Below are positions 1 to 64,000 of a DNA stretch of 64,000 bases, piece by piece. Source of the stretch: Paenirhodobacter populi (lineage in GTDB: Bacteria > Pseudomonadota > Alphaproteobacteria > Rhodobacterales > Rhodobacteraceae). Positions within the stretch are counted from its first letter, which is position 1, and each line of letters begins with the position of its first letter. The stretch covers positions 1 through 64,000 of the forward strand of contig NZ_SAUZ01000011.1 in assembly GCF_004022215.1 (NCBI RefSeq), given 5' to 3'. Made by a program: the position numbers and the translations under genes. Under the pieces are notes generated by a model that saw nothing but the letters and a program-made list of their open reading frames with translations, ran no database searches and was not told the DNA's origin.

Positions 1-211
1 CAGGGCTCAGCTGTCCCACCTCCGGCGCCGCACTGCGTCTGGCGAGGCTTATCGGGCCGCCACCCGCGCGAAAGGAAGACCTGACGTCGCTATGCCGGGC
101 GGCACGGAAAATCACCCTCCGACAGACCCCGCCACCAAATTTTGACACAGCCTCGGCCCTTTGTCGACATTGATCGGGACGTCAAACGCTGCGGCACGTC
201 TTCCTCAAAGC
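1..211. other. No gene recognised left of the IS
   Basis: Noncoding stretch at the window edge, left of the IS terminal repeat. Frames running through it are continuations of frames inside the IS and match nothing I know. It may be the flank of another mobile element, but no terminal repeat or target duplication can be identified. Confidence 0.4.
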
Positions 212-226
212 GGCTTTGTTGCGCTA
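212..226. repeat. Left terminal inverted repeat of the IS5-type element
   Basis: GGCTTTGTTGCGCTA matches the inverted right end (1439-1453) at 13 of 15 positions. Confidence 0.75.
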
Positions 227-314
227 TTCGGGATGAGGTCGGATTTGTCTCTTTCCCTGCTATGGTCAGCGCATGCGGACGGTCTCGGGTGCGCCGAGTG
301 ATGTGAAGCGGTTC

Positions 315-397
315 ATGACTGAGCAGGTGAACGGTTGCCCATCGAGGCGCCATCGGTTCAAGCCCGATGGGCGACGGTTCGAGAGAACCTGCGAAGG
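315..397. repeat. Transposase insert 4, double length, two hairpins
   Basis: Extra sequence between codons for EVQIRI and NRFTSLG. It holds GGTTCGAGAGAACC (376-389), the same hairpin as in insert 2 but inverted, and a second palindrome GCCCATCG/CGATGGGC (337-344 with 365-372), nested with CCATCGG/CCGATGG. Net extra length 74 nt, twice 37, as if two units sit side by side. Confidence 0.65.
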
Positions 398-624
398 ATT
401 CGGATCTGAACCTCTGCATCCTGCCTGTCGAACTCTCTGGCCATGATGCGCTCGCCGAGCAGCTTGACGCATCGCATCTTGGCTTCGACCAGGCTTCGTC
501 GGTGGTATCCGGACCATTTCTTCCAGTTGGCCCGGCCAAAGCGCTTGCAGGCACGTAGCGCTTCATTGCGTGATCGCAGTCCCGGATCGTGTCCCTTCCA
601 GACCTTGGCATTTCGTCGCGGCGG

Positions 625-665
625 TAGTGAGGGTCCGCCCGCCATTGGTCCGAGGGCGGGCCCGA
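625..665. repeat. Transposase insert 3 with GCCCGCC hairpin
   Basis: Extra sequence between codons for GADAV and PPRRNAK. Arms GCCCGCC (637-643) and GGCGGGC (655-661) enclose an 11-nt loop. Net extra length 37 nt. Confidence 0.65.
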
Positions 666-938
666 ACGGCATCGGCGCCTCGGGCCGCGATGGCGGCGTG
701 GCAGCCCTTGGTGTCGTAGAACCCATCGGCGGTGACACTGCCGATCCGCTCTTCAGCCGGGATCTGCGCCAGCAAGTCGGGCAGAACGGGCGCATCGCCG
801 ATGCGGTTACCGGTCATCTCCACCGCCCGCACTTCCAGTGTATCAGCATCGATCCCGATATGGATCTTGCGCCACTGCTGGCGGCGACTGGCCCCGTGCT
901 TGTGGACTTGCCATTCGCCTTTGCCCGAGAACTTGATG

Positions 939-986
939 CCCCCTCGCCGGTTCTCTCGAACCGGTGGCGTTCACCGGCTCGATGTC
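939..986. repeat. Transposase insert 2 with GGTTCTCTCGAACC hairpin
   Basis: Extra sequence directly after the codon of the first catalytic Asp (HLLVD). The hairpin at 947-964 has 7-bp arms CCGGTTC and GAACCGG with a 4-nt loop. Net extra length 37 nt, so it shifts the frame. Confidence 0.7.
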
Positions 987-1065
987 CACCAGCAGGTGCA
1001 GTGGAGCGGATGCAGGCCGATACGGGATCTGCACCTTCAGGTGCTTCTGCCTGCGACAGAGTGTT

Positions 1066-1120
1066 GTGTACTGAGAAGGATCAGCGATCCTTCCAGTGGA
1101 AGGATCGCCCGACGAAGGGC
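1066..1120. repeat. Transposase insert 1 with 25-nt palindrome
   Basis: Extra sequence between codons for DWPVP and LCRRQ. It contains a perfect palindrome at 1084-1108: arms GCGATCCTTCCA and TGGAAGGATCGC around one G. The same design occurs in intergenic elements at 5899-5923, 23051-23075 and 48206-48228. Net extra length about 43 nt. Confidence 0.7.
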
Positions 1121-1438
1121 ACCGGCCAGTCCAGACCCGACAGGGCCAGCAAGCTTTCCACGAACCCGGTCGTCTGCCGGAGCGGCAGGCCGAACAAGAC
1201 CTTCATTGAGAGGCAGAACTGAATGGCAGCCGCCGAGAACCGCTCAGGATGACCCGGCTTGCCGCTCGGTGTCGCTAACCAGGACATCCCTGGATCCAGC
1301 CAGACCATCAGCGAGCCCCGGCGCTTCAGGGCTGCATTGTAACTCGACCAGTTCGTGGTCCGGAAAACAGCGACAGGCTTGCTCATGGCGCCAACCTAAC
1401 CCGCTGACTCACAAACATGAATCCGTAATCCGACGGGG

Positions 1439-1453
1439 TAGTGAAACAAAGCC
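1439..1453. repeat. Right terminal inverted repeat of the IS5-type element
   Basis: Reverse complement reads GGCTTTGTTTCACTA, the partner of 212-226. Confidence 0.75.
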
Positions 1454-1510
1454 ATCGTGAAACAAAAACACGCGAATTGTTTTTCAATTCCCGCCCCTGA
1501 TCACACTGAA

Positions 1511-1532
1511 AAGGGGCGGCTGACCGCCCCTT
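1511..1532 (-). terminator. Terminator downstream of ppaC
   Basis: Perfect 9-bp stem AAGGGGCGG / CCGCCCCTT with a 4-nt loop, flanked by A and T runs, 15 nt past the ppaC stop codon. Confidence 0.8.
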
Positions 1533-1546
1533 TCAATCGCCCCGGA

Positions 1547-2467
1547 TCAGACCTTCAGCACCGGGATGATCTGTTTCTTGCGCGACATGACGCCGGGGAG
1601 GACGACGGTATCGCCCTCGACCTTGCAGCCGAAGGAGGCCTCGGCGATCTTCTTGACCAGATCGTTGGGCACCAGAAGCGTCGCCTCTTCGTTCAGGATG
1701 TCGACGACGAAGAGCAGGACCTGATCGGCGCCGTCTTCCTTGGCTACGTCGGGCATCGTGCCCATCAGGCTCGCCTTGCGGTCGAGGATCAGCTTCGGCG
1801 CCGTGGTTTCCAGAACCGAGACGCGCAGCTCCGTCCCGTCGACGTTGTATTCCTTGGAATCCATCCGCAGCAGCGCCGCGTCGGAGAAGGCCGAAACGTC
1901 GGACTTCGCCTCGAACATCGCGGCGGCCAGCTCGGGGATGGTCACGCCGATCTCGCCCGCCAGCTTTTCCGCCACGGCGCGGTCATGCTCCGTCGTGGTG
2001 GGCGAGCGGAATTCCAGCGTGTCGGACAGGATGCACGACAGCATCGCGCCCTTGATCGCCTTCGGCAGGGCGACGACATCCTCGCCCATCAGGTCGTAGA
2101 TCACCGTCGCCGTGCAGGCGAGCGGCCGGATCGTGATCTCGATCGGGCCCTTGGTTTCCAGCCCGCCGACCAGCTTGTGGTGGTCGATGATCTGCACGAT
2201 GTCGGCCTTGTCGATGCCCTCGGGCAGCTCGGCCGGGTTGTTGGTGTCGACGATGACGACCTTTTCGCCCTCGGACAGCGCGGCGATGATCGCCGGGCGC
2301 TCAAAGCCCCAGTGCTTCAGCAGGAAGGCCGCTTCGGTGTTCGGTTCGCCGAGCAGCACGGGAACGGCGTCGATCCCCTTCACCTCTTTCAGATACCAGG
2401 CCCAGACGATGGGGGAAAAGGTGGCGTCGGTATCGGGCGACTTGTGGCCGAAAACCTTGATGGTCAT
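1547..2467 (-). CDS. ppaC: Manganese-dependent inorganic pyrophosphatase
   Basis: Family II (DHH superfamily) soluble pyrophosphatase, 306 aa, hydrolysing PPi to phosphate in the cytoplasm. Motifs: GHKSPDTDA at residues 7-15 (metal-binding His and Asp), DTN at 74-76, DHH at 95-97, and the C-terminal DHHA2 domain ending in the substrate-binding SRKKQ. The frame stays open upstream, but MTIKVFGHKSPDTD matches the usual family N-terminus, so I start at ATG 2467. Length is typical. It stands alone: a good terminator follows, and the divergent DUF3108 gene lies about 180 bp upstream. Confidence 0.93.
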   Translation of the reverse strand: MTIKVFGHKSPDTDATFSPIVWAWYLKEVKGIDAVPVLLGEPNTEAAFLLKHWGFERPAIIAALSEGEKVVIVDTNNPAELPEGIDKADIVQIIDHHKLVGGLETKGPIEITIRPLACTATVIYDLMGEDVVALPKAIKGAMLSCILSDTLEFRSPTTTEHDRAVAEKLAGEIGVTIPELAAAMFEAKSDVSAFSDAALLRMDSKEYNVDGTELRVSVLETTAPKLILDRKASLMGTMPDVAKEDGADQVLLFVVDILNEEATLLVPNDLVKKIAEASFGCKVEGDTVVLPGVMSRKKQIIPVLKV

Positions 2468-2647
2468 GGAATACCTCGAATGATCGGATTCTGGCGAGGT
2501 TATAGGCCGTCGCCGCCCGCTTGTCATCCCGAAGGGGCGATGACGCTCGCGGCAATGTCAGGGAACCGGAGCGCCCGCCGGGGGCTGTGACCCTGTCACC
2601 CACCGTCCGGCGGGTGTAGAAGATCCGAACCGATCAAGGAGAGCCAG

Positions 2648-3400
2648 ATGCCCGTCCCGCCCCTGTCGAGAGCCCGCCGCCTGCGGCGGTTCGCGCTGTC
2701 CGCGCTGCTGGCCGCGTTCTGCGCGCAGGGCGCGCGGGCCGATCAGACGGACCGGATCGTCTTCGACTTCTCGCTGCGTGGCATCACGGCGGGGCAACTG
2801 GCGATCAACGGCGAGATCAAGGGCAATACCTACAGCGCCAGCGGCGTGCTCAAGACCTCGGGCTTTCTGGGCGCGATCCGGACGCTGCGCTACGACGCGC
2901 AGGTCTCGGGCCGCTATGCGCAGGGCCGCTTCACCCCGAGCCGGATGGACGAGACGGCGCAGCGCGGCAACGAACGGGTCGAATATGTGATGCTCTACCG
3001 GAACGGCGTGCCGGCCGGGGTGACGCGCAATCCGCCGCGCCAGCCGCGCGAATCGGATGTGGATCCGGCGGCGCAGGGCGGCACGATCGATCCGCTGACC
3101 GCGCTCTATGCCGTGCTGCGCGATGTGGATCGGGGCGAGGCCTGCCGCTTCTCGGCCTATATGTTCGACGGATCGAAACGCTCGCAGGTGACGCTTTCGG
3201 AACCCGTCGCGGCGGGCAACGGCGTGCGGTGCAGCGGCGAATACCGCCGCATCGCGGGCTTTTCCGAACGCGAGATGCGCGAAAAGCCGCGCTTCCCCTT
3301 CACCCTGACCTATGCGCCCACCCCCGACGGGCAACGCCTGCGCGTCGTGTCGATCGACACCGATACGATCCTTGGCAAGGGGCGGCTGATCCGGCGATAA
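2648..3400 (+). CDS. DUF3108 domain-containing exported protein
   Basis: 250 aa with a Sec-type signal peptide: basic MPVPPLSRARRLRRF, hydrophobic core to about residue 28, likely cleavage after ARA. The rest resembles DUF3108, predicted beta-rich periplasmic proteins of unknown function common in proteobacteria; I recognise the VFDFSLRGITAGQL opening and the SIDTDTILGKGRLIRR ending. A purine-rich GGAGAGCC stands before ATG. hrpB starts only 8 nt after its stop, so the two are probably co-transcribed. Function unknown. Confidence 0.8.
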   Translation: MPVPPLSRARRLRRFALSALLAAFCAQGARADQTDRIVFDFSLRGITAGQLAINGEIKGNTYSASGVLKTSGFLGAIRTLRYDAQVSGRYAQGRFTPSRMDETAQRGNERVEYVMLYRNGVPAGVTRNPPRQPRESDVDPAAQGGTIDPLTALYAVLRDVDRGEACRFSAYMFDGSKRSQVTLSEPVAAGNGVRCSGEYRRIAGFSEREMREKPRFPFTLTYAPTPDGQRLRVVSIDTDTILGKGRLIRR

Positions 3401-3407
3401 GGGCGGG

Positions 3408-5843
3408 ATGACACAACCGCTTCCCATCGACGCCGCCCTGCCCGGGCTGAAATCCGCCCTCGCCCGCGAAGGCCGTGCCGTTCTGGTTGCCGCCCCCGGC
3501 GCGGGCAAGACGACGCGGGTGCCGCTCGCGCTGCTGGATCAGGTGGCGGGGCGGATCGTCATGCTGGAACCGCGCCGCCTTGCCGCCCGCGCCGCCGCCG
3601 AACGGATGGCCGAAACGCTCGGCGAAGCCGTGGGGCAAACGGTCGGCTATCGCATCCGGGGCGAGGCGAAAGTGTCGAAATCCACCCGGATCGAGGTGGT
3701 GACCGAGGGCATCCTGACCCGGATGCTGCAATCCGACCCCGAACTTGCGGGCATCGGCTGCGTGATCTTCGACGAATTCCACGAACGCAGCCTGAACGCC
3801 GATCTGGGCCTTGCCCTGACGTGGGAGGCGCGCGGGGCGCTGCGGCCCGATCTGAACGTCGTGGTGATGTCGGCGACGCTGGATGCCGAACCTGTGGCGG
3901 CGCTGCTGGGCGACGCGCCGGTGGTGATTTCCGAAGGCCGCGCCTTCCCGGTGGAAACCCGCTGGCTTGGCCGTCCGCGCGCGCCGGGGATGCGGCTGGA
4001 GCCCGCCGTCGCGGGGCTGGTCGAAGAGGCATTGGCCGAAACCGAGGGCGGCGTTCTGGTCTTCCTCCCCGGCGAGGCCGAGATCCGCCGGACCGAGGCG
4101 CTGCTCGCCCCCCGCGTCGGCCCGGATGTCCACCTGCGCCCGCTTTTCGGTGCGATGGACTTTGCCCGGCAACGCGCCGCCATCGCCCCGGTCAGCAGCG
4201 GCCGCAAGGTGGTGCTGGCCACCGCCATCGCCGAAACCTCGCTGACGATCGAGGATATTCGCGTCGTCGTCGATGCCGGGCGGGCGCGGCGGCTGCGCTT
4301 CGATCCGGCCTCGGGCATGGCGCGGCTGGTGACGGAACGGGTAAGCCGCGCCGAGGCCGAACAGCGCCGCGGCCGCGCCGGGCGCGTCGCCGCCGGGCTG
4401 TGCTACCGGCTCTGGACGAAGGGGGAGGAAGGCGCGCTGCCGGCCTTTGCCCCGCCCGAAATCACCGTGGCGGATCTGTCCGGGCTGGCGCTGGAGCTGG
4501 CGCTCTGGGGGTCGGACGGATCGGATCTGGCCTTCCTGACACCGCCGCCCGCCCCGGCACTGGCCGAGGCGCGGGCGCTGCTGACCGATCTGGGCGCACT
4601 CGAAAATGGCCGGATCACCGCGCATGGCCGGGCGCTGGCGGCAGCGCCCCTGCATCCGCGTCTGGCGCATATGCTGATCACGGCGGGCTCCGGGGCGGCG
4701 GTTCTGGCGGCGACCCTGGCCGAACGCGATCCCGTGCGCGGCGCGCCCGCCGATCTGGCGCTGCGGCTGGCGGCGGTGGCGAATCCGGGCCGGTTCGAAT
4801 CCGATCACCCTTGGCCCGTGCATCGCGGCACGGTGGAGCGCATCCGCGAAGAGGCCCGCCGCCTTGCCCGCCTCGCACCCGGGAAACCGCCGCTCTCCCC
4901 CGCCGCGATGGCGGCTCTGGCCTATCCCGACCGGATCGGCCTGCGCCGCAAGGGGGACGACGCGCGCTATATCCTGTCGGGCGGCAAGGGCGCGGTGGTG
5001 AACGAGACCGATCCCTTGGGCAAATCGCGGCTGATCGTGGCGACCGACCTTGACGGCGACCCGCGCGAGGCCCGCGTGCGGCAGGGTGCCCCCTTGGCCG
5101 ATGCCGAACTGCGCGCGCTTTACGCGGATCGCATCCACTGGGTCGATCTCTGCGAATGGTCGCGGCGCGAAGGCCGGGTGATCGCGCGGCGGCAGGAACG
5201 TTTCGGCGCGCTGGTGCTGGAGGACCGGCACTGGCCCGACGCCCCGCCCGAGGCGCTGGCGCGCGGGGCGCTCGACGGGCTGCGGCAGATCGGGCTGGTG
5301 CTGACGCCCGCCGCCGCGCGGTTCCGCGCGCGGGTGGATCTTTTGCGCCGCGACGGGGCCGATCTGCCCGACCTCTCGGATGCCGCCCTGCTGGCGGGCG
5401 AGGCGCTGCTGCCATGGCTGCGAGGCAAACGGAGCGAGGCCGACCTGCGCGCCCTCGACCTGACCGAGGCGATGCGCGCCCAGCTCGACTGGGAACAGAT
5501 GGCGCTGCTCGACCGGCTCGCGCCCGGGCATTTCGAGACGCCTCTGGGCCGGCGGGTGCCGATCGACTATGCGGGCGAGGCCCCGGCGATCGAGGTCAAG
5601 CTGCCCGAGATGTATGGCGTCACCACCCATCCCACCGTCGGGCCGAAGCGCCATCCGCTGCGGATCTCGCTCCTGTCGCCGGGGATGAAGCCCATTCAGG
5701 TGACGATGGACCTGCCCGGCTTCTGGGACGGTTCCTACGCCGAGGTGCGCAAGGAGATGCGCGGCCGCTATCCCCGCCACCCCTGGCCCGAGAACCCGCG
5801 CGAGGCCGATCCGACGACGCGGGCGAAACCGCGCGGCACCTGA
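3408..5843 (+). CDS. hrpB: ATP-dependent helicase HrpB
   Basis: DEAH-box RNA helicase-like protein, 811 aa, full length for HrpB. Motifs: Walker A PGAGKTT 30-36, DEFHER 122-127 (DEAH variant), SAT 155-157, QRRGRAGR 319-326 (motif VI), then the HA2 and HrpB C-terminal domains ending in the conserved YPRHPWPENP region. The physiological substrate in most bacteria is unknown, and orthologues are non-essential. It follows the DUF3108 gene by 8 nt. Its 3' side carries a long copy of the dispersed intergenic element 16 nt past the stop. Confidence 0.95.
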   Translation: MTQPLPIDAALPGLKSALAREGRAVLVAAPGAGKTTRVPLALLDQVAGRIVMLEPRRLAARAAAERMAETLGEAVGQTVGYRIRGEAKVSKSTRIEVVTEGILTRMLQSDPELAGIGCVIFDEFHERSLNADLGLALTWEARGALRPDLNVVVMSATLDAEPVAALLGDAPVVISEGRAFPVETRWLGRPRAPGMRLEPAVAGLVEEALAETEGGVLVFLPGEAEIRRTEALLAPRVGPDVHLRPLFGAMDFARQRAAIAPVSSGRKVVLATAIAETSLTIEDIRVVVDAGRARRLRFDPASGMARLVTERVSRAEAEQRRGRAGRVAAGLCYRLWTKGEEGALPAFAPPEITVADLSGLALELALWGSDGSDLAFLTPPPAPALAEARALLTDLGALENGRITAHGRALAAAPLHPRLAHMLITAGSGAAVLAATLAERDPVRGAPADLALRLAAVANPGRFESDHPWPVHRGTVERIREEARRLARLAPGKPPLSPAAMAALAYPDRIGLRRKGDDARYILSGGKGAVVNETDPLGKSRLIVATDLDGDPREARVRQGAPLADAELRALYADRIHWVDLCEWSRREGRVIARRQERFGALVLEDRHWPDAPPEALARGALDGLRQIGLVLTPAAARFRARVDLLRRDGADLPDLSDAALLAGEALLPWLRGKRSEADLRALDLTEAMRAQLDWEQMALLDRLAPGHFETPLGRRVPIDYAGEAPAIEVKLPEMYGVTTHPTVGPKRHPLRISLLSPGMKPIQVTMDLPGFWDGSYAEVRKEMRGRYPRHPWPENPREADPTTRAKPRGT

Positions 5844-5858
5844 TCCCGGCCGGGGAAA

Positions 5859-5959
5859 GGGGGCCAGCCCCCTCGCCCGTGTCCCGCGCATTCGGCGGGC
5901 CGATCTTCCACTGGAAGATCGGCTTGACCGCCTCATCCCGGGATATTTATGGAAAAACG
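5859..5959 (+). repeat. Dispersed intergenic element, copy 1 (long form)
   Basis: Begins with GGGGGC/GCCCCC hairpin (5859-5874), then a 25-nt palindrome at 5899-5923 (arms GCCGATCTTCCA and TGGAAGATCGGC), then the core CCCGGGATATTTATGGAA. Same orientation as hrpB, 16 nt after its stop. Nearly the same layout as copy 4. Confidence 0.85.
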
Positions 5960-6034
5960 ACGGGAAAAGGGCTAGGTTTCTTCGGCGCGGGGGTGCGCTC
6001 AGTCCGGGGACAAGGCGGGATGCGGCCGAGAGTC

Positions 6035-6098
6035 GTCATCTAATCGCCTATCGTATTGCAAGACCTTTCTGCTTGGTGCGGGGCATCGTTTGCCGGGA
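6035..6098 (+). repeat. Left inverted repeat of MITE-like element
   Basis: Pairs with 6237-6298. The outer 12 bp and inner 12 bp match perfectly; the middle is partly diverged. Confidence 0.75.
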
Positions 6099-6236
6099 GC
6101 AGTGTCATCTTCGCGGTCGGCAGGAGCCGCCGCATGGTGGGGCTTCGCGGGGGGAATCTTCCAATGTGTGAAGCGCACGCATCGATCTGGACGCAGCGGA
6201 TGGCGCAACAGCCTCGGCGGAATGGTTCTGGTCACG

Positions 6237-6298
6237 TCCCGGCAAACGACGTTCTGCGCCGAAGAAAGACCTTGCAACAAGCTATTCGATTAGATGAC
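6237..6298 (-). repeat. Right inverted repeat of MITE-like element
   Basis: Inverted partner of 6035-6098. Confidence 0.75.
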
Positions 6299-6404
6299 AG
6301 CCTCGGCCCGCCGGATGCTGCGCGGACTGCGCCCCGGGACGCTGCAATTCCCCGTGGACCGCGCCCTTCTGAAGGGGCCGGGCAAGCCGACCCCGACTGA
6401 ACCC

Positions 6405-7241
6405 TTAGAGCGCGATGCCGCGCCGTCCGGCCAGATCGGTGAAGAACTGCCATGCGACTCGGCCCGAGCGGTTACCGCGCGTCGCCTGCCATTCGATCGC
6501 CTCGGCGCGCAGATCCTCGGGTGAGATTTCAACGCCATAGGCCGCGCAATAGCCGGCGATCATCGACAGGAACTGGTCCTGATCGCAGGGATGGAAGCCG
6601 AGCCAGAGCCCGAACCGATCCGAGAGCGAGACCTTTTCCTCGACCGCCTCGGAGGGGTTGATCGCGGTGGAGCGTTCATTCTCGATCATGTCGCGCGGCA
6701 TCAGGTGGCGCCGGTTCGAGGTGGCGTAGAACAGCACATTGGCCGGGCGCCCCTCGATCCCGCCGTCCAGCACCGCCTTCAGGCTCTTGTAATGCTGGTC
6801 GTCATGGCTGAAGGACAGATCGTCGCAATAGAGCACGAAACGGTCCGGCGCGCCGCGCAGATGGTTGAGCAGCCGCCCGACGGACGGCAGATCCTCGCGC
6901 GCCAGTTCCACGAGCTTCAGGGGAACGCCCTGACGCAGCACCTCGGCATGGACGGCCTTGACGAGGGAGGATTTCCCCATCCCCCGCGCGCCCCACAACA
7001 GCGCGTTGTTCGCCGCCGCCCCGCGCGCGAATTGCAGCGTATTGGCGAGCAGCGTTTCCTTGGCCCGGTCGATGCCCTGCAACAGCGCGATATCCACCCG
7101 CGCGACATGCGGCACCGGCACCAGACGGTCCGGCCCGGTCTGCCACAGGAAGGCATCGGCCGCCGTCAGATCCGGCGCGGGCACAGGCGGAGGGGCGAGA
7201 CGCTCCAGCGCCTCGGCGATACGGACAAGCGGTTCGGTCAT
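6405..7241 (-). CDS. DUF815 AAA-type ATP-binding protein
   Basis: 278 aa P-loop ATPase of the DUF815 family, a cytoplasmic protein of unknown role. Walker [10 protein letters not shown] at 84-92, Walker B-like [10 protein letters not shown] around 133-142, sensor-like [13 protein letters not shown] further on, and a conserved [17 protein letters not shown] segment. Length is normal. Its ATG overlaps the tatC stop (ATGA), so it is the last gene of the tatA-tatB-tatC run. Co-translation with tatC suggests co-expression, not necessarily a Tat function. Confidence 0.88.
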
Positions 7242-8068
7242 GCGTCCTCTTCTTCGACCCAGGTGCCCTCGGCGCGCATCCGCGCCTCACGGGTCTTTTC
7301 GATGCGGCGGATCAGCCAGATCGACACCTCATAGAGCGGGTAGATCGCGACGAAGAGGATGATCTGGCTCATCATGTCCGGGGGGGTCACCAGCGCGGCC
7401 ACGATCAGGATCAGCACGACCGCGTATTTGCGCACCGAGGCGAGCCCCTTGGACGACACCAGCCCCGCCTTGCCCATCAGCGTCAGCAGCACCGGCAGCT
7501 GGAAGCAGATGCCGAAGGCCATGACGAATTTCGTCGTCAGCGCCAGATATTCCTCGACCGAGCCCTGAAAGCCGATGGCCGCCAGTTCGTTGCCGCCATC
7601 GACCACGCTGCCCTGCTGAAAGCCGAGGAAGAAGCTGAAGGCGATCGGCAGGACGACGTAATAGGCAAAGGCCGCCCCGGCGATGAACATCACCGGCGAG
7701 GCGATCAGGAACGGCAGAAAGGCGCTTTTCTCGGATTTGTAGAGCCCCGGCGCGACGAAACGCCAGAGCTGGTAGGAGATCACCGGGAAGGCCAGCGCGA
7801 AGCCACCGATGAAGGAAATCCGGATGGCGACGAAGAAGCCTTCCTGCAGCTTGATCAGCACGAGGTTGCAGGCCTGACCGCGCATTTCGAGCGCGTGGCA
7901 GATCGGCCGGGTCAGGAAGTTGAAGATCGGATTCCAGACCGTATAGGCGAGGATCATCGCCACCACGAAAGCCGCCAGCGAATAGAGGACGCGGTTGCGC
8001 AGCTCCGCCAGATGCTCGATCAGCGGTGCGGCGGAATCGTCGATCTGATCGTCGGGCACGTCCGTCAT
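7238..8068 (-). CDS. tatC: Sec-independent protein translocase TatC
   Basis: 276 aa polytopic inner-membrane receptor of the twin-arginine pathway; binds RR signal peptides together with TatB. Shows the family N-terminus with [13 protein letters not shown], a [20 protein letters not shown] segment and a P-rich TPPDMMSQ loop; six membrane segments. I start at MTDVPDDQ because upstream codons of this frame overlap tatB. Start overlaps the tatB stop by ATGA; stop overlaps the DUF815 start. Confidence 0.96.
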
Positions 8069-8748
8069 GCCTCGTCCTTTTTCGCAGGGGATTTCTTGCG
8101 CGGTTTCGGAGCCGGTTTTTCGGCCGTGTCGGCGGCGACCTTCGGGCGGGCCGTGCGCGGTTTCCTGTCGGGTTTCGGCGCGTCGGCCGGCGCCTGCACG
8201 GCGGCGGGTGCGGGCGCGGCGGGGGCCGGTGCCGGAATGGCGGGGGCGGCGACGGAAGCGGGCGCCGATGCCGGAGTGGCGGCGGCAGCGACGGCGGGCG
8301 CCGCGGAAATGGCGGAAGGTGCAGCGGGAACGGCGGGCGCCGGAGCGGTGGCGGTTTCCGCCTCGGCAATCACCTCCGGCTCGAACGCATCCTCGGCCGC
8401 GTCCAGATCCTGCGCGACATTCGGATCGGCCTGCAACGCGGCCTTGGGCTCCGCCCGGTTCGAGGGGAATTTCGGATCCCATTTCTCGAACTTCTCGGTC
8501 GCGCGTTCCAGCGCGTCGAGCCCGAGCGACTTCTTCGAGGCGACGTTCTTCAGATCGCCGGCCACACCGTCAAGCCCGGTGTCCTTCGCCGCATCCTCCA
8601 TCGCCCGGCTGAATTCGCGCGCCATCTGCCGCGCCTTGGCGGTGATCCGGCCAAGGGTGCGAAACATTACGGGCAGGTCCTTGGGACCCACCACGATCAG
8701 CGCAACCACGCCGATCAGAAGCAGCTCGCTCCAACCGATATCAAGCAT
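8065..8748 (-). CDS. tatB: Sec-independent protein translocase TatB
   Basis: 227 aa. One N-terminal membrane helix ([20 protein letters not shown]), the GPKDLP hinge and an amphipathic helix follow, as expected for TatB, which forms the substrate receptor with TatC. Residues beyond about 115 form an Ala/Pro-rich tail ending in Lys/Arg-rich [11 protein letters not shown]. Such tails vary and are dispensable in known TatB proteins. The stop overlaps the tatC start, and tatA lies 27 nt upstream. Confidence 0.95.
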
Positions 8749-8775
8749 CGCGTGTCTGGCCCCGGCGCGACAGCG

Positions 8776-9015
8776 TCAGGCCTTGTCCTTGTCGCTCGGC
8801 GCGGTCGGTGCGGCTGCGGGCGGCGGCGTCACGTCGCGGGCCTCGGTCACCTTGGCATCCTCGAGTTCCTTCGTGCCGTCGTTCACGCCCTTCTTGAAGG
8901 CGGTGATCCCCTTGCCCACTTCCCCCATCAGCGACGAAACCTTGCCCTTGCCGAACAGCACGAGCACCACCACCGCGATCAGAAGAAGGCCCGGAAGGCC
9001 GATATTTTGCAGCAT
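8776..9015 (-). CDS. tatA: Sec-independent protein translocase TatA
   Basis: 79 aa pore-forming Tat subunit: short N-out segment MLQNIGLPGLLLI, one membrane helix, FGKGK hinge, amphipathic helix VSSLMGEVGKGITAFKKG, acidic/Pro-rich tail. The frame extends 18 codons further upstream, but GGGAGA before the ATG at 9015 and the family N-terminus support this start. First gene of tatA-tatB-tatC-DUF815. Confidence 0.95.
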   Translation of the reverse strand: MLQNIGLPGLLLIAVVVLVLFGKGKVSSLMGEVGKGITAFKKGVNDGTKELEDAKVTEARDVTPPPAAAPTAPSDKDKA

Positions 9016-9174
9016 TTCAGTCTCCCCACGGCGCGAAATCATCCGCGCCAGTTGAATGTCCGTCCACATTTACGATCTGCCGCCCTCCAATCAAAGGGCG
9101 ATTCGGCATTCTCACGCAAGTTTTTCCCGTGATCGCGCTGGATCAGCGTCGGGCGCGCGGCTATCGTCGCGGCC

Positions 9175-9819
9175 ATGAGCCATTCCGAAGCCCTCACCGC
9201 CTTTGTCACGCTGTTCGTCGTGGTCGACCCGATCGGCCTTGCGCCGCTGTTCATCGCGCTGACCCATGGGATGAGCCACCGCGCCCGGCTGCGGGTCGGG
9301 CTGCGGGCGCTGGCGGTGGCGGCGGGGCTGCTGACGGTTTTCGCGCTGTTCGGCGACAAGCTCCTGTCGGCGATCGGGATTTCGATGCCGGCGTTCCGCA
9401 TCTCGGGCGGGCTGCTGCTGTTCCTCACCGCGCTCGACATGCTGTTCGAGCGCCGCACCCAGCGGCGCGAGGGGCAATCCGCCGCCCATGCCGAGGATGC
9501 CGCGGACGACCCTTCGGTCTTTCCGCTGGCCATGCCGCTGATCGCCGGGCCGGGCGCGATGGCGACGATGATCCTGCTGGCCGGCGGGCCGCGACAGGAC
9601 AGCCTGCATTTCGTCGCCGTGCTGGCGGTGCTGGCGGTCGTCCTGCTGTGCGTGCTGGCGATGTTCCTGATCGCCACGCCGCTGGAACGCGCGCTCGGCC
9701 GCACCGGGACGATGGTGGTGACGCGCCTTCTGGGCATGCTGCTGGCGGCGCTGTCGGTGCAGTTCATCCTCGACGGGCTGCGCGGCGCGGGCATCATCGC
9801 CGGAATCACCGGACGGTGA
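9175..9819 (+). CDS. MarC family integral membrane protein
   Basis: 214 aa UPF0056/MarC membrane protein with about six hydrophobic helices. Family marks: FVTLFVVVDPIGLAPLF at the start, PLAMPLIAGPGAM in the middle and RLLGMLLAALSVQFILDG near the end. Function unknown; the old link to multiple antibiotic resistance for E. coli MarC is not supported by later work. It stands apart from tatA, which diverges, and is followed by the retropepsin gene after 70 nt. Confidence 0.9.
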   Translation: MSHSEALTAFVTLFVVVDPIGLAPLFIALTHGMSHRARLRVGLRALAVAAGLLTVFALFGDKLLSAIGISMPAFRISGGLLLFLTALDMLFERRTQRREGQSAAHAEDAADDPSVFPLAMPLIAGPGAMATMILLAGGPRQDSLHFVAVLAVLAVVLLCVLAMFLIATPLERALGRTGTMVVTRLLGMLLAALSVQFILDGLRGAGIIAGITGR

Positions 9820-9889
9820 GCTTGCGGCCGGGTGACATTCCCGCCCGGGCTTCCTACATCTTCTGACAACACCTCTGACCGGACGGACC

Positions 9890-10468
9890 ATGCTCGATTC
9901 CCTCGGCCCCCAGCTTATCTTCTACCTGCTGCTGCTGATGGCGTTCGGCGGCTATTTCTTCGTGTCGCTACGCAACAATTTCAGCAAGACCCTGCAACAG
10001 GTGTCCGTCTGGGCGCTGCTGTTCCTTGGCCTGATCGGCGTCTACGGGCTGAAGGACGACATCCGCCAGAACCTGTTTCCCGCACAAAACGTGCTGTCCG
10101 ACGGCCGGATCGAGGTGCCGCGCAGCCCCGACGGGCATTACTACCTGACCGCCTCGGTCAACGGGGTGCCGGTGCGCTTCGTCGTGGATACCGGCGCCTC
10201 GCAGATCGTGCTGTCGCAACGTGACGCCGAACGCGCGGGGATTGAAACCGCATCGCTCGCCTATGTCGGTCAGGCGAATACCGCGAACGGCACGGTCGCC
10301 ATCGCGCCGGTGCGGCTGAGCACCGTCGATCTGGGCCCGATCCACGACCGCGACCTGCGCGCCGTGGTGAATCGCGGCGAGATGGACCTGTCGCTGATGG
10401 GGATGACCTATCTGACCCGCTTTGCCCGCGTCGAATTCGACCGCGACCGGATGATCCTCGAACGCTAG
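9890..10468 (+). CDS. Membrane-anchored retropepsin-like aspartic protease
   Basis: 192 aa clan AA aspartic protease of the kind called TIGR02281. Two membrane segments (about 7-25 and 38-53) precede a soluble domain with the single catalytic motif VDTGAS at 99-104 and the second hydrophobic-hydrophobic-Gly signature SLMGMTYL near 166-173. Such proteins act as dimers, like retropepsin. Substrates in alphaproteobacteria are mostly unknown. Its last 4 nt overlap convergent corA. Confidence 0.87.
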   Translation: MLDSLGPQLIFYLLLLMAFGGYFFVSLRNNFSKTLQQVSVWALLFLGLIGVYGLKDDIRQNLFPAQNVLSDGRIEVPRSPDGHYYLTASVNGVPVRFVVDTGASQIVLSQRDAERAGIETASLAYVGQANTANGTVAIAPVRLSTVDLGPIHDRDLRAVVNRGEMDLSLMGMTYLTRFARVEFDRDRMILER

Positions 10469-11433
10469 AGCCAGTTCTTCCATTTGAAGAACGCCCATGT
10501 CCCCACCGCCGATCCGACCATCAGCGCTATCGCCATCGGATAGCCCCAGGGCTGGTTCAGCTCCGGCATGTTGTTGAAGTTCATCCCGTACATCGAGGCG
10601 ATCAGCGTCGGCGGCATGAACAGCGCCGCGACGACCGAAACGATCCGCACCGTCTGGTTCTGCGCCAGATTGATCATGCCGAGCGTCGCATCCACTGTCA
10701 GCGACACCCGCGAGCTGAGGAAATCGCCATGTTCCGACAGCGAGCCGATGTCGCGGATCTGGCTTTTCACCACGCCGTGCAGCTCCTTGGTGCCGGTCCC
10801 GGCCACCAGCGTCTGATCGTAGAAGGACAGCGTGCGTTCCAGCGTCAGCAGCGCCAGCCGGATCCGGCCCAGAAGCTCGCCCTGACGGCCGACCTCGCCC
10901 AGGGCGTGCTGCAACTCGTCCTGCGTCACGTTGCCAAGGACGCGGGCCGACACGGCATCCAGCGCTCGGCCGATCCCTTCCAGCAGGTCGGCCTGCCGCG
11001 CCACGATTTCGTCGATCAGGCCAAGGAAGATCCGGTCCGGCGTCGAACAGCCCGCCGTGGCGCGGTCCGCCCGGTCTGGAAAGGTCTCGAAGCTGCGCGG
11101 GGTGTGGTGGCGCACCGTGATCAGCCGCTTCGGTCCGAGGATGAAGGTCACGGGGCCGGAAACATGCCGCCCCTCGGGCGTCTGACCGGGCACCACCACC
11201 GTCATGTAGTCGATGCCGTCATCGCGGTAGAGCCGGTTCGAGATCTCGATCTCCTCCATGTCGGCGAGCGTCGGCACCTCGACCCCAAGCGCCTCGACCG
11301 CGGCGATCTGGCTGTCGAGCGGCCGGTAGAGATCCACCCACAAAGCGTCGCTGATCTGCGGGCCGGGCGCCATCGGCGTATCCTGATCGACGCGCATCAG
11401 CCCGCGTTTTCCGGCGACATAGGCGTGCAGCAT
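10465..11433 (-). CDS. CorA family divalent metal transporter
   Basis: 322 aa: a large cytoplasmic N-domain and two C-terminal membrane helices. The signature YGMNF follows the first helix, and the loop NNMPELNQPWGYP fits the CorA/ZntB superfamily. The protein ends with the basic KWKNWL. It carries Mg2+ (possibly Co2+/Ni2+) in the CorA case or Zn2+ in the ZntB case; the loop MPEL is the CorA-like form. Divergent from the ArsR gene, 192 bp away. Confidence 0.88.
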   Translation of the reverse strand: MLHAYVAGKRGLMRVDQDTPMAPGPQISDALWVDLYRPLDSQIAAVEALGVEVPTLADMEEIEISNRLYRDDGIDYMTVVVPGQTPEGRHVSGPVTFILGPKRLITVRHHTPRSFETFPDRADRATAGCSTPDRIFLGLIDEIVARQADLLEGIGRALDAVSARVLGNVTQDELQHALGEVGRQGELLGRIRLALLTLERTLSFYDQTLVAGTGTKELHGVVKSQIRDIGSLSEHGDFLSSRVSLTVDATLGMINLAQNQTVRIVSVVAALFMPPTLIASMYGMNFNNMPELNQPWGYPMAIALMVGSAVGTWAFFKWKNWL

Positions 11434-11625
11434 GACAGGTTCCCCGGTGGTCTTCTGGCGGTAGCTCTCTGGTCATCGGTATCGGGAAATGCCGGGAAAT
11501 CAAGCCTTGCCGTGATGCGCCCGCAAGGGCGCGGCGCCACTCGCCTCTTGCGGGAAGCCGTGCTAGAGGCTGCCGCTCACCCCACCGCCGGGGCGGATCC
11601 CCTGCCCTCCGCCCGGCGAAAGACG

Positions 11626-12003
11626 ATGGAAAAGCACAACAGTATGTCGGCCGAAACACCGCACATCCACGGAATCGCGGGAACGCCCGTGATCGAATCC
11701 CCCCTCGACGTCGCGCATATGGCGCGGAATGCGCCGCAGATCGTCGCGCTGCTCAAGGCCCTGTCGCATGAAGGCCGGCTGGCCATCCTGTGCCATCTGG
11801 CCGAGGCGGAACGGTCGGTGACCGAACTGGAACGGCTTCTGGGTCTGCGTCAGGCCGCGGTGAGCCAGCAGCTCGCGCGGCTGCGCGCGGACGGGCTGGT
11901 GCGGGCGCGACGCGACGGCAAGGCGATCCACTATTCGCTGGCCGAAGGCCCGGCGCGCAGGCTCATCGCCGAACTTTACCGGACCTGCTGCGCCGTGACC
12001 TGA
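11626..12003 (+). CDS. ArsR family regulator, SqrR/BigR-like
   Basis: 125 aa winged-helix repressor. The recognition helix region is [28 protein letters not shown]. Two cysteines, C56 (AILCHL) and C122 (RTCC), are 66 residues apart, the same separation as the C41/C107 pair of Rhodobacter SqrR and C42/C108 of BigR, which form a tetrasulfide link on reaction with sulfane sulfur. C121 is an extra neighbour. I infer a persulfide-sensing repressor. No sqr or sulfur dioxygenase gene is next to it, so targets may be elsewhere. A later ATG at 11644 is a possible start. Confidence 0.8.
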
Positions 12004-12080
12004 GCCCCAGCACGGGATTCGGCTTTTCTGAGGCCCGCAACCGCGCTAAACGCGGAGCGGCGACCAGAAGAGGTGATCCC

Positions 12081-13370
12081 ATGCACGATATCCGCACGAT
12101 CCGCGAAAATCCCGCCCAGTTCGATGCCGCGCTTGCGCGCCGGAGACTGGCACCGCTGTCGTCGGAGATCCTGTCGCTGGACGAAGCGCGCCGCGCCGCC
12201 ATCCATGCCGCGGAAACCGCGCAGGCTGATCAGAACGCCGCCTCGAAACAGGTCGGCGCCGCCAAGGCCCGCGGCGACGAGGCCGAATTCGAACGCCTGC
12301 GCGCGCTGGTGGCCGAGAAGAAGGCCGAGGTCGGCGCCATGCAGGCCGAGGCCGCGCGCCTCGATGCCGAATTGCGCGACAGGCTGCTCTGGGTGCCGAA
12401 CAGCCCGCTCGACGATGTGCCCGATGGCGCGGATGAGGCGGAGAATGTCGAAATCCACCGCTGGGGCACGCCGCGCGCGCTGAATTTCAAGCCGCTCGAA
12501 CATTACCAGCTTCCGGCCGTGCAGGGCGGGATGGATTTCGCCACCGCCGCGAAACTTTCGGGATCGCGCTTCGTCGTGCTGAAGGGCGGCGTCGCGCGCG
12601 TTCACCGGGCGCTGGCGCAGTTCATGCTGGACCTGCATGTGACCGACCACGGCCTGACCGAGGCGATCACCCCCGTCCTCGTGCTGCCCGAGGCGATGTT
12701 CGGCACCGGGCAGTTGCCGAAATTCGCCGAGGACAGCTATGCCACCACCAACGGCTGGTGGATGATCCCGACGGCCGAGGTGACGCTGACCAATTTCGTC
12801 GCGGGCGAGGTCTGGGACGAAAGCGCCCTGCCCGCCCGGCTGACCGCCCACACCAACTGCTTCCGTTCCGAGGCCGGATCGGCGGGCAAGGACACCGCGG
12901 GCATGCTGCGCCAGCACCAGTTCGAGAAGGTCGAGATGGTGACGATCTGCCGCCCCGAGGATGCCATCGCCGAACATGACCGCATGGTGAAATGCGCCGA
13001 GGACGTGCTGGAAAAGCTCGGCCTGCCCTATCGCCGCATCGTGCTGTGCACCGGAGACATGGGCTTCGGCGCGCAGAAGACCTATGATCTGGAGGTCTGG
13101 CTGCCCGGTCAGGACACGTTCCGCGAGATTTCCTCGGTCTCGACCTGCGGGCAGTTCCAGGCACGCCGGATGAACGGGCGCTACAAGCCCGCCGCGGGCG
13201 GCAAGCCGGAATTCGTCGCGACGCTGAACGGCTCCGGCCTCGCCGTCGGGCGCTGCCTGATCGCGGTGCTGGAAAACGGACAGGAGGCCGACGGCTCGGT
13301 CACCCTGCCCGAGGCGCTGCACCCCTATCTGGGCGGCAAGACCCGGCTGGTGGACGGCGCGCTCGTCTGA
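12081..13370 (+). CDS. serS: Seryl-tRNA synthetase
   Basis: 429 aa class II aminoacyl-tRNA synthetase. An N-terminal antiparallel coiled coil (about residues 30-105) binds the tRNA-Ser long arm; motif 2 [20 protein letters not shown] and motif 3 [20 protein letters not shown] form the active site. AGAAGAGGTG precedes ATG 12081, and [11 protein letters not shown] is the normal family start, although the frame stays open upstream. A short dispersed element begins 25 nt after the stop. Confidence 0.97.
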
Positions 13371-13395
13371 GCGGCCCGCGACCTCGACCGTCGCA

Positions 13396-13458
13396 GGGGG
13401 CGCTGCCCCCTCGCGGCCAAGGCCGCTCACCCCCGGGATATTTATGGAAGAATGAAGG
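13396..13458 (+). repeat. Dispersed intergenic element, copy 2 (short form)
   Basis: Hairpin GGGGGCGCTGCCCCC, then a GCGGCC/GGCCGC hairpin, then the core CCCCCGGGATATTTATGG and GAAGAATGAAGG. Same orientation as serS, 25 nt after its stop. Confidence 0.9.
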
Positions 13459-13514
13459 GCATTCAGGCCTCGTCCATCTCTTCAGACGGGCGGCGCCGCC
13501 AGCCTTGAAAATCG

Positions 13515-13552
13515 AAAACGCCCGGCCTCGTGACCGAGAGCCGGGCGTTTCT
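13515..13552. terminator. Bidirectional terminator between serS and der
   Basis: Stem AAACGCCCGGC / GCCGGGCGTTT with an inner CTCG/CGAG pairing, followed by T-rich CTGTTTCGTTTT. It sits between convergent genes and between two oppositely facing dispersed elements. Confidence 0.8.
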
Positions 13553-13599
13553 GTTTCGTTTTCAGGAGCGCGTTTCAGAATTCAGGGCGAAGCGTTTTC

Positions 13600-13656
13600 C
13601 CTTCATTCTTCCCCAAATATCCCGGGGGACGCCGAAGGCGCGGGGGCAGCGCCCCC
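13600..13656 (-). repeat. Dispersed intergenic element, copy 3 (short form)
   Basis: Minus-strand copy: GGGGGCGCTGCCCCC hairpin starts 30 nt after the der stop, then the core CCCGGGATATTTGGGG and AAGAATGAAGG. Mirror image of copy 2 across the terminator. Confidence 0.88.
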
Positions 13657-13685
13657 GGCAACGGTGCCGCCGGATCCGCGATTTG

Positions 13686-15242
13686 TCACTTCTTCGGCGG
13701 GCGCTGGCCCTTGGGCTTCGGCTTGTCGGGGCGCATCGTGCCGCCGGGCGCGACGCCGCCCGAGGCGGACTTGCCCTTGCGCTCCGCCGCCTTGCGCGCC
13801 TCGACATGCTTGGTCAGGCGCGAGGGGATGGATTTCTTCCGCTCCTTGTAGGGGTTCGCCACCCCCTGATCGCGGAAGAAGATGCGGATCGGCGTGCCCG
13901 GCATGTCGAAATCGGCGCGCAGGCCGTTCACCAGATAGCGCCCGTAGCTTTCCGGGATCTTGTCGGTGTGCGTGGCCTTGACGACGAATCCCGGCGGGCG
14001 GGTCTTGGCCTGCGTCATGTAGCGCAGCTTGATCCGGCGCCCGCCCGGCGCGGGCGGCGGATGCGCCTCGGTCATCGCGCGTAGCCAGAGGTTCAGCTTC
14101 GCCGTGGGAATGCGGCGGTTCCAGACCTCATAGGCCTTGATGATCGCGGCATGCAGCCGGTCGAGCCCCTTGCCCGTTCTGGCAGAAACCGTCACCAGCG
14201 GCGCGCCGCGCAACTGCGGCAGCAGACGCTCGAACGCCTCGCGCAGTTCCTTGAGCTTCTCGGGCTTGTCTTCCTCGAGATCCCATTTGTTCGCGGCGAC
14301 GACGACGGCCCGGCCCTCGGTCTCCGCATAATCGGCGATGCGCAGGTCCTGCGTCTCGAACGGGATGTTGACGTCAAGGAGCACCACCACGACCTCGGCA
14401 AAGCGCACGGCGCGCAGGCCATCGGCCACCGACAGCTTTTCAAGCTTGTCGCTGACCTTGCCGCGCCGGCGCATCCCCGCCGTGTCCCAGATCCGCATCG
14501 GCGTGCCCATGAACTCGGTCGTCACGGAAATCGCGTCGCGGGTGATGCCCGCCTCGGGGCCGGTCAGCAGACGGTCCTCGCCGAGGATCTTGTTGATCAG
14601 CGTCGATTTCCCGGCATTCGGACGGCCGATCACCGCGAGTTGCAGGGGCTTCGCGGCGGTGGGCATGCGGAACACGCCCTCTTCCTCGGAATCCTCGTCG
14701 ATCTCGACATCGGTTTCCGGCGTGTCGGCGGCATGGCGTTCGGCGAAACCGTCTGCCAGCGGGCGCAGCACGTCATAGAGATCGTCGAGCCCCTCGCCAT
14801 GTTCGGCCGAGATGCGGATCGGTTCGCCAAGGCCGAGGCTCCAGGCCTCGATCGCGCCGGCGTCGCCCGCGCTGCCCTCGGCCTTGTTGGCGGCGACGAT
14901 GACATGGGCGTTCTTGCGCCGCAAAATATCGGCAAAGATCTCATCCGCAGGGGTCACGCCCGCCCGCGCGTCGATCAGGAACAGGCAGATGTCCGCCTCT
15001 TCGACCGCGCGTTCGGTCAGCCGCCGCATGCGGCCCTGCAGGCTGTCGTCCTCGGCCAGCTCCAGCCCGGCCGAATCGATCACGATGAAGCGCAGGTCGC
15101 CCAGCCGGGCGTCGCCTTCACGCAGATCGCGGGTCACGCCCGGCTGATCGTCGACCAGCGCCAGACGCTTGCCCACCAGCCGGTTGAACAGCGTTGACTT
15201 GCCGACATTCGGACGGCCGACGATGGCCAGGGTAAAGCTCAT
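13686..15242 (-). CDS. der: Ribosome biogenesis GTPase Der (EngA)
   Basis: 518 aa with two tandem GTPase domains and a C-terminal KH-like domain; acts in late 50S subunit assembly. First G1 GRPNVGKS at 9-16, second GRPNAGKS near 211-218. The linker between G domains is acidic ([11 protein letters not shown]). The C-terminal tail is basic ([15 protein letters not shown]) and makes it somewhat longer than E. coli Der (490 aa). The order yfgM-bamB-der matches the conserved proteobacterial cluster. Confidence 0.96.
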
Positions 15243-15287
15243 GTTCCGCTCCTTGGAAGGAAGCCGCCGCTTTACACGGCTTTCGCG

Positions 15288-16604
15288 TCAACGGAAAGCC
15301 AGAAGGTTGCCGTCGCGGCTGAGGACGTAAAGCGTGCCGCCCGCGACGACCGGATCCGTGGCCGCGCCGCCGGGGATTTCCGTCTGGCCGATCAGGTTGC
15401 CCGAGACCGGGTCGAACACCCGCAACAGCCCGTCGGACGAGGCGACGAACAGCTTGCCGCCAGCCAGGACCGGACCGTAATGCACATAGATCTGCGACTG
15501 TTTCTTGAGTCTCTCGCGCACGTAATAGGGCAGGTCATGCGACCAGATCACCGCCCCCGTCGCCGCGTCGAGCCGCACGATCTGGCCCCGGTCGGAAATC
15601 AGGAAGACCGAGCCCCCCGCCACCTGCACGGGCGATCCCGCGCCGTCCTCCGCCGTCCATTTGCGTTCGCCCGTGTCGAGATCGAAGGCCGACAGCCGGC
15701 CCGCCGAGGATCCGGCGTAAAGCGTGTTGCCGGCGACCACCGGCTCGCCCGTCAGGTCGTTGATGACGGTGTAGCCGCGCCCGACCCGGCCGCCGGCGAC
15801 GCGGCTTTCCCACATCGTCATGCCCTGCCGCTTCATCGTGGCGATCATCTCGCCCGAGGCGAAGGGGAAAATGACATATCGACTGGTCACCGCGGGGGCC
15901 GCACTGCCGCCCATCCCCGCCCGCGCCGGTGCCGCATTGATCAGCCACAGCACCTTGCCGTCCGAGGCGCGCACCGCCCAGGCCGATCCGTCGCGGACCG
16001 AAACATAGACGATCCCGTCCGAGACGGTCGGCGCGCCGCCGATCCCGGCGTCGAAATTCTGCCGCCAGCGCACGGCCCCCGTCGCCGCGTCGAGCGCGAC
16101 GAGCTGGCTGAAGCCCGAGGTGACGAACAGCGTGCCGCCGTCATAGGCCAGCCCCGCGCCCGAGGCATCGGTGCCCCTGTCGCCGGGCGGCGTCGCATCC
16201 GCCTGCCACAGACGCCCGCCCGAGGTCGAGGTCGCCGTCACCAGCCCGTGGCTGTCGATGGTGAAGACCCGCCCGCCGGCAACGACGGGTTCCGCGACCA
16301 GACGGTAGCGGCGGCTGTCGCCCGCGCCGATCGGCGCCGACCAGACCAAGTTTGTGCCCGCACCGATGGCCGGATGCACCAGACTGTGTTCGGCATTGCC
16401 CGCCCGCTGCGGCCAGTCCGCATTCGCCCGCGCCGCGGGCAGCGAGATCGGCCGCGCGACATTCATCGCCGATTTCGGCGCGCCGGCCGCGCCCTCGATC
16501 ACGTCGCGCGGATCAAGACGCTCGCCCGGCAGGATCGTTTCCCTTTCGCAGGCCGCCAGCGCCGCAGCCATGCCAAGCACAGCGATTCCGTGGATCAGCT
16601 TCAA
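15288..16604 (-). CDS. bamB: BamB-like PQQ-repeat beta-propeller lipoprotein
   Basis: About 438 aa with repeated beta-propeller blades (for example VVAGGRVFTIDSHG, LVALDAATGAVRW, LVGGKLFV-like repeats). BamB is a scaffold of the outer-membrane beta-barrel assembly machine. No ATG gives a plausible N-terminus. TTG at 16604, 7 nt after GGGAGA, yields LKLIHGIAVLGMAAALAAC, a lipoprotein signal with lipobox LAAC. Position between yfgM-like and der genes supports BamB over a PQQ dehydrogenase, which would be longer and have other domains. Confidence 0.85.
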   Translation of the reverse strand: MKLIHGIAVLGMAAALAACERETILPGERLDPRDVIEGAAGAPKSAMNVARPISLPAARANADWPQRAGNAEHSLVHPAIGAGTNLVWSAPIGAGDSRRYRLVAEPVVAGGRVFTIDSHGLVTATSTSGGRLWQADATPPGDRGTDASGAGLAYDGGTLFVTSGFSQLVALDAATGAVRWRQNFDAGIGGAPTVSDGIVYVSVRDGSAWAVRASDGKVLWLINAAPARAGMGGSAAPAVTSRYVIFPFASGEMIATMKRQGMTMWESRVAGGRVGRGYTVINDLTGEPVVAGNTLYAGSSAGRLSAFDLDTGERKWTAEDGAGSPVQVAGGSVFLISDRGQIVRLDAATGAVIWSHDLPYYVRERLKKQSQIYVHYGPVLAGGKLFVASSDGLLRVFDPVSGNLIGQTEIPGGAATDPVVAGGTLYVLSRDGNLLAFR

Positions 16605-16653
16605 CGCCAGTTCTCCCTGCCTGCTCCGTCCTTGCCCCGATGACCGGAGCGGA

Positions 16654-17328
16654 TCACTCGGCCATCGCCGCAGCGGGCATCCGGATCGGTGCCGGAGGTT
16701 CTCCGCCGAGCGCCACAATCAACTCTGTCGCGCGCTGTTGCAAGCCCGGCGTGGCGCCGCTGTCGGCAAGGATTTCCTCTGCCCCGGCGATCGCCCCCGC
16801 GGTGTCGCCCGCCGCCAGCGCGGCGACGGCCCGCTGTTCGATCGCCATCAGCCGATAGGGCGCGCCGGGCTTCGTCAGATCCGCCAGCGCCGCTTCCCGC
16901 TCGGCCGCGGGCATCTGCCCGTCCAGCATCACCGCCTTCAGCAGCGCAAGCTGGCGCAGGTTCTCCGGCAGCGCGGCATCCTCCGCCGCCGCCTTCAGCG
17001 CGGCATAGGCCTGATCCGGGTTGCCGTCGCGCATCGCCTGCGCCGCGGACGCCAGCCGGACCAGCGCGCCCTGCGTGCCGGTCGCGGTCATCCCGTCGAG
17101 CAGTTGCTGCGGATGTTCGGATTGCAGCGCCGCCAGAAGCTGGTCGCCAAAGGCCTGCGCATTCTCGCTGTGGCGAACCTTCTGCCATTCGTACCACGAC
17201 GCGCCGCCGACGATGCCGATCACCGCGACGACGCCGATCCAGCCGTATTTGCGGAAGATCGCGAAGAGCCGGTCGCGGCGCACCTCCTCGGTGACTTCAC
17301 TGATAAAGCTGTCGGTCTGGTTGCTCAC
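16654..17328 (-). CDS. YfgM-like tetratricopeptide membrane protein
   Basis: 224 aa starting at GTG 17328 behind AGGAG. One membrane helix (about 29-46: WIGVVAVIGIVGGASWYEW) anchors a periplasmic Ala-rich TPR-like domain of the family (TPR_21/DUF2133) that includes E. coli YfgM, an ancillary SecYEG/PpiD partner. The upstream gene of bamB-der in many proteobacteria is this family. The upstream-open frame lacks a better start. Confidence 0.82.
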   Translation of the reverse strand: MSNQTDSFISEVTEEVRRDRLFAIFRKYGWIGVVAVIGIVGGASWYEWQKVRHSENAQAFGDQLLAALQSEHPQQLLDGMTATGTQGALVRLASAAQAMRDGNPDQAYAALKAAAEDAALPENLRQLALLKAVMLDGQMPAAEREAALADLTKPGAPYRLMAIEQRAVAALAAGDTAGAIAGAEEILADSGATPGLQQRATELIVALGGEPPAPIRMPAAAMAE

Positions 17329-17418
17329 GGCCCCGCTCCTGCGCAGTTTCCACGTCTCTATACGCAAGGGGCCGGGGGTTGCCAAGGCCGCACCCCGAGC
17401 GCCCCGCGCCATCGGCGG

Positions 17419-19287
17419 TCACGTTCCGGTTTGCCCGACGGGTTCCCCGGCGGGCGGCTCTTCGGCGGGGTCTTCCGCAGATTGGCGCGCCCACATCGCG
17501 GCATAGCGGCCACGCCGGGCCAGCAGGTCTTCATGCCGCCCCTGTTCGACGATCTCACCGCGTTCCAGCACCACGATCATATCGGCATCCGCCACCGTCG
17601 ACAGCCGATGCGCGATGGTGATGACCGTCCGCCCCCGGCCCATCGCATTTAGGCTTTCCTGAATGTCGCGTTCCGTCTGAGTGTCGAGCGCCGAGGTCGC
17701 CTCGTCCAGCAGCAGAATGGGCGGATTCTTCAGCACGGTCCGCGCGATGCCGACGCGCTGCTTTTCCCCGCCCGACAGCTTCAGCCCGCGTTCGCCCACG
17801 GTCGTGTCATAGCCGTCGGGCAGCGACAGGATGAAATCGTGGATCTTCGCGGCCCGGGCGGCGGCGATGATCTCGTCATCCGTGGCGCCGGCGCGGCCAT
17901 AGCCGATGTTGTAACGGATCGTGTCGTTGAACAGCACGGTGTCCTGCGGCACCACGCCGATCGCGTCATGCAGGCTTTTCTGCGTCACGCCGCGAATGTC
18001 CTGCCTATCGATGCGGATCGCGCCGCCGGTCACGTCATAGAACCGGAACAGCAGCTTGCCGATCGTCGACTTGCCCGAGCCCGAAGGCCCGACCAGCGCC
18101 ACCGTCTGCCCGGCGGGCACGGTGAGCGAGATGCCCTTGAGGATCGGCCGCGACGCGTCATAGGCAAAGCGCACATCGTCCAGCACCACCTCGCCCCCCG
18201 TCACGCGCAGATCGGGCGCGCCCGGCACATCCACGATCTCGGCGGGCTGGTGCAGCAGCTCGAACATGTCACCCATATCGACCAAGGCCTGCCGGATTTC
18301 CCGGTAGACCGTGCCGAGAAAGCCAAGCGGCATGGTGATCTGGATCATATAGGCCTGCACCATGACGAAATCGCCCACCGTCAGCAGCCCCGCCTGCACA
18401 TCGCGCGCCGCCATGACCATGACGATCACCAGACCCAGCGTGATGATCAGCCCCTGCCCGAAATTCAGCACGGCGAGGCTCTGCCCGGTTTTCACCGCGG
18501 CCTTTTCATAGGCCCGCATCGAGGCATCGTAGCGCAGCGCCTCGCGGTTCTCGGCGCCGAAATACTTGACCGTCTCGAAGTTCAGCAGGCTGTCCACGGC
18601 CTTCTGGTTCGCGGCGGTGTCGGCCTCGTTCATGTGGTAGCGGATCGCCACGCGCCATTCGGTGACCTTGAAGGTGAAGACGACATAGATCACGATCGTC
18701 GCCACCACGACCACCGCATAGAGCCAGCCGAACATCAGCGCGAAGATCAGGCTGACCAGCGCCAGTTCCAGCACCAGCGGCCCGATGGAAAACAACAGGA
18801 AGCGCAAAAGGAATTCGACGCCCTTGACGCCGCGCTCGACCACCCGGCTCAGCCCGCCGGTCTTGCGGGTGATGTGGTAGCGCAGCGACAGCGCATGGAT
18901 GTGGCGGAAGGTTTCGAGCGCCAGCTTGCGCAGCGCCCTTTGCGCCACCCGCACGAAAACCGCGTCCCGCAGTTCGCCAAAGCCAACCGAGGCGAGCCGC
19001 GCGCCCCCATAGGCCACCGTCAGCCCGACCGCGCCAAGCGCCAGCAGCCAGGTTTCGTCATGCGCCTCGCCCGCCAGCGCATCGACCGCCGCCTTGTAAA
19101 GGAACGGCGTGCCGACCGACACGACCTTGGCGAGCACCAGAAACACCAGCGCCAGCATGACCCGCCGCTTCACCCATCCCTCGCCCTTCGGCCAAAGGTA
19201 GGGCAGCACGGCATGGAGCGTGCGCGAGTTGCGGGCGCGCTCCTCGGCGTTCATCCGGCCGGTTTGGGTGATCTGGGAAGGCGGCAT
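17419..19287 (-). CDS. Atm1-type ABC transporter (ABCB7/HMT1 family)
   Basis: 622 aa half transporter with an N-terminal six-helix domain and C-terminal ATPase: Walker A GPSGSGKST, Q-loop VVPQDTVLFNDTI, signature LSGGEKQR, LLLDEATSALD, AHRLSTV. The membrane domain (NEADTAANQKAVDSLLNFETVKYFGAE) is characteristic of mitochondrial Atm1 and its alphaproteobacterial homologues, which export glutathione derivatives and are linked to Fe-S and metal homeostasis. Start set at ATG 19287 (GAAAGGTC ahead). Confidence 0.93.
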   Translation of the reverse strand: MPPSQITQTGRMNAEERARNSRTLHAVLPYLWPKGEGWVKRRVMLALVFLVLAKVVSVGTPFLYKAAVDALAGEAHDETWLLALGAVGLTVAYGGARLASVGFGELRDAVFVRVAQRALRKLALETFRHIHALSLRYHITRKTGGLSRVVERGVKGVEFLLRFLLFSIGPLVLELALVSLIFALMFGWLYAVVVVATIVIYVVFTFKVTEWRVAIRYHMNEADTAANQKAVDSLLNFETVKYFGAENREALRYDASMRAYEKAAVKTGQSLAVLNFGQGLIITLGLVIVMVMAARDVQAGLLTVGDFVMVQAYMIQITMPLGFLGTVYREIRQALVDMGDMFELLHQPAEIVDVPGAPDLRVTGGEVVLDDVRFAYDASRPILKGISLTVPAGQTVALVGPSGSGKSTIGKLLFRFYDVTGGAIRIDRQDIRGVTQKSLHDAIGVVPQDTVLFNDTIRYNIGYGRAGATDDEIIAAARAAKIHDFILSLPDGYDTTVGERGLKLSGGEKQRVGIARTVLKNPPILLLDEATSALDTQTERDIQESLNAMGRGRTVITIAHRLSTVADADMIVVLERGEIVEQGRHEDLLARRGRYAAMWARQSAEDPAEEPPAGEPVGQTGT

Positions 19288-19372
19288 CGTCTGACCTTTC
19301 GGGAATCCGCAGGCAGGCGGCAAGCCGCCCGGGACCGCCATACCTAACGCGCTATGGCGCGGTGTCCAGCCC

Positions 19373-19423
19373 CAAGGTCAGTCAGGTCCCAAGCTCAGTC
19401 AGGCCCCTAGCTCAGTCCGGCAG
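19373..19423. repeat. Three 17-bp tandem repeats over a stop codon
   Basis: Three units of 17 bp: CAAGGTCAGTCAGGTCC, CAAGCTCAGTCAGGCCC, CTAGCTCAGTCCGGCAG. The third contains the stop codon (TCA at 19412-19414) of the minus-strand LysM gene. Confidence 0.8.
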
Positions 19424-20536
19424 AGTAAAGACCTGCCCCGGATAGATCCTGTTCGGATCGCGGATCTGGTCGCGGTTCGCCTCGAACACGCGGACATACA
19501 GATAGGGGTCGCCATAGGTTTCCCGCGCGATGGCCCAGAGCGTGTAGCCCTGTTCGATCGTCACCAGCCGGGGCCGCGTGTCGCCATCCCCGGGCCGGGC
19601 GGCGGCATCCAGCACATCGCGCGGCGCCGCGGTGAATTCGGTTTCCGCCCGTGCCAGAACCTGCCCCGAGGCGTCGAGCGCATCGACCCGCAGCTGATGC
19701 GGCCCTGGCGCCGGCGCGGGCAGGACCATCCGCCAGGCACCTTCGCCGTTCGCGGCGACCAGCCCGACCTCGGCATTGTCGATATAGGCGCGCAGGACCG
19801 CGCCCTCGGGCGCGCCACGACCGCTGATCTCCACCCCGTGACTGGCGTCGAAGGCCAGCGTGTCGATCACCAGATCGCCGCTGCCCTGCGCAAGGACGCG
19901 CACCCCATCCCCATCGGCAAGCAGCGGCTTCGCCGCCAGCGCCTCGGCCTGCGCGGTCTGGTCGGCCACCGCCTCGGGGGATTCGCCCGCCGCCTGTGCC
20001 GCCTGCTCCAGCGCGCGCGGGCTGGGCGCCACGGTCAGGCTTTCGGCCGAAACCGTCACCAGCCCGCCCGAGCCGAAACTGCGCAGCGTCAGCGCGCGCG
20101 GGCTTGCCGAGGGTTGTCCCAGCGTGACCGAGGCGAATTTCCCGTCCCGCCCCGCCATGACCCGGTCGATCACCGCACCGTCGAGCAGGATTTCCACCGT
20201 GGCTCCGGGCGCCGCGAGCCCCGCCACCGTGATCGTCCCGTCGGGACCGGCGCGGAGCATGTCGAACGTCGGCTCCGCCGTCTCGACGGGAACCGGCGCG
20301 GGTTCCGTCGGCGCGGCTGCGGTATCCCCCGGCTGCGGCGCGGCTGTCTGCGCCGCGCCGGGCGCGACGGCGGCTTCCGCAGAGGCCGGCGCGTCGCCCT
20401 GCCCGGCGCTGCGCCCGCTGTCATAGGACCACAGGCCGAACAGCAGCGCGATCAGCGCGACCGCGGCCGCGCCCCCGGCGATCGGGCCGCGGGCGGAACG
20501 CTGCCGCGGTTCCGGATTGTCATGGCCTTGTTCCAT
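19412..20536 (-). CDS. LysM domain membrane-anchored protein
   Basis: 374 aa. One membrane helix (about 21-40: GGAAAVALIALLFGLWSY) follows a short cytoplasmic part, then an Ala/Pro-rich linker, beta-rich repeats around GTITVAGLAAPGATVEI and a C-terminal LysM domain (IEQGYTLWAIARETYGDP to YPGQVFTLPD) that should bind peptidoglycan. Role unknown; likely a periplasmic cell-wall-associated protein. Two adjacent ATGs (20539, 20536) exist. I take the second because it is better spaced from AAGGGA. Confidence 0.83.
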   Translation of the reverse strand: MEQGHDNPEPRQRSARGPIAGGAAAVALIALLFGLWSYDSGRSAGQGDAPASAEAAVAPGAAQTAAPQPGDTAAAPTEPAPVPVETAEPTFDMLRAGPDGTITVAGLAAPGATVEILLDGAVIDRVMAGRDGKFASVTLGQPSASPRALTLRSFGSGGLVTVSAESLTVAPSPRALEQAAQAAGESPEAVADQTAQAEALAAKPLLADGDGVRVLAQGSGDLVIDTLAFDASHGVEISGRGAPEGAVLRAYIDNAEVGLVAANGEGAWRMVLPAPAPGPHQLRVDALDASGQVLARAETEFTAAPRDVLDAAARPGDGDTRPRLVTIEQGYTLWAIARETYGDPYLYVRVFEANRDQIRDPNRIYPGQVFTLPD

Positions 20537-20677
20537 CATCTTCCCTTTCAGCCCCCGGCCATGCGTTGCCACGCCGCCTTGAGCGCACCCATCTGACTCA
20601 TTATCACACATTTAGGCAACTCTCCGCGCATTGTAACACGTCCCGAGTCGTCCGTTCCAAGCCAAAAGGATCTTCCC

Positions 20678-21247
20678 ATGCCCCATCCCGCCGCCAATCC
20701 CGCCCATTCGGTCTGCGTTTTCTGCGGTTCGCGGACCGGCAACCGCCCGGCCTATCTGCGCGCCGCCCATGAGACCGGGGCCATTCTGGCGCAGCATGGT
20801 TGGCAACTGGTTTACGGCGCCGGGGATGTCGGCCTGATGGGCGAGGTGGCGCGCGCCGCGCAGGAAGCCGGCGGCCGCACCTTCGGGGTGATCCCGGAAC
20901 ATCTCTTCTCGCGCGAGGTGGGCAAGCGCGACCTGTCCACCTTTGTCGTCACCCAGACCATGCACGAACGCAAGAAGGTCATGTTCATGAACTGCGACGC
21001 GATCGTGGTGCTGCCGGGCGGGGCCGGATCGCTGGACGAATTCTTCGAGGTGCTGACCTGGCGCCAGATCGGCCTGCATGAAAAGCCGATCTTCCTGGTC
21101 AATGTCGAGGGCTACTGGGACCCGCTGCTGGCGGTGATCGAGCGAATCATCGCCGAAGGCTTCGCCGCGCCCTCGCTGCGCGACTTCACCATCGCCGTGC
21201 CGGATGCCGCCGCGCTGCAAAAGGCCCTTGAGGAAACCTTCGCCTGA
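20678..21247 (+). CDS. LOG family protein (TIGR00730)
   Basis: 189 aa Rossmann-fold protein with the family motif PGGAGSLDEFFE and an N-terminal SVCVFCGSRTGNRPAY. LOG enzymes cleave cytokinin riboside monophosphate, or more generally nucleoside 5'-monophosphates such as AMP, at the N-glycosidic bond. The bacterial physiological substrate is usually unclear. A monocistronic plus-strand gene, divergent from the LysM gene. Confidence 0.9.
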   Translation: MPHPAANPAHSVCVFCGSRTGNRPAYLRAAHETGAILAQHGWQLVYGAGDVGLMGEVARAAQEAGGRTFGVIPEHLFSREVGKRDLSTFVVTQTMHERKKVMFMNCDAIVVLPGGAGSLDEFFEVLTWRQIGLHEKPIFLVNVEGYWDPLLAVIERIIAEGFAAPSLRDFTIAVPDAAALQKALEETFA

Positions 21248-21275
21248 CCGGGCGCCGAACTCGGGCGCGGGTCCG

Positions 21276-22172
21276 TCAGGCCCGCGCCGGCTGGGCCGAG
21301 GCGCGCAGGCTCGCGGCCGAATAGATCACCAGCGCCGCCCAGATCACCGGGAAGGCGACAAGGTGGTAAGGCGTCAGCGGCTCGCCGAACAGCATCACCG
21401 CGACAAGGAACTGCAACGTCGGGTTCACGTAGAACAGGATGCCGAGCGTGCCGAGCCGCACCCTCTGCGCCCCGTAGGCGAACAGCACCAGCGGCCCGCC
21501 GGTCAGCACGCCCGAAAACATCAGCAGCAGGCTCGTCGTCCAGTCGGACCCGAAGGCCCCCGATTCCGCGGGCACCCCCCAGCCGAAATGCAGCGCCGCC
21601 AGCCATGCGAGCGCGAGGGGCGCCAGCAGCGCCACCTCGCCCGTCACGGTGATGTCCGACCCGAAGGCGATCTTCTTCTTGACCATGCCGTAGACGCCCA
21701 TGGTCAGCGCCAGCGTCAGCGCGATCCACGGCGCGACGCCCAGCCCCCATGTCAGATAGCACACGGCGATCAGCGCCAGCCCGACCGCCAGCGCCTGCGC
21801 CCGGCCGAGCCTTTCGCGATAGACCGCCGCGCCAAGCGCCACCGCCACCAGCGGAAAGATGAAATAGCCAAGGCTCGCCTCGACCACATGGCCATAGGTC
21901 ACCGACCAGATATAGACGAACCAGTTGAGCGAGATCATCACCGAGGCCACCGCCACCAGAAGGACGCTGCGCCCCGACAGCATCCGCCACAGGATGCCGA
22001 TCCGCCCCTGCGCAAGGATGATCGCGCCGAAGAACACAAGCGACCAGACCGTGCGATGCGCCAGCACCTCGATCGGCGGCACATGCGACAGCCATTTGTA
22101 ATAGATCCCCGACAGCCCCCAGACCACGCAGGTGCCGAGGATGGCCAGAAAGCCCTTGGTCGTTTCCGTCAT
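21276..22172 (-). CDS. rarD: EamA family transporter RarD
   Basis: 298 aa with ten predicted membrane helices (two EamA halves). The opening KGFLAILGTCVVWGLSGIYY and HRTVWSL are hallmarks of RarD, annotated as chloramphenicol-sensitive protein. Actual substrate unknown; drug/metabolite transporter superfamily. Downstream of sodB but separated from it by a strong terminator. Confidence 0.88.
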   Translation of the reverse strand: MTETTKGFLAILGTCVVWGLSGIYYKWLSHVPPIEVLAHRTVWSLVFFGAIILAQGRIGILWRMLSGRSVLLVAVASVMISLNWFVYIWSVTYGHVVEASLGYFIFPLVAVALGAAVYRERLGRAQALAVGLALIAVCYLTWGLGVAPWIALTLALTMGVYGMVKKKIAFGSDITVTGEVALLAPLALAWLAALHFGWGVPAESGAFGSDWTTSLLLMFSGVLTGGPLVLFAYGAQRVRLGTLGILFYVNPTLQFLVAVMLFGEPLTPYHLVAFPVIWAALVIYSAASLRASAQPARA

Positions 22173-22194
22173 GTCCGCGCCCTTCTTCCACAGA

Positions 22195-22224
22195 AAAGGC
22201 CCGCTGCCGGAACAGCGGGCCTTT
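22195..22224 (-). terminator. Terminator downstream of sodB
   Basis: Perfect 12-bp stem AAAGGCCCGCTG / CAGCGGGCCTTT with a 6-nt loop, 20 nt past the sodB stop. Confidence 0.85.
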
Positions 22225-22244
22225 CCGATACCGCAGCCGCGCGT

Positions 22245-22844
22245 TTACAGGCGCGAGGCGACTTCTTCCCAGTTGACCAGCTTGTCGAGGAAGTTCGACA
22301 GATAGGCCGGGCGCTTGTTGCGGAAATCAATGTAGTAGGAATGCTCCCACACGTCGACGCCCAGCAGCGCGGTCTGGTCGAACACCAGCGGGTCGACGCC
22401 GTTCTCGGTCTTGGTGACCTTGAGCGAACCATCCGTGTCCTTCACCAGCCAGGCCCAGCCCGAGCCGAATTGTCCGGCGCCGGCGGCGGCGAAGTCTTCC
22501 TTGAACTTGGCGACCGAACCGAAGGCCTCGGTCAGCGCCTTTTCCAGCTCGCCCGGGATCTTCTTTTCGCTCGGCGCCAGCCAGTTCCAGAACTGCGTGT
22601 GGTTCCAGTGCTGCGAGGCGTTGTTGAAGATGCCCGATTGCGCGACGGCGCCGGCCTTGTAGGTGCCTTTCACGATCTCTTCGAGCGTCTTGCCTTCCCA
22701 TTCGGTGCCGGCGACCAGCTTGTTCAGCGTGTCGACATAGGCCTTGTGGTGCAGGTCGTGGTGGTATTCGAGCGTTTCCTTCGACATGCCGAGATCGGCA
22801 AGCGCGTCATGGGCATAGGGCAGTGCAGGAAGTTCAAAAGCCAT
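22245..22844 (-). CDS. sodB: Superoxide dismutase, iron type
   Basis: 199 aa Fe/Mn superoxide dismutase; converts superoxide to O2 and H2O2. Metal ligands are visible in HHDLHH, HWNHTQFW and DVWEHSYY. FNNASQHWNHTQFW places the active-site Gln in the N-terminal domain, as in Fe-SOD rather than Mn-SOD. A TTGACC/TCTATA promoter with 17-bp spacing is found upstream, and AAGGATAAGGAA precedes ATG. Confidence 0.95.
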   Translation of the reverse strand: MAFELPALPYAHDALADLGMSKETLEYHHDLHHKAYVDTLNKLVAGTEWEGKTLEEIVKGTYKAGAVAQSGIFNNASQHWNHTQFWNWLAPSEKKIPGELEKALTEAFGSVAKFKEDFAAAGAGQFGSGWAWLVKDTDGSLKVTKTENGVDPLVFDQTALLGVDVWEHSYYIDFRNKRPAYLSNFLDKLVNWEEVASRL

Positions 22845-22878
22845 TTCCTTATCCTTTCACGAAGGTTTGCTTCGCCTC

Positions 22879-22907
22879 TATAGAAGCCCGGCGCGACGAT
22901 AGGTCAA
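22879..22907 (-). promoter_or_regulatory. Putative sigma-70 promoter of sodB
   Basis: On the minus strand TTGACC (22907-22902) is followed after 17 bp by TCTATA (22884-22879), ending 34 nt upstream of the sodB ATG. Prediction only. Confidence 0.55.
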
Positions 22908-23010
22908 GGCGGATCGGATAGCTTTTCACGCGCATCGGCGAAGAATGGAAAAGGCGCGCTATATTCCCGGGACCGCACCAACGATCTGGTCCCCGCGCCA
23001 CCCCTTTCTC

Positions 23011-23116
23011 CCTTCGTGTTTCCATAAATATCCCGGGATGAGGCGGACAAGTCGATCTTCCGGCGGAAGATCGACCCGCCGAATGCGCAGGACACGCGCG
23101 AGGGGGCTGGCCCCCT
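23011..23116 (-). repeat. Dispersed intergenic element, copy 4 (long form)
   Basis: Minus-strand copy: GGGGGC hairpin, a 25-nt palindrome at 23051-23075 (arms GTCGATCTTCCG and CGGAAGATCGAC), core CCCGGGATATTTATGG. Closely parallels copy 1, but stem bases differ in compensating pairs. Confidence 0.87.
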
Positions 23117-23198
23117 GCCACCCTCCTCCCCCAATCCACGCTGCCTTGATTTCGCGGGCGCGCGAAATTTCTGCCGTCGGCCCGCGGAAAGGAAGAAT
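23117..23198. other. Intergenic spacer between two element copies
   Basis: No gene seen. It contains an ATTTCGCG/CGCGAAAT inverted repeat (23150-23168). Confidence 0.5.
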
Positions 23199-23262
23199 GG
23201 GGGCCAGCCCCCTCTTGGCCTGCGGCCAATTCACCCCCGGGATATTTATGGAAAGATGAAGG
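23199..23262 (+). repeat. Dispersed intergenic element, copy 5 (short form)
   Basis: GGGGGCCAGCCCCC hairpin, TTGGCC/GGCCAA hairpin, core CCCCCGGGATATTTATGG, tail AAAGATGAAGG. Faces copy 4. Confidence 0.88.
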
Positions 23263-23297
23263 AGTCGACGTTTCGGGGCACTGAAACGTTCCTTTGG

Positions 23298-23325
23298 AAA
23301 CGAAGGCGGAAGGGGGCCGCCTTCG
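23298..23325 (-). terminator. Probable terminator after soxG
   Basis: Stem CGAAGGCGG (23301-23309) and CCGCCTTCG (23317-23325); on the minus strand it is followed by TTTCC. It lies 15 nt past the soxG stop. Confidence 0.6.
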
Positions 23326-23339
23326 TCGGAGGCAGGGTC

Positions 23340-23891
23340 TCAGAAAATCTCGCCGCCTTTGCGCGACGCGGTTTCCAGAAGGCCCATCATGTAGCCCGCG
23401 ACCGAGCGGAAGCAGATCAGGGTGATCTCCTCCGGTCCCGAGCGCCAGAGCGCGACGCCCGTCTGCGCGGCGCGTGTGCGGCGCAGTTCCATCTCCGGCA
23501 GGGTGGCGAAATCGACGGGGCAGAGCTTCATCAGCACCTCGTCGCGTTTCGCGCCGGTGATGGTGAACACCGCCCGCATGTCCGAGACGTTGACGATCAG
23601 CGCATGTTCCCCGCCCATCTCCGCCGTCAGGTCGCCGGCAAGGACCGGGGCCTCGTCGTAGCTGCAGAACAGCAGCAGTTCATCGGGGCTCATCCAGGCG
23701 AGGCGGCGGCCCCCGCCCGTCACCACCTTGCGCTGCTCCGGCACAGCGAGCCCGCGTTCGGCCAGCACCGCGGCGAGCCGGGGCGAGGCCAGATCCGCGC
23801 GGATCTGGATCATGCCGGTCAGGCCCGCCTCGGCCACGGTGGCGAAGCCGGTGTGGCTGACGCCCTTCAATGCGGAAACAGCCTCAGGCAT
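23340..23891 (-). CDS. soxG: Sarcosine oxidase gamma subunit
   Basis: 183 aa, homologous to the gamma subunit of heterotetrameric sarcosine oxidase, the GCV_T-like small subunit contacting alpha. Recognised by order and by segments such as WMSPDELLLFC and a C-terminal RSVAGYMMGLLETASRKGG. Overlaps the soxA 3' end by 8 nt, so it is translationally coupled. The enzyme demethylates sarcosine to glycine with tetrahydrofolate, giving 5,10-methylene-THF and H2O2. Confidence 0.92.
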   Translation of the reverse strand: MPEAVSALKGVSHTGFATVAEAGLTGMIQIRADLASPRLAAVLAERGLAVPEQRKVVTGGGRRLAWMSPDELLLFCSYDEAPVLAGDLTAEMGGEHALIVNVSDMRAVFTITGAKRDEVLMKLCPVDFATLPEMELRRTRAAQTGVALWRSGPEEITLICFRSVAGYMMGLLETASRKGGEIF

Positions 23892-26838
23892 CGGCCTTCT
23901 CCCCTTCCTTGTCGTAGAAGCAGGGATCGACGATCCGTGCCTTGATCACCGCGCCCTTGTCGGCCGGGAAGTCGAGGATCTCGCCCATCCGTTCCGGCCC
24001 GTGCAGCACCAGCCCCATGGCGATGCCCTTCTTCAGCGTCGGCGAATAATAGCTGGAGGTCACGCGGCCCTGCGTGTTGCGCTGGCCGTTGGCGTTGTTG
24101 CCCTCGGCCACCGCGTAGACGCCATCGGGCAGCACCGAACCGTCGAGCGTTTCCAGCCCCACCAGACGCCAGCGGTCGGGCGAGACCATGAAGGACCGTT
24201 CCTGCGCGCGCTTGCCCAGATAGTCGGCCTTCTTCTTCGAGATCGCCCAATTCAGCCCCAGATCCTGCGGGATCACCGTGCCGTCGGTTTCGTCGCCGAT
24301 CATGATGAAGCCCTTTTCGGCGCGCATGACATGCAGCGCCTCGGTCCCGTAGGGCATGGCGCCGAATTCCTCGCCCGCCGTGTTGAGCGCCTCCCACAGC
24401 GCCGCGCCCATATTCGCGGGAACGGCGATTTCATAGGACAGCTCGCCCGAGAATGAAATCCGGTAGACCCGCACCGGGAAGCCCGCGAGCGTGCCCTCGG
24501 CCCAGGTCATGAAGGGCAGCGCCTCTTTCGAGACATCCATCCCGCCGAGCTTTTCCAGGAGCTTGCGCGCCTTCGGGCCGACCACGGCGATCTGCGCGTA
24601 TTGTTCGGTCAGGTTGGCGGTGTAGACCTTCCAGTCCCACCATTCGCATTGCAGCCAGTCTTCCATATGGGCATGGATCCGGTCCGCCCCGCCCGAGGTG
24701 GTGTGGCACAGCCAGCTGTCATCCGACAGCCGCACCACGACGCCGTCATCCGACAGGAAGCCATTCTCGTTGCACATCAGCCCGTAGCGGCATTTGCCCA
24801 CCGGCAGGGTCGACATCATGTTGGTATACATCATGTCGAGGAATTTCCCCGCATCCGGCCCCTTGACGAGGATCTTGCCGAGCGTCGAGGCGTCGAGCAG
24901 CCCGACATTCGTCCGCGCATTGGTGATCTCGCGGTTCACCGCGTCGCGGTGGCTTTCCGCTCCGCGCGGGTAGCAATAGGGCCTGCGCCAGAAGCCGACG
25001 GGTTCCCAGTGATAACCCTTTGCCTCGTGCCAGTCCTGCATCGCGGTGCGGCGCATCGGCTGGAACAGATCGCCCCGCGCCTCGCCCGCCATCGCACCGA
25101 AGGAAATGGGCGTGTAGGGCGGGCGGAAGGTCGTCGTGCCGGTGGTCGGGATCGGCTGGCCGAGGCTGTCCGACAGGATCGCGAGGCCATTGATATTGCT
25201 CAGCTTCCCCTGATCCGACGCCATGCCGAGCGTGGTATACCGCTTGGTGTGCTCGACCGAGGTGTAGCCCTCGCGCGCGGCGAGTTCCACATCCGAGACC
25301 TTCACGTCGTTCTGGTAGTCGAGGAAGGCCTTGAACCGCAGCGCCTGCCCGGCGCCCGCCGGCATGACCCAGACGGGGGCCAGCGGCGCCTCGGGCTCGA
25401 CCTCGGCGCTCAGCCCCGCCTCGGCGGCGATGGCGTCGAGCGTCAGGTGCCCGTTCGCCGCGCCGACCGCGCGGGCAAGGACCGATCCGTCCGGCCCGGT
25501 GGGCGCACGCGTCGCATCGGGGCGGAACATGGCGCCCGCCTCGTCCCACAGCAGCTTGCCGCCGACATGGGAGAAAATATGCACGACCGGCGACCAGCCG
25601 CCCGACATGGCGACGCAATCGCATTCGAGCGTCTCGGTCACGCCGCCCTCGCCCGCCTGCGAACAGACCTGCACATGGGTCACCGCCTTGTGGCCCATGA
25701 CGCCGGCGATGCCGCGGCCTTCCATCACCCGCACGCCGCGCGCCCGGACGAGTTGCGGCAGGTCGCCGCCCGCGCGCTCGCGCGCGTCGACCACGGCCTC
25801 GACCGTCAGGCCCGCGTCGAGCACGGCCAGCGCGGTGCGATAGGCATCGTCGTTGTTGGTGACGATCACCACCCGGTCGCCCGGGCTGACCGCCCAGTTG
25901 ACGATGTAGTCGCGCACCGCCGAGGCCAGCATCACACCCGGCACGTCATTGCCCGCGAAGGCGAGCGGGCGTTCTATCGCCCCCGTCGCGGCGACGGTGA
26001 CGCCGGCGCGCACCCGCCAGAGCCGGTGACGCGGGCGGCCGTCGCCCGGGGTGTGATCGGCCACCCGTTCGTAGCAGATCGCATAGCCGTGGTTGTGCAG
26101 CCCCGCGACCATCGTGCGGGTCATCAGCTGGACGTTCGGATAGGTCGCCAGCAGGTCGAGCGTCCTGTCGATCCATTCGGCGGGCGCCAGCCCCTCGATC
26201 GTGCCGCCGTCGACGGGTGCCCGACCGCCCCAGAACGGCGTCTGTTCCATGACGATGACGCGTTTGCCCGCCTTCGCCTCGGCCAGCGCGGCTGCGAGAC
26301 CGGCGACACCGCCGCCCGCGACCAGCACGTCGCAATAGGCATAGGCCTGTTCGTAGCGGTCGGGGTCGGCTTCCTTCGCCGCCGTGCCAAGGCCCGCGGC
26401 GCGGCGGATCACCGGCTCGAACAGGTATTTCCACGCGATCTGCGGGAACATGAAGGTCTTGTAGTAGAAGCCCGCCGGGAACAGCTTGCCGAAGGTGTTG
26501 TTGATCGCGCCGATGTCGAAATCGAGCGAGGGCCAGTGGTTCTGGCTTGCGGCCTCGAGCCCGTCGAACAGTTCGGTGGTGGTGACCCGCTGGTCGGGTT
26601 CCACGCGCGCGTTGCGGCCAAGGTTGACGAGCGCGTTCGGCTCCTCGGCGCCCGAGGCGATCAGGCCGCGCGGACGGTGATATTTGAACGACCGGCCGAG
26701 CAGCACCTGACCATTCGCCAGAAGCGCCGCGGCAAGGCTGTCGCCCGCGAAGCCGCGCATCGGCGCGCCGTTGAAGCGGAAGGACAGAGGTTTCGAGCGG
26801 TCGATCAGCCGCCCGCCTTTGGACAGACGTGTGCTCAT
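23884..26838 (-). CDS. soxA: Sarcosine oxidase alpha subunit
   Basis: 984 aa. N-terminal Fer2-like domain (LSFRFNGAPMRGFAGDSLAAALLANG), NAD/FAD-type Rossmann domain with AGGGVAGLAAALAEA around 165-180, and C-terminal aminomethyltransferase (GCV_T) domains that bind folate. Full length for the family. ATG 26838 follows GGAGGG and overlaps the soxD stop (ATGA). The frame is open further upstream but would run into soxD. Confidence 0.95.
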   Translation of the reverse strand: MSTRLSKGGRLIDRSKPLSFRFNGAPMRGFAGDSLAAALLANGQVLLGRSFKYHRPRGLIASGAEEPNALVNLGRNARVEPDQRVTTTELFDGLEAASQNHWPSLDFDIGAINNTFGKLFPAGFYYKTFMFPQIAWKYLFEPVIRRAAGLGTAAKEADPDRYEQAYAYCDVLVAGGGVAGLAAALAEAKAGKRVIVMEQTPFWGGRAPVDGGTIEGLAPAEWIDRTLDLLATYPNVQLMTRTMVAGLHNHGYAICYERVADHTPGDGRPRHRLWRVRAGVTVAATGAIERPLAFAGNDVPGVMLASAVRDYIVNWAVSPGDRVVIVTNNDDAYRTALAVLDAGLTVEAVVDARERAGGDLPQLVRARGVRVMEGRGIAGVMGHKAVTHVQVCSQAGEGGVTETLECDCVAMSGGWSPVVHIFSHVGGKLLWDEAGAMFRPDATRAPTGPDGSVLARAVGAANGHLTLDAIAAEAGLSAEVEPEAPLAPVWVMPAGAGQALRFKAFLDYQNDVKVSDVELAAREGYTSVEHTKRYTTLGMASDQGKLSNINGLAILSDSLGQPIPTTGTTTFRPPYTPISFGAMAGEARGDLFQPMRRTAMQDWHEAKGYHWEPVGFWRRPYCYPRGAESHRDAVNREITNARTNVGLLDASTLGKILVKGPDAGKFLDMMYTNMMSTLPVGKCRYGLMCNENGFLSDDGVVVRLSDDSWLCHTTSGGADRIHAHMEDWLQCEWWDWKVYTANLTEQYAQIAVVGPKARKLLEKLGGMDVSKEALPFMTWAEGTLAGFPVRVYRISFSGELSYEIAVPANMGAALWEALNTAGEEFGAMPYGTEALHVMRAEKGFIMIGDETDGTVIPQDLGLNWAISKKKADYLGKRAQERSFMVSPDRWRLVGLETLDGSVLPDGVYAVAEGNNANGQRNTQGRVTSSYYSPTLKKGIAMGLVLHGPERMGEILDFPADKGAVIKARIVDPCFYDKEGEKADA

Positions 26839-27158
26839 TGCCAACCCTCCCAGCCGGGGCATTTTTCCTTGATTTTGGCGATCAGTTCCGCCGGCGGTTC
26901 GGTCGTCTGCGCGGAATAGGTGCCGTAGACCTCGAGCGTCACGGTCGACCGCGCGGCGAGGAACCATTTGCCGCAGCCGTAGCTGTGCCGCCAGCGTTCG
27001 AAATGCACGCCCTTGGGGTTCTTGCGGTTGAACAGGTAATCCTCGAATTCCGCATCGGTGGAGCCGGGGCCGAAACGCTTCAGATGCGCCTCGTGGCCGT
27101 AGGTGAGTTCGGTTTCCTCGGCGGTCACGCCGCAGCAGGGACAGGTGAGGGTCAGCAT
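26835..27158 (-). CDS. soxD: Sarcosine oxidase delta subunit
   Basis: 107 aa zinc-binding small subunit. The N-terminal CPCCG and a later HSYGCGKWF provide the Cys/His zinc ligands. RNPKGVHFERWRH is typical. The tail is longer than some relatives and ends in KCPGWEGWQ. Overlaps soxA by 4 nt. A dispersed element lies between it and soxB. Confidence 0.94.
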   Translation of the reverse strand: MLTLTCPCCGVTAEETELTYGHEAHLKRFGPGSTDAEFEDYLFNRKNPKGVHFERWRHSYGCGKWFLAARSTVTLEVYGTYSAQTTEPPAELIAKIKEKCPGWEGWQ

Positions 27159-27197
27159 CTCGGCGTGCTTTCTTGACGGGCTTTTCCGGGGCGGCCG

Positions 27198-27250
27198 CCG
27201 GGGGCTTCGCGCCCCCGGACCCCCGCGGGATATTTATGGAAGAATGAAGG
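27198..27250 (+). repeat. Dispersed intergenic element, copy 6, inside the sox operon
   Basis: CCGGGGGC/GCCCCCGG stem, core CGCGGGATATTTATGG, tail AAGAATGAAGG. It sits between soxB and soxD but points opposite to their transcription. Confidence 0.85.
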
Positions 27251-27255
27251 GGCCA

Positions 27256-28503
27256 TCAGTGCGCCACCCCGGCGGCGACGGATTCGTCGATGAAGCGGCC
27301 TTCGCGGAAGCGGTCGAGCCCGAAGGGCGCGGCGAGCGGGCCGGGCTCGCCCCGCGCCACCAGTTCCGCCATCGCCCAGCCGGAGCCGGGGATCGCCTTG
27401 AAGCCGCCCGTGCCCCAGCCGCAGTCCATGAACATGTTGCGCACAGGGGTTTTCGAGATGATCGGCGAATGGTCGCCGGTGATGTCCATGATCCCGCCCC
27501 ACTGGCGCAGCATCTTGAGCCGCGAGATGATCGGATAGGTCTCGACCAGCGCGCGGGTGGTTTCCTCGAGCGTGTACCACGATCCGCGCTGCGTGTAGTT
27601 GTTCGGATGGTCGATGCCGCCGCCCAGAACCAGCTCGCCCTTGTCGGACTGGCTGATGTAGCAATGGACGAGGTTCGCCATCACCACCACGTCGATCACC
27701 GGCTTGATCGGTTCCGAGACCCAGGCCTGCAACGGGCAGCTTTCGACCGGCAGCCGGAACCCCGCCATATTCGCCAGAACGCCCGAATGGCCGGCCACGA
27801 CCACGGCGAGCTTGCCGCAGTCGATCGCCCCCTTGGTGGTGTCGACGCCGCGCACCTCGCCGTTTTCGGTGCGGATGCCGGTGACTTCGCATTGCTGGAT
27901 GATGTCCATCCCCATCGCGTCGCAGGCGCGCGCATAGCCCCAGTTCACCGCATCGTGCCGCGCCGTGCCGCCGCGTTCCTGATAGAGCGCGCCGAGCACC
28001 GGATAGCGCGGCCCGTCGAGGTTGATGATCGGCACGAGTTCCTTGACCCGCTCGCGCGAGATCCATTCCGTCTTGATGTCCTGAAGCGCGTTCGCATAGA
28101 CCGTGCGCTTGTAGCCGCGCACCTCATGTTCCGACTGTGCCAGCATCAAGAGGCCGCGCGGGCTGAACATGACGTTGTAGTTCAGGTCCCGGCTGAGGCC
28201 CTCGTAAAGCTGCAGCGCCTTCTCGAAGATCGCGGCCGAGGCGTCCTGCAGGTAGTTCGAGCGGATGATCGTGGTGTTGCGCCCCGAATTGCCGCCGCCG
28301 AGCCAGCCCTTCTCGATGATCGCGACGTTCTTGATGCCGTGGACCTTGCCGAGGTAATAGGCCGTCGCAAGACCATGGCCGCCGGCGCCCACGACGATGA
28401 CATCGTAGCGCTTCTTCGGTTCGGGCGCGCGCCAGGCGCGTTCCCACCCGGAATGGTAGCGCAGCGCCTCGCGCGCCACGGCAAAGATCGAATACCGTCT
28501 CAT
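27256..28503 (-). CDS. soxB: Sarcosine oxidase beta subunit
   Basis: 415 aa FAD enzyme with dinucleotide-binding VIVVGAGGHGLATAYYLG near 35-52; carries the covalent FMN and noncovalent FAD chemistry that oxidises sarcosine. GWLGGGNSGRNTTIIRSNYL is a family hallmark. ATG 28503 follows AAGGGACG; the open frame upstream has no conserved residues. First gene of soxB-soxD-soxA-soxG. glyA, purU and folD, often found with it, are not in this window. Confidence 0.95.
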   Translation of the reverse strand: MRRYSIFAVAREALRYHSGWERAWRAPEPKKRYDVIVVGAGGHGLATAYYLGKVHGIKNVAIIEKGWLGGGNSGRNTTIIRSNYLQDASAAIFEKALQLYEGLSRDLNYNVMFSPRGLLMLAQSEHEVRGYKRTVYANALQDIKTEWISRERVKELVPIINLDGPRYPVLGALYQERGGTARHDAVNWGYARACDAMGMDIIQQCEVTGIRTENGEVRGVDTTKGAIDCGKLAVVVAGHSGVLANMAGFRLPVESCPLQAWVSEPIKPVIDVVVMANLVHCYISQSDKGELVLGGGIDHPNNYTQRGSWYTLEETTRALVETYPIISRLKMLRQWGGIMDITGDHSPIISKTPVRNMFMDCGWGTGGFKAIPGSGWAMAELVARGEPGPLAAPFGLDRFREGRFIDESVAAGVAH

Positions 28504-28729
28504 TACGTCCCTTTCGCGCCGCGAATCCGTCCGGCCGCGACGGGCGGCCTTCTCTCTACTTGGACCCGCCCGGGCGCGGAAAGCCACCTCGAAGCGGCAT
28601 AAGAGGGAAAAAAGCGACATCTTTCGCCGCGGGTGCGAAAAGCCCGGGCGGGGGCCGCGGGGTTCACGCGGTTGTCTCTTTCGGGCGGCGGGCAAAGCGC
28701 CTAAACGGGGCCGGTCGAAAGGAGAGTTC
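28504..28729. other. Divergent soxB-ccmI intergenic region
   Basis: About 226 bp that should hold both promoters. A CTTTTCGC-type inverted repeat lies near 28620-28642. I recognise no operator. Confidence 0.4.
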
Positions 28730-29974
28730 ATGCTGTTCTGGATCGTCGCCACGGCGCTTGTCTGCGTCACGGCGCTGCTCTTCGGTCTGGCGATGCTGCG
28801 CCGCCGCGCCGGCCGCGGAACCGCGCGGCAGGACCTGCGGGTCTATCGCGACCAGTTGTCGGAGGTGGATCGCGACGTCGCGCGCGGGCTTCTGTCCGGC
28901 GACGAGGCCGAGCGGACCCGGATCGAGGTGTCGCGCCGGATGCTGGATGCCGACCGCCGCGCGCAGGCGGATGCGCCGGGCGGGGCCGCGCCCCGAGGCG
29001 TCAGCCTTGCGGCCTTCGGCGCGGTGCTGGCGGTGCTGGCGTCCTCGGTCGTGGCCTATCTCGGCCTCGGGGCGCCGGACTATCCCGATCAGCCGCTGGC
29101 CGGCCGTCTGGCCGCCGCCGAGGACCTTTACAGCAGCCGCCCCGCGCAGGAGGAGGCCGAGCGCCGCGCGGCCGAGGCCCGCCGCCCCGCGCCCGCCGCC
29201 GATCCGGGCTATCTCGAGCTGATGGAAAAGCTGCGCGCCACCGTGGCGGAGCGGCCGGATGACGAAACCGGGCTGGCGCTGCTTGCGCGCAACGAAATGG
29301 CGCTTGGCAATTACCATGCCGGCTGGCAGGCACAGCAGCGGCTGATCGCGGCGAAGGGCGCCCGCGCCGATGCGGAGGATTACGCCCGGCTTGGCACCAA
29401 CATGACCGCCGCCGCGGGCGGGCTGGTCACGCGGGAGGCCGAGGCCGCCTTCGCCACCGCGCTCGCCAAGGACCCGAAGAACGGGCAGGCGCGCTATTAC
29501 ATGGGGCTGATGCTGGCGCAGAACGGGCGCGGCGACCGGGCCTTTGACCTGTGGGACGCCCTGCTGCGCGAAGGGCCCGCCGACGCCCCCTGGCAGATGT
29601 CGATCCGGCAGAACATCCGCGCGCTCGCCTGGCTTGCCGGGGAAGAGGATTACCAGCCGCCCTCCGCCCCCGGCCCCTCGCAGGAGGATATGGCGGCGGT
29701 GCAGGCGCTGCCCGAGGCGGAGCGGGCGCAGATGATCCGTGGCATGGTCGAGGGGCTGGGCGACCGCCTCGCCCGCGAAGGCGGCACCGTCGAGGACTGG
29801 GCGCGGCTGATCGCCGCCCTCAGGGTTCTGGGCGAGACCGACCGCGCCGCGCGCATCGCCGACGAGGCGCATCAGACATTCGCCGCCGATCCGCAGACAC
29901 TGCACCGGATCGACGCCGCCCTTTCCACCCCCGCCGGGACCGTGACGGCCCCGCAACAGGAAGCGACCCCATGA
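28730..29974 (+). CDS. ccmI: c-type cytochrome biogenesis protein CcmI
   Basis: 414 aa inner-membrane protein: helix MLFWIVATALVCVTALLFGLAML, then YRDQLSEVDRDVARGLLSGDEAERTRIEVSRR cut into the cytoplasmic loop typical of CcmI, a second helix near 95-115, and periplasmic TPR motifs. CcmI holds apocytochrome c for haem ligation with CcmF/CcmH. It is away from other ccm genes and overlaps ruvX by 4 nt. RBS AAAGGAGAG. Confidence 0.92.
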   Translation: MLFWIVATALVCVTALLFGLAMLRRRAGRGTARQDLRVYRDQLSEVDRDVARGLLSGDEAERTRIEVSRRMLDADRRAQADAPGGAAPRGVSLAAFGAVLAVLASSVVAYLGLGAPDYPDQPLAGRLAAAEDLYSSRPAQEEAERRAAEARRPAPAADPGYLELMEKLRATVAERPDDETGLALLARNEMALGNYHAGWQAQQRLIAAKGARADAEDYARLGTNMTAAAGGLVTREAEAAFATALAKDPKNGQARYYMGLMLAQNGRGDRAFDLWDALLREGPADAPWQMSIRQNIRALAWLAGEEDYQPPSAPGPSQEDMAAVQALPEAERAQMIRGMVEGLGDRLAREGGTVEDWARLIAALRVLGETDRAARIADEAHQTFAADPQTLHRIDAALSTPAGTVTAPQQEATP

Positions 29975-30450
29975 TCCTGACCGATACCGCCGAATTCGCC
30001 GCGATCCTGCCCCGGACCGGGGCGCTGGCGGGGCTCGACCTCGGCACGCGGACGATCGGCGTCGCCATTTCCGACCTGCGCCGCTCGGTGGCGACGCCGG
30101 TGCTGACGATCCGGCGGGAGAAGTTCACCATCGATGTCGAAAAGCTGCTGGCGCTGACCACCGAACGCGAGGTCGTCGGGCTGGTGCTGGGCCTGCCGAT
30201 CAACATGGACGGGAGCGAGGGACCCCGCAGCCAGTCGACCCGCGCCTTTGCCCGCAATCTGGAAAAGCTGACCGATCTGCCGATCACCTTCTGGGACGAA
30301 AGGCTGTCCACCGTCGCGGCCGAACGCGCCATGCTGGAGGCCGATCTGTCGCGCAAGCGCCGGGCGGAGCTGAAGGATCACGTCGCGGCGGGGATCATCC
30401 TGCAAGGCGTGCTGGACCGGCTGGGCTTTCTTGGGCGGGCGGATGGCTGA
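29971..30450 (+). CDS. ruvX: Holliday junction resolvase RuvX (YqgF)
   Basis: 159 aa RNase H-fold nuclease-like protein: GLDLGTRTIGVAISD with catalytic Asp, VVGLVLGLPINMDGSEGPRS, and WDERLSTVAAER with the second acidic patch. Acts in 16S rRNA 5' processing or Holliday junction resolution. ATG overlaps the ccmI stop; its end overlaps the DUF1289 start. Confidence 0.93.
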   Translation: MILTDTAEFAAILPRTGALAGLDLGTRTIGVAISDLRRSVATPVLTIRREKFTIDVEKLLALTTEREVVGLVLGLPINMDGSEGPRSQSTRAFARNLEKLTDLPITFWDERLSTVAAERAMLEADLSRKRRAELKDHVAAGIILQGVLDRLGFLGRADG

Positions 30451-30613
30451 GCCGATCGACACGCCCTGCATCGGCCTGTGCCGGATCAACCCGCGCAGCG
30501 GGCTGTGCATGGGCTGTCTGCGGACGCTCGATGAAATCGCCCGCTGGCGCGACATGGACCCGCAGGAGCGGCGGCGGATCCTGCGCGAGCTGACCTATCG
30601 CGATCCGACCTGA
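30443..30613 (+). CDS. DUF1289 small Cys-rich protein
   Basis: 56 aa. Motif TPCIGLCRINPRSGLCMGCLRTLDEIARW carries the four conserved cysteines that probably bind a metal or Fe-S centre. Function unknown. ATG chosen as GGATGGCT at 30443; 8-nt overlap with ruvX suggests coupled translation. Confidence 0.87.
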   Translation: MAEPIDTPCIGLCRINPRSGLCMGCLRTLDEIARWRDMDPQERRRILRELTYRDPT

Positions 30614-30631
30614 ACGCGGCGCCGCCCCCCG

Positions 30632-31762
30632 TCAGAGGGGTTCGATATCCCCCTCGGCGCGTTTCGCGTGGAAAGCGGCGGTGAACTCCGCCAGCCGCCC
30701 CGCCGCGATCGCATCGCGCAGCCCCTGCATCAGATCCTGATAATATTGCAGGTTGTGCCATGTCAGCAGCATCGCGGAAATGATCTCCTGCGCCTTGAAG
30801 ACGTGATGCAGATAGGCGCGGGAATAGTTGCGGCAGGCCGGGCAGGTGCAATCCGCGTCGAGCGGGCGCGGATCGTCCATGTGCCGGGCGTTCTTGATGT
30901 TGACCTGACCGCGCCGGGTCCATGCCTGCCCGGTCCGGCCCGAGCGCGAGGGCAACACGCAATCCATCATGTCGATGCCGCGTTCGACCGCGCCGACGAT
31001 ATCATCGGGCTTGCCGACGCCCATCAGGTAGCGCGGGCGATCCTCGGGCAGGAAGCCGGGCGCGTAGTCGAGCACACCGAACATCGCCTCCTGCCCCTCG
31101 CCGACGGCGAGGCCGCCGAGCGCATAGCCCTCGAATCCGATGGCTTTCAGCGCCTCGGCCGATTCCGCGCGCAGCTCGCGGTTCACGCCGCCCTGCATGA
31201 TGCCGAACAGCGCATGCCCCGGCCGGTCGCCAAAAGCGTCGCGCGACCGTTGCGCCCACCGCATCGACAGGCGCATGGATTTCGCCACCACCTCATCCGT
31301 CGCGGGCAGCGCCGGGCATTCGTCGAAGGCCATCACGATGTCGGATCCCAGCAGCCGCTGAATCTCCATCGAGCGTTCGGGCGACAGGAAATGTTTCGAG
31401 CCGTCGACATGGCTGCGGAAGGTCACGCCGTCCTCGCTCATCTTCCGCAGATCGGCAAGCGACATGACCTGAAACCCGCCCGAGTCGGTCAGGATCGGCT
31501 TTTCCCAGTTCATGAAGCGGTGCAGCCCGCCCAGCCGGTCGATCCGTTCCGCCGTCGGGCGCAGCATCAGATGGTAGGTGTTGCCCAGCAGGATATCGGC
31601 CCCGGTCGCCGCGACCGATTCCGGCATCATCGCCTTCACCGTCGCCGCCGTGCCCACCGGCATGAAGGCCGGGGTGCGGATCTCGCCGCGCGGGGTGTGG
31701 ATCACCCCGGTCCGGGCCTTGCCATCGGTCGCGTTCAGGGTGAAGCGGAAACGGTCTGTCAT
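30632..31762 (-). CDS. tgt: tRNA-guanine transglycosylase
   Basis: 376 aa enzyme exchanging G34 for preQ1 in tRNA with GUN anticodons. [10 protein letters not shown] carries the active-site Asp, [12 protein letters not shown] the second, and [16 protein letters not shown] the zinc site. Length normal. Convergent with DUF1289; 18 nt between stops. Confidence 0.97.
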
Positions 31763-31817
31763 CGGGCTCTCCTTCAGGCAGCCCCGATAGACCGAAAGCG
31801 GCGGATTGAAAAGCCGC

Positions 31818-32270
31818 TCAGCGTTCGGCCTTCATCTCCCACCGGCCGGACTCCTCGCTCCAGTATTGCGCCGGGGTGCCGGCGGCGGTCAGCACCCGCC
31901 ACTGGTCGCGCGCGCGTTCGACCGCCATCGGGTCGCGGCCGTCGAACAGCAGCCAGACCCGTTCGCGCGGCGCGATTTCATCGGCCGCCACATCGGCGCC
32001 GTCGATGGTCATCAGCGCCTCGCGCATCGCCGCGCCGGGGGTGGCGGTCAGCAGCACCGGCTGCAACCCGTCATGTGGCCCGCCGGCAAGGCCGTGGGGC
32101 AGGAAATCCTCGTCCCGGCCAAGCCAGAGCCGCTGGTCATACCATTCCATCCGCTCGCGCGTGGGGCCGCGCAGCTCCACCTTCCAGCCGCGTTGAAGCG
32201 CGCGCGGCAGAAGCTGGAGCACGACCTCATCCGTCGAGGACCGGGTGATATGGTAGAACAGCGCGGGCAT
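31818..32270 (-). CDS. holC: DNA polymerase III chi subunit
   Basis: 150 aa chi clamp-loader accessory subunit that links the replisome to [28 protein letters not shown] and [19 protein letters not shown] fit HolC. Its start touches the pepA stop by one base (TGATG), a strict translational coupling seen in other proteobacteria. Confidence 0.92.
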
Positions 32271-33727
32271 CAGGCCTCGAACCGATCACGGATCAGCCGG
32301 TCGAGCGTGCGCACCCCCCAGCCCGTCGGCCCCTTCGGCGCGAGCGTGGTTTCGGCGACCGGCAGCGCCACCCCGGCGATGTCGATATGGCACCACGGCA
32401 CCTCGTCGCGCACGAATTTCTTCAGGAAGGCGGCGGCGGTGATGGATCCGCCCGCCCGCCCGCCGGTGTTCTTGATATCCGCCAGCCGCGACTTGATCAG
32501 GCTGTCGTAGGCGGGCGACAGCGGCAGGGGCCATGCCCCCTCGCTCTCGGCCTTGGCGGCCTTCAGCAGATCGGCGCTGAACGCCTCGTCATTGGTGAAG
32601 ACCCCGGCGTTCTCGTGCCCCAGAGCCACGATCACCGCCCCGGTCAGCGTCGCCAGATCAACCACCGCCGAGGGTTTGAACCGTTCCTGCGCATACCAGA
32701 GCACATCGGCAAGGACGAGCCGCCCCTCCGCATCCGTGTTGATCACCTCGATCGTGTCGCCCTTCATCGAGGTGACGATATCGCCCGGCCGCTGCGCCTT
32801 GCCATCAGGCATGTTCTCGACCAGCCCGACCAGCCCCACGACATTCGCCCGCGCCTTGCGCAGCGCCAGCGTGCGCATCACGCCCGCCACGACCGCGGCG
32901 CCGCCCATGTCCATGGTCATTTCCTCCATCCCCGCCGCGGGCTTGATGGAAATGCCGCCGGTGTCGAAGCACACGCCCTTGCCGACCAGCGCGAGCGGCG
33001 CCCCCTCGCCCCCCTGCCAGCGCATCACCACGACCTTCGAGGGGCTTTCCGACCCCTGCCCGACCGCCAGCAACGCCCGCATGCCGAGCTTTTCCAGATC
33101 GGCCTCTTCGAGGATTTCCACGTCGAGTCCGATTTCCTGCATCGCAGCCAGCCGCGCGGCGAAATCGTCGGTGGTCAGGATGTTGGCCGGTTCGTTGGTC
33201 AGGTCGCGGGCGAAGAACACGCCCTCGGCCAGCGCGGCATGGGGGGCGGCCTTGCGGGCGACCTCCTCGGGGCGGGTCACCATCACCGCGACCGGGCCGA
33301 AGGCGGGCTTCGTCGCGGTGTGATAGTCGAAGCGATAGGCCCGCAGAGCCAGCCCGAAGGCGATCTCGGCCGCGCGCGGATGGCTTTCGGCGACGACCAG
33401 CAGGCCCTTGTCGCCCAGCCCCTTGGCCAGCGCCGCCCCGGCCTTGCGCGCGGCCTCCGCCTCCGCCTTGCGGTCGAGCTTCACCAGATCGAGCGCCGCG
33501 CAGGCCAGCCCCGCCGGCCAGCCGAGGCTGAGCGATTCGCCCGGCCCCAGCTTTTCCCACGCCTCGGAGCCGATCGCCCGCGCCACCGATCCGCGCGTCA
33601 GCCGGTCCAGCCTGCGCCCGACCGGCGACAGCCCCGTCCCCGCCACGATCAGGGCGATCCGCCCTGCGCGTTCCGGCAGCACGCCGGGATCGGTGGCGGT
33701 GAAGGTGATGGCGACGGGATGGGTCAT
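32270..33727 (-). CDS. pepA: Leucyl aminopeptidase
   Basis: 485 aa M17 metallopeptidase, cytosolic, releasing N-terminal residues. Metal/active-site motifs: [16 protein letters not shown] and [12 protein letters not shown], with Lys and Asp ligands as in PepA. Start taken at MTHPVAITF (33727) since the upstream extension is unlike the family. Followed by holC with 1-nt overlap. Divergent from lptF. Confidence 0.95.
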
Positions 33728-33908
33728 GGCGGTCTCCGATCGGGCCGGGCGGGATGCCCGCGCGAAATTTCGCCGAAGCCTAACCATCGGCGGCCGAAAT
33801 GGGAAGCGCCCGGGGCGGGCACCGGCATCCCGCGCACCGGCAGGGCTTTCGTGTGGCCGCTGCACGGGTTAGAGAGGGCGGAGCCCGACCAACCCGGACA
33901 TCCGCATC

Positions 33909-35039
33909 TTGAAGCAACTCGACCGATATCTGTTTTCCCGGCTGATGGCCCTGTTCGGGTTCTTCGCGCTCGTGCTGGTGTCGGTCTACTGGGTGAACCG
34001 GGCGGTATCGCTGTTCGACAAGCTGATCGGCGACGGGCAGACGGCCTGGGTGGTGCTGGAATTCACCCTGCTGACGCTGCCCAACGTGATCCGGCTGGTG
34101 CTGCCGGTCGCGGCCTTCGCGGCGACGATCTACGCGGTCAACCGGCTGAGCGCGGATTCGGAACTGGTGGTGATGCAGGCGACCGGGGCCTCGCCGTGGC
34201 GGCTGGCGCGGCCGGTGGCGGTATTCGGGCTGCTGATCGCGGCGCTGATGGCGGTGCTGGTGCATGTGCTGGTGCCGGTGTCGCGCGCCAAACTGGCGGA
34301 ACGGCAGGCGGAAGTGTCGGAAAACATCACCGCGCGGGTTCTGGTCGAGGGCAGCTTTCAGCATCCGGCCCCGGGAATCACCATCTACATCCGGGCGATT
34401 TCCGATCGCGGCGAATTGCTGGACTTCTTCCTCTCCGATGCGCGCGAGCCGCAGGAACAGACGACCTATGTGGCCGAGCGCGCGGTTCTGGTCCCCTCGG
34501 CCAGCGGGCCGAAGCTGGTGATGTTCGACGGCACGGCGCAGACCCTGCGCAATCCCGGCGAGAACTTGGCCCTCACCCGGTTCACCGACCTGACCTATGA
34601 CATCGGCGCGCTGATGGGCGCGCGGGCGGAAGGCCATATCGACTGGGACGAACTGCCAAGTCAGGACCTGCTGTTCCCCTCGGACGAGATCCTGACCGCC
34701 ACCGGCGGCACCAAGCCCGAGGCCTTCCGCATCCTCAACGAGCGGGTGGCGCAGCCGCTGATCGCGCCGGTCGCGGTGCTGCTGGGCTTTGCCGCGCTGA
34801 TGCTGGGCAGCTTTTCGCGTTTCGGCATGTGGCGGCAGATCACGCTGGCGGTCATCGGGCTGATCGTGCTGCAGATGCTGGCCAATACCGTCGACAGCGC
34901 GATGCAGCGCAACAATGCCCTTTGGCCGCTGGCCTATCTGCCGGCGCTGATCGGGACATCCGTGGCGGGGCTGGTGCTGTGGTGGGCCGCGCGCCCGCGC
35001 CGGGTCCGCCCGCACCCTGTCCGGAGATCCGCGGCATGA
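33909..35039 (+). CDS. lptF: LPS export permease LptF
   Basis: 376 aa inner-membrane permease of the Lpt ABC exporter that moves LPS toward LptC/A/D. Two helices at the N-terminus (DRYLFSRLMALFGFFALVLVSVYW), a periplasmic jellyroll, then three-to-four C-terminal helices. The start is a TTG at 33909, giving MKQLDRYLFSRLM, which fits the family; no upstream ATG fits. Overlaps lptG by 4 nt. Confidence 0.94.
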   Translation: MKQLDRYLFSRLMALFGFFALVLVSVYWVNRAVSLFDKLIGDGQTAWVVLEFTLLTLPNVIRLVLPVAAFAATIYAVNRLSADSELVVMQATGASPWRLARPVAVFGLLIAALMAVLVHVLVPVSRAKLAERQAEVSENITARVLVEGSFQHPAPGITIYIRAISDRGELLDFFLSDAREPQEQTTYVAERAVLVPSASGPKLVMFDGTAQTLRNPGENLALTRFTDLTYDIGALMGARAEGHIDWDELPSQDLLFPSDEILTATGGTKPEAFRILNERVAQPLIAPVAVLLGFAALMLGSFSRFGMWRQITLAVIGLIVLQMLANTVDSAMQRNNALWPLAYLPALIGTSVAGLVLWWAARPRRVRPHPVRRSAA

Positions 35040-36142
35040 CCCTTTCCCTCTATATCACCCGCCGCTTCCTGTCGGCCTTTGCCATCGTCCTGCTGTCGTT
35101 CTGGGGGGTGCTGTTCCTGATCGACATGGTGGAAAAGATCCGCTCCTTCGCCAGCGCGGGGATCACGCTGGGTCAGGCGGCGATGCTGTCGGCGCTGTCG
35201 GTGCCGCAGTCGCTGTATGACATCCTGCCGCTGGTGATGGTGCTGTCGGCGGTGGTGCTGTTCCTCGGCCTTGCGCGGTCGTCCGAACTGGTGGTGATCC
35301 GCGCGGCCGGGATGTCGGCGCTGCGGCTGGTGCTGACGCCGGTCAGCGTCGCCTTGCTGATCGGCGTGCTCGCGGTGGCGATCGGCAATCCGATCGTCTC
35401 GGCAACCGCGAAACGCTATGATACGGTCGCGGGAAAGTTCCGCGCGGGGGGCGCCGAAAGCGCCTCGATCAGCTCGGACGGAATCTGGATGCGGCAGGGC
35501 ATGGGCGACGGCAGCGGGCAACAGGCGGTGATCCACGGCGCGCGCGCCAATCCGAACGCGACGCGGCTGTATGACGTCACCTTCCTGATCGTCGCGCCCG
35601 GTCAGGGCGCCGTGCGCCGGATCGAGGCCGAGGAAGCCAACCTCACCCCCGGCGCGTGGCACCTGAGCAACGTCAAGGACTGGCCGTTGGGCAGCTCGAC
35701 CAACCCCGAGCGCGACGCGACCCGAGCGGACAGCCTGACGCTGTCCTCCTCGCTGACGGCGGAACGGATCCGCGACAGCTTCGGCTCCCCCTCGGCGGTG
35801 CCGATCTGGCAATTGCCGGGCTTCATCCGCGGGATCGAGGCGGCGGGCTTTTCCGCCCGGCGCCACATGGTCTGGTTCCAGATGGAGCTGGCGCTGCCCA
35901 TCGTGCTGGCGGCGATGGTGCTGATCGCGGCGGGGTTCAACATGGCCCATATCCGCTTTGGCAAAAGCGGGATGATGGTGCTCATCACCCTTGGCGCGGG
36001 GCTTTCGGTGTTCTTTCTGAGGAACATCGCGCAGGTCCTTGGCGACAATGGGGAAATTCCGGTGGGGCTGGCCGCCTGGGCGCCCCCCGCGATCGCGCTG
36101 ATGCTCGCGCTCGCGCTGGTTCTGGCACGGGAGGACGGCTGA
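35036..36142 (+). CDS. lptG: LPS export permease LptG
   Basis: 368 aa partner of LptF. MTLSLYITRRFLSAFAIVLL start, jellyroll middle, conserved C-terminal helices with MAHIRFGKSGMMVLITLGAG. Start ATG overlaps the lptF stop; stop overlaps the lptD ATG by one base, so lptF, lptG and lptD are likely one transcript. Confidence 0.94.
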   Translation: MTLSLYITRRFLSAFAIVLLSFWGVLFLIDMVEKIRSFASAGITLGQAAMLSALSVPQSLYDILPLVMVLSAVVLFLGLARSSELVVIRAAGMSALRLVLTPVSVALLIGVLAVAIGNPIVSATAKRYDTVAGKFRAGGAESASISSDGIWMRQGMGDGSGQQAVIHGARANPNATRLYDVTFLIVAPGQGAVRRIEAEEANLTPGAWHLSNVKDWPLGSSTNPERDATRADSLTLSSSLTAERIRDSFGSPSAVPIWQLPGFIRGIEAAGFSARRHMVWFQMELALPIVLAAMVLIAAGFNMAHIRFGKSGMMVLITLGAGLSVFFLRNIAQVLGDNGEIPVGLAAWAPPAIALMLALALVLAREDG

Positions 36143-38349
36143 TGGCGCGTCGCAACAACCGCCTTGCGACCGGGCTGATGGCCCTTGCGCTGATGGCCGG
36201 GACCGATCCCGCCCGCGCGCAGGATCCCGCCCCGGCCGCCGGCTATACCGCCGATCAGGCGGCCGAGGCGGCGACGCTGCTGGCCGACCGGATCACCGTC
36301 ACCGGCGACAAGACCCTTGTGGCCGAGGGCGCGGTCGAGGTGTTCTGGCAGCAGAACCGGCTGACGGCCAGCCGCGTCACCTACGACCAGTCCACCGACC
36401 GCATGCTGATCGAGGGACCGATCCGTCTGGTGCAGCCCGGGCAGAGCGGCGCCGTCACGCTGGCCTCGCAGGCCGATCTGTCGCGCGACATGCAGAACGG
36501 TGTGCTGATCGGCGCGCGGATGGTGCTGGCGCGCGAATTGCAGATCGCCGCCAACCGGGTCGAGCGCAAGGACGGCGAGGTCACCACGCTCTATGACGCG
36601 GTGGGATCGTCGTGCCAGGTCTGCGCCTCGGACCCGACGCCGCTTTGGGAAATCCGCGCCCGCACGATCACCCATGACGCGCCGGCGCGGGTGCTGCGCT
36701 TCGACAATGCGCAATTCCGGCTGATGGGCGTGCCGCTGTTGTGGACGCCGGTGCTGAGCATGCCGGACCCGACCGTGGACCGGATGGACGGCATCCTGCG
36801 GCCGCGCTTCACCAACTCCTCCCGCATGGGCTTCGGGGTGGAGCTGCCCTATTTCCTCACGCTCGGCCCCTCGGCCGACCTGACGCTGAAACCCTTCGTC
36901 GCGACGGATTGGAGCAGCACGCTCGGCATGCGCTACCGGCAGGCGCTCGACAACGGCTATGTGCTGGTCAACGGTGCCCTGTCGCGCGACAGCCTGCGCG
37001 AGAACGAGACGCGCGGCTACCTGTTCGCCAACGGCTGGTTCGGCATTCCGGGCGGCTATCAACTGGGCGTGCAGTTGCAGGTGGTGACGGATCCCGCCTA
37101 TCTGGTCGATTACGACATTTCCGACATCGACCGGCTGTGGTCGGGCGTGACGCTCGACCGGGTGACCCGCAACGAGATGATCTGGATGCGGGCGGGCAAC
37201 ACCCATTCGATCCGCGAAGGCGAAAGCAACAGCACCCAGCCGATGCTGGCGGGCGACTACAGCTGGACCCGGCTGTTCCGGCCTCGCTATCTGGGCGGGC
37301 TCGCCTCGGTCGAATGGAATGTCCATACGCTGAACCGGGCCAGCACGCTCGATTACGACACGGCCGAGGATTACGACGACGTGCCCGACGGGCGCGACAT
37401 GCTGCGCACCTCGCTGGAACTGAACTGGCAGCGCAACTGGCTGCTGCCGGCGGGCATTCTGGCCACCAGTCAGGCGCGGCTGGCGACGGATGTGTTTTCC
37501 GTGCGCAACGATCAGGTCTACGAGGGCGACACGATCCGCGCGCAGCCCACCCTCGGCATGGAGGTGCGCTGGCCGTGGGTCGCCACCTCGGGCAGTGCCT
37601 CGCATGTGATCGAGCCGGTGGCGCAGATCCTGTGGAGCCCGGACAACCTGAAGGCCGCCCCGAACGAGGACAGCGTGCTGGTCGAATTCGACGAGGGCAA
37701 CCTGTTCAGCCTGTCGCGCTATCCGGGCGGTGACACGCGCGAACGCGGCCTGCGCGCCAATCTGGGGATGAGCTGGACCCGCATGGACGCCGCGGGCTGG
37801 TCCTTTGGCATGACGGCGGGGCGCGTCTTCCGGGCCGAGGATCTGGATCAGTTCAGCACCGGCTCTGGCCTGTCGGGGCGGACCTCGGACTGGCTTTTGG
37901 GCGGCACGCTGACGACGACCACGGGGCTGACGATCTCCAACAGGGCGCTGTTCGACGATGAGCTGGACATTTCGCGCGACGAGCTGCGCTTTGCCTATCT
38001 GGGGCCGAAATACCAGCTGACGACGGGTTATATCTGGATGAAGCCGAACGAGCTTGAAGGACGGCCGCAGGCCACCGACGAACTGGTGATGATGGGCGGG
38101 GTCAACATGAACCCGGAATGGCGTGGCACGTTCAACACCCGCTACGATTTCACCGCGGAGCGGATGGCCCGGGCGGGGCTTGGGCTGCGTTACGCCAATG
38201 AGTGCATCGCGATGGATCTTTCCCTCTCGCGTCGGTTTACGTCCTCCTCTAGTGTGAAGCCGGAAACCAGCTTCGGCTTTCAGGTGCAGCTGGCGGGCTT
38301 CGGCGCCGACAGCCAGACCGGAACGGCCGCCCGCGCCTGCCGCGGCTGA
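36142..38349 (+). CDS. lptD: LPS-assembly protein LptD
   Basis: 735 aa outer-membrane beta-barrel that inserts LPS in the outer leaflet. Signal peptide to about residue 26 (ARA-Q), OstA-like N-terminal domain (ITVTGDKTLVAEGAVEVFW), then the LptD barrel with many aromatic beta strands. Two cysteines (SSCQVCASD) occur near residue 155-159. An ORF opposite, 1356 codons long, is a GC shadow. Confidence 0.93.
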   Translation: MARRNNRLATGLMALALMAGTDPARAQDPAPAAGYTADQAAEAATLLADRITVTGDKTLVAEGAVEVFWQQNRLTASRVTYDQSTDRMLIEGPIRLVQPGQSGAVTLASQADLSRDMQNGVLIGARMVLARELQIAANRVERKDGEVTTLYDAVGSSCQVCASDPTPLWEIRARTITHDAPARVLRFDNAQFRLMGVPLLWTPVLSMPDPTVDRMDGILRPRFTNSSRMGFGVELPYFLTLGPSADLTLKPFVATDWSSTLGMRYRQALDNGYVLVNGALSRDSLRENETRGYLFANGWFGIPGGYQLGVQLQVVTDPAYLVDYDISDIDRLWSGVTLDRVTRNEMIWMRAGNTHSIREGESNSTQPMLAGDYSWTRLFRPRYLGGLASVEWNVHTLNRASTLDYDTAEDYDDVPDGRDMLRTSLELNWQRNWLLPAGILATSQARLATDVFSVRNDQVYEGDTIRAQPTLGMEVRWPWVATSGSASHVIEPVAQILWSPDNLKAAPNEDSVLVEFDEGNLFSLSRYPGGDTRERGLRANLGMSWTRMDAAGWSFGMTAGRVFRAEDLDQFSTGSGLSGRTSDWLLGGTLTTTTGLTISNRALFDDELDISRDELRFAYLGPKYQLTTGYIWMKPNELEGRPQATDELVMMGGVNMNPEWRGTFNTRYDFTAERMARAGLGLRYANECIAMDLSLSRRFTSSSSVKPETSFGFQVQLAGFGADSQTGTAARACRG

Positions 38350-38454
38350 GCCGGAGGCAAGGGGGCGGGCATCGGAAGAGGCCGCGGGAACAGGCGGCGG
38401 GAAACAGGCATCGGAAGCGCGGCCTCGAACCGCGAAACAGACGAGCGGGCAGAC

Positions 38455-39753
38455 ATGACGGACGGACGAGAGATGACGAAAATGGTGCGATTGACCCCGC
38501 GTTGCAGGCCGCTGAGCGCCGCCGTTCTGGCGCTTGGTCTGGCGGCCGGTCTGGGCTGGACGCCGGGCAGCGGCCCCGCCGCGCCCGCGCTGGCGCAGGG
38601 CGGCGGTCTGTTCGCGCCGGTCATCACGGTGAACGGGCTTGGCATCTCGCGCTATGAGATCGAACAGCGGATGCGCTTTCTGCAACTGCTGCGGCAAAGC
38701 GGCGATCTGCGCAAGGCCGCCGAGGATGCGCTGATCGAGGACCGGCTGCGGACATGGCGCGCCAAGCTCGACGGCATGACCGCCTCGCCCGAGCTGGTCG
38801 ACGAGGGGATGACCGAATTCGCCGGCCGGGCCAACCTGACCAAGGAACAGTTCATCGCCGAACTGTCGCGGGCCGGGGTGTCGGAACAGACCTTCCGCGA
38901 TTTCGTCTCGGCCGGCGTCGTCTGGCGCGATGTGGTCCGGGCGCGCTACGCCGGGCGGGTGCAGATCACCGAGGCCGATATCGACCGCGCCATGCTGGTC
39001 GAGGCCGATCGCGGCGCCGGCACCCGGGTGCTGCTGTCGGAAATCATCATCCCCGCGCCGCCCGAATATGCGGCCGAGGCGCGCGAACTGGCCGGTCAGG
39101 TCTCGGCCATTCGCGGGGAGGCGGAATTCGCCAATGCCGCGCAGCAGGTTTCGGCCTCGGCCACCCGCGAGCAGGGCGGGCGGCTGCAATGGATGCCGTT
39201 GCAGAACCTGCCGCCGGCGCTGCGCCCGACGATCATGGCGCTGAAACCCGGCGAGGCCAGCGCCCCCATCGAGCTGAACGGCGCCATCGCGGTCTTCATG
39301 CTGCGGGGGATGGACGAAGGCGGCCCGGCCAGCACCGGGGCGCAGACGCTTGGCTATGCGCTGCTGACGCTGGGTGTTCCGGGCTCGCCCGAAGCGGCGG
39401 AGCTTGCCGGCCGCGTCGCGCGTAGCGCCAAGGGCTGCGACGATCTTTACACCGTGGCGAAAAGCCTGCCGCCGTCCTGGCTGACGCGGGTGGAACCCGC
39501 CGCGCAGGGGGCCATCCCGCAAGACGTCGGTCTGGCGCTGGCGCATCTGGACATCGGCGAGACGACGCGGCTGCAACGCGGCGGCAACGAGGTGCTGGTG
39601 ATGCTGTGTTCGCGCGAAAAGGTCCGGCCCGAGGGCGAGGCCGCGCCCTCGCGCGACGCGGTGCGGACGCAACTGCTGAACCAGCGGATGAACAGCTATG
39701 CGGACAGCCTGCTTGCCGATCTGGTGGCCAATGCGGTGATCGTGCGGCCATGA
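38455..39753 (+). CDS. surA: SurA-type periplasmic peptidyl-prolyl isomerase
   Basis: 432 aa. Signal peptide (to about LAQG, residue 48), an N-terminal SurA_N-like chaperone region (INRxEI-like ISRYEIEQRMRFL) and one parvulin-like domain (RVLLSEIIIP to AIAVFMLRG). Assists outer-membrane proteins such as LptD just upstream. ATG 38455 gives a leader of 6 extra codons; ATG 38473 is an alternative. Overlaps pdxA by 4 nt. Confidence 0.88.
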   Translation: MTDGREMTKMVRLTPRCRPLSAAVLALGLAAGLGWTPGSGPAAPALAQGGGLFAPVITVNGLGISRYEIEQRMRFLQLLRQSGDLRKAAEDALIEDRLRTWRAKLDGMTASPELVDEGMTEFAGRANLTKEQFIAELSRAGVSEQTFRDFVSAGVVWRDVVRARYAGRVQITEADIDRAMLVEADRGAGTRVLLSEIIIPAPPEYAAEARELAGQVSAIRGEAEFANAAQQVSASATREQGGRLQWMPLQNLPPALRPTIMALKPGEASAPIELNGAIAVFMLRGMDEGGPASTGAQTLGYALLTLGVPGSPEAAELAGRVARSAKGCDDLYTVAKSLPPSWLTRVEPAAQGAIPQDVGLALAHLDIGETTRLQRGGNEVLVMLCSREKVRPEGEAAPSRDAVRTQLLNQRMNSYADSLLADLVANAVIVRP

Positions 39754-40754
39754 CGACGCGCCCCGATCCGACCCGCCTGCCCGTGATCCTGACCTGCGGC
39801 GATCCTTCTGGCATCGGCCCGGAAATCGCCGTCAAGGCGTGGGAAACGCTGGGGGCCAGCCTGCCCTTCGTCTGGCTCGGCGATCCGGCGCATCTGCCGC
39901 GCGGCACGAAGCTGCGCGAGGTCGAGCGGCCCTCGGACGCGATCCTGCATGCGGGCGCGGCGCTGCCCGTGCTGCCGCATCCCTTCCCCGCCGCCGCCGA
40001 GCCGGGCCGTCCGGCGCCGGAAAACGCCGCCGCGGTGATCGAGGTCATCGCCCGCGCCGTTTCGCTGGTGCAGGCGGGCGAGGCGATCGCCATGACCACC
40101 GCGCCGATCCACAAGAAGGCGCTGAAGGACGGGGCGGGCTTCGCCTTTCCGGGGCATACCGAATTCCTCGCGCATCTGGCGGGCGGGGCGCGCGTGGCGA
40201 TGATGCTCGCGGCCGAGGGGATCGCCCCGCCGCTGCGCGTGGTTCCGGCGACGATCCATATCGCGCTGAAGGACGTGCCCCGCGCCTATACGCCCGAGGT
40301 CCTGCGCGAGGTGGTCGAGATCACCGCGAACGGGCTGCGCCGCGATTTCGCCATCGAAAATCCGCGCATCGCCGTGGCCGGGCTGAACCCCCATGCGGGC
40401 GAAGGCGGCGCGATGGGGCGTGAGGAGATCGACTGGATCGGCGAAACGCTGGCCGGGCTGCGGGCCGAGGGCTTCGCCGTCGCAGGCCCCCTGCCCGCCG
40501 ACACGATGTTCCATGCGGCGGCGCGCGCGCAATATGACGCGGCGATCTGCGCCTATCACGATCAGGCGCTGATCCCGATCAAGACGCTGGATTTCGACGG
40601 GGGCGTGAATGTGACGCTTGGCCTGCCCTTCGTGCGGACCTCGCCCGATCACGGCACGGCCTATGACATCGCGGGAACCGGGCGCGCCAATCCGGCGAGC
40701 CTGATCGCCGCTTTGCGGATGGCCGCGCGGATGGGGGCGGCGCGGCACGTCTGA
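39750..40754 (+). CDS. pdxA: 4-hydroxythreonine-4-phosphate dehydrogenase
   Basis: 334 aa NAD-dependent enzyme of DXP-dependent pyridoxal phosphate synthesis. TCGDPSGIGPE at the N-terminus, FPGHTEFLA, GLNPHAGEGG and YHDQALIPIKT with the metal-binding His residues. Between surA and rsmA as in E. coli (lptD-surA-pdxA-rsmA). Confidence 0.97.
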   Translation: MTTRPDPTRLPVILTCGDPSGIGPEIAVKAWETLGASLPFVWLGDPAHLPRGTKLREVERPSDAILHAGAALPVLPHPFPAAAEPGRPAPENAAAVIEVIARAVSLVQAGEAIAMTTAPIHKKALKDGAGFAFPGHTEFLAHLAGGARVAMMLAAEGIAPPLRVVPATIHIALKDVPRAYTPEVLREVVEITANGLRRDFAIENPRIAVAGLNPHAGEGGAMGREEIDWIGETLAGLRAEGFAVAGPLPADTMFHAAARAQYDAAICAYHDQALIPIKTLDFDGGVNVTLGLPFVRTSPDHGTAYDIAGTGRANPASLIAALRMAARMGAARHV

Positions 40755-40778
40755 GCGCCGGATCGCGGCACGGGCGCA

Positions 40779-40841
40779 GGGGGCCTTCTGCCCCCTCGGC
40801 CTGCGGCCTCACCCCCGAGGATATTTTTGGAAGAATGAAGG
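40779..40841 (+). repeat. Dispersed intergenic element, copy 7 (short form)
   Basis: GGGGGC/GCCCCC hairpin, GGCC-type hairpin, core CCCCCGAGGATATTTTTGG (diverged), tail AAGAATGAAGG. 25 nt after the pdxA stop; the tail ends 13 nt before the rsmA ATG. Confidence 0.85.
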
Positions 40842-40853
40842 ACGGGTTCGGGA

Positions 40854-41693
40854 ATGGCGGCAATCGACGGGCTTCCCGCGCTGCGCGAAGTGATCCGGGA
40901 TCACGATCTGGTGGCGAAGAAGAGCCTTGGGCAGAACTTCCTGCTGGATCTGAACCTGACGGCGAAGATCGCGCGGGCGGCGGGCGATCTGACGCGGTGC
41001 GACGTGCTGGAGGTCGGCCCCGGCCCCGGCGGGCTGACGCGCGGATTGCTGGCCGAGGGGGCGCGGCGGGTGCTGGCGGTCGAGAAGGACAGCCGTTGTC
41101 TGCCGGCGCTGGCCGAGATCGCGGCGCATTATCCCGGGCGGCTGGAGGTGATCAACGGCGACGCGCTGGAGGTCGACGTTCTGGCGCATCTGACGCCGCC
41201 GATCCGGATCGCCGCGAACCTGCCCTACAATGTCGGCACCGAACTGCTGATCCGCTGGCTGACGCCCGCCGTCTGGCCGCCCTTCTGGGAAAGCCTGACG
41301 CTGATGTTCCAGAAGGAAGTGGCGGAGCGGATCGTGGCGAAGCCCGGTTCGGCGCATTACGGGCGGCTGGCTCTGCTCGCGCAATGGCGGTGCGAGGCGC
41401 GGATCGTCATGGTCCTGCCGCCCGAGGCCTTCACCCCTGCGCCCAAGGTGCATTCGGCGGTGGTGCATCTGCAGGCCCTGCCCGAACCGCGCTATCCGGC
41501 CGATCCGAAGATATTGGAACGGGTCGTCGCGGCGGGGTTCAATCAGCGGCGCAAGATGCTGCGGGCCTCGCTGCGCGGTCTGCATCCGCAGATCGAATCC
41601 CTGCTCGAAGCGGCGGGGATCCCGCCGACCGAGCGGGCCGAGCGGGTGACGCTCGAACAATTCTGCCACCTCGCGCGGCTGCTGGCCCGCTGA
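40854..41693 (+). CDS. rsmA: 16S rRNA (adenine1518/1519-N6)-dimethyltransferase RsmA
   Basis: 279 aa methyltransferase (KsgA) that dimethylates A1518 and A1519. [24 protein letters not shown] (SAM site) and [12 protein letters not shown] (NLPY catalytic motif). The usual gene after pdxA. No clear SD close to ATG; the best match is AAGG at the end of dispersed copy 7, about 12 nt upstream. Confidence 0.96.
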
Positions 41694-41713
41694 CCCCGAA
41701 GGGGAGACAAATA

Positions 41714-42004
41714 ATGTCCGACGACGATTACATCTACGACGAGGCGACCGGCGAATGGCGGCCCGCCTCGGAACTGAAGGCCGAAGCCGTGCGCGAGGTC
41801 CGGGATGCAAGCGGCACCCTGCTGGCCGATGGCGATCAGGTGGTGCTGGTGAAGGACCTGAAGGTCAAGGGCACCTCGACCACGCTGAAACAGGGGACGG
41901 TGATCCGCTCGATCCGGCTGACGGACGATCCGGAGCTGATCGACTGCCGGCACGAGGCGATCAAGGGGCTGGTGCTGCGCACGGAATTCGTCCGCAAGCG
42001 GTGA
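41714..42004 (+). CDS. PhnA/YjdM-like protein, C-terminal domain only
   Basis: 96 aa. Residues about 28-96 match the C-terminal PhnA (YjdM) domain: LLADGDQVVLVKDLKVKGTS and HEAIKGLVLRTEFVRK. The N-terminal zinc ribbon of E. coli PhnA is absent, replaced by DDDYIYDEATGEWRPASELK. Often annotated as alkylphosphonate utilisation protein, but a phosphonate role is not supported for this family. Follows rsmA by 20 nt. Confidence 0.85.
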   Translation: MSDDDYIYDEATGEWRPASELKAEAVREVRDASGTLLADGDQVVLVKDLKVKGTSTTLKQGTVIRSIRLTDDPELIDCRHEAIKGLVLRTEFVRKR

Positions 42005-42031
42005 GGGCGCAGGCGTTGGCGTCTGAATGAA

Positions 42032-42058
42032 AAAGCCGCGCGGGATCCGCGCGGCTTT
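42032..42058. terminator. Bidirectional terminator
   Basis: Perfect 12-bp stem AAAGCCGCGCGG / CCGCGCGGCTTT with a 3-nt loop, between the convergent PhnA-like and DUF4167 genes. Confidence 0.85.
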
Positions 42059-42082
42059 CGTCATGTCGGGCTTCCGGGACCG

Positions 42083-42817
42083 TTATTCGCCCGAAGCGTC
42101 AGTCGGCGCATCGAGCGGAAGCTGTGCCGCATCGGCGTCGGTCTTCTTCGGCGCGCGCGGCTTGCGCGGCGTGCGGCGCGGCGCACGGGCGCGGCGCGGC
42201 GGGGCTTCCGCTTCGGGCTGTTCCGGCGTTTCGGGGGCCGGGGTGGCCTCGTCCGCAACCTCGAACGCCTCGGCCACCTGCTGCGCGGGGCCTTCCGGCT
42301 CGGCAGGGGTTTCGGCGGGCCGGGTTTCGGCGCGCATTTCCGGCGTTTCCACCAGACCGGATTCCTCCGTCCCGGTTTCCTCGGTCACCAAGGCGTCGGT
42401 CACCAGGGCATCGGCGGCGTCAGTGGCGGCTTCGTAGCGCGGCTCCGCCTCGCGTTCCGGACGCTCCTGACGATCGCGGTTGCCACCATTCTGGCCGCCG
42501 GTCTGACCATTGTTCTGGCCGGATCCGCCCTGCTGGTAGTTGCGTTGCCGCTCCTCCTGTTCACGGGCGATTTCGCGCTGCGCCTCGCCCAGCATGCGGG
42601 TGTAGTGTTCGGCATGCTGCAGGAAATTCTGTTCCGCCACCCGATCGTTGCCAAGCTGCGCGTCACGCGCCAGCGCCAGATACTTGTCGATGATCTGTTG
42701 CGGGGTGCCACGCACCTTGCCCTCGGGACCGGAGCTGTCAAAGACCCGGTTGATGATATTGCCGATCGTGCGCTGACGGTTCGACTTGTTGCGCGAACGG
42801 GATTTCGAAGATCTCAT
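42083..42817 (-). CDS. DUF4167 domain-containing protein
   Basis: 244 aa. N-terminal basic MRSSKSRSRNKSNRQR and the conserved NRVFDSSGPEGKVRGTP and LARDAQLGNDRVAEQNFLQHAEHY segment define DUF4167, an alphaproteobacterial family. A Gln/Asn/Gly-rich stretch (about 95-115), a Glu/Ala-rich region and a basic RRARAPRRTPRKPRAPKK tail follow. Function unknown; possible nucleic-acid binding. Start MRSSKS chosen because upstream residues are not family-like. Confidence 0.87.
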   Translation of the reverse strand: MRSSKSRSRNKSNRQRTIGNIINRVFDSSGPEGKVRGTPQQIIDKYLALARDAQLGNDRVAEQNFLQHAEHYTRMLGEAQREIAREQEERQRNYQQGGSGQNNGQTGGQNGGNRDRQERPEREAEPRYEAATDAADALVTDALVTEETGTEESGLVETPEMRAETRPAETPAEPEGPAQQVAEAFEVADEATPAPETPEQPEAEAPPRRARAPRRTPRKPRAPKKTDADAAQLPLDAPTDASGE

Positions 42818-42950
42818 GTGCCTGCGTTGGTTGTGCCCTTCGGGCGCTGAAGTCCGGGCCGCGATCGTGAAATGACCGGGACCCGCCATGTGGGCAAGGG
42901 TTGCGTTTTGCGGGTATGACCCGCGAAACCCTGTGACCCGCAGTGTGAGC

Positions 42951-42993
42951 TGATCCGTGCAGCGGACCAAATGTCCGTTCTGCACATGGATCA
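42951..42993 (-). ncRNA. Candidate structured RNA upstream of DUF4167 gene
   Basis: A 17-bp stem with one 2-nt bulge on each side region: TGATCC-GTGCAG-CGGAC, loop CAAAT, GTCCG-TT-CTGCAC-AT-GGATCA. It lies between prmC and the DUF4167 gene, both minus. It could be a leader, a 3' end structure for prmC or a small RNA. No poly-U follows. Confidence 0.35.
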
Positions 42994-43081
42994 CTAAGCA
43001 TGCCAGCCGGGCGGGCGCAAGCGGGAAAACGGAAGAATTGCGCGTTTCCCCATAATTTCGGCCCAAGATCGCGTGATGGGC

Positions 43082-43939
43082 TCAATTCCCCGGATGCGGG
43101 GCGGGCACGGCGGGTTTGCGGGCCAGAATGGTGCGGTCGCGCCCGTCCAGATCGCGGCGGACCTCGATCCGCTCGAATCCTCCGTCACGCAGGAGGTCGC
43201 AGACCGCCCCGGCCTGAGTCGGCCCGATTTCCAGCAGCAGCCGCCCGCCGGAGGTCAGCCGGGCCGCGGCCTCGCGCGCGATGAGGCGATAGGCGGCAAG
43301 CCCGTCACCGCCCGGCGTCAGCGCCAGATGCGGTTCCCAGTCGCGCACCTCGGGGGAGAGGGCGGGCATCTCTTCCGCGGCGATATAGGGCGGGTTGGAA
43401 ACGATCAGGTCGAACGTGCCGGTGACGGCGGAAAACCAGTCGGAACGCAGGAACCGCGCCCGCTCCGCCACGCCAAGCCGCGCGGCATTGTCCCGCGCCA
43501 CGATCAGCGCGGCTTCGGACAGATCGACCCCCGTCCCCCTCGCGTCGCTCCTGTCGTGCAGCAGGCTGACGAGGATGCAGCCCGTGCCGGTGCCAAGGTC
43601 CAGCACCATGCCGAAGGGTTCCTCAAGCGCCGCTTCCACCAGAATCTCGGTTTCCGGCCGGGGGTCGAGCGTGTCGCGCGTCACGCGGAAATCGAGCCCC
43701 CAGAAGCGGCGCAATCCGGTGATCTGCGCCACCGGACGGCGCGCGGCGCGGGCATCCGTCGCGGCCTCGAACGCCGCCTGCTGATCCGGGGAAATCTCGT
43801 CCTGCATCGCCAGCAGCAGCCGTTCCGGCGCGAGGCCGAGCACATGCGCCAGCAACCGGCGCGCATCGGTGGCGGCGCCCTCGATGCCCGCGGCGGTCAG
43901 CCGGCGCGTGGCAAGGACCAGCGCCTGCTGCGCGGTCAT
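43082..43939 (-). CDS. prmC: Release factor glutamine methyltransferase PrmC
   Basis: 285 aa SAM-dependent enzyme that methylates the Gln of GGQ in RF1/RF2. [21 protein letters not shown] (SAM loop) and SNPPYI (NPPY catalytic motif). It overlaps its substrate gene prfA by 4 nt, the widely conserved prfA-prmC order. Confidence 0.95.
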
Positions 43940-44991
43940 CCCTCCATCTCCGCCAGTTTCGTCGCCTGATCATGGGCGGTAAGGGCGTCGATCACCTCGG
44001 TCAGGTCGCCGTTCATGATCTGCGGCAGCGCATACAGTGTCAGGTTGATCCGGTGATCGGTCATCCGGCCCTGCGGAAAGTTGTAGGTGCGGATGCGCTC
44101 CGAACGATCGCCCGAGCCCACCTGCGCCTTGCGGTCGGCCGCGCGTTCATGCGCCAGCCGGTCGCGTTCCATCTCATACAGGCGCGCCCGCAGCACGGCC
44201 ATGGCATTCGCCCGGTTCTGGTGCTGCGACTTCTCGGACGAGGTGACGACGATCCCGGTGGGCAGATGGGTGATCCGCACCGCCGAATCGGTGGTGTTGA
44301 CATGCTGCCCACCCGCGCCCGAGGATCGCATCGTATCGATGCGGATGTCGCCCGCGGGGATGTCGATGTCGACATCCTCCGCCTCGGGCAGAACCGCGAC
44401 GGTGGCGGCCGAGGTATGGATCCGCCCGCCCGCCTCGGTTTCCGGCACGCGCTGCACCCGGTGAACGCCGGATTCGTATTTGAGCCGGGCGAAGACGCCC
44501 TCGCCCTCGATCCGGGCGGTGACTTCCTTGACGCCGCCGAGTTCCGAGGGCGTCAGATCCAGCAATTCGAACCGCCAGCCCATCGTTTCGGCATAGCGCT
44601 GATACATGCGCAGCAGATCGCCCGCGAAAAGCGCCGCCTCGTCCCCGCCGGTGCCGGGGCGGATTTCAAGGATCGCGGGCCGCGCATCGGCCGCGTCCTT
44701 CGGCAAGAGCGCCAGCCGCAGCGCCTGTTCCATCTCGGGGATGCGGGCCTTGAGGCGGGGCAGCTCCTCCTCCGCCAGATCCTTCATCTCGGGATCGTGG
44801 AGCCAGCCTTCCGCCTCGGCCAGATCGTCGAGCGCCTGCCGGTAGGCGGCGATCTGATCGACCACGGGCTTCAATTCGGAATATTCGCGCGAGAGCGCGG
44901 CGATCTCGGCGGGCGCGGAGGTCACGTTCAGCTTCGCCCCGACGAAATCGAAGCGCTGCGTGATCTGGGCGAGTTTGTCCATCGGAACCAT
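43936..44991 (-). CDS. prfA: Peptide chain release factor 1
   Basis: 351 aa, reads UAA and UAG. GSGGQHVN includes the GGQ motif; the PxT-type recognition region is present in the middle domain. Two close starts, ATG 44991 (MVPMDKL) and ATG 44982 (MDKL). I use the first, giving the common alphaproteobacterial N-terminus. Confidence 0.94.
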
Positions 44992-45039
44992 GCCGGCACC
45001 TGTGGCGGTTTCGCGCGTCCCGGTCAAGACCCGGCACGG

Positions 45040-45050
45040 CCCCCCCCCCC
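45040..45050. repeat. C11 homopolymer tract
   Basis: Eleven consecutive C on the plus strand, 49 nt upstream of the prfA start (G tract on its coding strand). Confidence 0.85.
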
Positions 45051-45069
45051 AGACATCGGGACCGGCTGC

Positions 45070-45136
45070 CCTTCATTCTTCCATAAATATCCCGGGGTGA
45101 ATTTGCGCGTCAGCGCAAAGAGGGGCAGCGCCCCTG
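45070..45136 (-). repeat. Dispersed intergenic element, copy 8 (short form)
   Basis: Minus-strand: GGGGC/GCCCC hairpin, TTTGCGC/GCGCAAA hairpin, core CCCCGGGATATTTATGG and AAGAATGAAGG. Lies in the divergent region between prfA and the DUF59 gene, not behind a stop codon. Confidence 0.86.
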
Positions 45137-45241
45137 CCCGCTCCGGTTTCCACACGCGCCTGCGCCGCCCGTCGCCAGCGGCCTTTACCTTGCGCGGCGA
45201 AATTCCTATATCCTGTGCCAATCCCTCGCCGGAGCGACATC

Positions 45242-45619
45242 ATGACCAACGAAGCCGACACGTCCGCAGATATGCCCGCAGAGGGCAGCCCCCTGATCAA
45301 GCCCTCGACCACCGAACATCCGCTGTTCGACGCGGTCGCGGATGCCTGCCGCACGGTCTTCGACCCGGAAATCCCGGTGAACATCTACGACCTCGGACTG
45401 GTCTACACGATCGAGATCACCGACGAGAGCGTGGTGAACGTGGTGATGACCCTGACCGCGCCGGGCTGCCCGGTGGCCGGTGAAATGCCGGAATGGGTGC
45501 AGAACGCCATCGAGGCGGTGCCCGGCGTGCGCGAGGTCAACGTGACCATGACCTTCGATCCGCAATGGGGCATGGACATGATGTCCGAAGAGGCGCGGCT
45601 CGAACTCGGCTTCATGTAA
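45242..45619 (+). CDS. DUF59/MIP18 family Fe-S assembly protein (SufT-like)
   Basis: 125 aa. VFDPEIPVNIYDLGLVYTIEI and MTLTAPGCPVAGEMPEWV are the DUF59 core, with the reactive Cys in GCP. These proteins help deliver or mature Fe-S clusters. ATG 45242 after GGAGCGAC; a longer frame upstream is not conserved. An A-type carrier gene lies about 1.2 kb downstream. Confidence 0.87.
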   Translation: MTNEADTSADMPAEGSPLIKPSTTEHPLFDAVADACRTVFDPEIPVNIYDLGLVYTIEITDESVVNVVMTLTAPGCPVAGEMPEWVQNAIEAVPGVREVNVTMTFDPQWGMDMMSEEARLELGFM

Positions 45620-45718
45620 ACCGCCCGGCGCGCGGGGGCTTGCCATCGTCGCGCGCCGTGCCAGATTGTCTTTTCGTGGAAGGGCCGCCTCCCCGGCCCG
45701 GAACGTGAAGGATCAATC

Positions 45719-46792
45719 ATGACTGACACGCTGTTTACGCCGGGCCGCCTTGGCCGGATCGAGATCGCGAACCGCATCCTGATGGCGCCGCTGACGCGCA
45801 ACCGCGCCTTCGACCTGATCCCCAACGACCTGATGGTCGAATATTACCGCCAGCGCGCGACGGCGGGGCTGATCGTCTCCGAAGGCACGCAGATCTCGCC
45901 GACGGGTCAGGGCTATGCCTGGACGCCGGGCATCTACAGCCCCGAACAGGTCACCGGCTGGAAGAAGGTCACCGCGGCGGTGCATGACGCGGGCGGCAAG
46001 ATCGCCTGCCAGCTCTGGCACGTGGGGCGCGTCTCGCATCCCTCGATCATCGACGGCCGGACGCCGGTTGCGCCCTCGGCGCTTTCCGCCCACGCGAAGA
46101 CCTTCGACGGCAAGGGTTTCGTCGAAACCTCGGTGCCCCATGCGCTGACGCTGGAGGAAATCCCCGGCGTTCTGGCCGAATATGCCCATGCCGCGAAATG
46201 CGCCATCGAGGCGGGCTTCGACGGGGTCGAGATCCACGCCGCGAACGGCTATCTGATCGACCAGTTCCTGCGCGATACCTCGAACAAGCGGACCGATGCC
46301 TATGGCGGGCCGATCGCGCACCGGGTGCGGTTCCTCGCCGAGGTGGTCGATACGGTCGCCGGCACCATTGGCGCCGAGCGCACCGGGATCCGGCTGTCGC
46401 CCTGGTCGAACGCGAACAATGTCGGGCTTGACAGCGACACCCCCGCCCTTTTCGCGGCCGTCGCCGGGGCGCTCAATGCCCACAACCTTGCCTTCGTGCA
46501 TGTGGTCGAGGGGCAGACCGGCGGCCCGCGCGACTATCCGGAGGCGGAGCTGAAGGCCTTCCGCGCCGCGATCAGGGCGCCTTACGTGGCGAACAACGGC
46601 TACAACCGCGACATGGCGATCCGGGCCATCGCAAGCGGCGATGCCTATGCCGTGGCCTTCGGCCGCCCCTTCATCGCCAATCCGGACCTGCCCGAGCGGC
46701 TGAAAACCGACGCGGCCCTGAACGAACTGCGCAAGGATTATTTCTACGGCGGCGGCGAGACCGGCTATACTGATTACCCGTTCCTGAAGTGA
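45719..46792 (+). CDS. Alkene reductase, Old Yellow Enzyme family
   Basis: 357 aa FMN TIM barrel close to NemA (N-ethylmaleimide reductase). MAPLTRNRA, QLWHVGRVSHP, the substrate-binding HAANGYLIDQFL and VAFGRPFIANPDLPERL. Reduces activated C=C bonds (or nitro compounds) with NAD(P)H; the physiological substrate is unknown. RBS GTGAAGGA before ATG. Confidence 0.92.
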   Translation: MTDTLFTPGRLGRIEIANRILMAPLTRNRAFDLIPNDLMVEYYRQRATAGLIVSEGTQISPTGQGYAWTPGIYSPEQVTGWKKVTAAVHDAGGKIACQLWHVGRVSHPSIIDGRTPVAPSALSAHAKTFDGKGFVETSVPHALTLEEIPGVLAEYAHAAKCAIEAGFDGVEIHAANGYLIDQFLRDTSNKRTDAYGGPIAHRVRFLAEVVDTVAGTIGAERTGIRLSPWSNANNVGLDSDTPALFAAVAGALNAHNLAFVHVVEGQTGGPRDYPEAELKAFRAAIRAPYVANNGYNRDMAIRAIASGDAYAVAFGRPFIANPDLPERLKTDAALNELRKDYFYGGGETGYTDYPFLK

Positions 46793-46879
46793 CGGGCCGT
46801 TCCTCAAATGACCCGGGCGGGGCGGCTTGCGTGAAAGCCACCCCGGCCCTATCTTGGTTCCGATCCAAGGAGAATTCCG

Positions 46880-47239
46880 ATGTTCGCCATGCCCGGCAAG
46901 CCGCCCGTGACCCTGACCCCCGCCGCCATCGACCAGATCGCGCGGCTGATGGCGCGTGAAAACGCCGCCGGCTTCCGCATCGGCGTGAAGAAGGGCGGCT
47001 GCGCGGGCATGGAATACACGATGGAAATCGCCCCCGAGGCCGGCCCCATGGACCTTGTGGTCGAGGAAGGCCCGGCCCGCGTCCTCATCGCGCCGATGGC
47101 GCAGATGTACATGATCGGCACAGAGATCGACTATGAGATCGGCGTGCTGGAATCGGGCTTCAAATTCCGCAATCCGAATGTCGTCGAAAGCTGCGGCTGC
47201 GGCGAATCGGTGAAATTCCGCGACACCGCCGAGGGTTGA
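46880..47239 (+). CDS. A-type iron-sulfur carrier (IscA/SufA/ErpA)
   Basis: 119 aa HesB-family protein. Three conserved cysteines: C41 (GGCAG), C105 and C107 (SCGCGES), which bind Fe or a [2Fe-2S]/[4Fe-4S] cluster. Which subclass (SufA or ErpA) cannot be settled from the sequence. RBS AAGGAGAA. Confidence 0.91.
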   Translation: MFAMPGKPPVTLTPAAIDQIARLMARENAAGFRIGVKKGGCAGMEYTMEIAPEAGPMDLVVEEGPARVLIAPMAQMYMIGTEIDYEIGVLESGFKFRNPNVVESCGCGESVKFRDTAEG

Positions 47240-47348
47240 TCCGCCACCGCCGGAATGTTTGCGTTATCATTGATTCGAGGGCGTTTTCGCCTTTGCGGCG
47301 GCCTGCGCGCTGGCCTAATCTGCGCCCGATCCATCGGAGGGACGACAG

Positions 47349-48092
47349 ATGCGCAGGAAGCTCGCGGCAGGGAACTGGAAGATGAATGGCCTCAGGGCCA
47401 ATCTGGGCGAGATCGAGGCGCTGATCGCCGCCCATCCCGCCCCCGATTGCGAGGTGCTGATCTGCCCGCCCTACACGCTGGTCTCGGCCGCGGCCGATCT
47501 GGTCAAGGGGCGGATCGCCATTGGCGGCCAGAACTGCCACCCGCAGATCTCGGGCGCCTACACGGGCGGCATTTCGGCGCGGATGCTGAAGGACGCAGGG
47601 GCCAGCCACGTGATCCTCGGCCATTCCGAACGGCGCGCCGACCGGTTCGAATCGGACGAACTCGTCCATGCCAAATCGACCACGGCGATTTCCGAAGGGC
47701 TGATCGCGATCATCTGCGTGGGCGAGACTGAACGCGAACGGGATCGCGGCGCGACGCTCGACGTCATCAGCTCGCAGCTCAAGGGATCGCTGCCGCTGAA
47801 CGCCTCGGGCGCTTCGCTGGTGATCGCCTACGAACCGATCTGGGCGATCGGCTCGGGGCGGACTCCGACGCTCGAGCAGATCGCCGAGGTGCATGATTTC
47901 ATGCGCGCCGAGATGGTGAAGAAATTCGGCGACGACGGCGAGGAAATCCGGCTGCTCTACGGCGGCTCGGTGAAGCCGTCGAATGCGGCGGATATCTTCA
48001 CCGTGTCGAACGTCGATGGCGCGCTGGTCGGCGGGGCGAGCCTTCTGGCCTCGGATTTCGGCGCGATCGTCGCGGCGCTCGAAGCCTCCTGA
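47349..48092 (+). CDS. tpiA: Triose-phosphate isomerase
   Basis: 247 aa glycolytic TIM barrel. AAGNWKMNG start (catalytic Lys), ILGHSERR (catalytic His), AYEPIWAIGSG (catalytic Glu), LYGGSVKPSNA phosphate loop. Full length. Preceded by GGAGGGACG. Confidence 0.97.
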   Translation: MRRKLAAGNWKMNGLRANLGEIEALIAAHPAPDCEVLICPPYTLVSAAADLVKGRIAIGGQNCHPQISGAYTGGISARMLKDAGASHVILGHSERRADRFESDELVHAKSTTAISEGLIAIICVGETERERDRGATLDVISSQLKGSLPLNASGASLVIAYEPIWAIGSGRTPTLEQIAEVHDFMRAEMVKKFGDDGEEIRLLYGGSVKPSNAADIFTVSNVDGALVGGASLLASDFGAIVAALEAS

Positions 48093-48145
48093 CGCCACCG
48101 GGGGCGCTTCAGTTCCAGATCCGGGCTGCATACGGCGGTGTCGCA

Positions 48146-48267
48146 GGGGGCCAGCCCCCTCGCGCGTTCCGCTCCGGCGCGGCCACGGGCCGCGCGTTCG
48201 CCAGGGCGTCCTTCCACTGGAAGGCCGCCTCTTCCTGGCTCACCCCCCGGGATATTTATGGAAACAC
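48146..48267 (+). repeat. Dispersed intergenic element, copy 9 (long form)
   Basis: GGGGGCCAGCCCCC hairpin 54 nt after the tpiA stop, a further inverted repeat, an imperfect 23-nt palindrome at 48206-48228 (GCGTCCTTCCA / TGGAAGGCCGC), core CCCCCCGGGATATTTATGG. Confidence 0.84.
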
Positions 48268-48320
48268 GAAATCAGGAAGGTCCGGAGGTCTTGTCCTGCC
48301 CGGAAGCCCCGCTTTTCTGC

Positions 48321-48384
48321 CATCGTGTTTCCATAAATATCCCGGGGTGAATTGCCCGGAACGGGCAAGAGGGGCAGCGCCCCT
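48321..48384 (-). repeat. Dispersed intergenic element, copy 10 (short form)
   Basis: Minus-strand: GGGGC/GCCCC hairpin starts 9 nt past the Lrp-type gene stop; TTGCCCG/CGGGCAA hairpin; core CCCCGGGATATTTATGG. Faces copy 9. Confidence 0.86.
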
Positions 48385-48392
48385 GCCCCCCC

Positions 48393-48854
48393 TCACAGCG
48401 GCAGCAACGTCGTCGACTTGATCTCTTCCATCGACAGCAGCGCGGTGACGTTGTGGATCTTCACCTCGGAAATCAGCGCCTGATAGAACTCATCATAGGC
48501 GCGGGCGTTCTTGACCCGGACCTTGAGGATATAGTCGATGTCGCCCGCCAGCCGGTGCGCCTCCTGCACCTCGGGGCGGGCGCGCAGGGCGGCGAGGAAG
48601 CGGTGCTGCCAGGCGGCCTCATGCTCCGACGTGCGGATCAGCACGAAGAAGCAGGCCTCCAGCCCCAGCGTCTCGGGATCCAGCAGGACGGTCTGCCGGC
48701 CGATCACGCCCTGCTCCTTCATCCGTCGGATCCGGTTCCACACCGGGGTCTTCGACGAGCCCACCTTGCGGGCGATATCGTCGAGAGACTGGCTCGCATC
48801 CTCCTGCAATTGAGAGAGGATTTTCCGGTCGAGGTCATCGAGGCGGACAGTCAT
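48393..48854 (-). CDS. Lrp/AsnC family transcriptional regulator
   Basis: 153 aa: N-terminal HTH (LDRKILSQLQEDASQSLDDIARKVGSSKTPVWNRI cut across residues 7-41) and C-terminal RAM/AsnC ligand domain. ATG 48854 chosen, since the usual family N-terminus MTVRLDDLD fits. Divergent from the cys operon, so it likely controls that operon, perhaps in response to a sulfur amino acid; this is inference. Confidence 0.9.
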   Translation of the reverse strand: MTVRLDDLDRKILSQLQEDASQSLDDIARKVGSSKTPVWNRIRRMKEQGVIGRQTVLLDPETLGLEACFFVLIRTSEHEAAWQHRFLAALRARPEVQEAHRLAGDIDYILKVRVKNARAYDEFYQALISEVKIHNVTALLSMEEIKSTTLLPL

Positions 48855-48875
48855 TCGCGTTTTCTCCGTTTCGCG

Positions 48876-48890
48876 GGAAATACGTATTCC
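48876..48890. promoter_or_regulatory. Palindrome between Lrp gene and cys operon
   Basis: GGAAATACGTATTCC, with a perfect 10-bp core AATACGTATT, about 22 nt upstream of the regulator gene. A second small palindrome GGAAAATTTCC lies at 48948-48958. Candidate Lrp-type operator. Confidence 0.45.
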
Positions 48891-49004
48891 ATGCCCCGCC
48901 ATACGAAACATATGGACTTATTTTCAATGGGGAATAGCGCAGCACAGGGAAAATTTCCTATATAGCGACAGAGATTCACAGCCCGCCAAATTCCGGAGGG
49001 AGAC

Positions 49005-49325
49005 ATGGCCCGCAAATTCACCCCGAAAGTCCTCACCGCCAATGACCTGCGGCTGGGGGATGTCGTCTATATGACCGCCTCGGGGGACTGGACGCGATGC
49101 CATGCCGAGGCGGAGCTGCTGGAGGACGAAGCCGATGCCGAGCTGCGCCTGCTGAAGGCGCATGGCCAGTCGGGCATCGTCGTCGGCGCCTATCTGGCGG
49201 ATGCCAAGGCCGGGCCGGACGGGCCGGAGCCTGTGCATTTCCGCGAGGCCTTCCGTTCGCGGGGGCCTTCGAATTACGATCTGGGCAAGCAAGCGGACAG
49301 CAAGCGGGGGACGGCACATGTATGA
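49005..49325 (+). CDS. DUF2849 protein of the cys operon
   Basis: 106 aa. KVLTANDLRLGDVVYMTASGDW is typical of DUF2849, a small protein found upstream of sulfite/nitrite reductase in alphaproteobacteria. Function unknown. GGAGGGAGAC precedes ATG. It overlaps cysI by 8 nt. Confidence 0.88.
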   Translation: MARKFTPKVLTANDLRLGDVVYMTASGDWTRCHAEAELLEDEADAELRLLKAHGQSGIVVGAYLADAKAGPDGPEPVHFREAFRSRGPSNYDLGKQADSKRGTAHV

Positions 49326-50979
49326 ATATTCGGATTTCGACGAAGCCTTCGTGCGCGCCCGCGCCGCGCAGTTCCGCCAGCAGGTGGAACGGCGGCTGGA
49401 CGGCTCGTTGACCGAAGAGGAATTCCGCCCGCTGCGCCTGATGAACGGGCTCTATCTGCAGCTGCATGCCTATATGCTGCGGATCGCGATCCCCTATGGC
49501 ACGCTGTCCGCCGGGCAGATGCGCCAGCTCGCGATGATCGCCGAGCGATGGGACGAAGGCTACGGCCATTTCACCACGCGCCAGAACATCCAGTTCAACT
49601 GGCCCAAGCTCGTGGATGTGCCGGATATCATCGACGCGCTGGCCGATGTGCAGATGCACGCGATCCAGACCTCGGGCAACACGATCCGCAACACGACGAC
49701 CGACGTCTTCGCCGGCGCCGCGGCGGATGAGATCGCCGACCCCCGCCCGATCGCCGAGCTGATCCGCGAATGGTCCACCGACCATGCGGAATTCCAGTTC
49801 CTGCCGCGCAAGTTCAAGATCGCCATCACCGGGACCGAGGCCGACCGCGCCGTCATCCGCGCCCATGACATCGGCCTGCAACTGGTGGAAAAGGACGGCG
49901 AGATCGGGCTGAAGGTGCTGGTGGGCGGCGGCCTTGGCCGGACGCCGATGCTGGGTCAGGTGATCCGCGACTTCCTGCCCGTGGCCGACCTGCTGCCCTA
50001 TCTGGAGGCCGTGATCTCGACCTACAACCTGATGGGTCGGCGCGACAACAAATACAAGGCGCGGATCAAGATCACCGTGTTCGAGAATGGCCTCGACGCC
50101 TTCAAGGCGGCGGTGGAGGAGGAATTCGCCCGCATCCGCCCGACCTTCTCCGGCGTCGATCAGGAGATCCTGCGCGTGATCGCGGCGCAGTTCGCCCCGC
50201 CCGCGTTCAAGAACGATCCGGTCGACTCCTATGAGGCGGCTCTGTCGGTCGATCCGGTCTTCCGCCGCTGGGTCGCGCGCAACATCACCGCGCACAAGGT
50301 CGAGAACCATGCGATCGTGACCATCTCGCTCAAGGAGCATGGCAAGACGCCGGGCGACGCGACGGCGGACCAGATGCGGGTGATGGCCGATCTCGCCGAC
50401 CGTTATGGCTATGGCGAGCTGCGCATCAGCCATGAACAGAACGTCGTGCTGCCGCATGTGGCGAAGGCCGACCTGCCCGCCGTCCATGCCGAGCTGCTGC
50501 GTGCGGGGCTGGCCACGGCGAATGTCGGGCTTCTGTCCGACATGATCTGCTGCCCCGGCATGGATTACTGCGCGCTGGCGACGGCGCGCTCGATCCCCGT
50601 GGCGGAAAACCTCGCCACGCATTTCCGCGACATCGGGCTGGAAGACGAGATCGGCAACCTGAAGATCAAGATCTCGGGCTGCATCAACGCCTGCGGACAT
50701 CACCACATCGGGCACATCGGGATCCTCGGGCTCGACCGCGCGGGGGTGGAGAATTACCAGATCACGCTTGGCGGGGATGCCGGGCCGCAGGCCGCGATCG
50801 GCGACAAGACCGGGCCGGGCTTCGCCTATGACGAGGTGGTGCCGGCGATCGAGCGGATCCTGCGCGCCTATCTGGCGCTGCGGGAATCGCCCGCCGAAAC
50901 GTTCATCGACGCCTTCCGCCGCCTTGGCGCCGCGCCGTTCAAGGAGGCGCTTTATGGCGAGAACCGCGATGCAGCCTGA
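49318..50979 (+). CDS. cysI: Nitrite/sulfite reductase hemoprotein
   Basis: 553 aa siroheme and [4Fe-4S] enzyme; reduces sulfite to sulfide here, judged by cysH next door. Cys ligands in MICCPGMDYCALA and KISGCINACGHHH. The reductant is likely ferredoxin or the product of fpr. ATG 49318 lies inside the end of DUF2849. The 3' end overlaps cysH. Confidence 0.93.
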   Translation: MYEYSDFDEAFVRARAAQFRQQVERRLDGSLTEEEFRPLRLMNGLYLQLHAYMLRIAIPYGTLSAGQMRQLAMIAERWDEGYGHFTTRQNIQFNWPKLVDVPDIIDALADVQMHAIQTSGNTIRNTTTDVFAGAAADEIADPRPIAELIREWSTDHAEFQFLPRKFKIAITGTEADRAVIRAHDIGLQLVEKDGEIGLKVLVGGGLGRTPMLGQVIRDFLPVADLLPYLEAVISTYNLMGRRDNKYKARIKITVFENGLDAFKAAVEEEFARIRPTFSGVDQEILRVIAAQFAPPAFKNDPVDSYEAALSVDPVFRRWVARNITAHKVENHAIVTISLKEHGKTPGDATADQMRVMADLADRYGYGELRISHEQNVVLPHVAKADLPAVHAELLRAGLATANVGLLSDMICCPGMDYCALATARSIPVAENLATHFRDIGLEDEIGNLKIKISGCINACGHHHIGHIGILGLDRAGVENYQITLGGDAGPQAAIGDKTGPGFAYDEVVPAIERILRAYLALRESPAETFIDAFRRLGAAPFKEALYGENRDAA

Positions 50980-51709
50980 TATAGCCCAACGCGCCGCGGC
51001 GCTGAACGACCGCTATCGCCACCATGCCGCCGTCACGGTGATGGAAAAGGCGCTGAAGGACCCCGAGGTTGGCAATGTCGCGCTGGTTTCCTCCTTCGGG
51101 GCGGAATCGGTGGTGCTGCTGCACATGGTGTCGCTGATCTCGCCGGGCACGCCGGTGCTGTTCGTCGATACGCTGATGCTGTTTCAGGAGACGCTGGACT
51201 ATCAGCGCGAGGTGTCGCGCTCGCTCGGGCTGACCGATGTGCGCACCATCACCGCCGAACAGGCGATGCTGGACCTCGAGGATCCGGACGGCACGCTCCA
51301 CCAGTTCAACACCGACGCCTGCTGCGCGCTGCGCAAGACGGTGCCGCTGGAACAGGCCCTGTCGGGGTTCGACGCCTGGATCACCGGGCGCAAGCGCTAT
51401 CAGGCCGCGACGCGCGCCGCGCTCGACTTCTTCGAGGTCGAGACGCCGACCCGGATGAAGATCAACCCGCTTGCCCATTGGGGGCGCGAGGATCTGGAAG
51501 AATACATGGTGCAGAACCGCCTGCCCCGGCATCCGCTGGTGGCGAAGGGCTACCCTTCGATCGGCTGCGCGCCCTGCACCTCGCCGGTGAAACCCGGCGA
51601 GGATCCGCGCGCCGGCCGCTGGCGCGGCAGCCAGAAGACGGAATGCGGCATCCATTTCATCGGCGGCAAGATCGTGCGCGCGAATGGCAACAAGGAGAAT
51701 GCGGCATGA
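50954..51709 (+). CDS. cysH: Adenylyl-sulfate reductase (CysH, APS type)
   Basis: 251 aa. Two Cys pairs, CC in TDACCALRKTVPL and CAPC in IGCAPCTSPVKPGEDP, mark the [4Fe-4S] APS reductase type rather than the PAPS-only type; the C-terminal TECGIH contains the catalytic Cys. It reduces APS to sulfite with thioredoxin. I start at ATG 50954, spaced 6 nt from AAGGAGG; a later ATG at 50969 is possible. Confidence 0.93.
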   Translation: MARTAMQPDIAQRAAALNDRYRHHAAVTVMEKALKDPEVGNVALVSSFGAESVVLLHMVSLISPGTPVLFVDTLMLFQETLDYQREVSRSLGLTDVRTITAEQAMLDLEDPDGTLHQFNTDACCALRKTVPLEQALSGFDAWITGRKRYQAATRAALDFFEVETPTRMKINPLAHWGREDLEEYMVQNRLPRHPLVAKGYPSIGCAPCTSPVKPGEDPRAGRWRGSQKTECGIHFIGGKIVRANGNKENAA

Positions 51710-52077
51710 GCGTGATCGTGCGCGACGACGGTTTCCACGCCGAGGATTTCGCCGGAACGGCGGTCGAGATCGCCTCGGACATCAAGTCCGACGAGCTTGT
51801 CCAGCTTGCCTCGGGCGCCGATATGGTGCGCATCCTGTTTCCGTCCTTTTCCGACGGGCGCGGCTTCACGCTGGCGCGGCGTCTGCGCGACGCGGGCTAT
51901 GCCGGGCGGCTGCGTGCCGTCGGGCCGGTGATCGCCGACCAATATGCGATGGCGCGCCGCTCGGGCTTCGACGAGGTGGAAATCCCCGACGATCTGGCCG
52001 CGCGCCAGCCCGAGGAGCAATGGAAATTCCGCGCCGACTGGCGCGCCCATGACTACCGTGCCCGGATGAAGGGCTGA
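51706..52077 (+). CDS. DUF934 protein of the sulfite reduction operon
   Basis: 123 aa DUF934 protein; typical NTD-like DGRGFTLARRLRDAGYAGRLRAVG and QYAMARRSGFDEVEIPDD. Usually follows cysI/cysH; exact role unknown, proposed sulfite-reduction accessory. ATGA overlap with cysH. Confidence 0.88.
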   Translation: MSVIVRDDGFHAEDFAGTAVEIASDIKSDELVQLASGADMVRILFPSFSDGRGFTLARRLRDAGYAGRLRAVGPVIADQYAMARRSGFDEVEIPDDLAARQPEEQWKFRADWRAHDYRARMKG

Positions 52078-52195
52078 ACGGGTTTGCCCGCCGCGCGCTT
52101 TGCGCGTATGACACGGGCAGCCCACCGCCAGAATGATCCACCGCCCCCGCGGCCGCCCTCCCCGGACCGCCCGGGCCAGAAGCAAGGTTTTTCCC

Positions 52196-53020
52196 GTGAC
52201 CCAGACCGCCACAGCCACCGCCGCCGTTCCCGCGCCCAAGCTCCTGCCCGATGCCCAGACCGTGACCGCGGTCCGGCACTGGAACGACCGGCTGTTTTCC
52301 TTCCGCGTGACCCGTCCGCAATCGCTGCGGTTCCGCTCGGGCGAATTCGTGATGATCGGGCTGATGGGCGACAACGGCAAGCCGCTCCTGCGCGCCTATT
52401 CGATCGCCTCGCCCGCCTGGGACGAGGAGCTGGAGTTCTACTCGATCAAGGTGCCGGACGGGCCGCTGACCTCGAAGCTGCAGCACATCAAACCGGGGGA
52501 TGAGATCATCCTGCGCCCGAAGCCCGTGGGCACGCTGGTGCATGACGCGCTGCTGCCCGGCAAGCGGGTCTGGTTCCTGGCGACCGGCACCGGGATCGCG
52601 CCTTTCGCCTCGCTCATGCGCGAGCCGGAGACCTATGAGAAATTCGACGAAGTGGTGATGATGCACACCTGCCGCACGGTGGATGAGCTGGAATACGGCC
52701 GGGTGCTCGTCGAAAGCCTGAGGGAAGATCCGCTGATCGGCGAACTCGTGGGCGACAAGCTGAAATATTATCCGACGACGACGCGCGAGGACTTTCCCCA
52801 CATGGGCCGGATCACCGAGAACCTGAAATCCGGCAAGGTCTTCACCGATCTGGGCATCGCGCCGATGTCGGCGGAAACCGACCGGGCGATGGTCTGCGGC
52901 TCGCTTGCCTTCAACAAGGACGTGATGGAGGTTCTGGAAGGCTTCGGCCTGCGCGAGGGCGCGAATTCCGAACCGAAGGAATATGTGGTCGAGAAGGCCT
53001 TCGTCGGCGAAGGTGTCTGA
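52196..53020 (+). CDS. fpr: Ferredoxin--NADP reductase
   Basis: 274 aa FAD enzyme. RAYSIASPAWDEELEFYSIKV (FAD binding), LATGTGIAPFASLMR (NADP binding) and C-terminal AFVGEGV. Bacterial (subclass II) FPR. GTG 52196 chosen: AAGG lies 11 nt upstream, and the VTQTATATAAVP start is more plausible than the Arg-rich upstream part. It probably supplies electrons to the upstream sulfite reductase. Confidence 0.92.
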   Translation: MTQTATATAAVPAPKLLPDAQTVTAVRHWNDRLFSFRVTRPQSLRFRSGEFVMIGLMGDNGKPLLRAYSIASPAWDEELEFYSIKVPDGPLTSKLQHIKPGDEIILRPKPVGTLVHDALLPGKRVWFLATGTGIAPFASLMREPETYEKFDEVVMMHTCRTVDELEYGRVLVESLREDPLIGELVGDKLKYYPTTTREDFPHMGRITENLKSGKVFTDLGIAPMSAETDRAMVCGSLAFNKDVMEVLEGFGLREGANSEPKEYVVEKAFVGEGV

Positions 53021-53055
53021 GGGCAAGTTCCGGGGCGCGGGAGGATGGGTCGCAA

Positions 53056-53116
53056 GGGGGCCAGCCCCCTCGCCCGTTCCGGGCTCACCCCCGGGATATT
53101 TATGGAAGAATGAAGG
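53056..53116 (+). repeat. Dispersed intergenic element, copy 11 (short form)
   Basis: GGGGGCCAGCCCCC hairpin 36 nt after the fpr stop, CCCG/CGGG hairpin, core CCCCCGGGATATTTATGG, tail AAGAATGAAGG. Confidence 0.9.
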
Positions 53117-53186
53117 CAGAAGGCCGATTTGAGCGAACTTGAGGCGTCTACCGACCTAACGGATACCGACCCTGTTGAATAATGAC

Positions 53187-53213
53187 GAACGCCGCCCTTT
53201 TGGGGCGGCGTTC
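53187..53213. terminator. Terminator between fpr and the LEA-like gene
   Basis: 11-bp stem GAACGCCGCCC / GGGCGGCGTTC with a 5-nt loop and a downstream T-rich stretch; bidirectional, serving convergent genes. Confidence 0.85.
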
Positions 53214-53228
53214 TGTTTCATGTCCGGG

Positions 53229-54047
53229 TCATTGCAGGCCGAAGGCCGCGCGCACCCTGGCAACCACCTCGGGCACCTTGGCGGCATCCTCGCGCGCCTC
53301 CTGCACGGCGGTTTTCAGCGTCGCTTTCGTGGTGTCGGCGAGCGACGATCCGTCAATCAGCGCCGTCACCCTGTCGGCGTTAAAGCCCGAAACCGTCAGC
53401 GCCTGCCCGGCCTCATGGAGCGCATTCACCCCGGCCGTTTCGGCGTTCGAGGCCGCCTCGCGCGCCGAATCCACCGCCTGATCCGCCGCGCCCTCGGCCC
53501 TTTGTGCCGCGTCGCGGGCGGTGTTCATCGCATCGGTGGCGGTTTCCGAGGCGGATTGCTGTGCATTCTCGACCGCCTGCCCGGCGGCCTCGCGCGCGGC
53601 TTCGGCCTTGTCGAGCGCGTCCGAGGCCGCGTCATCCGCCGCCGTGGCGGCGTTGCGGGCGGCTTCGGCGGCGGCGTCACCGGCCTGCGTCGCGGTTTCG
53701 CGGGCGGCCTCGGCGGCACTCTGCGCCGCATCCTCGGCGCCCCGCGCGGCATCCTGCGCCTGATCGGCGGCATTCTCCGCCGCGTGGCCGGCGCTGTCGA
53801 CAGCCTCGCCGATCGCCTCGGCGCCGCTCTGCGCGGCCTCGCCCACGGCGTCCGCGCCCTGCTGCGCCGCTTCGCCAAGCCTGTCGGCGCCGCTCTGCAC
53901 CGCGTCCTTGACGGCCTGCGTCGTCTCTTCGGTCGTGCGCGCCGCATCGGTTGCGGCCTGCTGTCCCTCGGGTGTCCGGTTGACATACCAAAGCCCGGCT
54001 GCCAGCGCCGCCAGAACCACGGCGGCCAGCCCAAGAACCTTGCCCAT
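53229..54047 (-). CDS. Membrane-anchored Ala-rich helical repeat protein
   Basis: 272 aa. One membrane helix (about 2-22: [21 protein letters not shown]), then about 160 residues of repeating Ala-rich segments with many AAE, DAA and GEAA motifs in roughly 11-residue spacing, resembling LEA/apolipoprotein-like amphipathic helices. The last 60 residues ([15 protein letters not shown] to VRAAFGLQ) are globular-looking. Function unknown; perhaps an envelope or stress protein. Confidence 0.7.
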
Positions 54048-54189
54048 ATCCTCACCTCTCTTCAGATGGTATTATCCGGTTTCCAACACCCGGAAAGGAA
54101 CCGGGTTCCCCGTCATCGGATTAAATTTTACGCAGATTGCAAAAACCGCCGGATCGCCGCGACGCGCTGACGGAACATGCCGATTCCGG

Positions 54190-54218
54190 TTGAATAAAGG
54201 CGCCATCGCCCCTATTTT
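54190..54218 (+). promoter_or_regulatory. Putative promoter of infC
   Basis: TTGAAT, 17-bp spacer, TATTTT, placed 29 nt before the first possible infC start codon. Confidence 0.55.
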
Positions 54219-54246
54219 GCGCGCCACTCCATTTGGCTACAGAAGG

Positions 54247-54795
54247 ATGACAGCCATAGCCCGCAGACCGCACAACGCCCCGCCGCAACGCGAAACCGGC
54301 CCCCGGATCAACGACCGCATCCGCGCACCGGAAATCCGCCTGATCGGCGCAGATGGCGAAAACGTCGGAGTCGTCACCCCGGCGCGCGCAATGGCCATGG
54401 CAGAGGAAGCCGGGCTGGATCTGGTCGAGATCTCGCCCACCGCCGTTCCCCCTGTCTGCAAGATCATGGACTTCGGCAAGTTCAAATACGAACAGCAGAA
54501 GCGCGAGGCCGAAGCCCGCAAGAAGCAGAAGATCATCGAGATCAAGGAAATCAAGTTCCGCCCCGGCACCGACACCCATGACTATGAGGTGAAGATGCGC
54601 TCGGTGCTGAAGTTCCTGGGCGATGGCGACAAGGTGAAGGTCACCCTGCGCTTCCGCGGCCGGGAAATGGCGCACCAGCAGCTGGGCGTGGAACTGCTCA
54701 ACCGCGTCGCCGCCGATGTCGGCGATCTGGGCAAGGTCGAAAGCATGCCGAAGCTGGAAGGCCGGCAGATGGTGATGATGATCGGCCCGAGGTAA
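54247..54795 (+). CDS. infC: Translation initiation factor IF-3
   Basis: 182 aa. [43 protein letters not shown] linker and the C-terminal [11 protein letters not shown] domain. Coordinates follow the first ATG. However, AGAAGG is immediately next to this ATG with zero spacing, whereas an ATA codon at 54256 lies 8 nt after AGGA; infC genes commonly use rare starts for autoregulation, so ATA may be the true start. rpmI/rplT do not follow here. Confidence 0.95.
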
Positions 54796-54817
54796 CCTCG
54801 CCGCGCCCCCGCTTTTC

Positions 54818-54850
54818 CGGCCCTTTCCCCGCATGGAGGAAGGGCCGTTT
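54818..54850 (+). terminator. Terminator downstream of infC
   Basis: Stem CGGCCCTT / AAGGGCCG, with a T run after it, about 22 nt past the stop. Confidence 0.8.
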
Positions 54851-54963
54851 GAGTCGGGGCGGCCCGCTCGCGTCTTCGTGAGATGACGGGGGCATCGCTC
54901 CGTGGCAGAGCATGAATGCAAGTCCATGATATATTGGACAGGATCAGTGAAAGGAGCCATTCC

Positions 54964-55557
54964 ATGCCGACAATTCGCCTGACCCGGCGTGTGGCCCTGG
55001 CGGCGGGCGCAGCATCGCTGTTCACCCCCGCGCTCGCCCGTGCCGCGACGCAGGACATTCCGATGGCCGAGCAGCAGGCGATCGTCGCCCAGGCCGCGCG
55101 CAGCAACATCTCGTCCTTCCGCGAGATCCTCTGGCAGGATCATTTCGACGACCTCAACAGGGTGACGCTGATCGCCGACACGCGGTCCAAGGCGCTGCAT
55201 TACTGGTCGGTCGGCGGGACGGATTACCGGATCTATCCGACCTCGGTGCCGATGAGCGACGAGCTGACCAAGCGCGGCTATACGGAAATCGTGCGCAAGA
55301 AGGTCGGGCCGAGCTGGACGCCCACCGCCTCGATGATCGCGCGGGATCCGACGCTGCACGCGATGCCGCCGGGACCGGACAATCCACTGGGCACCCATGC
55401 GATGTATCTGAGCTGGCCCGCCTATATCATCCACGGCACCCATGACACGCGCAAGATCGGCCGCCGCAGCTCCTCGGGCTGCATCGGCACCTTCAACGCG
55501 AAAATCGCTGAACTTTACGAGCTGTGCCCGATCGGCACACAGGTGAAGATCATCTGA
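54964..55557 (+). CDS. L,D-transpeptidase (YkuD family)
   Basis: 197 aa. N-terminal signal with twin arginine (MPTIRLTRRVALAAGAAS), so possibly Tat-exported, cleavage after ARA. Catalytic region HGTHDTRKIGRRSSSGCIG contains the conserved His and Cys of YkuD enzymes. Makes 3-3 peptidoglycan cross-links or attaches proteins. Near dacA and SPOR genes. Confidence 0.9.
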   Translation: MPTIRLTRRVALAAGAASLFTPALARAATQDIPMAEQQAIVAQAARSNISSFREILWQDHFDDLNRVTLIADTRSKALHYWSVGGTDYRIYPTSVPMSDELTKRGYTEIVRKKVGPSWTPTASMIARDPTLHAMPPGPDNPLGTHAMYLSWPAYIIHGTHDTRKIGRRSSSGCIGTFNAKIAELYELCPIGTQVKII

Positions 55558-55807
55558 TCTCCCGTGGCAGGCTCTAGCGGGCCTGCCGCCCGGATCCGCG
55601 CCCGATTTCGCGGCGCGATCCTATCTGCCACCCTGCAGCCCCCCCCTTCACGCAATTATGAGCCGCCGGTGAGCCGTTTTCCCGGCAAAGCGATCGGGCA
55701 TGCTTTTCTCGCTTCCCGGCTGCGGATAAAGTCCTGTTAAGCACGTGGCGTTAGCCTCTCCGTCGCTGGTGACATTCGGGTCACCGATTCCGGACGGGGG
55801 AAGCGCG
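55558..55807. other. Intergenic region before the SPOR gene
   Basis: 250 bp without a gene. It contains a GGTGAC/GTCACC inverted repeat (55767-55784) just upstream of the SPOR gene; no clear promoter. Confidence 0.4.
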
Positions 55808-56785
55808 ATGGCCATGCGCGGGTCAATACAGGTCGGTATCATGCTGGGAATGGCATTCGCCCTTTGTGCGTGTACGGAGGCGCCGACATCCGGCGCCCGT
55901 CTGGCCGCCGGCGCGGCCGTATCGGGCGAGGTCGAGGCCCCCAAGACCTATTCCCGGACGGAGCCGGGGCTGTGGGATGGGCGTCCCTCGCTCGGTGGGG
56001 TCTGGGTCGCGCATCCGGGCGTCAAGAGCCCGCGGCGCGTCCTGATCCGCAATACCGAAAACGGCAAGTCCATCGCCGGGGCGCTGTTCCGGCGCGAACG
56101 CAATCTGCCCGGCATACCGTTGCAGGTATCCTCCGACGCGGCGGAGGCGCTTGGCATGCTGGCCGGAGCGCCGGCCAAACTGTCGATCGTCGCGCTGGAA
56201 CGGGTAGACCCACCGGAGGACAAGGCCGGGAAACCGCCTGCCGGGACCGCGGCGAAGGCCGCGGCTACCGCTCCGGCGGCAAAAGCCGATCCTGCCAAGG
56301 AATCGGTGAAAGCCGATGCCGCCGCAACGAAGGCGCCCCCTCAGGCGAAGGCCGACGTCGCCCCCCAAGCCACTCCGGCAAAAGCCGATCCTGCCGCGCC
56401 GAAGGCATCGGTGAAAGCCGATGCCGCCGCAGCGAAGGCGCCCCCGCAGGCGAAGGCCGACGCCACCCCCAAAGCCACTCCAGAAAAGGCCGATGCCGCC
56501 GCGCCGCAAGCGGCTCGGGAAGCACCGGAGAAAGCCCCGGCCGAATCCGCCGCGCCCGGTCATTATGTGCAGCTCGGCCTTTTCGGGGTCGAGGCGAACG
56601 CCCGGCAGGCGGCGGAGGCGCTGGCCCGTTCGGACACGCCGGGAGAGCTGCGCAAGCAGGTTTCCGGCCGGAAAACCTATTGGTCCGTCGTCGCCGGCCC
56701 GGTAAAAACATCCGCCGAACAGGATTTGCTGCTTAAAAAGATCAGAGGCCTCGGATATGCCGATGCCTATGCCGTCAGGAAATAG
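55808..56785 (+). CDS. SPOR domain lipoprotein with RlpA-like N-domain
   Basis: 325 aa. Lipoprotein-like leader (GIMLGMAFALCAC), an RlpA/double-psi-like segment (GGVWVAHPGVKSPRRVLIRN to AAEALGMLAGAPAKLSIVALE), a Lys/Ala/Pro-rich linker with two near-identical 36-38-residue repeats plus a partial third (AKADP..VKADAA..KAPPQAKAD), and a C-terminal SPOR domain (HYVQLGLFGVEANARQAAEAL). SPOR binds denuded septal glycan. dacA starts 9 nt after its stop. Confidence 0.85.
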   Translation: MAMRGSIQVGIMLGMAFALCACTEAPTSGARLAAGAAVSGEVEAPKTYSRTEPGLWDGRPSLGGVWVAHPGVKSPRRVLIRNTENGKSIAGALFRRERNLPGIPLQVSSDAAEALGMLAGAPAKLSIVALERVDPPEDKAGKPPAGTAAKAAATAPAAKADPAKESVKADAAATKAPPQAKADVAPQATPAKADPAAPKASVKADAAAAKAPPQAKADATPKATPEKADAAAPQAAREAPEKAPAESAAPGHYVQLGLFGVEANARQAAEALARSDTPGELRKQVSGRKTYWSVVAGPVKTSAEQDLLLKKIRGLGYADAYAVRK

Positions 56786-56794
56786 GAACCCCTC

Positions 56795-58018
56795 ATGCGT
56801 CTGCTTCGCCTCGTCGCCATCGCCTGCCTCACCCTTTCGACGGCGCTGCCCGCCGCGGCCTTCGAGACACGCGCCAAGGCGGCATGGGTCTATGACATGA
56901 CGACGAAAACGGTGCTGATGGAGAAAGAGGCGGACGTGCCCCTGCCCCCCGCCTCGATGTCCAAGCTGATGACGCTGAACATGCTGTTCGAGGCGCTGGA
57001 CCGGGGCATCGTCTCGATGGACACCGAATTCAGCGTCTCGACCAAGGCGAAGTCGATGGGCGGCTCGACCATGTTCCTGAACGAGATGGACCGCCCCACG
57101 GTGCGCGAACTGATGCAGGGGATGATCATCAATTCGGGCAACGACGCCTGCGTGGTGGTCGCGGAAAACCTGTCCACGCTCGAAGGTCTGGGCGGCAGCG
57201 AAGAGGCCTTTGCCGCGCGGATGACCCGGCGTGCGAAAGAGCTTGGCCTGACGCAGTCGAACTTCACCAATTCCTCGGGCTGGCCCGATCCCGGCCAGCG
57301 GATGTCGATGCACGATCTGGGCGTGCTGGCCGCGCATCTGATCGCCACCTATCCGCAATATTACCCGCTGTTTTCGGAAACCACCTACGATTACAAGAAC
57401 CGCTCGCCCGCCAATGCCAACAACCGCAACCCGCTGCTGGCGATCAAGGGCTATGACTGGCATGCGGACGGGATGAAGACCGGCCACACGCAGGAGGCGG
57501 GCTTCGGTCTCGTCGGTTCGGCGGTGATGGAGGATCGGCGCATCGTCTTCGTGCTGAGCGGGATGAATTCCGAACGGGAACGCGCGCAGGAGGGCGAGGC
57601 GATTTCCAACTGGGCGTTCCACCAGTTCACCGCCAAGACCATCGCCACCAAGGGCACGCGGCTGGCCGAGGTGCCGGTCTGGCTCGGCGCGGATGCGACG
57701 GTCGGCCTCGTCCCCGGCGAGGATGTGAAGGTGCTGGTGCCGACGGGATCGCAGGACCAGATCCGGGCCGAGGTGGTCTATGACGGCCCGGTCACCCTGC
57801 CGCGCGATCCCGACACGCAAAAGGTCGGGCCGATCCGGGCGGGCGATCATCTGGCCGATCTGGTGATCCAGGTGCCGGGGCTCGCGCAGCCGGAAAAGGT
57901 GCCGCTGCTGGCGGAACATGACGTGGCCGAGGGCGGCTTCCTCGTGCGCGTTCGGACGGCGGCGCAGCATCTGATGCAGCGGGTCATCAGCTCGGCCACG
58001 CAGGCCGTGGGCAGCTGA
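56795..58018 (+). CDS. dacA: D-alanyl-D-alanine carboxypeptidase (PBP5/6 type)
   Basis: 407 aa. Signal peptide to about AAA-FET (residue 23); SxxK motif SMSK, SGN (NSGNDA) and KTG (KTGHT) of class C low-mass PBPs; C-terminal beta-sandwich domain. Removes the terminal D-Ala of peptidoglycan pentapeptides. Part of the SPOR-dacA-tmk-holB-tatD-MBL-AEC run. Confidence 0.95.
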   Translation: MRLLRLVAIACLTLSTALPAAAFETRAKAAWVYDMTTKTVLMEKEADVPLPPASMSKLMTLNMLFEALDRGIVSMDTEFSVSTKAKSMGGSTMFLNEMDRPTVRELMQGMIINSGNDACVVVAENLSTLEGLGGSEEAFAARMTRRAKELGLTQSNFTNSSGWPDPGQRMSMHDLGVLAAHLIATYPQYYPLFSETTYDYKNRSPANANNRNPLLAIKGYDWHADGMKTGHTQEAGFGLVGSAVMEDRRIVFVLSGMNSERERAQEGEAISNWAFHQFTAKTIATKGTRLAEVPVWLGADATVGLVPGEDVKVLVPTGSQDQIRAEVVYDGPVTLPRDPDTQKVGPIRAGDHLADLVIQVPGLAQPEKVPLLAEHDVAEGGFLVRVRTAAQHLMQRVISSATQAVGS

Positions 58019-58024
58019 GGCCCG

Positions 58025-58636
58025 ATGTTCATCACCTTTGAAGGCATCGACGGATCCGGGAAATCCACGCAAGCGCGGTTGCTGGCAGATTCGCTGCGCG
58101 GTCTTGGCCTCGATCCGGTCTTGACGCGCGAACCCGGCGGCAGCCCGGGGGCGGAGGAGATCCGCGCCCTCGTGCTGCAGGGCGATCCCGACCGCTGGTC
58201 CGCGGAAACTGAGATCCTGCTGTTCACCGCCGCGCGGCGCGACCATCTGGAACGGCTGATCGAGCCCGCTCTGGCGCAAGGCCGGATCGTCATCTCCGAC
58301 CGTTTCGCCGATTCCACCCGGATGTATCAGGGGCTGAGCCGCGGCGATCTGCGCGATCTGGTCGATGAACTGCACCGGCTGATGATCCGCCGCGAACCCG
58401 ACCTGACCTTCCTGATCGACATCGACCCGGAAATCGGCCTGTCGCGCGCCAAGGGCCGCCGGGGGCATGAGGAAAGGTTCGAGGATTTCGGCCTGCCGCT
58501 GCAACAGAAGATGCGGGCGGGTTTTCTGGCCCTTGCCGAAGAATTCTCCTCCCGTTTCCGGGTGATCGACGGCGCGCGCGATCCGGCGGAGGTTGCGCGC
58601 GACATTATGTCGATCACGCGCGAGGCTTTGAAATGA
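58025..58636 (+). CDS. tmk: Thymidylate kinase
   Basis: 203 aa. FEGIDGSGKSTQ P-loop, EPGG and DRFADST motifs; phosphorylates dTMP to dTDP. 6 nt after dacA; overlaps holB by 4 nt. Confidence 0.96.
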   Translation: MFITFEGIDGSGKSTQARLLADSLRGLGLDPVLTREPGGSPGAEEIRALVLQGDPDRWSAETEILLFTAARRDHLERLIEPALAQGRIVISDRFADSTRMYQGLSRGDLRDLVDELHRLMIRREPDLTFLIDIDPEIGLSRAKGRRGHEERFEDFGLPLQQKMRAGFLALAEEFSSRFRVIDGARDPAEVARDIMSITREALK

Positions 58637-59718
58637 GCGAGGCGGAACTTCCCGATCCGACCGCCGTCGAAGGCGCCCCCCATCCGCGCGACACCGGGCA
58701 TCTTTACGGCCAGTCCCGGGCCGAGGCGGATTTTCTGGATGCGTTCAACACCGGGCGTCTGCATCACGGCTGGGTGCTGACCGGCCCGCGCGGCGTGGGC
58801 AAGGCGACGTTGGCATGGCGCATCGCGCGCTTCCTGCTGACGCAGCAGGGGATGGCGCGCACGCTCGACACCGATCCCGAAAGTCCGGTGGCGCGGCGCA
58901 TCCGCGCCGGGGCGGAACCCGGCGTCTTCGTGCTGAAACGCGGGATGAATGACCGCGAAACCGCGCTCTCGCAGGATATCCGCGTCGATGAGGTGCGGCG
59001 ACTGAAAAGCTTCCTGTTCCTCTCGGCGGCCGAGGGCGGGCGGCGCGTCGTCATCGTCGATGCGGCGGATGAGATGAACACCCAGGCCGCCAATGCGCTG
59101 CTGAAACTGCTGGAGGAACCGCCCGAACGGGTGACCTTCCTGCTTGTCACGCATCAGCCGGCGCGGCTCTTGCCGACGATCCGGTCCCGCTGCCGGGAAT
59201 TGCGGCTGGTGCCGCTGGCGCCCGGCGACATGGCGCAGGCGCTCGCCCAGGCGGGGATCGAGACCGAGGGCGACGACACCCCCGCGCTCGCCACGCTGGC
59301 CGCGGGCTCGGTGGGCGAGGCGGTGCGGTTGATCCGGTTCGACGGGCTGGAAGGCTATACCCGGCTGGTGCGGCTTTTCGCCACGCTGCCCCGGCTCGAC
59401 CGGCCGCAGGCCATCGCGCTGGCCGAACAGATGGCGGGCAAGCAGAACGAGACGCGGCTGGACCTGATGCTGGGCCTGATCGACACGTTTCTGGCCCGAT
59501 TGGCGCGCAGCGGCGTGCAGGGACCGCCCGTGCCCGAGGCCGCGCCGGGCGAGTCGGAGCTGTTCGCCCGCCTCGCCCCGAATGCCGCGGCAGCGATGAA
59601 ATGGGCATCACTCCAGCAGTCTTTGGGCGCCCGCGCGCGCCACGGGCGCGGGGTGAACCTTGACCCCGCCGCGCTGGTCATGGATATGGTGCTGGAGATG
59701 ACTACGGCTGCCGCATGA
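58633..59718 (+). CDS. holB: DNA polymerase III delta prime subunit
   Basis: 361 aa clamp-loader subunit. LTGPRGVGKATLAWRIA is a P-loop-like motif, DAADEMNTQAANALLKLLEEPPERVTFLLV carries the SRC/AAA core, and RSRCRELRL follows. The order tmk-holB-tatD is the common one. Confidence 0.94.
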   Translation: MSEAELPDPTAVEGAPHPRDTGHLYGQSRAEADFLDAFNTGRLHHGWVLTGPRGVGKATLAWRIARFLLTQQGMARTLDTDPESPVARRIRAGAEPGVFVLKRGMNDRETALSQDIRVDEVRRLKSFLFLSAAEGGRRVVIVDAADEMNTQAANALLKLLEEPPERVTFLLVTHQPARLLPTIRSRCRELRLVPLAPGDMAQALAQAGIETEGDDTPALATLAAGSVGEAVRLIRFDGLEGYTRLVRLFATLPRLDRPQAIALAEQMAGKQNETRLDLMLGLIDTFLARLARSGVQGPPVPEAAPGESELFARLAPNAAAAMKWASLQQSLGARARHGRGVNLDPAALVMDMVLEMTTAAA

Positions 59719-59743
59719 GGCAACCGCCGAAAGGACGAGCCCC

Positions 59744-60589
59744 GTGGCAAACAATTCTTTGGCGCAGACCGACCCGCAACCCGACACCCTGCCGCCTGAA
59801 ATCGTCGACAGCCACTGCCACCTCGACTTCAGCGACTTCGACCGCGAACGCGATGCGGTGATCGGCCGTGCCCGCGCCGCCGGGGTGACGCGGATGGTCA
59901 CCATCTGCACCCGGCTGCGGCAGGAACCCGCCGTGCGCGCCATCGCCGAGGCGCATGAGGGCGTCTATTACGCCGCCGGCACCCATCCGATGAGCGTGCA
60001 TGAGGAACCGATGGCCACGGCCGAGGCGCTGATCGCCCTTGCCGCCCATCCGAAATTCGTGGGGATCGGGGAAACCGGGCTCGACTACCATTATTCGGCG
60101 GACAGCGCCGAGGCGCAGAAAACCTCGCTGCGCATCCATATCGAGGCGGCGCAGGAAACCGGCCTGCCGCTGATCATCCACACCCGCGACGCGGATGAGG
60201 ACACCGCCGCAATCCTCGCGGAAGGGATGAAGATCCGGCCCTATACCTGTGTCATGCATTGCTTTTCCTCGGGCGCGCGGCTGGCGGAACAGGCGCTGGA
60301 AATGGGTTTCTACCTGTCGATGTCGGGCATCGCCGCCTTCCCGAAATCGCAGGCATTGCGCGACATCTTTGCGGCTGCCCCCATCGACCGCATCCTGGTC
60401 GAGACGGACAGCCCCTATCTCGCCCCGCCGCCCCATCGCGGACGCCGCAACGAGCCCGCCTATTCCGCGCTGACCGCGCGGGTGGGCGCCGGGGTCTTCG
60501 GGCTCGACTATGCGGAATTCGCCGCCCGCACCTCGGCCAATTTCGATCGGCTGTTTTCCCGTGCGGCGAAAGCGGAGGGCGTGAAATGA
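59744..60589 (+). CDS. TatD family metal-dependent hydrolase
   Basis: 281 aa (YcfH type). SHCHLDF (metal His pair), GIGETGLDYHY, HTRDAD and ETDSPYLAP. Probable 3'-5' DNase or related phosphoesterase. Start is GTG 59744 behind AAAGGACG. Overlaps the MBL gene by 4 nt. Confidence 0.93.
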   Translation: MANNSLAQTDPQPDTLPPEIVDSHCHLDFSDFDRERDAVIGRARAAGVTRMVTICTRLRQEPAVRAIAEAHEGVYYAAGTHPMSVHEEPMATAEALIALAAHPKFVGIGETGLDYHYSADSAEAQKTSLRIHIEAAQETGLPLIIHTRDADEDTAAILAEGMKIRPYTCVMHCFSSGARLAEQALEMGFYLSMSGIAAFPKSQALRDIFAAAPIDRILVETDSPYLAPPPHRGRRNEPAYSALTARVGAGVFGLDYAEFAARTSANFDRLFSRAAKAEGVK

Positions 60590-61386
60590 GCCGGCTGCGC
60601 TTCACCATCCTTGGCTGCGGTTCCTCGGGCGGGGTGCCGCGGATCGGCAACATCTGGGGCGAATGCAACCCGGAAAACCCGCGCAACCGGCGTCTGCGCT
60701 GTTCGATGCTGGTCGAGCGCATCACCCGCGAGGGAATCACCCGCGTGCTGATCGACACCACGCCCGATCTGCGCGAACAGTTGCTGCGCGCCGGGGTGGG
60801 CGAGCTGGACGCCGTGGTCTACACCCATCCCCATGCCGATCATGTCCACGGGCTCGACGATCTGCGGCAGGTCGCCTTCCTGATGGAACGCCGCCTGCCC
60901 GTCTGGGCCGACAGCGACACGCAGGAGGCGCTGATCTCGCGCTTCGCCTATGCCTTCGTGCAGCCGCCGGACAGCAATTACCACCCGATCTGCGAATTGC
61001 GCGCGATCCGCGGCCCGTTCGAGATCACCGGCGCGGGCGGCACCATTCCCTTCATCCCGTTCCGGGTGGAACACGGCAATATCGACGCGCTCGGCTTTCG
61101 CATCGGCGGGCTCGCCTATCTGCCGGATGTGAGCGCGATCCCGGAACCCGCGTGGGAGCATCTGCAGGGCCTCGACTGCTGGATCGTCGACGCTTTGCGC
61201 CGCCGCCCGCATCCGACGCATGCCCATCTGGCGCGCGCGCTGGAATGGGTGGAACGGGCGGGCGCGGCCTCGGCGGTGCTGACGAACATGCATGTCGACC
61301 TCGATTACGACGCGGTTGCTGCGGAAACCCCGGCGAATGTCCGGCCCGCCTATGACGGCATGGTGCTGGAGTTCGCCGCCCCATGA
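60586..61386 (+). CDS. MBL fold metallo-hydrolase (PhnP-like)
   Basis: 266 aa. THPHADHVHG metal-binding motif, LGCGSSGGVPRIG start, C-terminal TNMHVDLDYD. Close to phosphoribosyl cyclic phosphodiesterase PhnP-type or RNase Z-like enzymes; the exact substrate is open. In the operon with TatD. Confidence 0.88.
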   Translation: MSRLRFTILGCGSSGGVPRIGNIWGECNPENPRNRRLRCSMLVERITREGITRVLIDTTPDLREQLLRAGVGELDAVVYTHPHADHVHGLDDLRQVAFLMERRLPVWADSDTQEALISRFAYAFVQPPDSNYHPICELRAIRGPFEITGAGGTIPFIPFRVEHGNIDALGFRIGGLAYLPDVSAIPEPAWEHLQGLDCWIVDALRRRPHPTHAHLARALEWVERAGAASAVLTNMHVDLDYDAVAAETPANVRPAYDGMVLEFAAP

Positions 61387-62327
61387 GCAATCTTGCCGAC
61401 GTCCTGCTGCCGGTCTTCCTTGTCATGGGCTTCGGATATCTGGCGGCGTGGAAGGGCATCTTCGTCGAACCGGCGATCGGCTCGCTGATGAAATTCGCGC
61501 AGACCTATGCGGTGCCGGTGCTGCTGGCGATCCAGACGGCGCGGATCGACCTGCGGACCGGGTTTCACCTCGCGCCGCTCGTCGCCTTCTACAGCGGTGC
61601 GTTGTTGTCCTATGCGATCGGCGTGGTGCTGTCGCGCACATGGCTGAAGCGCAGCCCCGTCGACGCGGCGGCCATCGGGTTCTGCTGCCTGTTCTCCAAT
61701 TCCGTCCTGATCGGCATCCCGATCACCGAGCGCGCCTATGGCGCCGAGGGCGTGATGAACACGGTGCCGATCATCGCCGTCCACTCGCCCCTGCTGTTCA
61801 CCATCGGCATCCTGATGATGGAGGCCGCCCGCGCGCGCGGCGCGGGCCTTGGACAGGTCGCGCTGAACGCGGCCAAGGGCGTGATGCGCACCCCGATGGT
61901 GATCGGCATCGTCATCGGTTTCGCGGCGAATATCGGCATGTCGCTGACCGGGCATGACCTGCCGAAGCCCCTGTGGGATGCGCTGCTGATGCTGGGCGCC
62001 TCGGGCGTGCCGGTGGCGCTGTTCGGTCTGGGCGGCGTGCTGCACCGCTACAAGCCCGAGGGCGACGGCCGCGCCATCACGATGGTGGTGCTGTGTTCGC
62101 TGGTCGTGCATCCCGGCATCGCCTATGTGCTGGGCCGCTGGGTGCTGGATCTGGACACCGGGCCGCTGCGCGCCGCCGTGCTGACGGCCGCGATGGCACC
62201 CGGCATCAACGCCTATCTGTTCGCCGACATGTATGGCGCGGCCAAGCGCGTCGCGGCCTCCTCGGTGCTTATCTCGACCATCGCCTCGCTGCTGACGATC
62301 TGGGTCTGGCTGTCGATCCTGCCCTGA
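61383..62327 (+). CDS. AEC family transporter
   Basis: 314 aa auxin-efflux-carrier-like membrane protein with about ten helices (LLPVFLVMGFGYLAAWKG, SNSVLIGIPITERAYG). Substrate unknown. Overlaps the MBL gene by 4 nt. Its stop lies in a tandem 14-bp duplication. Confidence 0.9.
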   Translation: MSNLADVLLPVFLVMGFGYLAAWKGIFVEPAIGSLMKFAQTYAVPVLLAIQTARIDLRTGFHLAPLVAFYSGALLSYAIGVVLSRTWLKRSPVDAAAIGFCCLFSNSVLIGIPITERAYGAEGVMNTVPIIAVHSPLLFTIGILMMEAARARGAGLGQVALNAAKGVMRTPMVIGIVIGFAANIGMSLTGHDLPKPLWDALLMLGASGVPVALFGLGGVLHRYKPEGDGRAITMVVLCSLVVHPGIAYVLGRWVLDLDTGPLRAAVLTAAMAPGINAYLFADMYGAAKRVAASSVLISTIASLLTIWVWLSILP

Positions 62328-62350
62328 CGGTCAGAGCCTGACGGTCAGAG
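62323..62350. repeat. 14-bp tandem duplication spanning two stop codons
   Basis: CCTGACGGTCAGAG occurs twice head to tail (62323-62336, 62337-62350). The first copy holds the AEC transporter stop; the second holds the selD stop on the other strand. Confidence 0.85.
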
Positions 62351-63421
62351 GATGTGGAGCAGCGGCTCCCCGGCGATCACCCGCCCGATCGCCGTGGCCT
62401 CGTCGAAGCCTTCGGCACGGAAGCAGGTCAGCACCTCGTCCGCCGCCTCGGGCGCGCAGGCGACCAGCAGGCCGCCGCTCGTCTGCGGATCGCACAGAAG
62501 CGCCCGGTCGAGATCCAGCATCTCGTGCCCGAAGCGGATGCCCGCGCCATAGCTCGTCCAGTTCCGGCCGGAGGCGCCGGTGATATACCCTTGCCCCGCC
62601 AGATCGCGCGCCCCTTGCAGGAACGGCACCGCCGCCCAGTCGATCTCCACCCCGTGACCCGAGCCCCGCGCGACCTCGAGCGCATGGCCGCCAAGGCCGA
62701 AGCCCGTCACGTCGGTGATCGCGTGAACCCCCTCGATCCGCGCCAGATCCGGGCCGGGCGTGTTCAGCCGCGTCGTCGTCGCGATCATGCGCGCATAGCC
62801 ATCGGCATCCAGCGCGCCCTTCTTCAGCGCGGCCGAGAAGATGCCGACGCCAAGCGGCTTGCCGAGGATCAGCACATCGCCCGGGCGCGCATCGGCATTG
62901 CGGCGGATATGCGCGGGATCCACAAGGCCGATGGCGACGAGGCCATAGATCGGCTCGACCGAATCGATCGTGTGGCCGCCGGCGATCGGAATGCCCGCGG
63001 CGCGGCAGGCCTCGGCGCCGCCGTCGAGGATGCCGCGGATCGTGCCCTGCGACAGGGCGTTGACCGGCATTCCCACGATCGCCAGCGCAAAGATCGGCGT
63101 GCCGCCCATCGCATAGACGTCGCTGATCGCATTGGTCGCGGCGATGCGGCCGAAATCGCGCGGGTCATCGACGATCGGCATGAAGAAATCCGTCGTGGCG
63201 ACGATCGCCTGCCGGTCATTGAGCCGGTAGACGGCCGCATCGTCCGAGGTTTCGATCCCGACCAGCAATTCGGGCGGAACCGGCAGCGCGGTGGCGCCAT
63301 GCAGGATCTGTTCCAGAACGCCGGGGGCGATCTTGCAGCCGCAGCCCCCGCCATGCGCAAGGGAGGTCAGCCGCGGCTCGGTCGTCGCATCGGGGATCGC
63401 GATGGAGGATGTCTCGGTCAT
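62345..63421 (-). CDS. selD: Selenide, water dikinase
   Basis: 358 aa. Makes selenophosphate from selenide and ATP. N-terminal HGGGCGCKIAPG with the essential Cys (not Sec) and Lys; later GGHTIDSVEPIYGL and TDVTGFGLGGHALE. Start MTETSS at ATG 63421. selA, selB and selU are not in this window. Confidence 0.95.
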   Translation of the reverse strand: MTETSSIAIPDATTEPRLTSLAHGGGCGCKIAPGVLEQILHGATALPVPPELLVGIETSDDAAVYRLNDRQAIVATTDFFMPIVDDPRDFGRIAATNAISDVYAMGGTPIFALAIVGMPVNALSQGTIRGILDGGAEACRAAGIPIAGGHTIDSVEPIYGLVAIGLVDPAHIRRNADARPGDVLILGKPLGVGIFSAALKKGALDADGYARMIATTTRLNTPGPDLARIEGVHAITDVTGFGLGGHALEVARGSGHGVEIDWAAVPFLQGARDLAGQGYITGASGRNWTSYGAGIRFGHEMLDLDRALLCDPQTSGGLLVACAPEAADEVLTCFRAEGFDEATAIGRVIAGEPLLHIL

Positions 63422-63633
63422 GGCGTGTTCCTTTCGGGCAAAGGTCCGGGATGTTCGCCGCACGATCCGGTTGTCGGGGCGTTCCGCCCTTTGCGGTGAT
63501 GGCGCCGGGACATCGAGCGATGCCGGGACGCCTGCTGCGTCTTTCTTAATGCCATTGCGGCGGCCCTACGGCAAGCGGCGCGCGCGTCCACGGTGTGCTT
63601 TGGCGCCGGAGCGGGGGGATGCCGATGTGGCGC
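63422..63633. other. Intergenic region upstream of selD
   Basis: No gene recognised in these 212 bp; frames across it are shadows. Confidence 0.5.
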
Positions 63634-63694
63634 AGGGGGCGCTGCCCCCTCGGCCTTCGGCCTCACCCCCGGGATATTTAGGGAAGAATGAAGG
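63634..63694 (+). repeat. Dispersed intergenic element, copy 12 (short form)
   Basis: GGGGGCGCTGCCCCC hairpin, CGGCCTTCGGCCT hairpin, core CCCCCGGGATATTTAGGG (one change), tail AAGAATGAAGG. Not behind a stop codon: the next gene on its left is divergent selD. Confidence 0.87.
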
Positions 63695-63968
63695 CGGAAA
63701 AGCGGATCACGGGGTGTTGAAGCTGGCTTTCGGGCGGGTTCGGGAGGGGGGCGTTCCTGCGGCGTTTGAGGGGGAATCCGCGCCCGAAATCGCCCGTCGG
63801 GGCGGTTTTGGGGGAATTCGATATAGCCATCGGAATATTACGGAACGGGCCGCAAGGCCCTGATGGACCGTCGTTTTATCGGCGTTGCCCCTAGGGTCAG
63901 CTTGACTCGATTGCCGGAAAAAGGGACCATGAGGCACCAATCTATTCGACAGGTAACAGGAGGGTCTC
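63695..63968. other. Intergenic region before the last gene
   Basis: No gene recognised. It contains an AT-richer stretch (63815-63840, GATATAGCCATCGGAATATT) and a GGGCC/GGCCC inverted repeat (63848-63861); possible promoter area. Confidence 0.4.
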
Positions 63969-64000
63969 GTGAATATCGACCTTTCGCGCCGCGGCTTTCT
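63969..64000 (+). CDS. Start of a probable Tat-exported protein (partial)
   Basis: Only about ten codons: GTG then NIDLSRRGF, cut by the window end. CAGGAGGG, 5-8 nt before, is a near-perfect SD. SRRGFL-like matches the twin-arginine consensus. An ATG at 63929 opens another frame that also stays open to the end, but without a Tat motif. Identity unknown. Confidence 0.5.
   Translation, partial: MNIDLSRRGF

Follow-up and report, generated by a model that had tools for sequence, protein, structure and literature searches.

Palindromic units interrupting an IS5-family transposase gene of Paenirhodobacter populi: probable small mobile repeats

An insertion sequence with four palindromic inserts

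The window examined here is the whole analysed stretch of Paenirhodobacter populi DNA, 64,000 nucleotides of contig NZ_SAUZ01000011.1, and its start coincides with the edge of this contig (C2) in a 4.78-Mb genome (G000). Close to that edge lies an insertion sequence (IS) of the IS5 family whose transposase gene is interrupted by four additional segments, designated I1 to I4 and referred to below as units. The features are as follows.

212-1453, minus strand: IS5-family element of the ISPam1 group, from alignment to ISPam1 and other copies
266-1386, minus strand: transposase frame, broken solely by the four units
319-396, plus strand: I1, net 74 nt, an outer family-C unit whose loop contains a second, nested unit
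334-375, plus strand: inner, nested family-C unit of I1, from comparison with the outer unit of contig C48
627-667, plus strand: I2, family C, arms GGGTCCGC / GCGGGCCC, net 37 nt
942-982, minus strand: I3, family C, arms GCCGGT / ACCGGC, net 37 nt
1071-1117, plus strand: I4, family A/D, GAGAAGGATCAG-hairpin GCGATCCTTCCAGTGGAAGGATCGC-CCGACGA, net 43 nt
5899-5923, strand not given: dispersed A/D-type hairpin with flanks common to other copies
48205-48229, strand not given: dispersed A/D-type hairpin with flanks common to other copies

The Pfam domain DDE_Tnp_1_5 is matched at 1081-1386 (88 bits), and a plasmid search identified ISPam1 of Paracoccus aminophilus as the closest relative of the element (match of 1053 bp). 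The ISPam1 coding sequence spans 930 nt, or 310 codons including the stop. When the window element was aligned with ISPam1, a P. versutus copy, and five further copies from the host genome, net extra lengths of 74, 37, 37, and 43 nt relative to ISPam1 were found at I1, I2, I3, and I4, respectively; the whole units measure 78, 41, 41, and 47 nt at positions where relatives show 4 nt. The extra segments, absent from ISPam1, sum to 191 nt, and their subtraction from the 1242-nt element leaves 1051 nt. In the ISPam1 reading frame, 309 of 309 window codons were comparable, with zero stops, and no gap beyond the four inserts was seen in the alignment with ISPam1. The first-pass annotation had proposed, from a remembered family sequence, inserts of 43, 37, 37, and 74 nt, a restored gene of 310 codons in an element of about 1051 bp, and the lack of any other stop or frameshift; the ISPam1 alignment bears out all three. 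All four units lie out of frame, and the window copy, judged from its sequence, probably makes no transposase.

The largest insert proved to be composite. The outer arms of I1 (GCAGGT at 323-328 and ACCTGC at 387-392) enclose an inner unit with arms CCCATCG and CGATGGG, in which 42 nt replace 5 nt of the outer unit for a net gain of 37 nt. At this site, a related IS copy on contig C48 has just the outer unit; the 74 nt of I1 can thus be read as 37 + 37 net, and the earlier remark that 74 equals twice 37 turns out to be literally true, one net-37 unit sitting inside another. I2 is missing from ISPam1, the P. versutus copy, and host copy C79, and I3 is present in C79 in identical form. At the I4 site, copies C46 and C21 hold an identical unit and C37 one that is 93.6% identical.

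Whole units were folded as DNA on both strands and compared with shuffled sequences. The resulting z values (plus / minus strand) were -5.2 / -3.4 for I1, -1.95 / -0.9 for I2, -3.2 / -3.1 for I3, and -4.8 / -5.3 for I4. The notion that every insert can form a hairpin is therefore upheld for I1, I3, and I4 and applies weakly, in terms of energy, to I2, given its z values.

It had also been suggested that three junctions lie at or near catalytic segments. This holds for I3, which sits directly 3' of what we take, by IS5 motifs, to be the first catalytic Asp codon (VD|STG); at I1, I2, and I4, no such motif was seen by eye. An A-type unit of C46 lies directly after the glutamate of what is presumably the Y-2-R-3-E-6-K signature, and C37 and C7 likewise carry a unit at that glutamate site.

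Families, ends, and distribution of the units

I1, I2, and I3 belong to one family, here termed C, in which a core, CTCGAACCRRTGGCG or close variants, is held between two arms that pair within a unit yet differ from one unit to the next. This covariation was quantified in 38 distinct family-C sequences of fixed geometry, with the 3' arms shuffled 1000 times. Across the six outer arm pairs, 211 of 228 cells were paired, against a shuffled mean of 146.7 and a maximum of 166 (the shuffles do not preserve relatedness among the sequences). The core also bears an apparent likeness to a tRNA T-arm (GGTTCGAGCCC).

I4, which consists of GAGAAGGATCAG, a hairpin, and CCGACGA, represents a second family, A/D. 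Similar to it are the TATGAGGAGGATCAG-AAAACAGTCC..GGACTGTTTT-CCCGACGAATG units of C46, C21, and C37, as well as the dispersed repeats at window positions 5899 and 48205. The full A/D pattern gave 17 genome matches and zero control matches. Hairpins of the CTTCC..GGAAG type occur in the window at 5899-5923, 23051-23075, and 48205-48229, and the first and last of these share flanks (e.g., ATATTTATGG) with dispersed repeats. A third unit type, TGAGA..GGGACCGTGGCTGC..GCAGCC..CCCATCGAATGAA, was encountered in sister-IS copies (C37, C7, C19, and C40:16700) and has similar TGAG/CGAA ends.

No known RNA family emerged for the 16 loci submitted to Rfam, where nine matches with E values up to 1 were returned and none attained the gathering score. 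Scores were 21.2-26.7 bits for BASRCI153 (137 needed) and 27 bits for mir-134 (68 needed). The weak likeness to BASRCI153, a Brucella sRNA (21-27 bits), concerned A/D units at seven loci (L036, L037, L011, L033, L001, L002, and L004).

A genome search for other copies of the inserts, as the first-pass annotation had advised, uncovered dispersed families. With the reversed pattern as control, the exact core of I1-I3 was matched 37 times in the host genome against a control of zero; with one mismatch allowed, the counts were 62 and 21. Over 149 genomes of the bacterial family, exact core matches numbered 409 and control matches 58. At least one core match was found in 102 of these genomes, although low or single counts per genome say little, because the control pattern itself matches in 47 of the 149. 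The host genome ranks first with its 37 matches, followed by genomes with 23, 21, 16, and 15, and more examples of the I3 unit and the inner I1 unit occur in genomes of the same genus. A longer pattern retrieved 60 stretches from named genomes: 53 with names that we take to be Rhodobacteraceae-type, three from Azospirillum, and four from metagenome-assembled genomes of wider name. Unit-bearing genera include Paracoccus, Leisingera, Rhodovulum, Palleronia, and Falsigemmobacter.

Faulty assembly, or fortuitous hairpins in a pseudogene undergoing random decay, would fit the position of the window at a contig edge and the fact that several IS matches stop at contig edges. We regard the likelihood of this explanation as negligible; it is refuted by the control counts, by the covariation between arms, and by the recurrence of like units in named plasmid records and many independent genomes.

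Many, but not all, of the units reside in or beside IS genes, as judged from domain sampling of the host genome and the named loci. In the host genome, 19 of the 37 exact core matches fall inside copies of this IS5 group (by comparison of listings). Among the other 18, Pfam transposase domains were identified at C1:361754 (DUF772), C3:111408 (rve_3), and two matches on C41 (rve), with HTH_Tnp_1 below cut-off at C6:141141, an IS5 fragment near C7:78084, and a DJ-1 domain alongside the match at C3:95824; the remaining tested pieces showed no Pfam transposase domain. When pieces around unclear host-genome sites were searched against Pfam, eight of one set of ten and five of another ten lacked a family. 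For the named loci, every third of the 60 was taken (20 in total), and for each the piece with the strongest coding character within 600 bp was examined; this need not be the gene that the unit interrupts. A transposase-type domain exceeded the cut-off in ten (Mutator, rve, DUF772, IS66, HTH_Tnp_1, or IS110) and fell below it in two (L112 and L136); three had no domain and five another domain (L115, L139, L154, L163, and L166). At L139 and L163, the unit adjoins host genes.

On the GA strand, family-C units read N-Y-GA-G...C-GA-R-N', and in most of them N-Y is complementary to R-N'. Ends and targets were tallied over 80 distinct sites from the host genome, the named stretches, and some relatives, a sample that is partly pattern-selected and includes related copies. 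Here, the flank dinucleotides pair in 75 of 80 sites with T-G wobbles counted, a purine occupies -1 in 78, and G occupies +1 in 70. In a 46-site count without wobbles, the first, second, and third pairs were complementary in 43, 34, and 2 sites, respectively. The inner unit of I1 follows neither the GAG/CGA end rule nor the complementarity of the dinucleotides. By eye, I4 and the dispersed A/D units fit the rule for ends, and the A-type units of C46, C21, and C37, which end in AT/TT or AT/CT, do not fit the complementary-dinucleotide rule. CGTC precedes some units (I1 inner and I6), and family-C sites mostly read NNTC.

Comparison with empty copies suggests how the units sit in their targets. 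Four nucleotides appear to be replaced at the window sites and at a site in an IS3 transposase, an estimate drawn from diverged relatives (approximately 75% identity for ISPam1 and 86% for the IS3 flanks), and 5 nt seem to be replaced at C21 and C40. Other filled/empty pairs gave a net gain of 36 nt and, by hand, of 41 and 43 nt; the 4-5-nt replacement rule is thus not strict, given the last two values. No target-site duplication was seen by eye in the filled/empty pairs. A derivation of the flank dinucleotides from the target was considered and dropped because empty relatives lack them. The GCCGGT unit occupies two sites of this IS5 gene family, both of which read GACAGCMCCG when empty. Units occur in both orientations relative to the gene, and a fixed gene orientation, and hence a role in the mRNA, was dropped for this reason.

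Shared sites, open copies, and the spread of the units

Several units recur at the same site in different IS copies. Between the window and C79, I1 (74/74) and I3 (41/41) are identical, and these units lie within the two longest identical runs of the pair (107 nt for I1 and 69 nt for I3); a further identical stretch of 47 nt contains no insert. I1 is 98.7% identical in C37, a sister-IS copy. At the IS3 transposase site, which bears an SDNG motif that we take to be catalytic, the unit is identical at 39-42 of 42 positions in five loci with flanks of 47-84% identity, the latter lowered by rearranged upstream flanks in two loci. The I3 of C46 has a left side like that of an empty copy and is thus recombinant, which demonstrates that IS copies do recombine. 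Partial matches to the window element at contig edges (C22, 99% over 156 bp; C54, 97% over 127 bp; C67, 97% over 122 bp; and C50, 96% over 617 bp) point to movement of the IS once it carried its units, or to its conversion, and close copies elsewhere likewise suggest that the window copy was moved in trans or converted. On C54 and C67, the match breaks off at the contig edge, within the I1 hairpin or where it begins, a pattern that palindromes or repeats halting the assembly would produce. IS5 transposases of Sagittula, Loktanella, and Leisingera (L181, L182, and L184) carry yet another palindrome family (CCCCTCTC..stem..CACTGCCGGGCAGTG), which stands directly before what is presumably the first catalytic Asp codon, the window I3 standing directly after it; the Loktanella example is in frame.

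The divergence of the gene copies bears on the age of the units. Values of dS / dN were 0.68 / 0.07 between the window and C79, 0.34 / 0.07 with C46, and 0.24 / 0.115 with the copy at C21:39648. The low dN/dS, together with identical units, indicates that the units are young relative to most of the divergence between gene copies. The sequences imply that each copy gained several units before the window copy had gathered neutral lesions.

This clean backbone also invites another explanation, already raised in the first-pass annotation, namely that ribosomes pass over the hairpins or RNA processing takes them out, so that transposase is still made. Translational skipping has precedents in T4 gene 60 and in the byps of mitochondria. 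Favourable to such skipping are the stop-free 309 codons, a dN/dS of approximately 0.1-0.2 against C79, C46, and C50, which are themselves unit-bearing (0.47 against C21:39648), and the existence of partial copies with units at several places. However, selection before recent insertion can also account for the dN/dS, open copies without these units exist, the orientation of units relative to the gene varies, and C37 and C7, both heavily loaded, have acquired additional small frameshifting indels. The idea thus found no positive support, and we consider it very unlikely.

In the host genome, a sister IS is present as two open copies, C21:3695-4651 and C40:903-1859. Outside the units, their identity is 97.1% at the protein level and 97.5% at the DNA level, and each carries one 12-codon, in-frame family-C insert at a different site; ISPam1 (61.8% identical to C21) and ISPko1 (56.7%) lack both inserts. 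Palindromic inserts of other families also stand in frame in two annotated transposases, one of IS5 type in Loktanella and one of IS110 type in P. aminovorans. Moreover, L166 of Aliiruegeria lutimaris has an in-frame unit (approximately 2405-2495) between two molybdopterin-binding (MoCoBD) domains of one open frame.

Several of these observations could be accommodated without independent mobility. The units may have entered a few IS lineages long ago and since been distributed by IS transposition, horizontal transfer, and gene conversion; consistent with this, several unit sequences are tied to one site, units of the window copy recur in C50, C33, C46, and C79, the I3 of C46 is recombinant, and units lie at the centre of the two longest stretches of identity between the window and C79. 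Same-site sharing could likewise stem purely from gene conversion among IS copies, in view of the insert-free 47-nt run and the recombinant I3. Nevertheless, the same core is found within or next to genes for several kinds of transposase, adjoins host genes, and in one case lies within a host gene; C21 and C40 each hold a different unit despite 97% identity; and the GCCGGT unit occupies two sites of the gene family with the same empty sequence. An old entry of this kind is accordingly judged improbable.

The explanation that we consider likely is that the inserts are small mobile palindromic units (41-47 nt), similar to repetitive extragenic palindromes (REPs) or Rickettsia palindromic elements (RPEs), which invaded IS transposase genes of Rhodobacteraceae-type bacteria and later spread by short-tract recombination or homing. 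The suggestion of a mobile palindromic unit as in RPEs, made when the inserts were noticed, gains support from the dispersed families, the nesting, the presence and absence of units at the same site, and the in-frame examples. A unit would be handled as a folded single strand, presumably the GA strand, on which tandem G-A mismatches and T-G wobbles would suit the stem; fold energies speak for this strand in I1 and I2 and slightly against it in I4, and are balanced between the strands in I3. It would be inserted by some host or IS activity and subsequently reach the same site of other IS copies through short-tract recombination or homing. Rapid accumulation of units in a gene that purifying selection had maintained until a short time ago would explain the clean backbone.

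A stronger version, in which homing hairpins move as the folded GA strand into fixed sites of diverged transposase genes and pile up faster than point lesions, acting as parasites of, or a brake on, IS across Rhodobacteraceae, is regarded as doubtful. Its fixed sites would include what we take to be the first catalytic Asp and the catalytic Glu.

Comparison with known palindromic repeats

Like RPEs, the units are palindromic repeats of an alphaproteobacterium that form several families and lie inside coding genes. RPEs often stand there in frame; the units are in frame in some open genes and out of frame at all four window sites. RPEs are described as about 150 bp long, located in metabolic genes of Rickettsia, and encoding a conserved peptide (PMC10969869), with RPE-4 and RPE-6 corresponding to short CGTC repeats (PMC3733652). 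On these descriptions, the units, at 41-47 nt, are unlike the long RPEs and within the range of the short ones. Compared by description, they also differ in breaking the frame in the window, in residing in many cases in transposase genes, and in their GAG/CGA ends and complementary flank dinucleotides. They are palindromic repeats inside protein-coding genes, as RPEs are; we would nonetheless set them beside RPEs rather than file them among these.

The CGTC REPs are short palindromes common in alphaproteobacteria, some of them inside open reading frames, with no dedicated transposase known (Di Nocera 2013; PMC3733652). The units share their short palindromic form and occasional placement within genes, and subsets of CGTC REPs have alternative complementary stems. 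As described there, however, CGTC REPs have 8-9 bp stems that almost always start with AT and loops of 4-5 nt, whereas arms such as GCCATTG, GCCGGT, GGGCCC, and GACATGG surround a conserved 15-nt core in family C, and CGTC solely precedes some units. On this stem and loop rule, membership in the group was rejected.

GTAG REPs, which are mobilised by a Y1 tyrosine transposase (RAYT), resemble the units as small dispersed palindromes, and some unit-bearing genomes do have a Y1_Tnp (PF01797) match, e.g., G007 with 15 core matches and one Y1 match. However, the unit ends lack a GTAG tag, and PF01797 has no match in the host genome, with its 37 core matches, or in G046 of the same genus, with 23; matches occur in 15 of the 149 family genomes. 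Both membership among GTAG REPs and RAYT-driven movement are therefore disfavoured, the latter being considered very unlikely.

The byps of yeast mitochondria are hairpin inserts at many positions of coding genes that spread in a mobile-like manner and are skipped by the ribosome. The units resemble them as hairpin inserts in coding genes, and skipping is a feature of byps. Miniature inverted-repeat transposable elements (MITEs) are defined by terminal inverted repeats with target-site duplication and by mobilisation through an IS of the cell; at the units, 4-5 nt of target appear replaced, with no duplication seen by eye.

A search of titles and the beginnings of abstracts in open-licence papers, with subscription journals outside its scope, returned no description of such units in Rhodobacteraceae. 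The units would add widespread, apparently young mobile palindromes to the group formed by RPEs and CGTC REPs, and they illustrate one way in which an IS transposase can be disrupted or acquire extra peptides. Because they have definable ends, a target preference, and filled/empty pairs, their mode of movement would be open to test.
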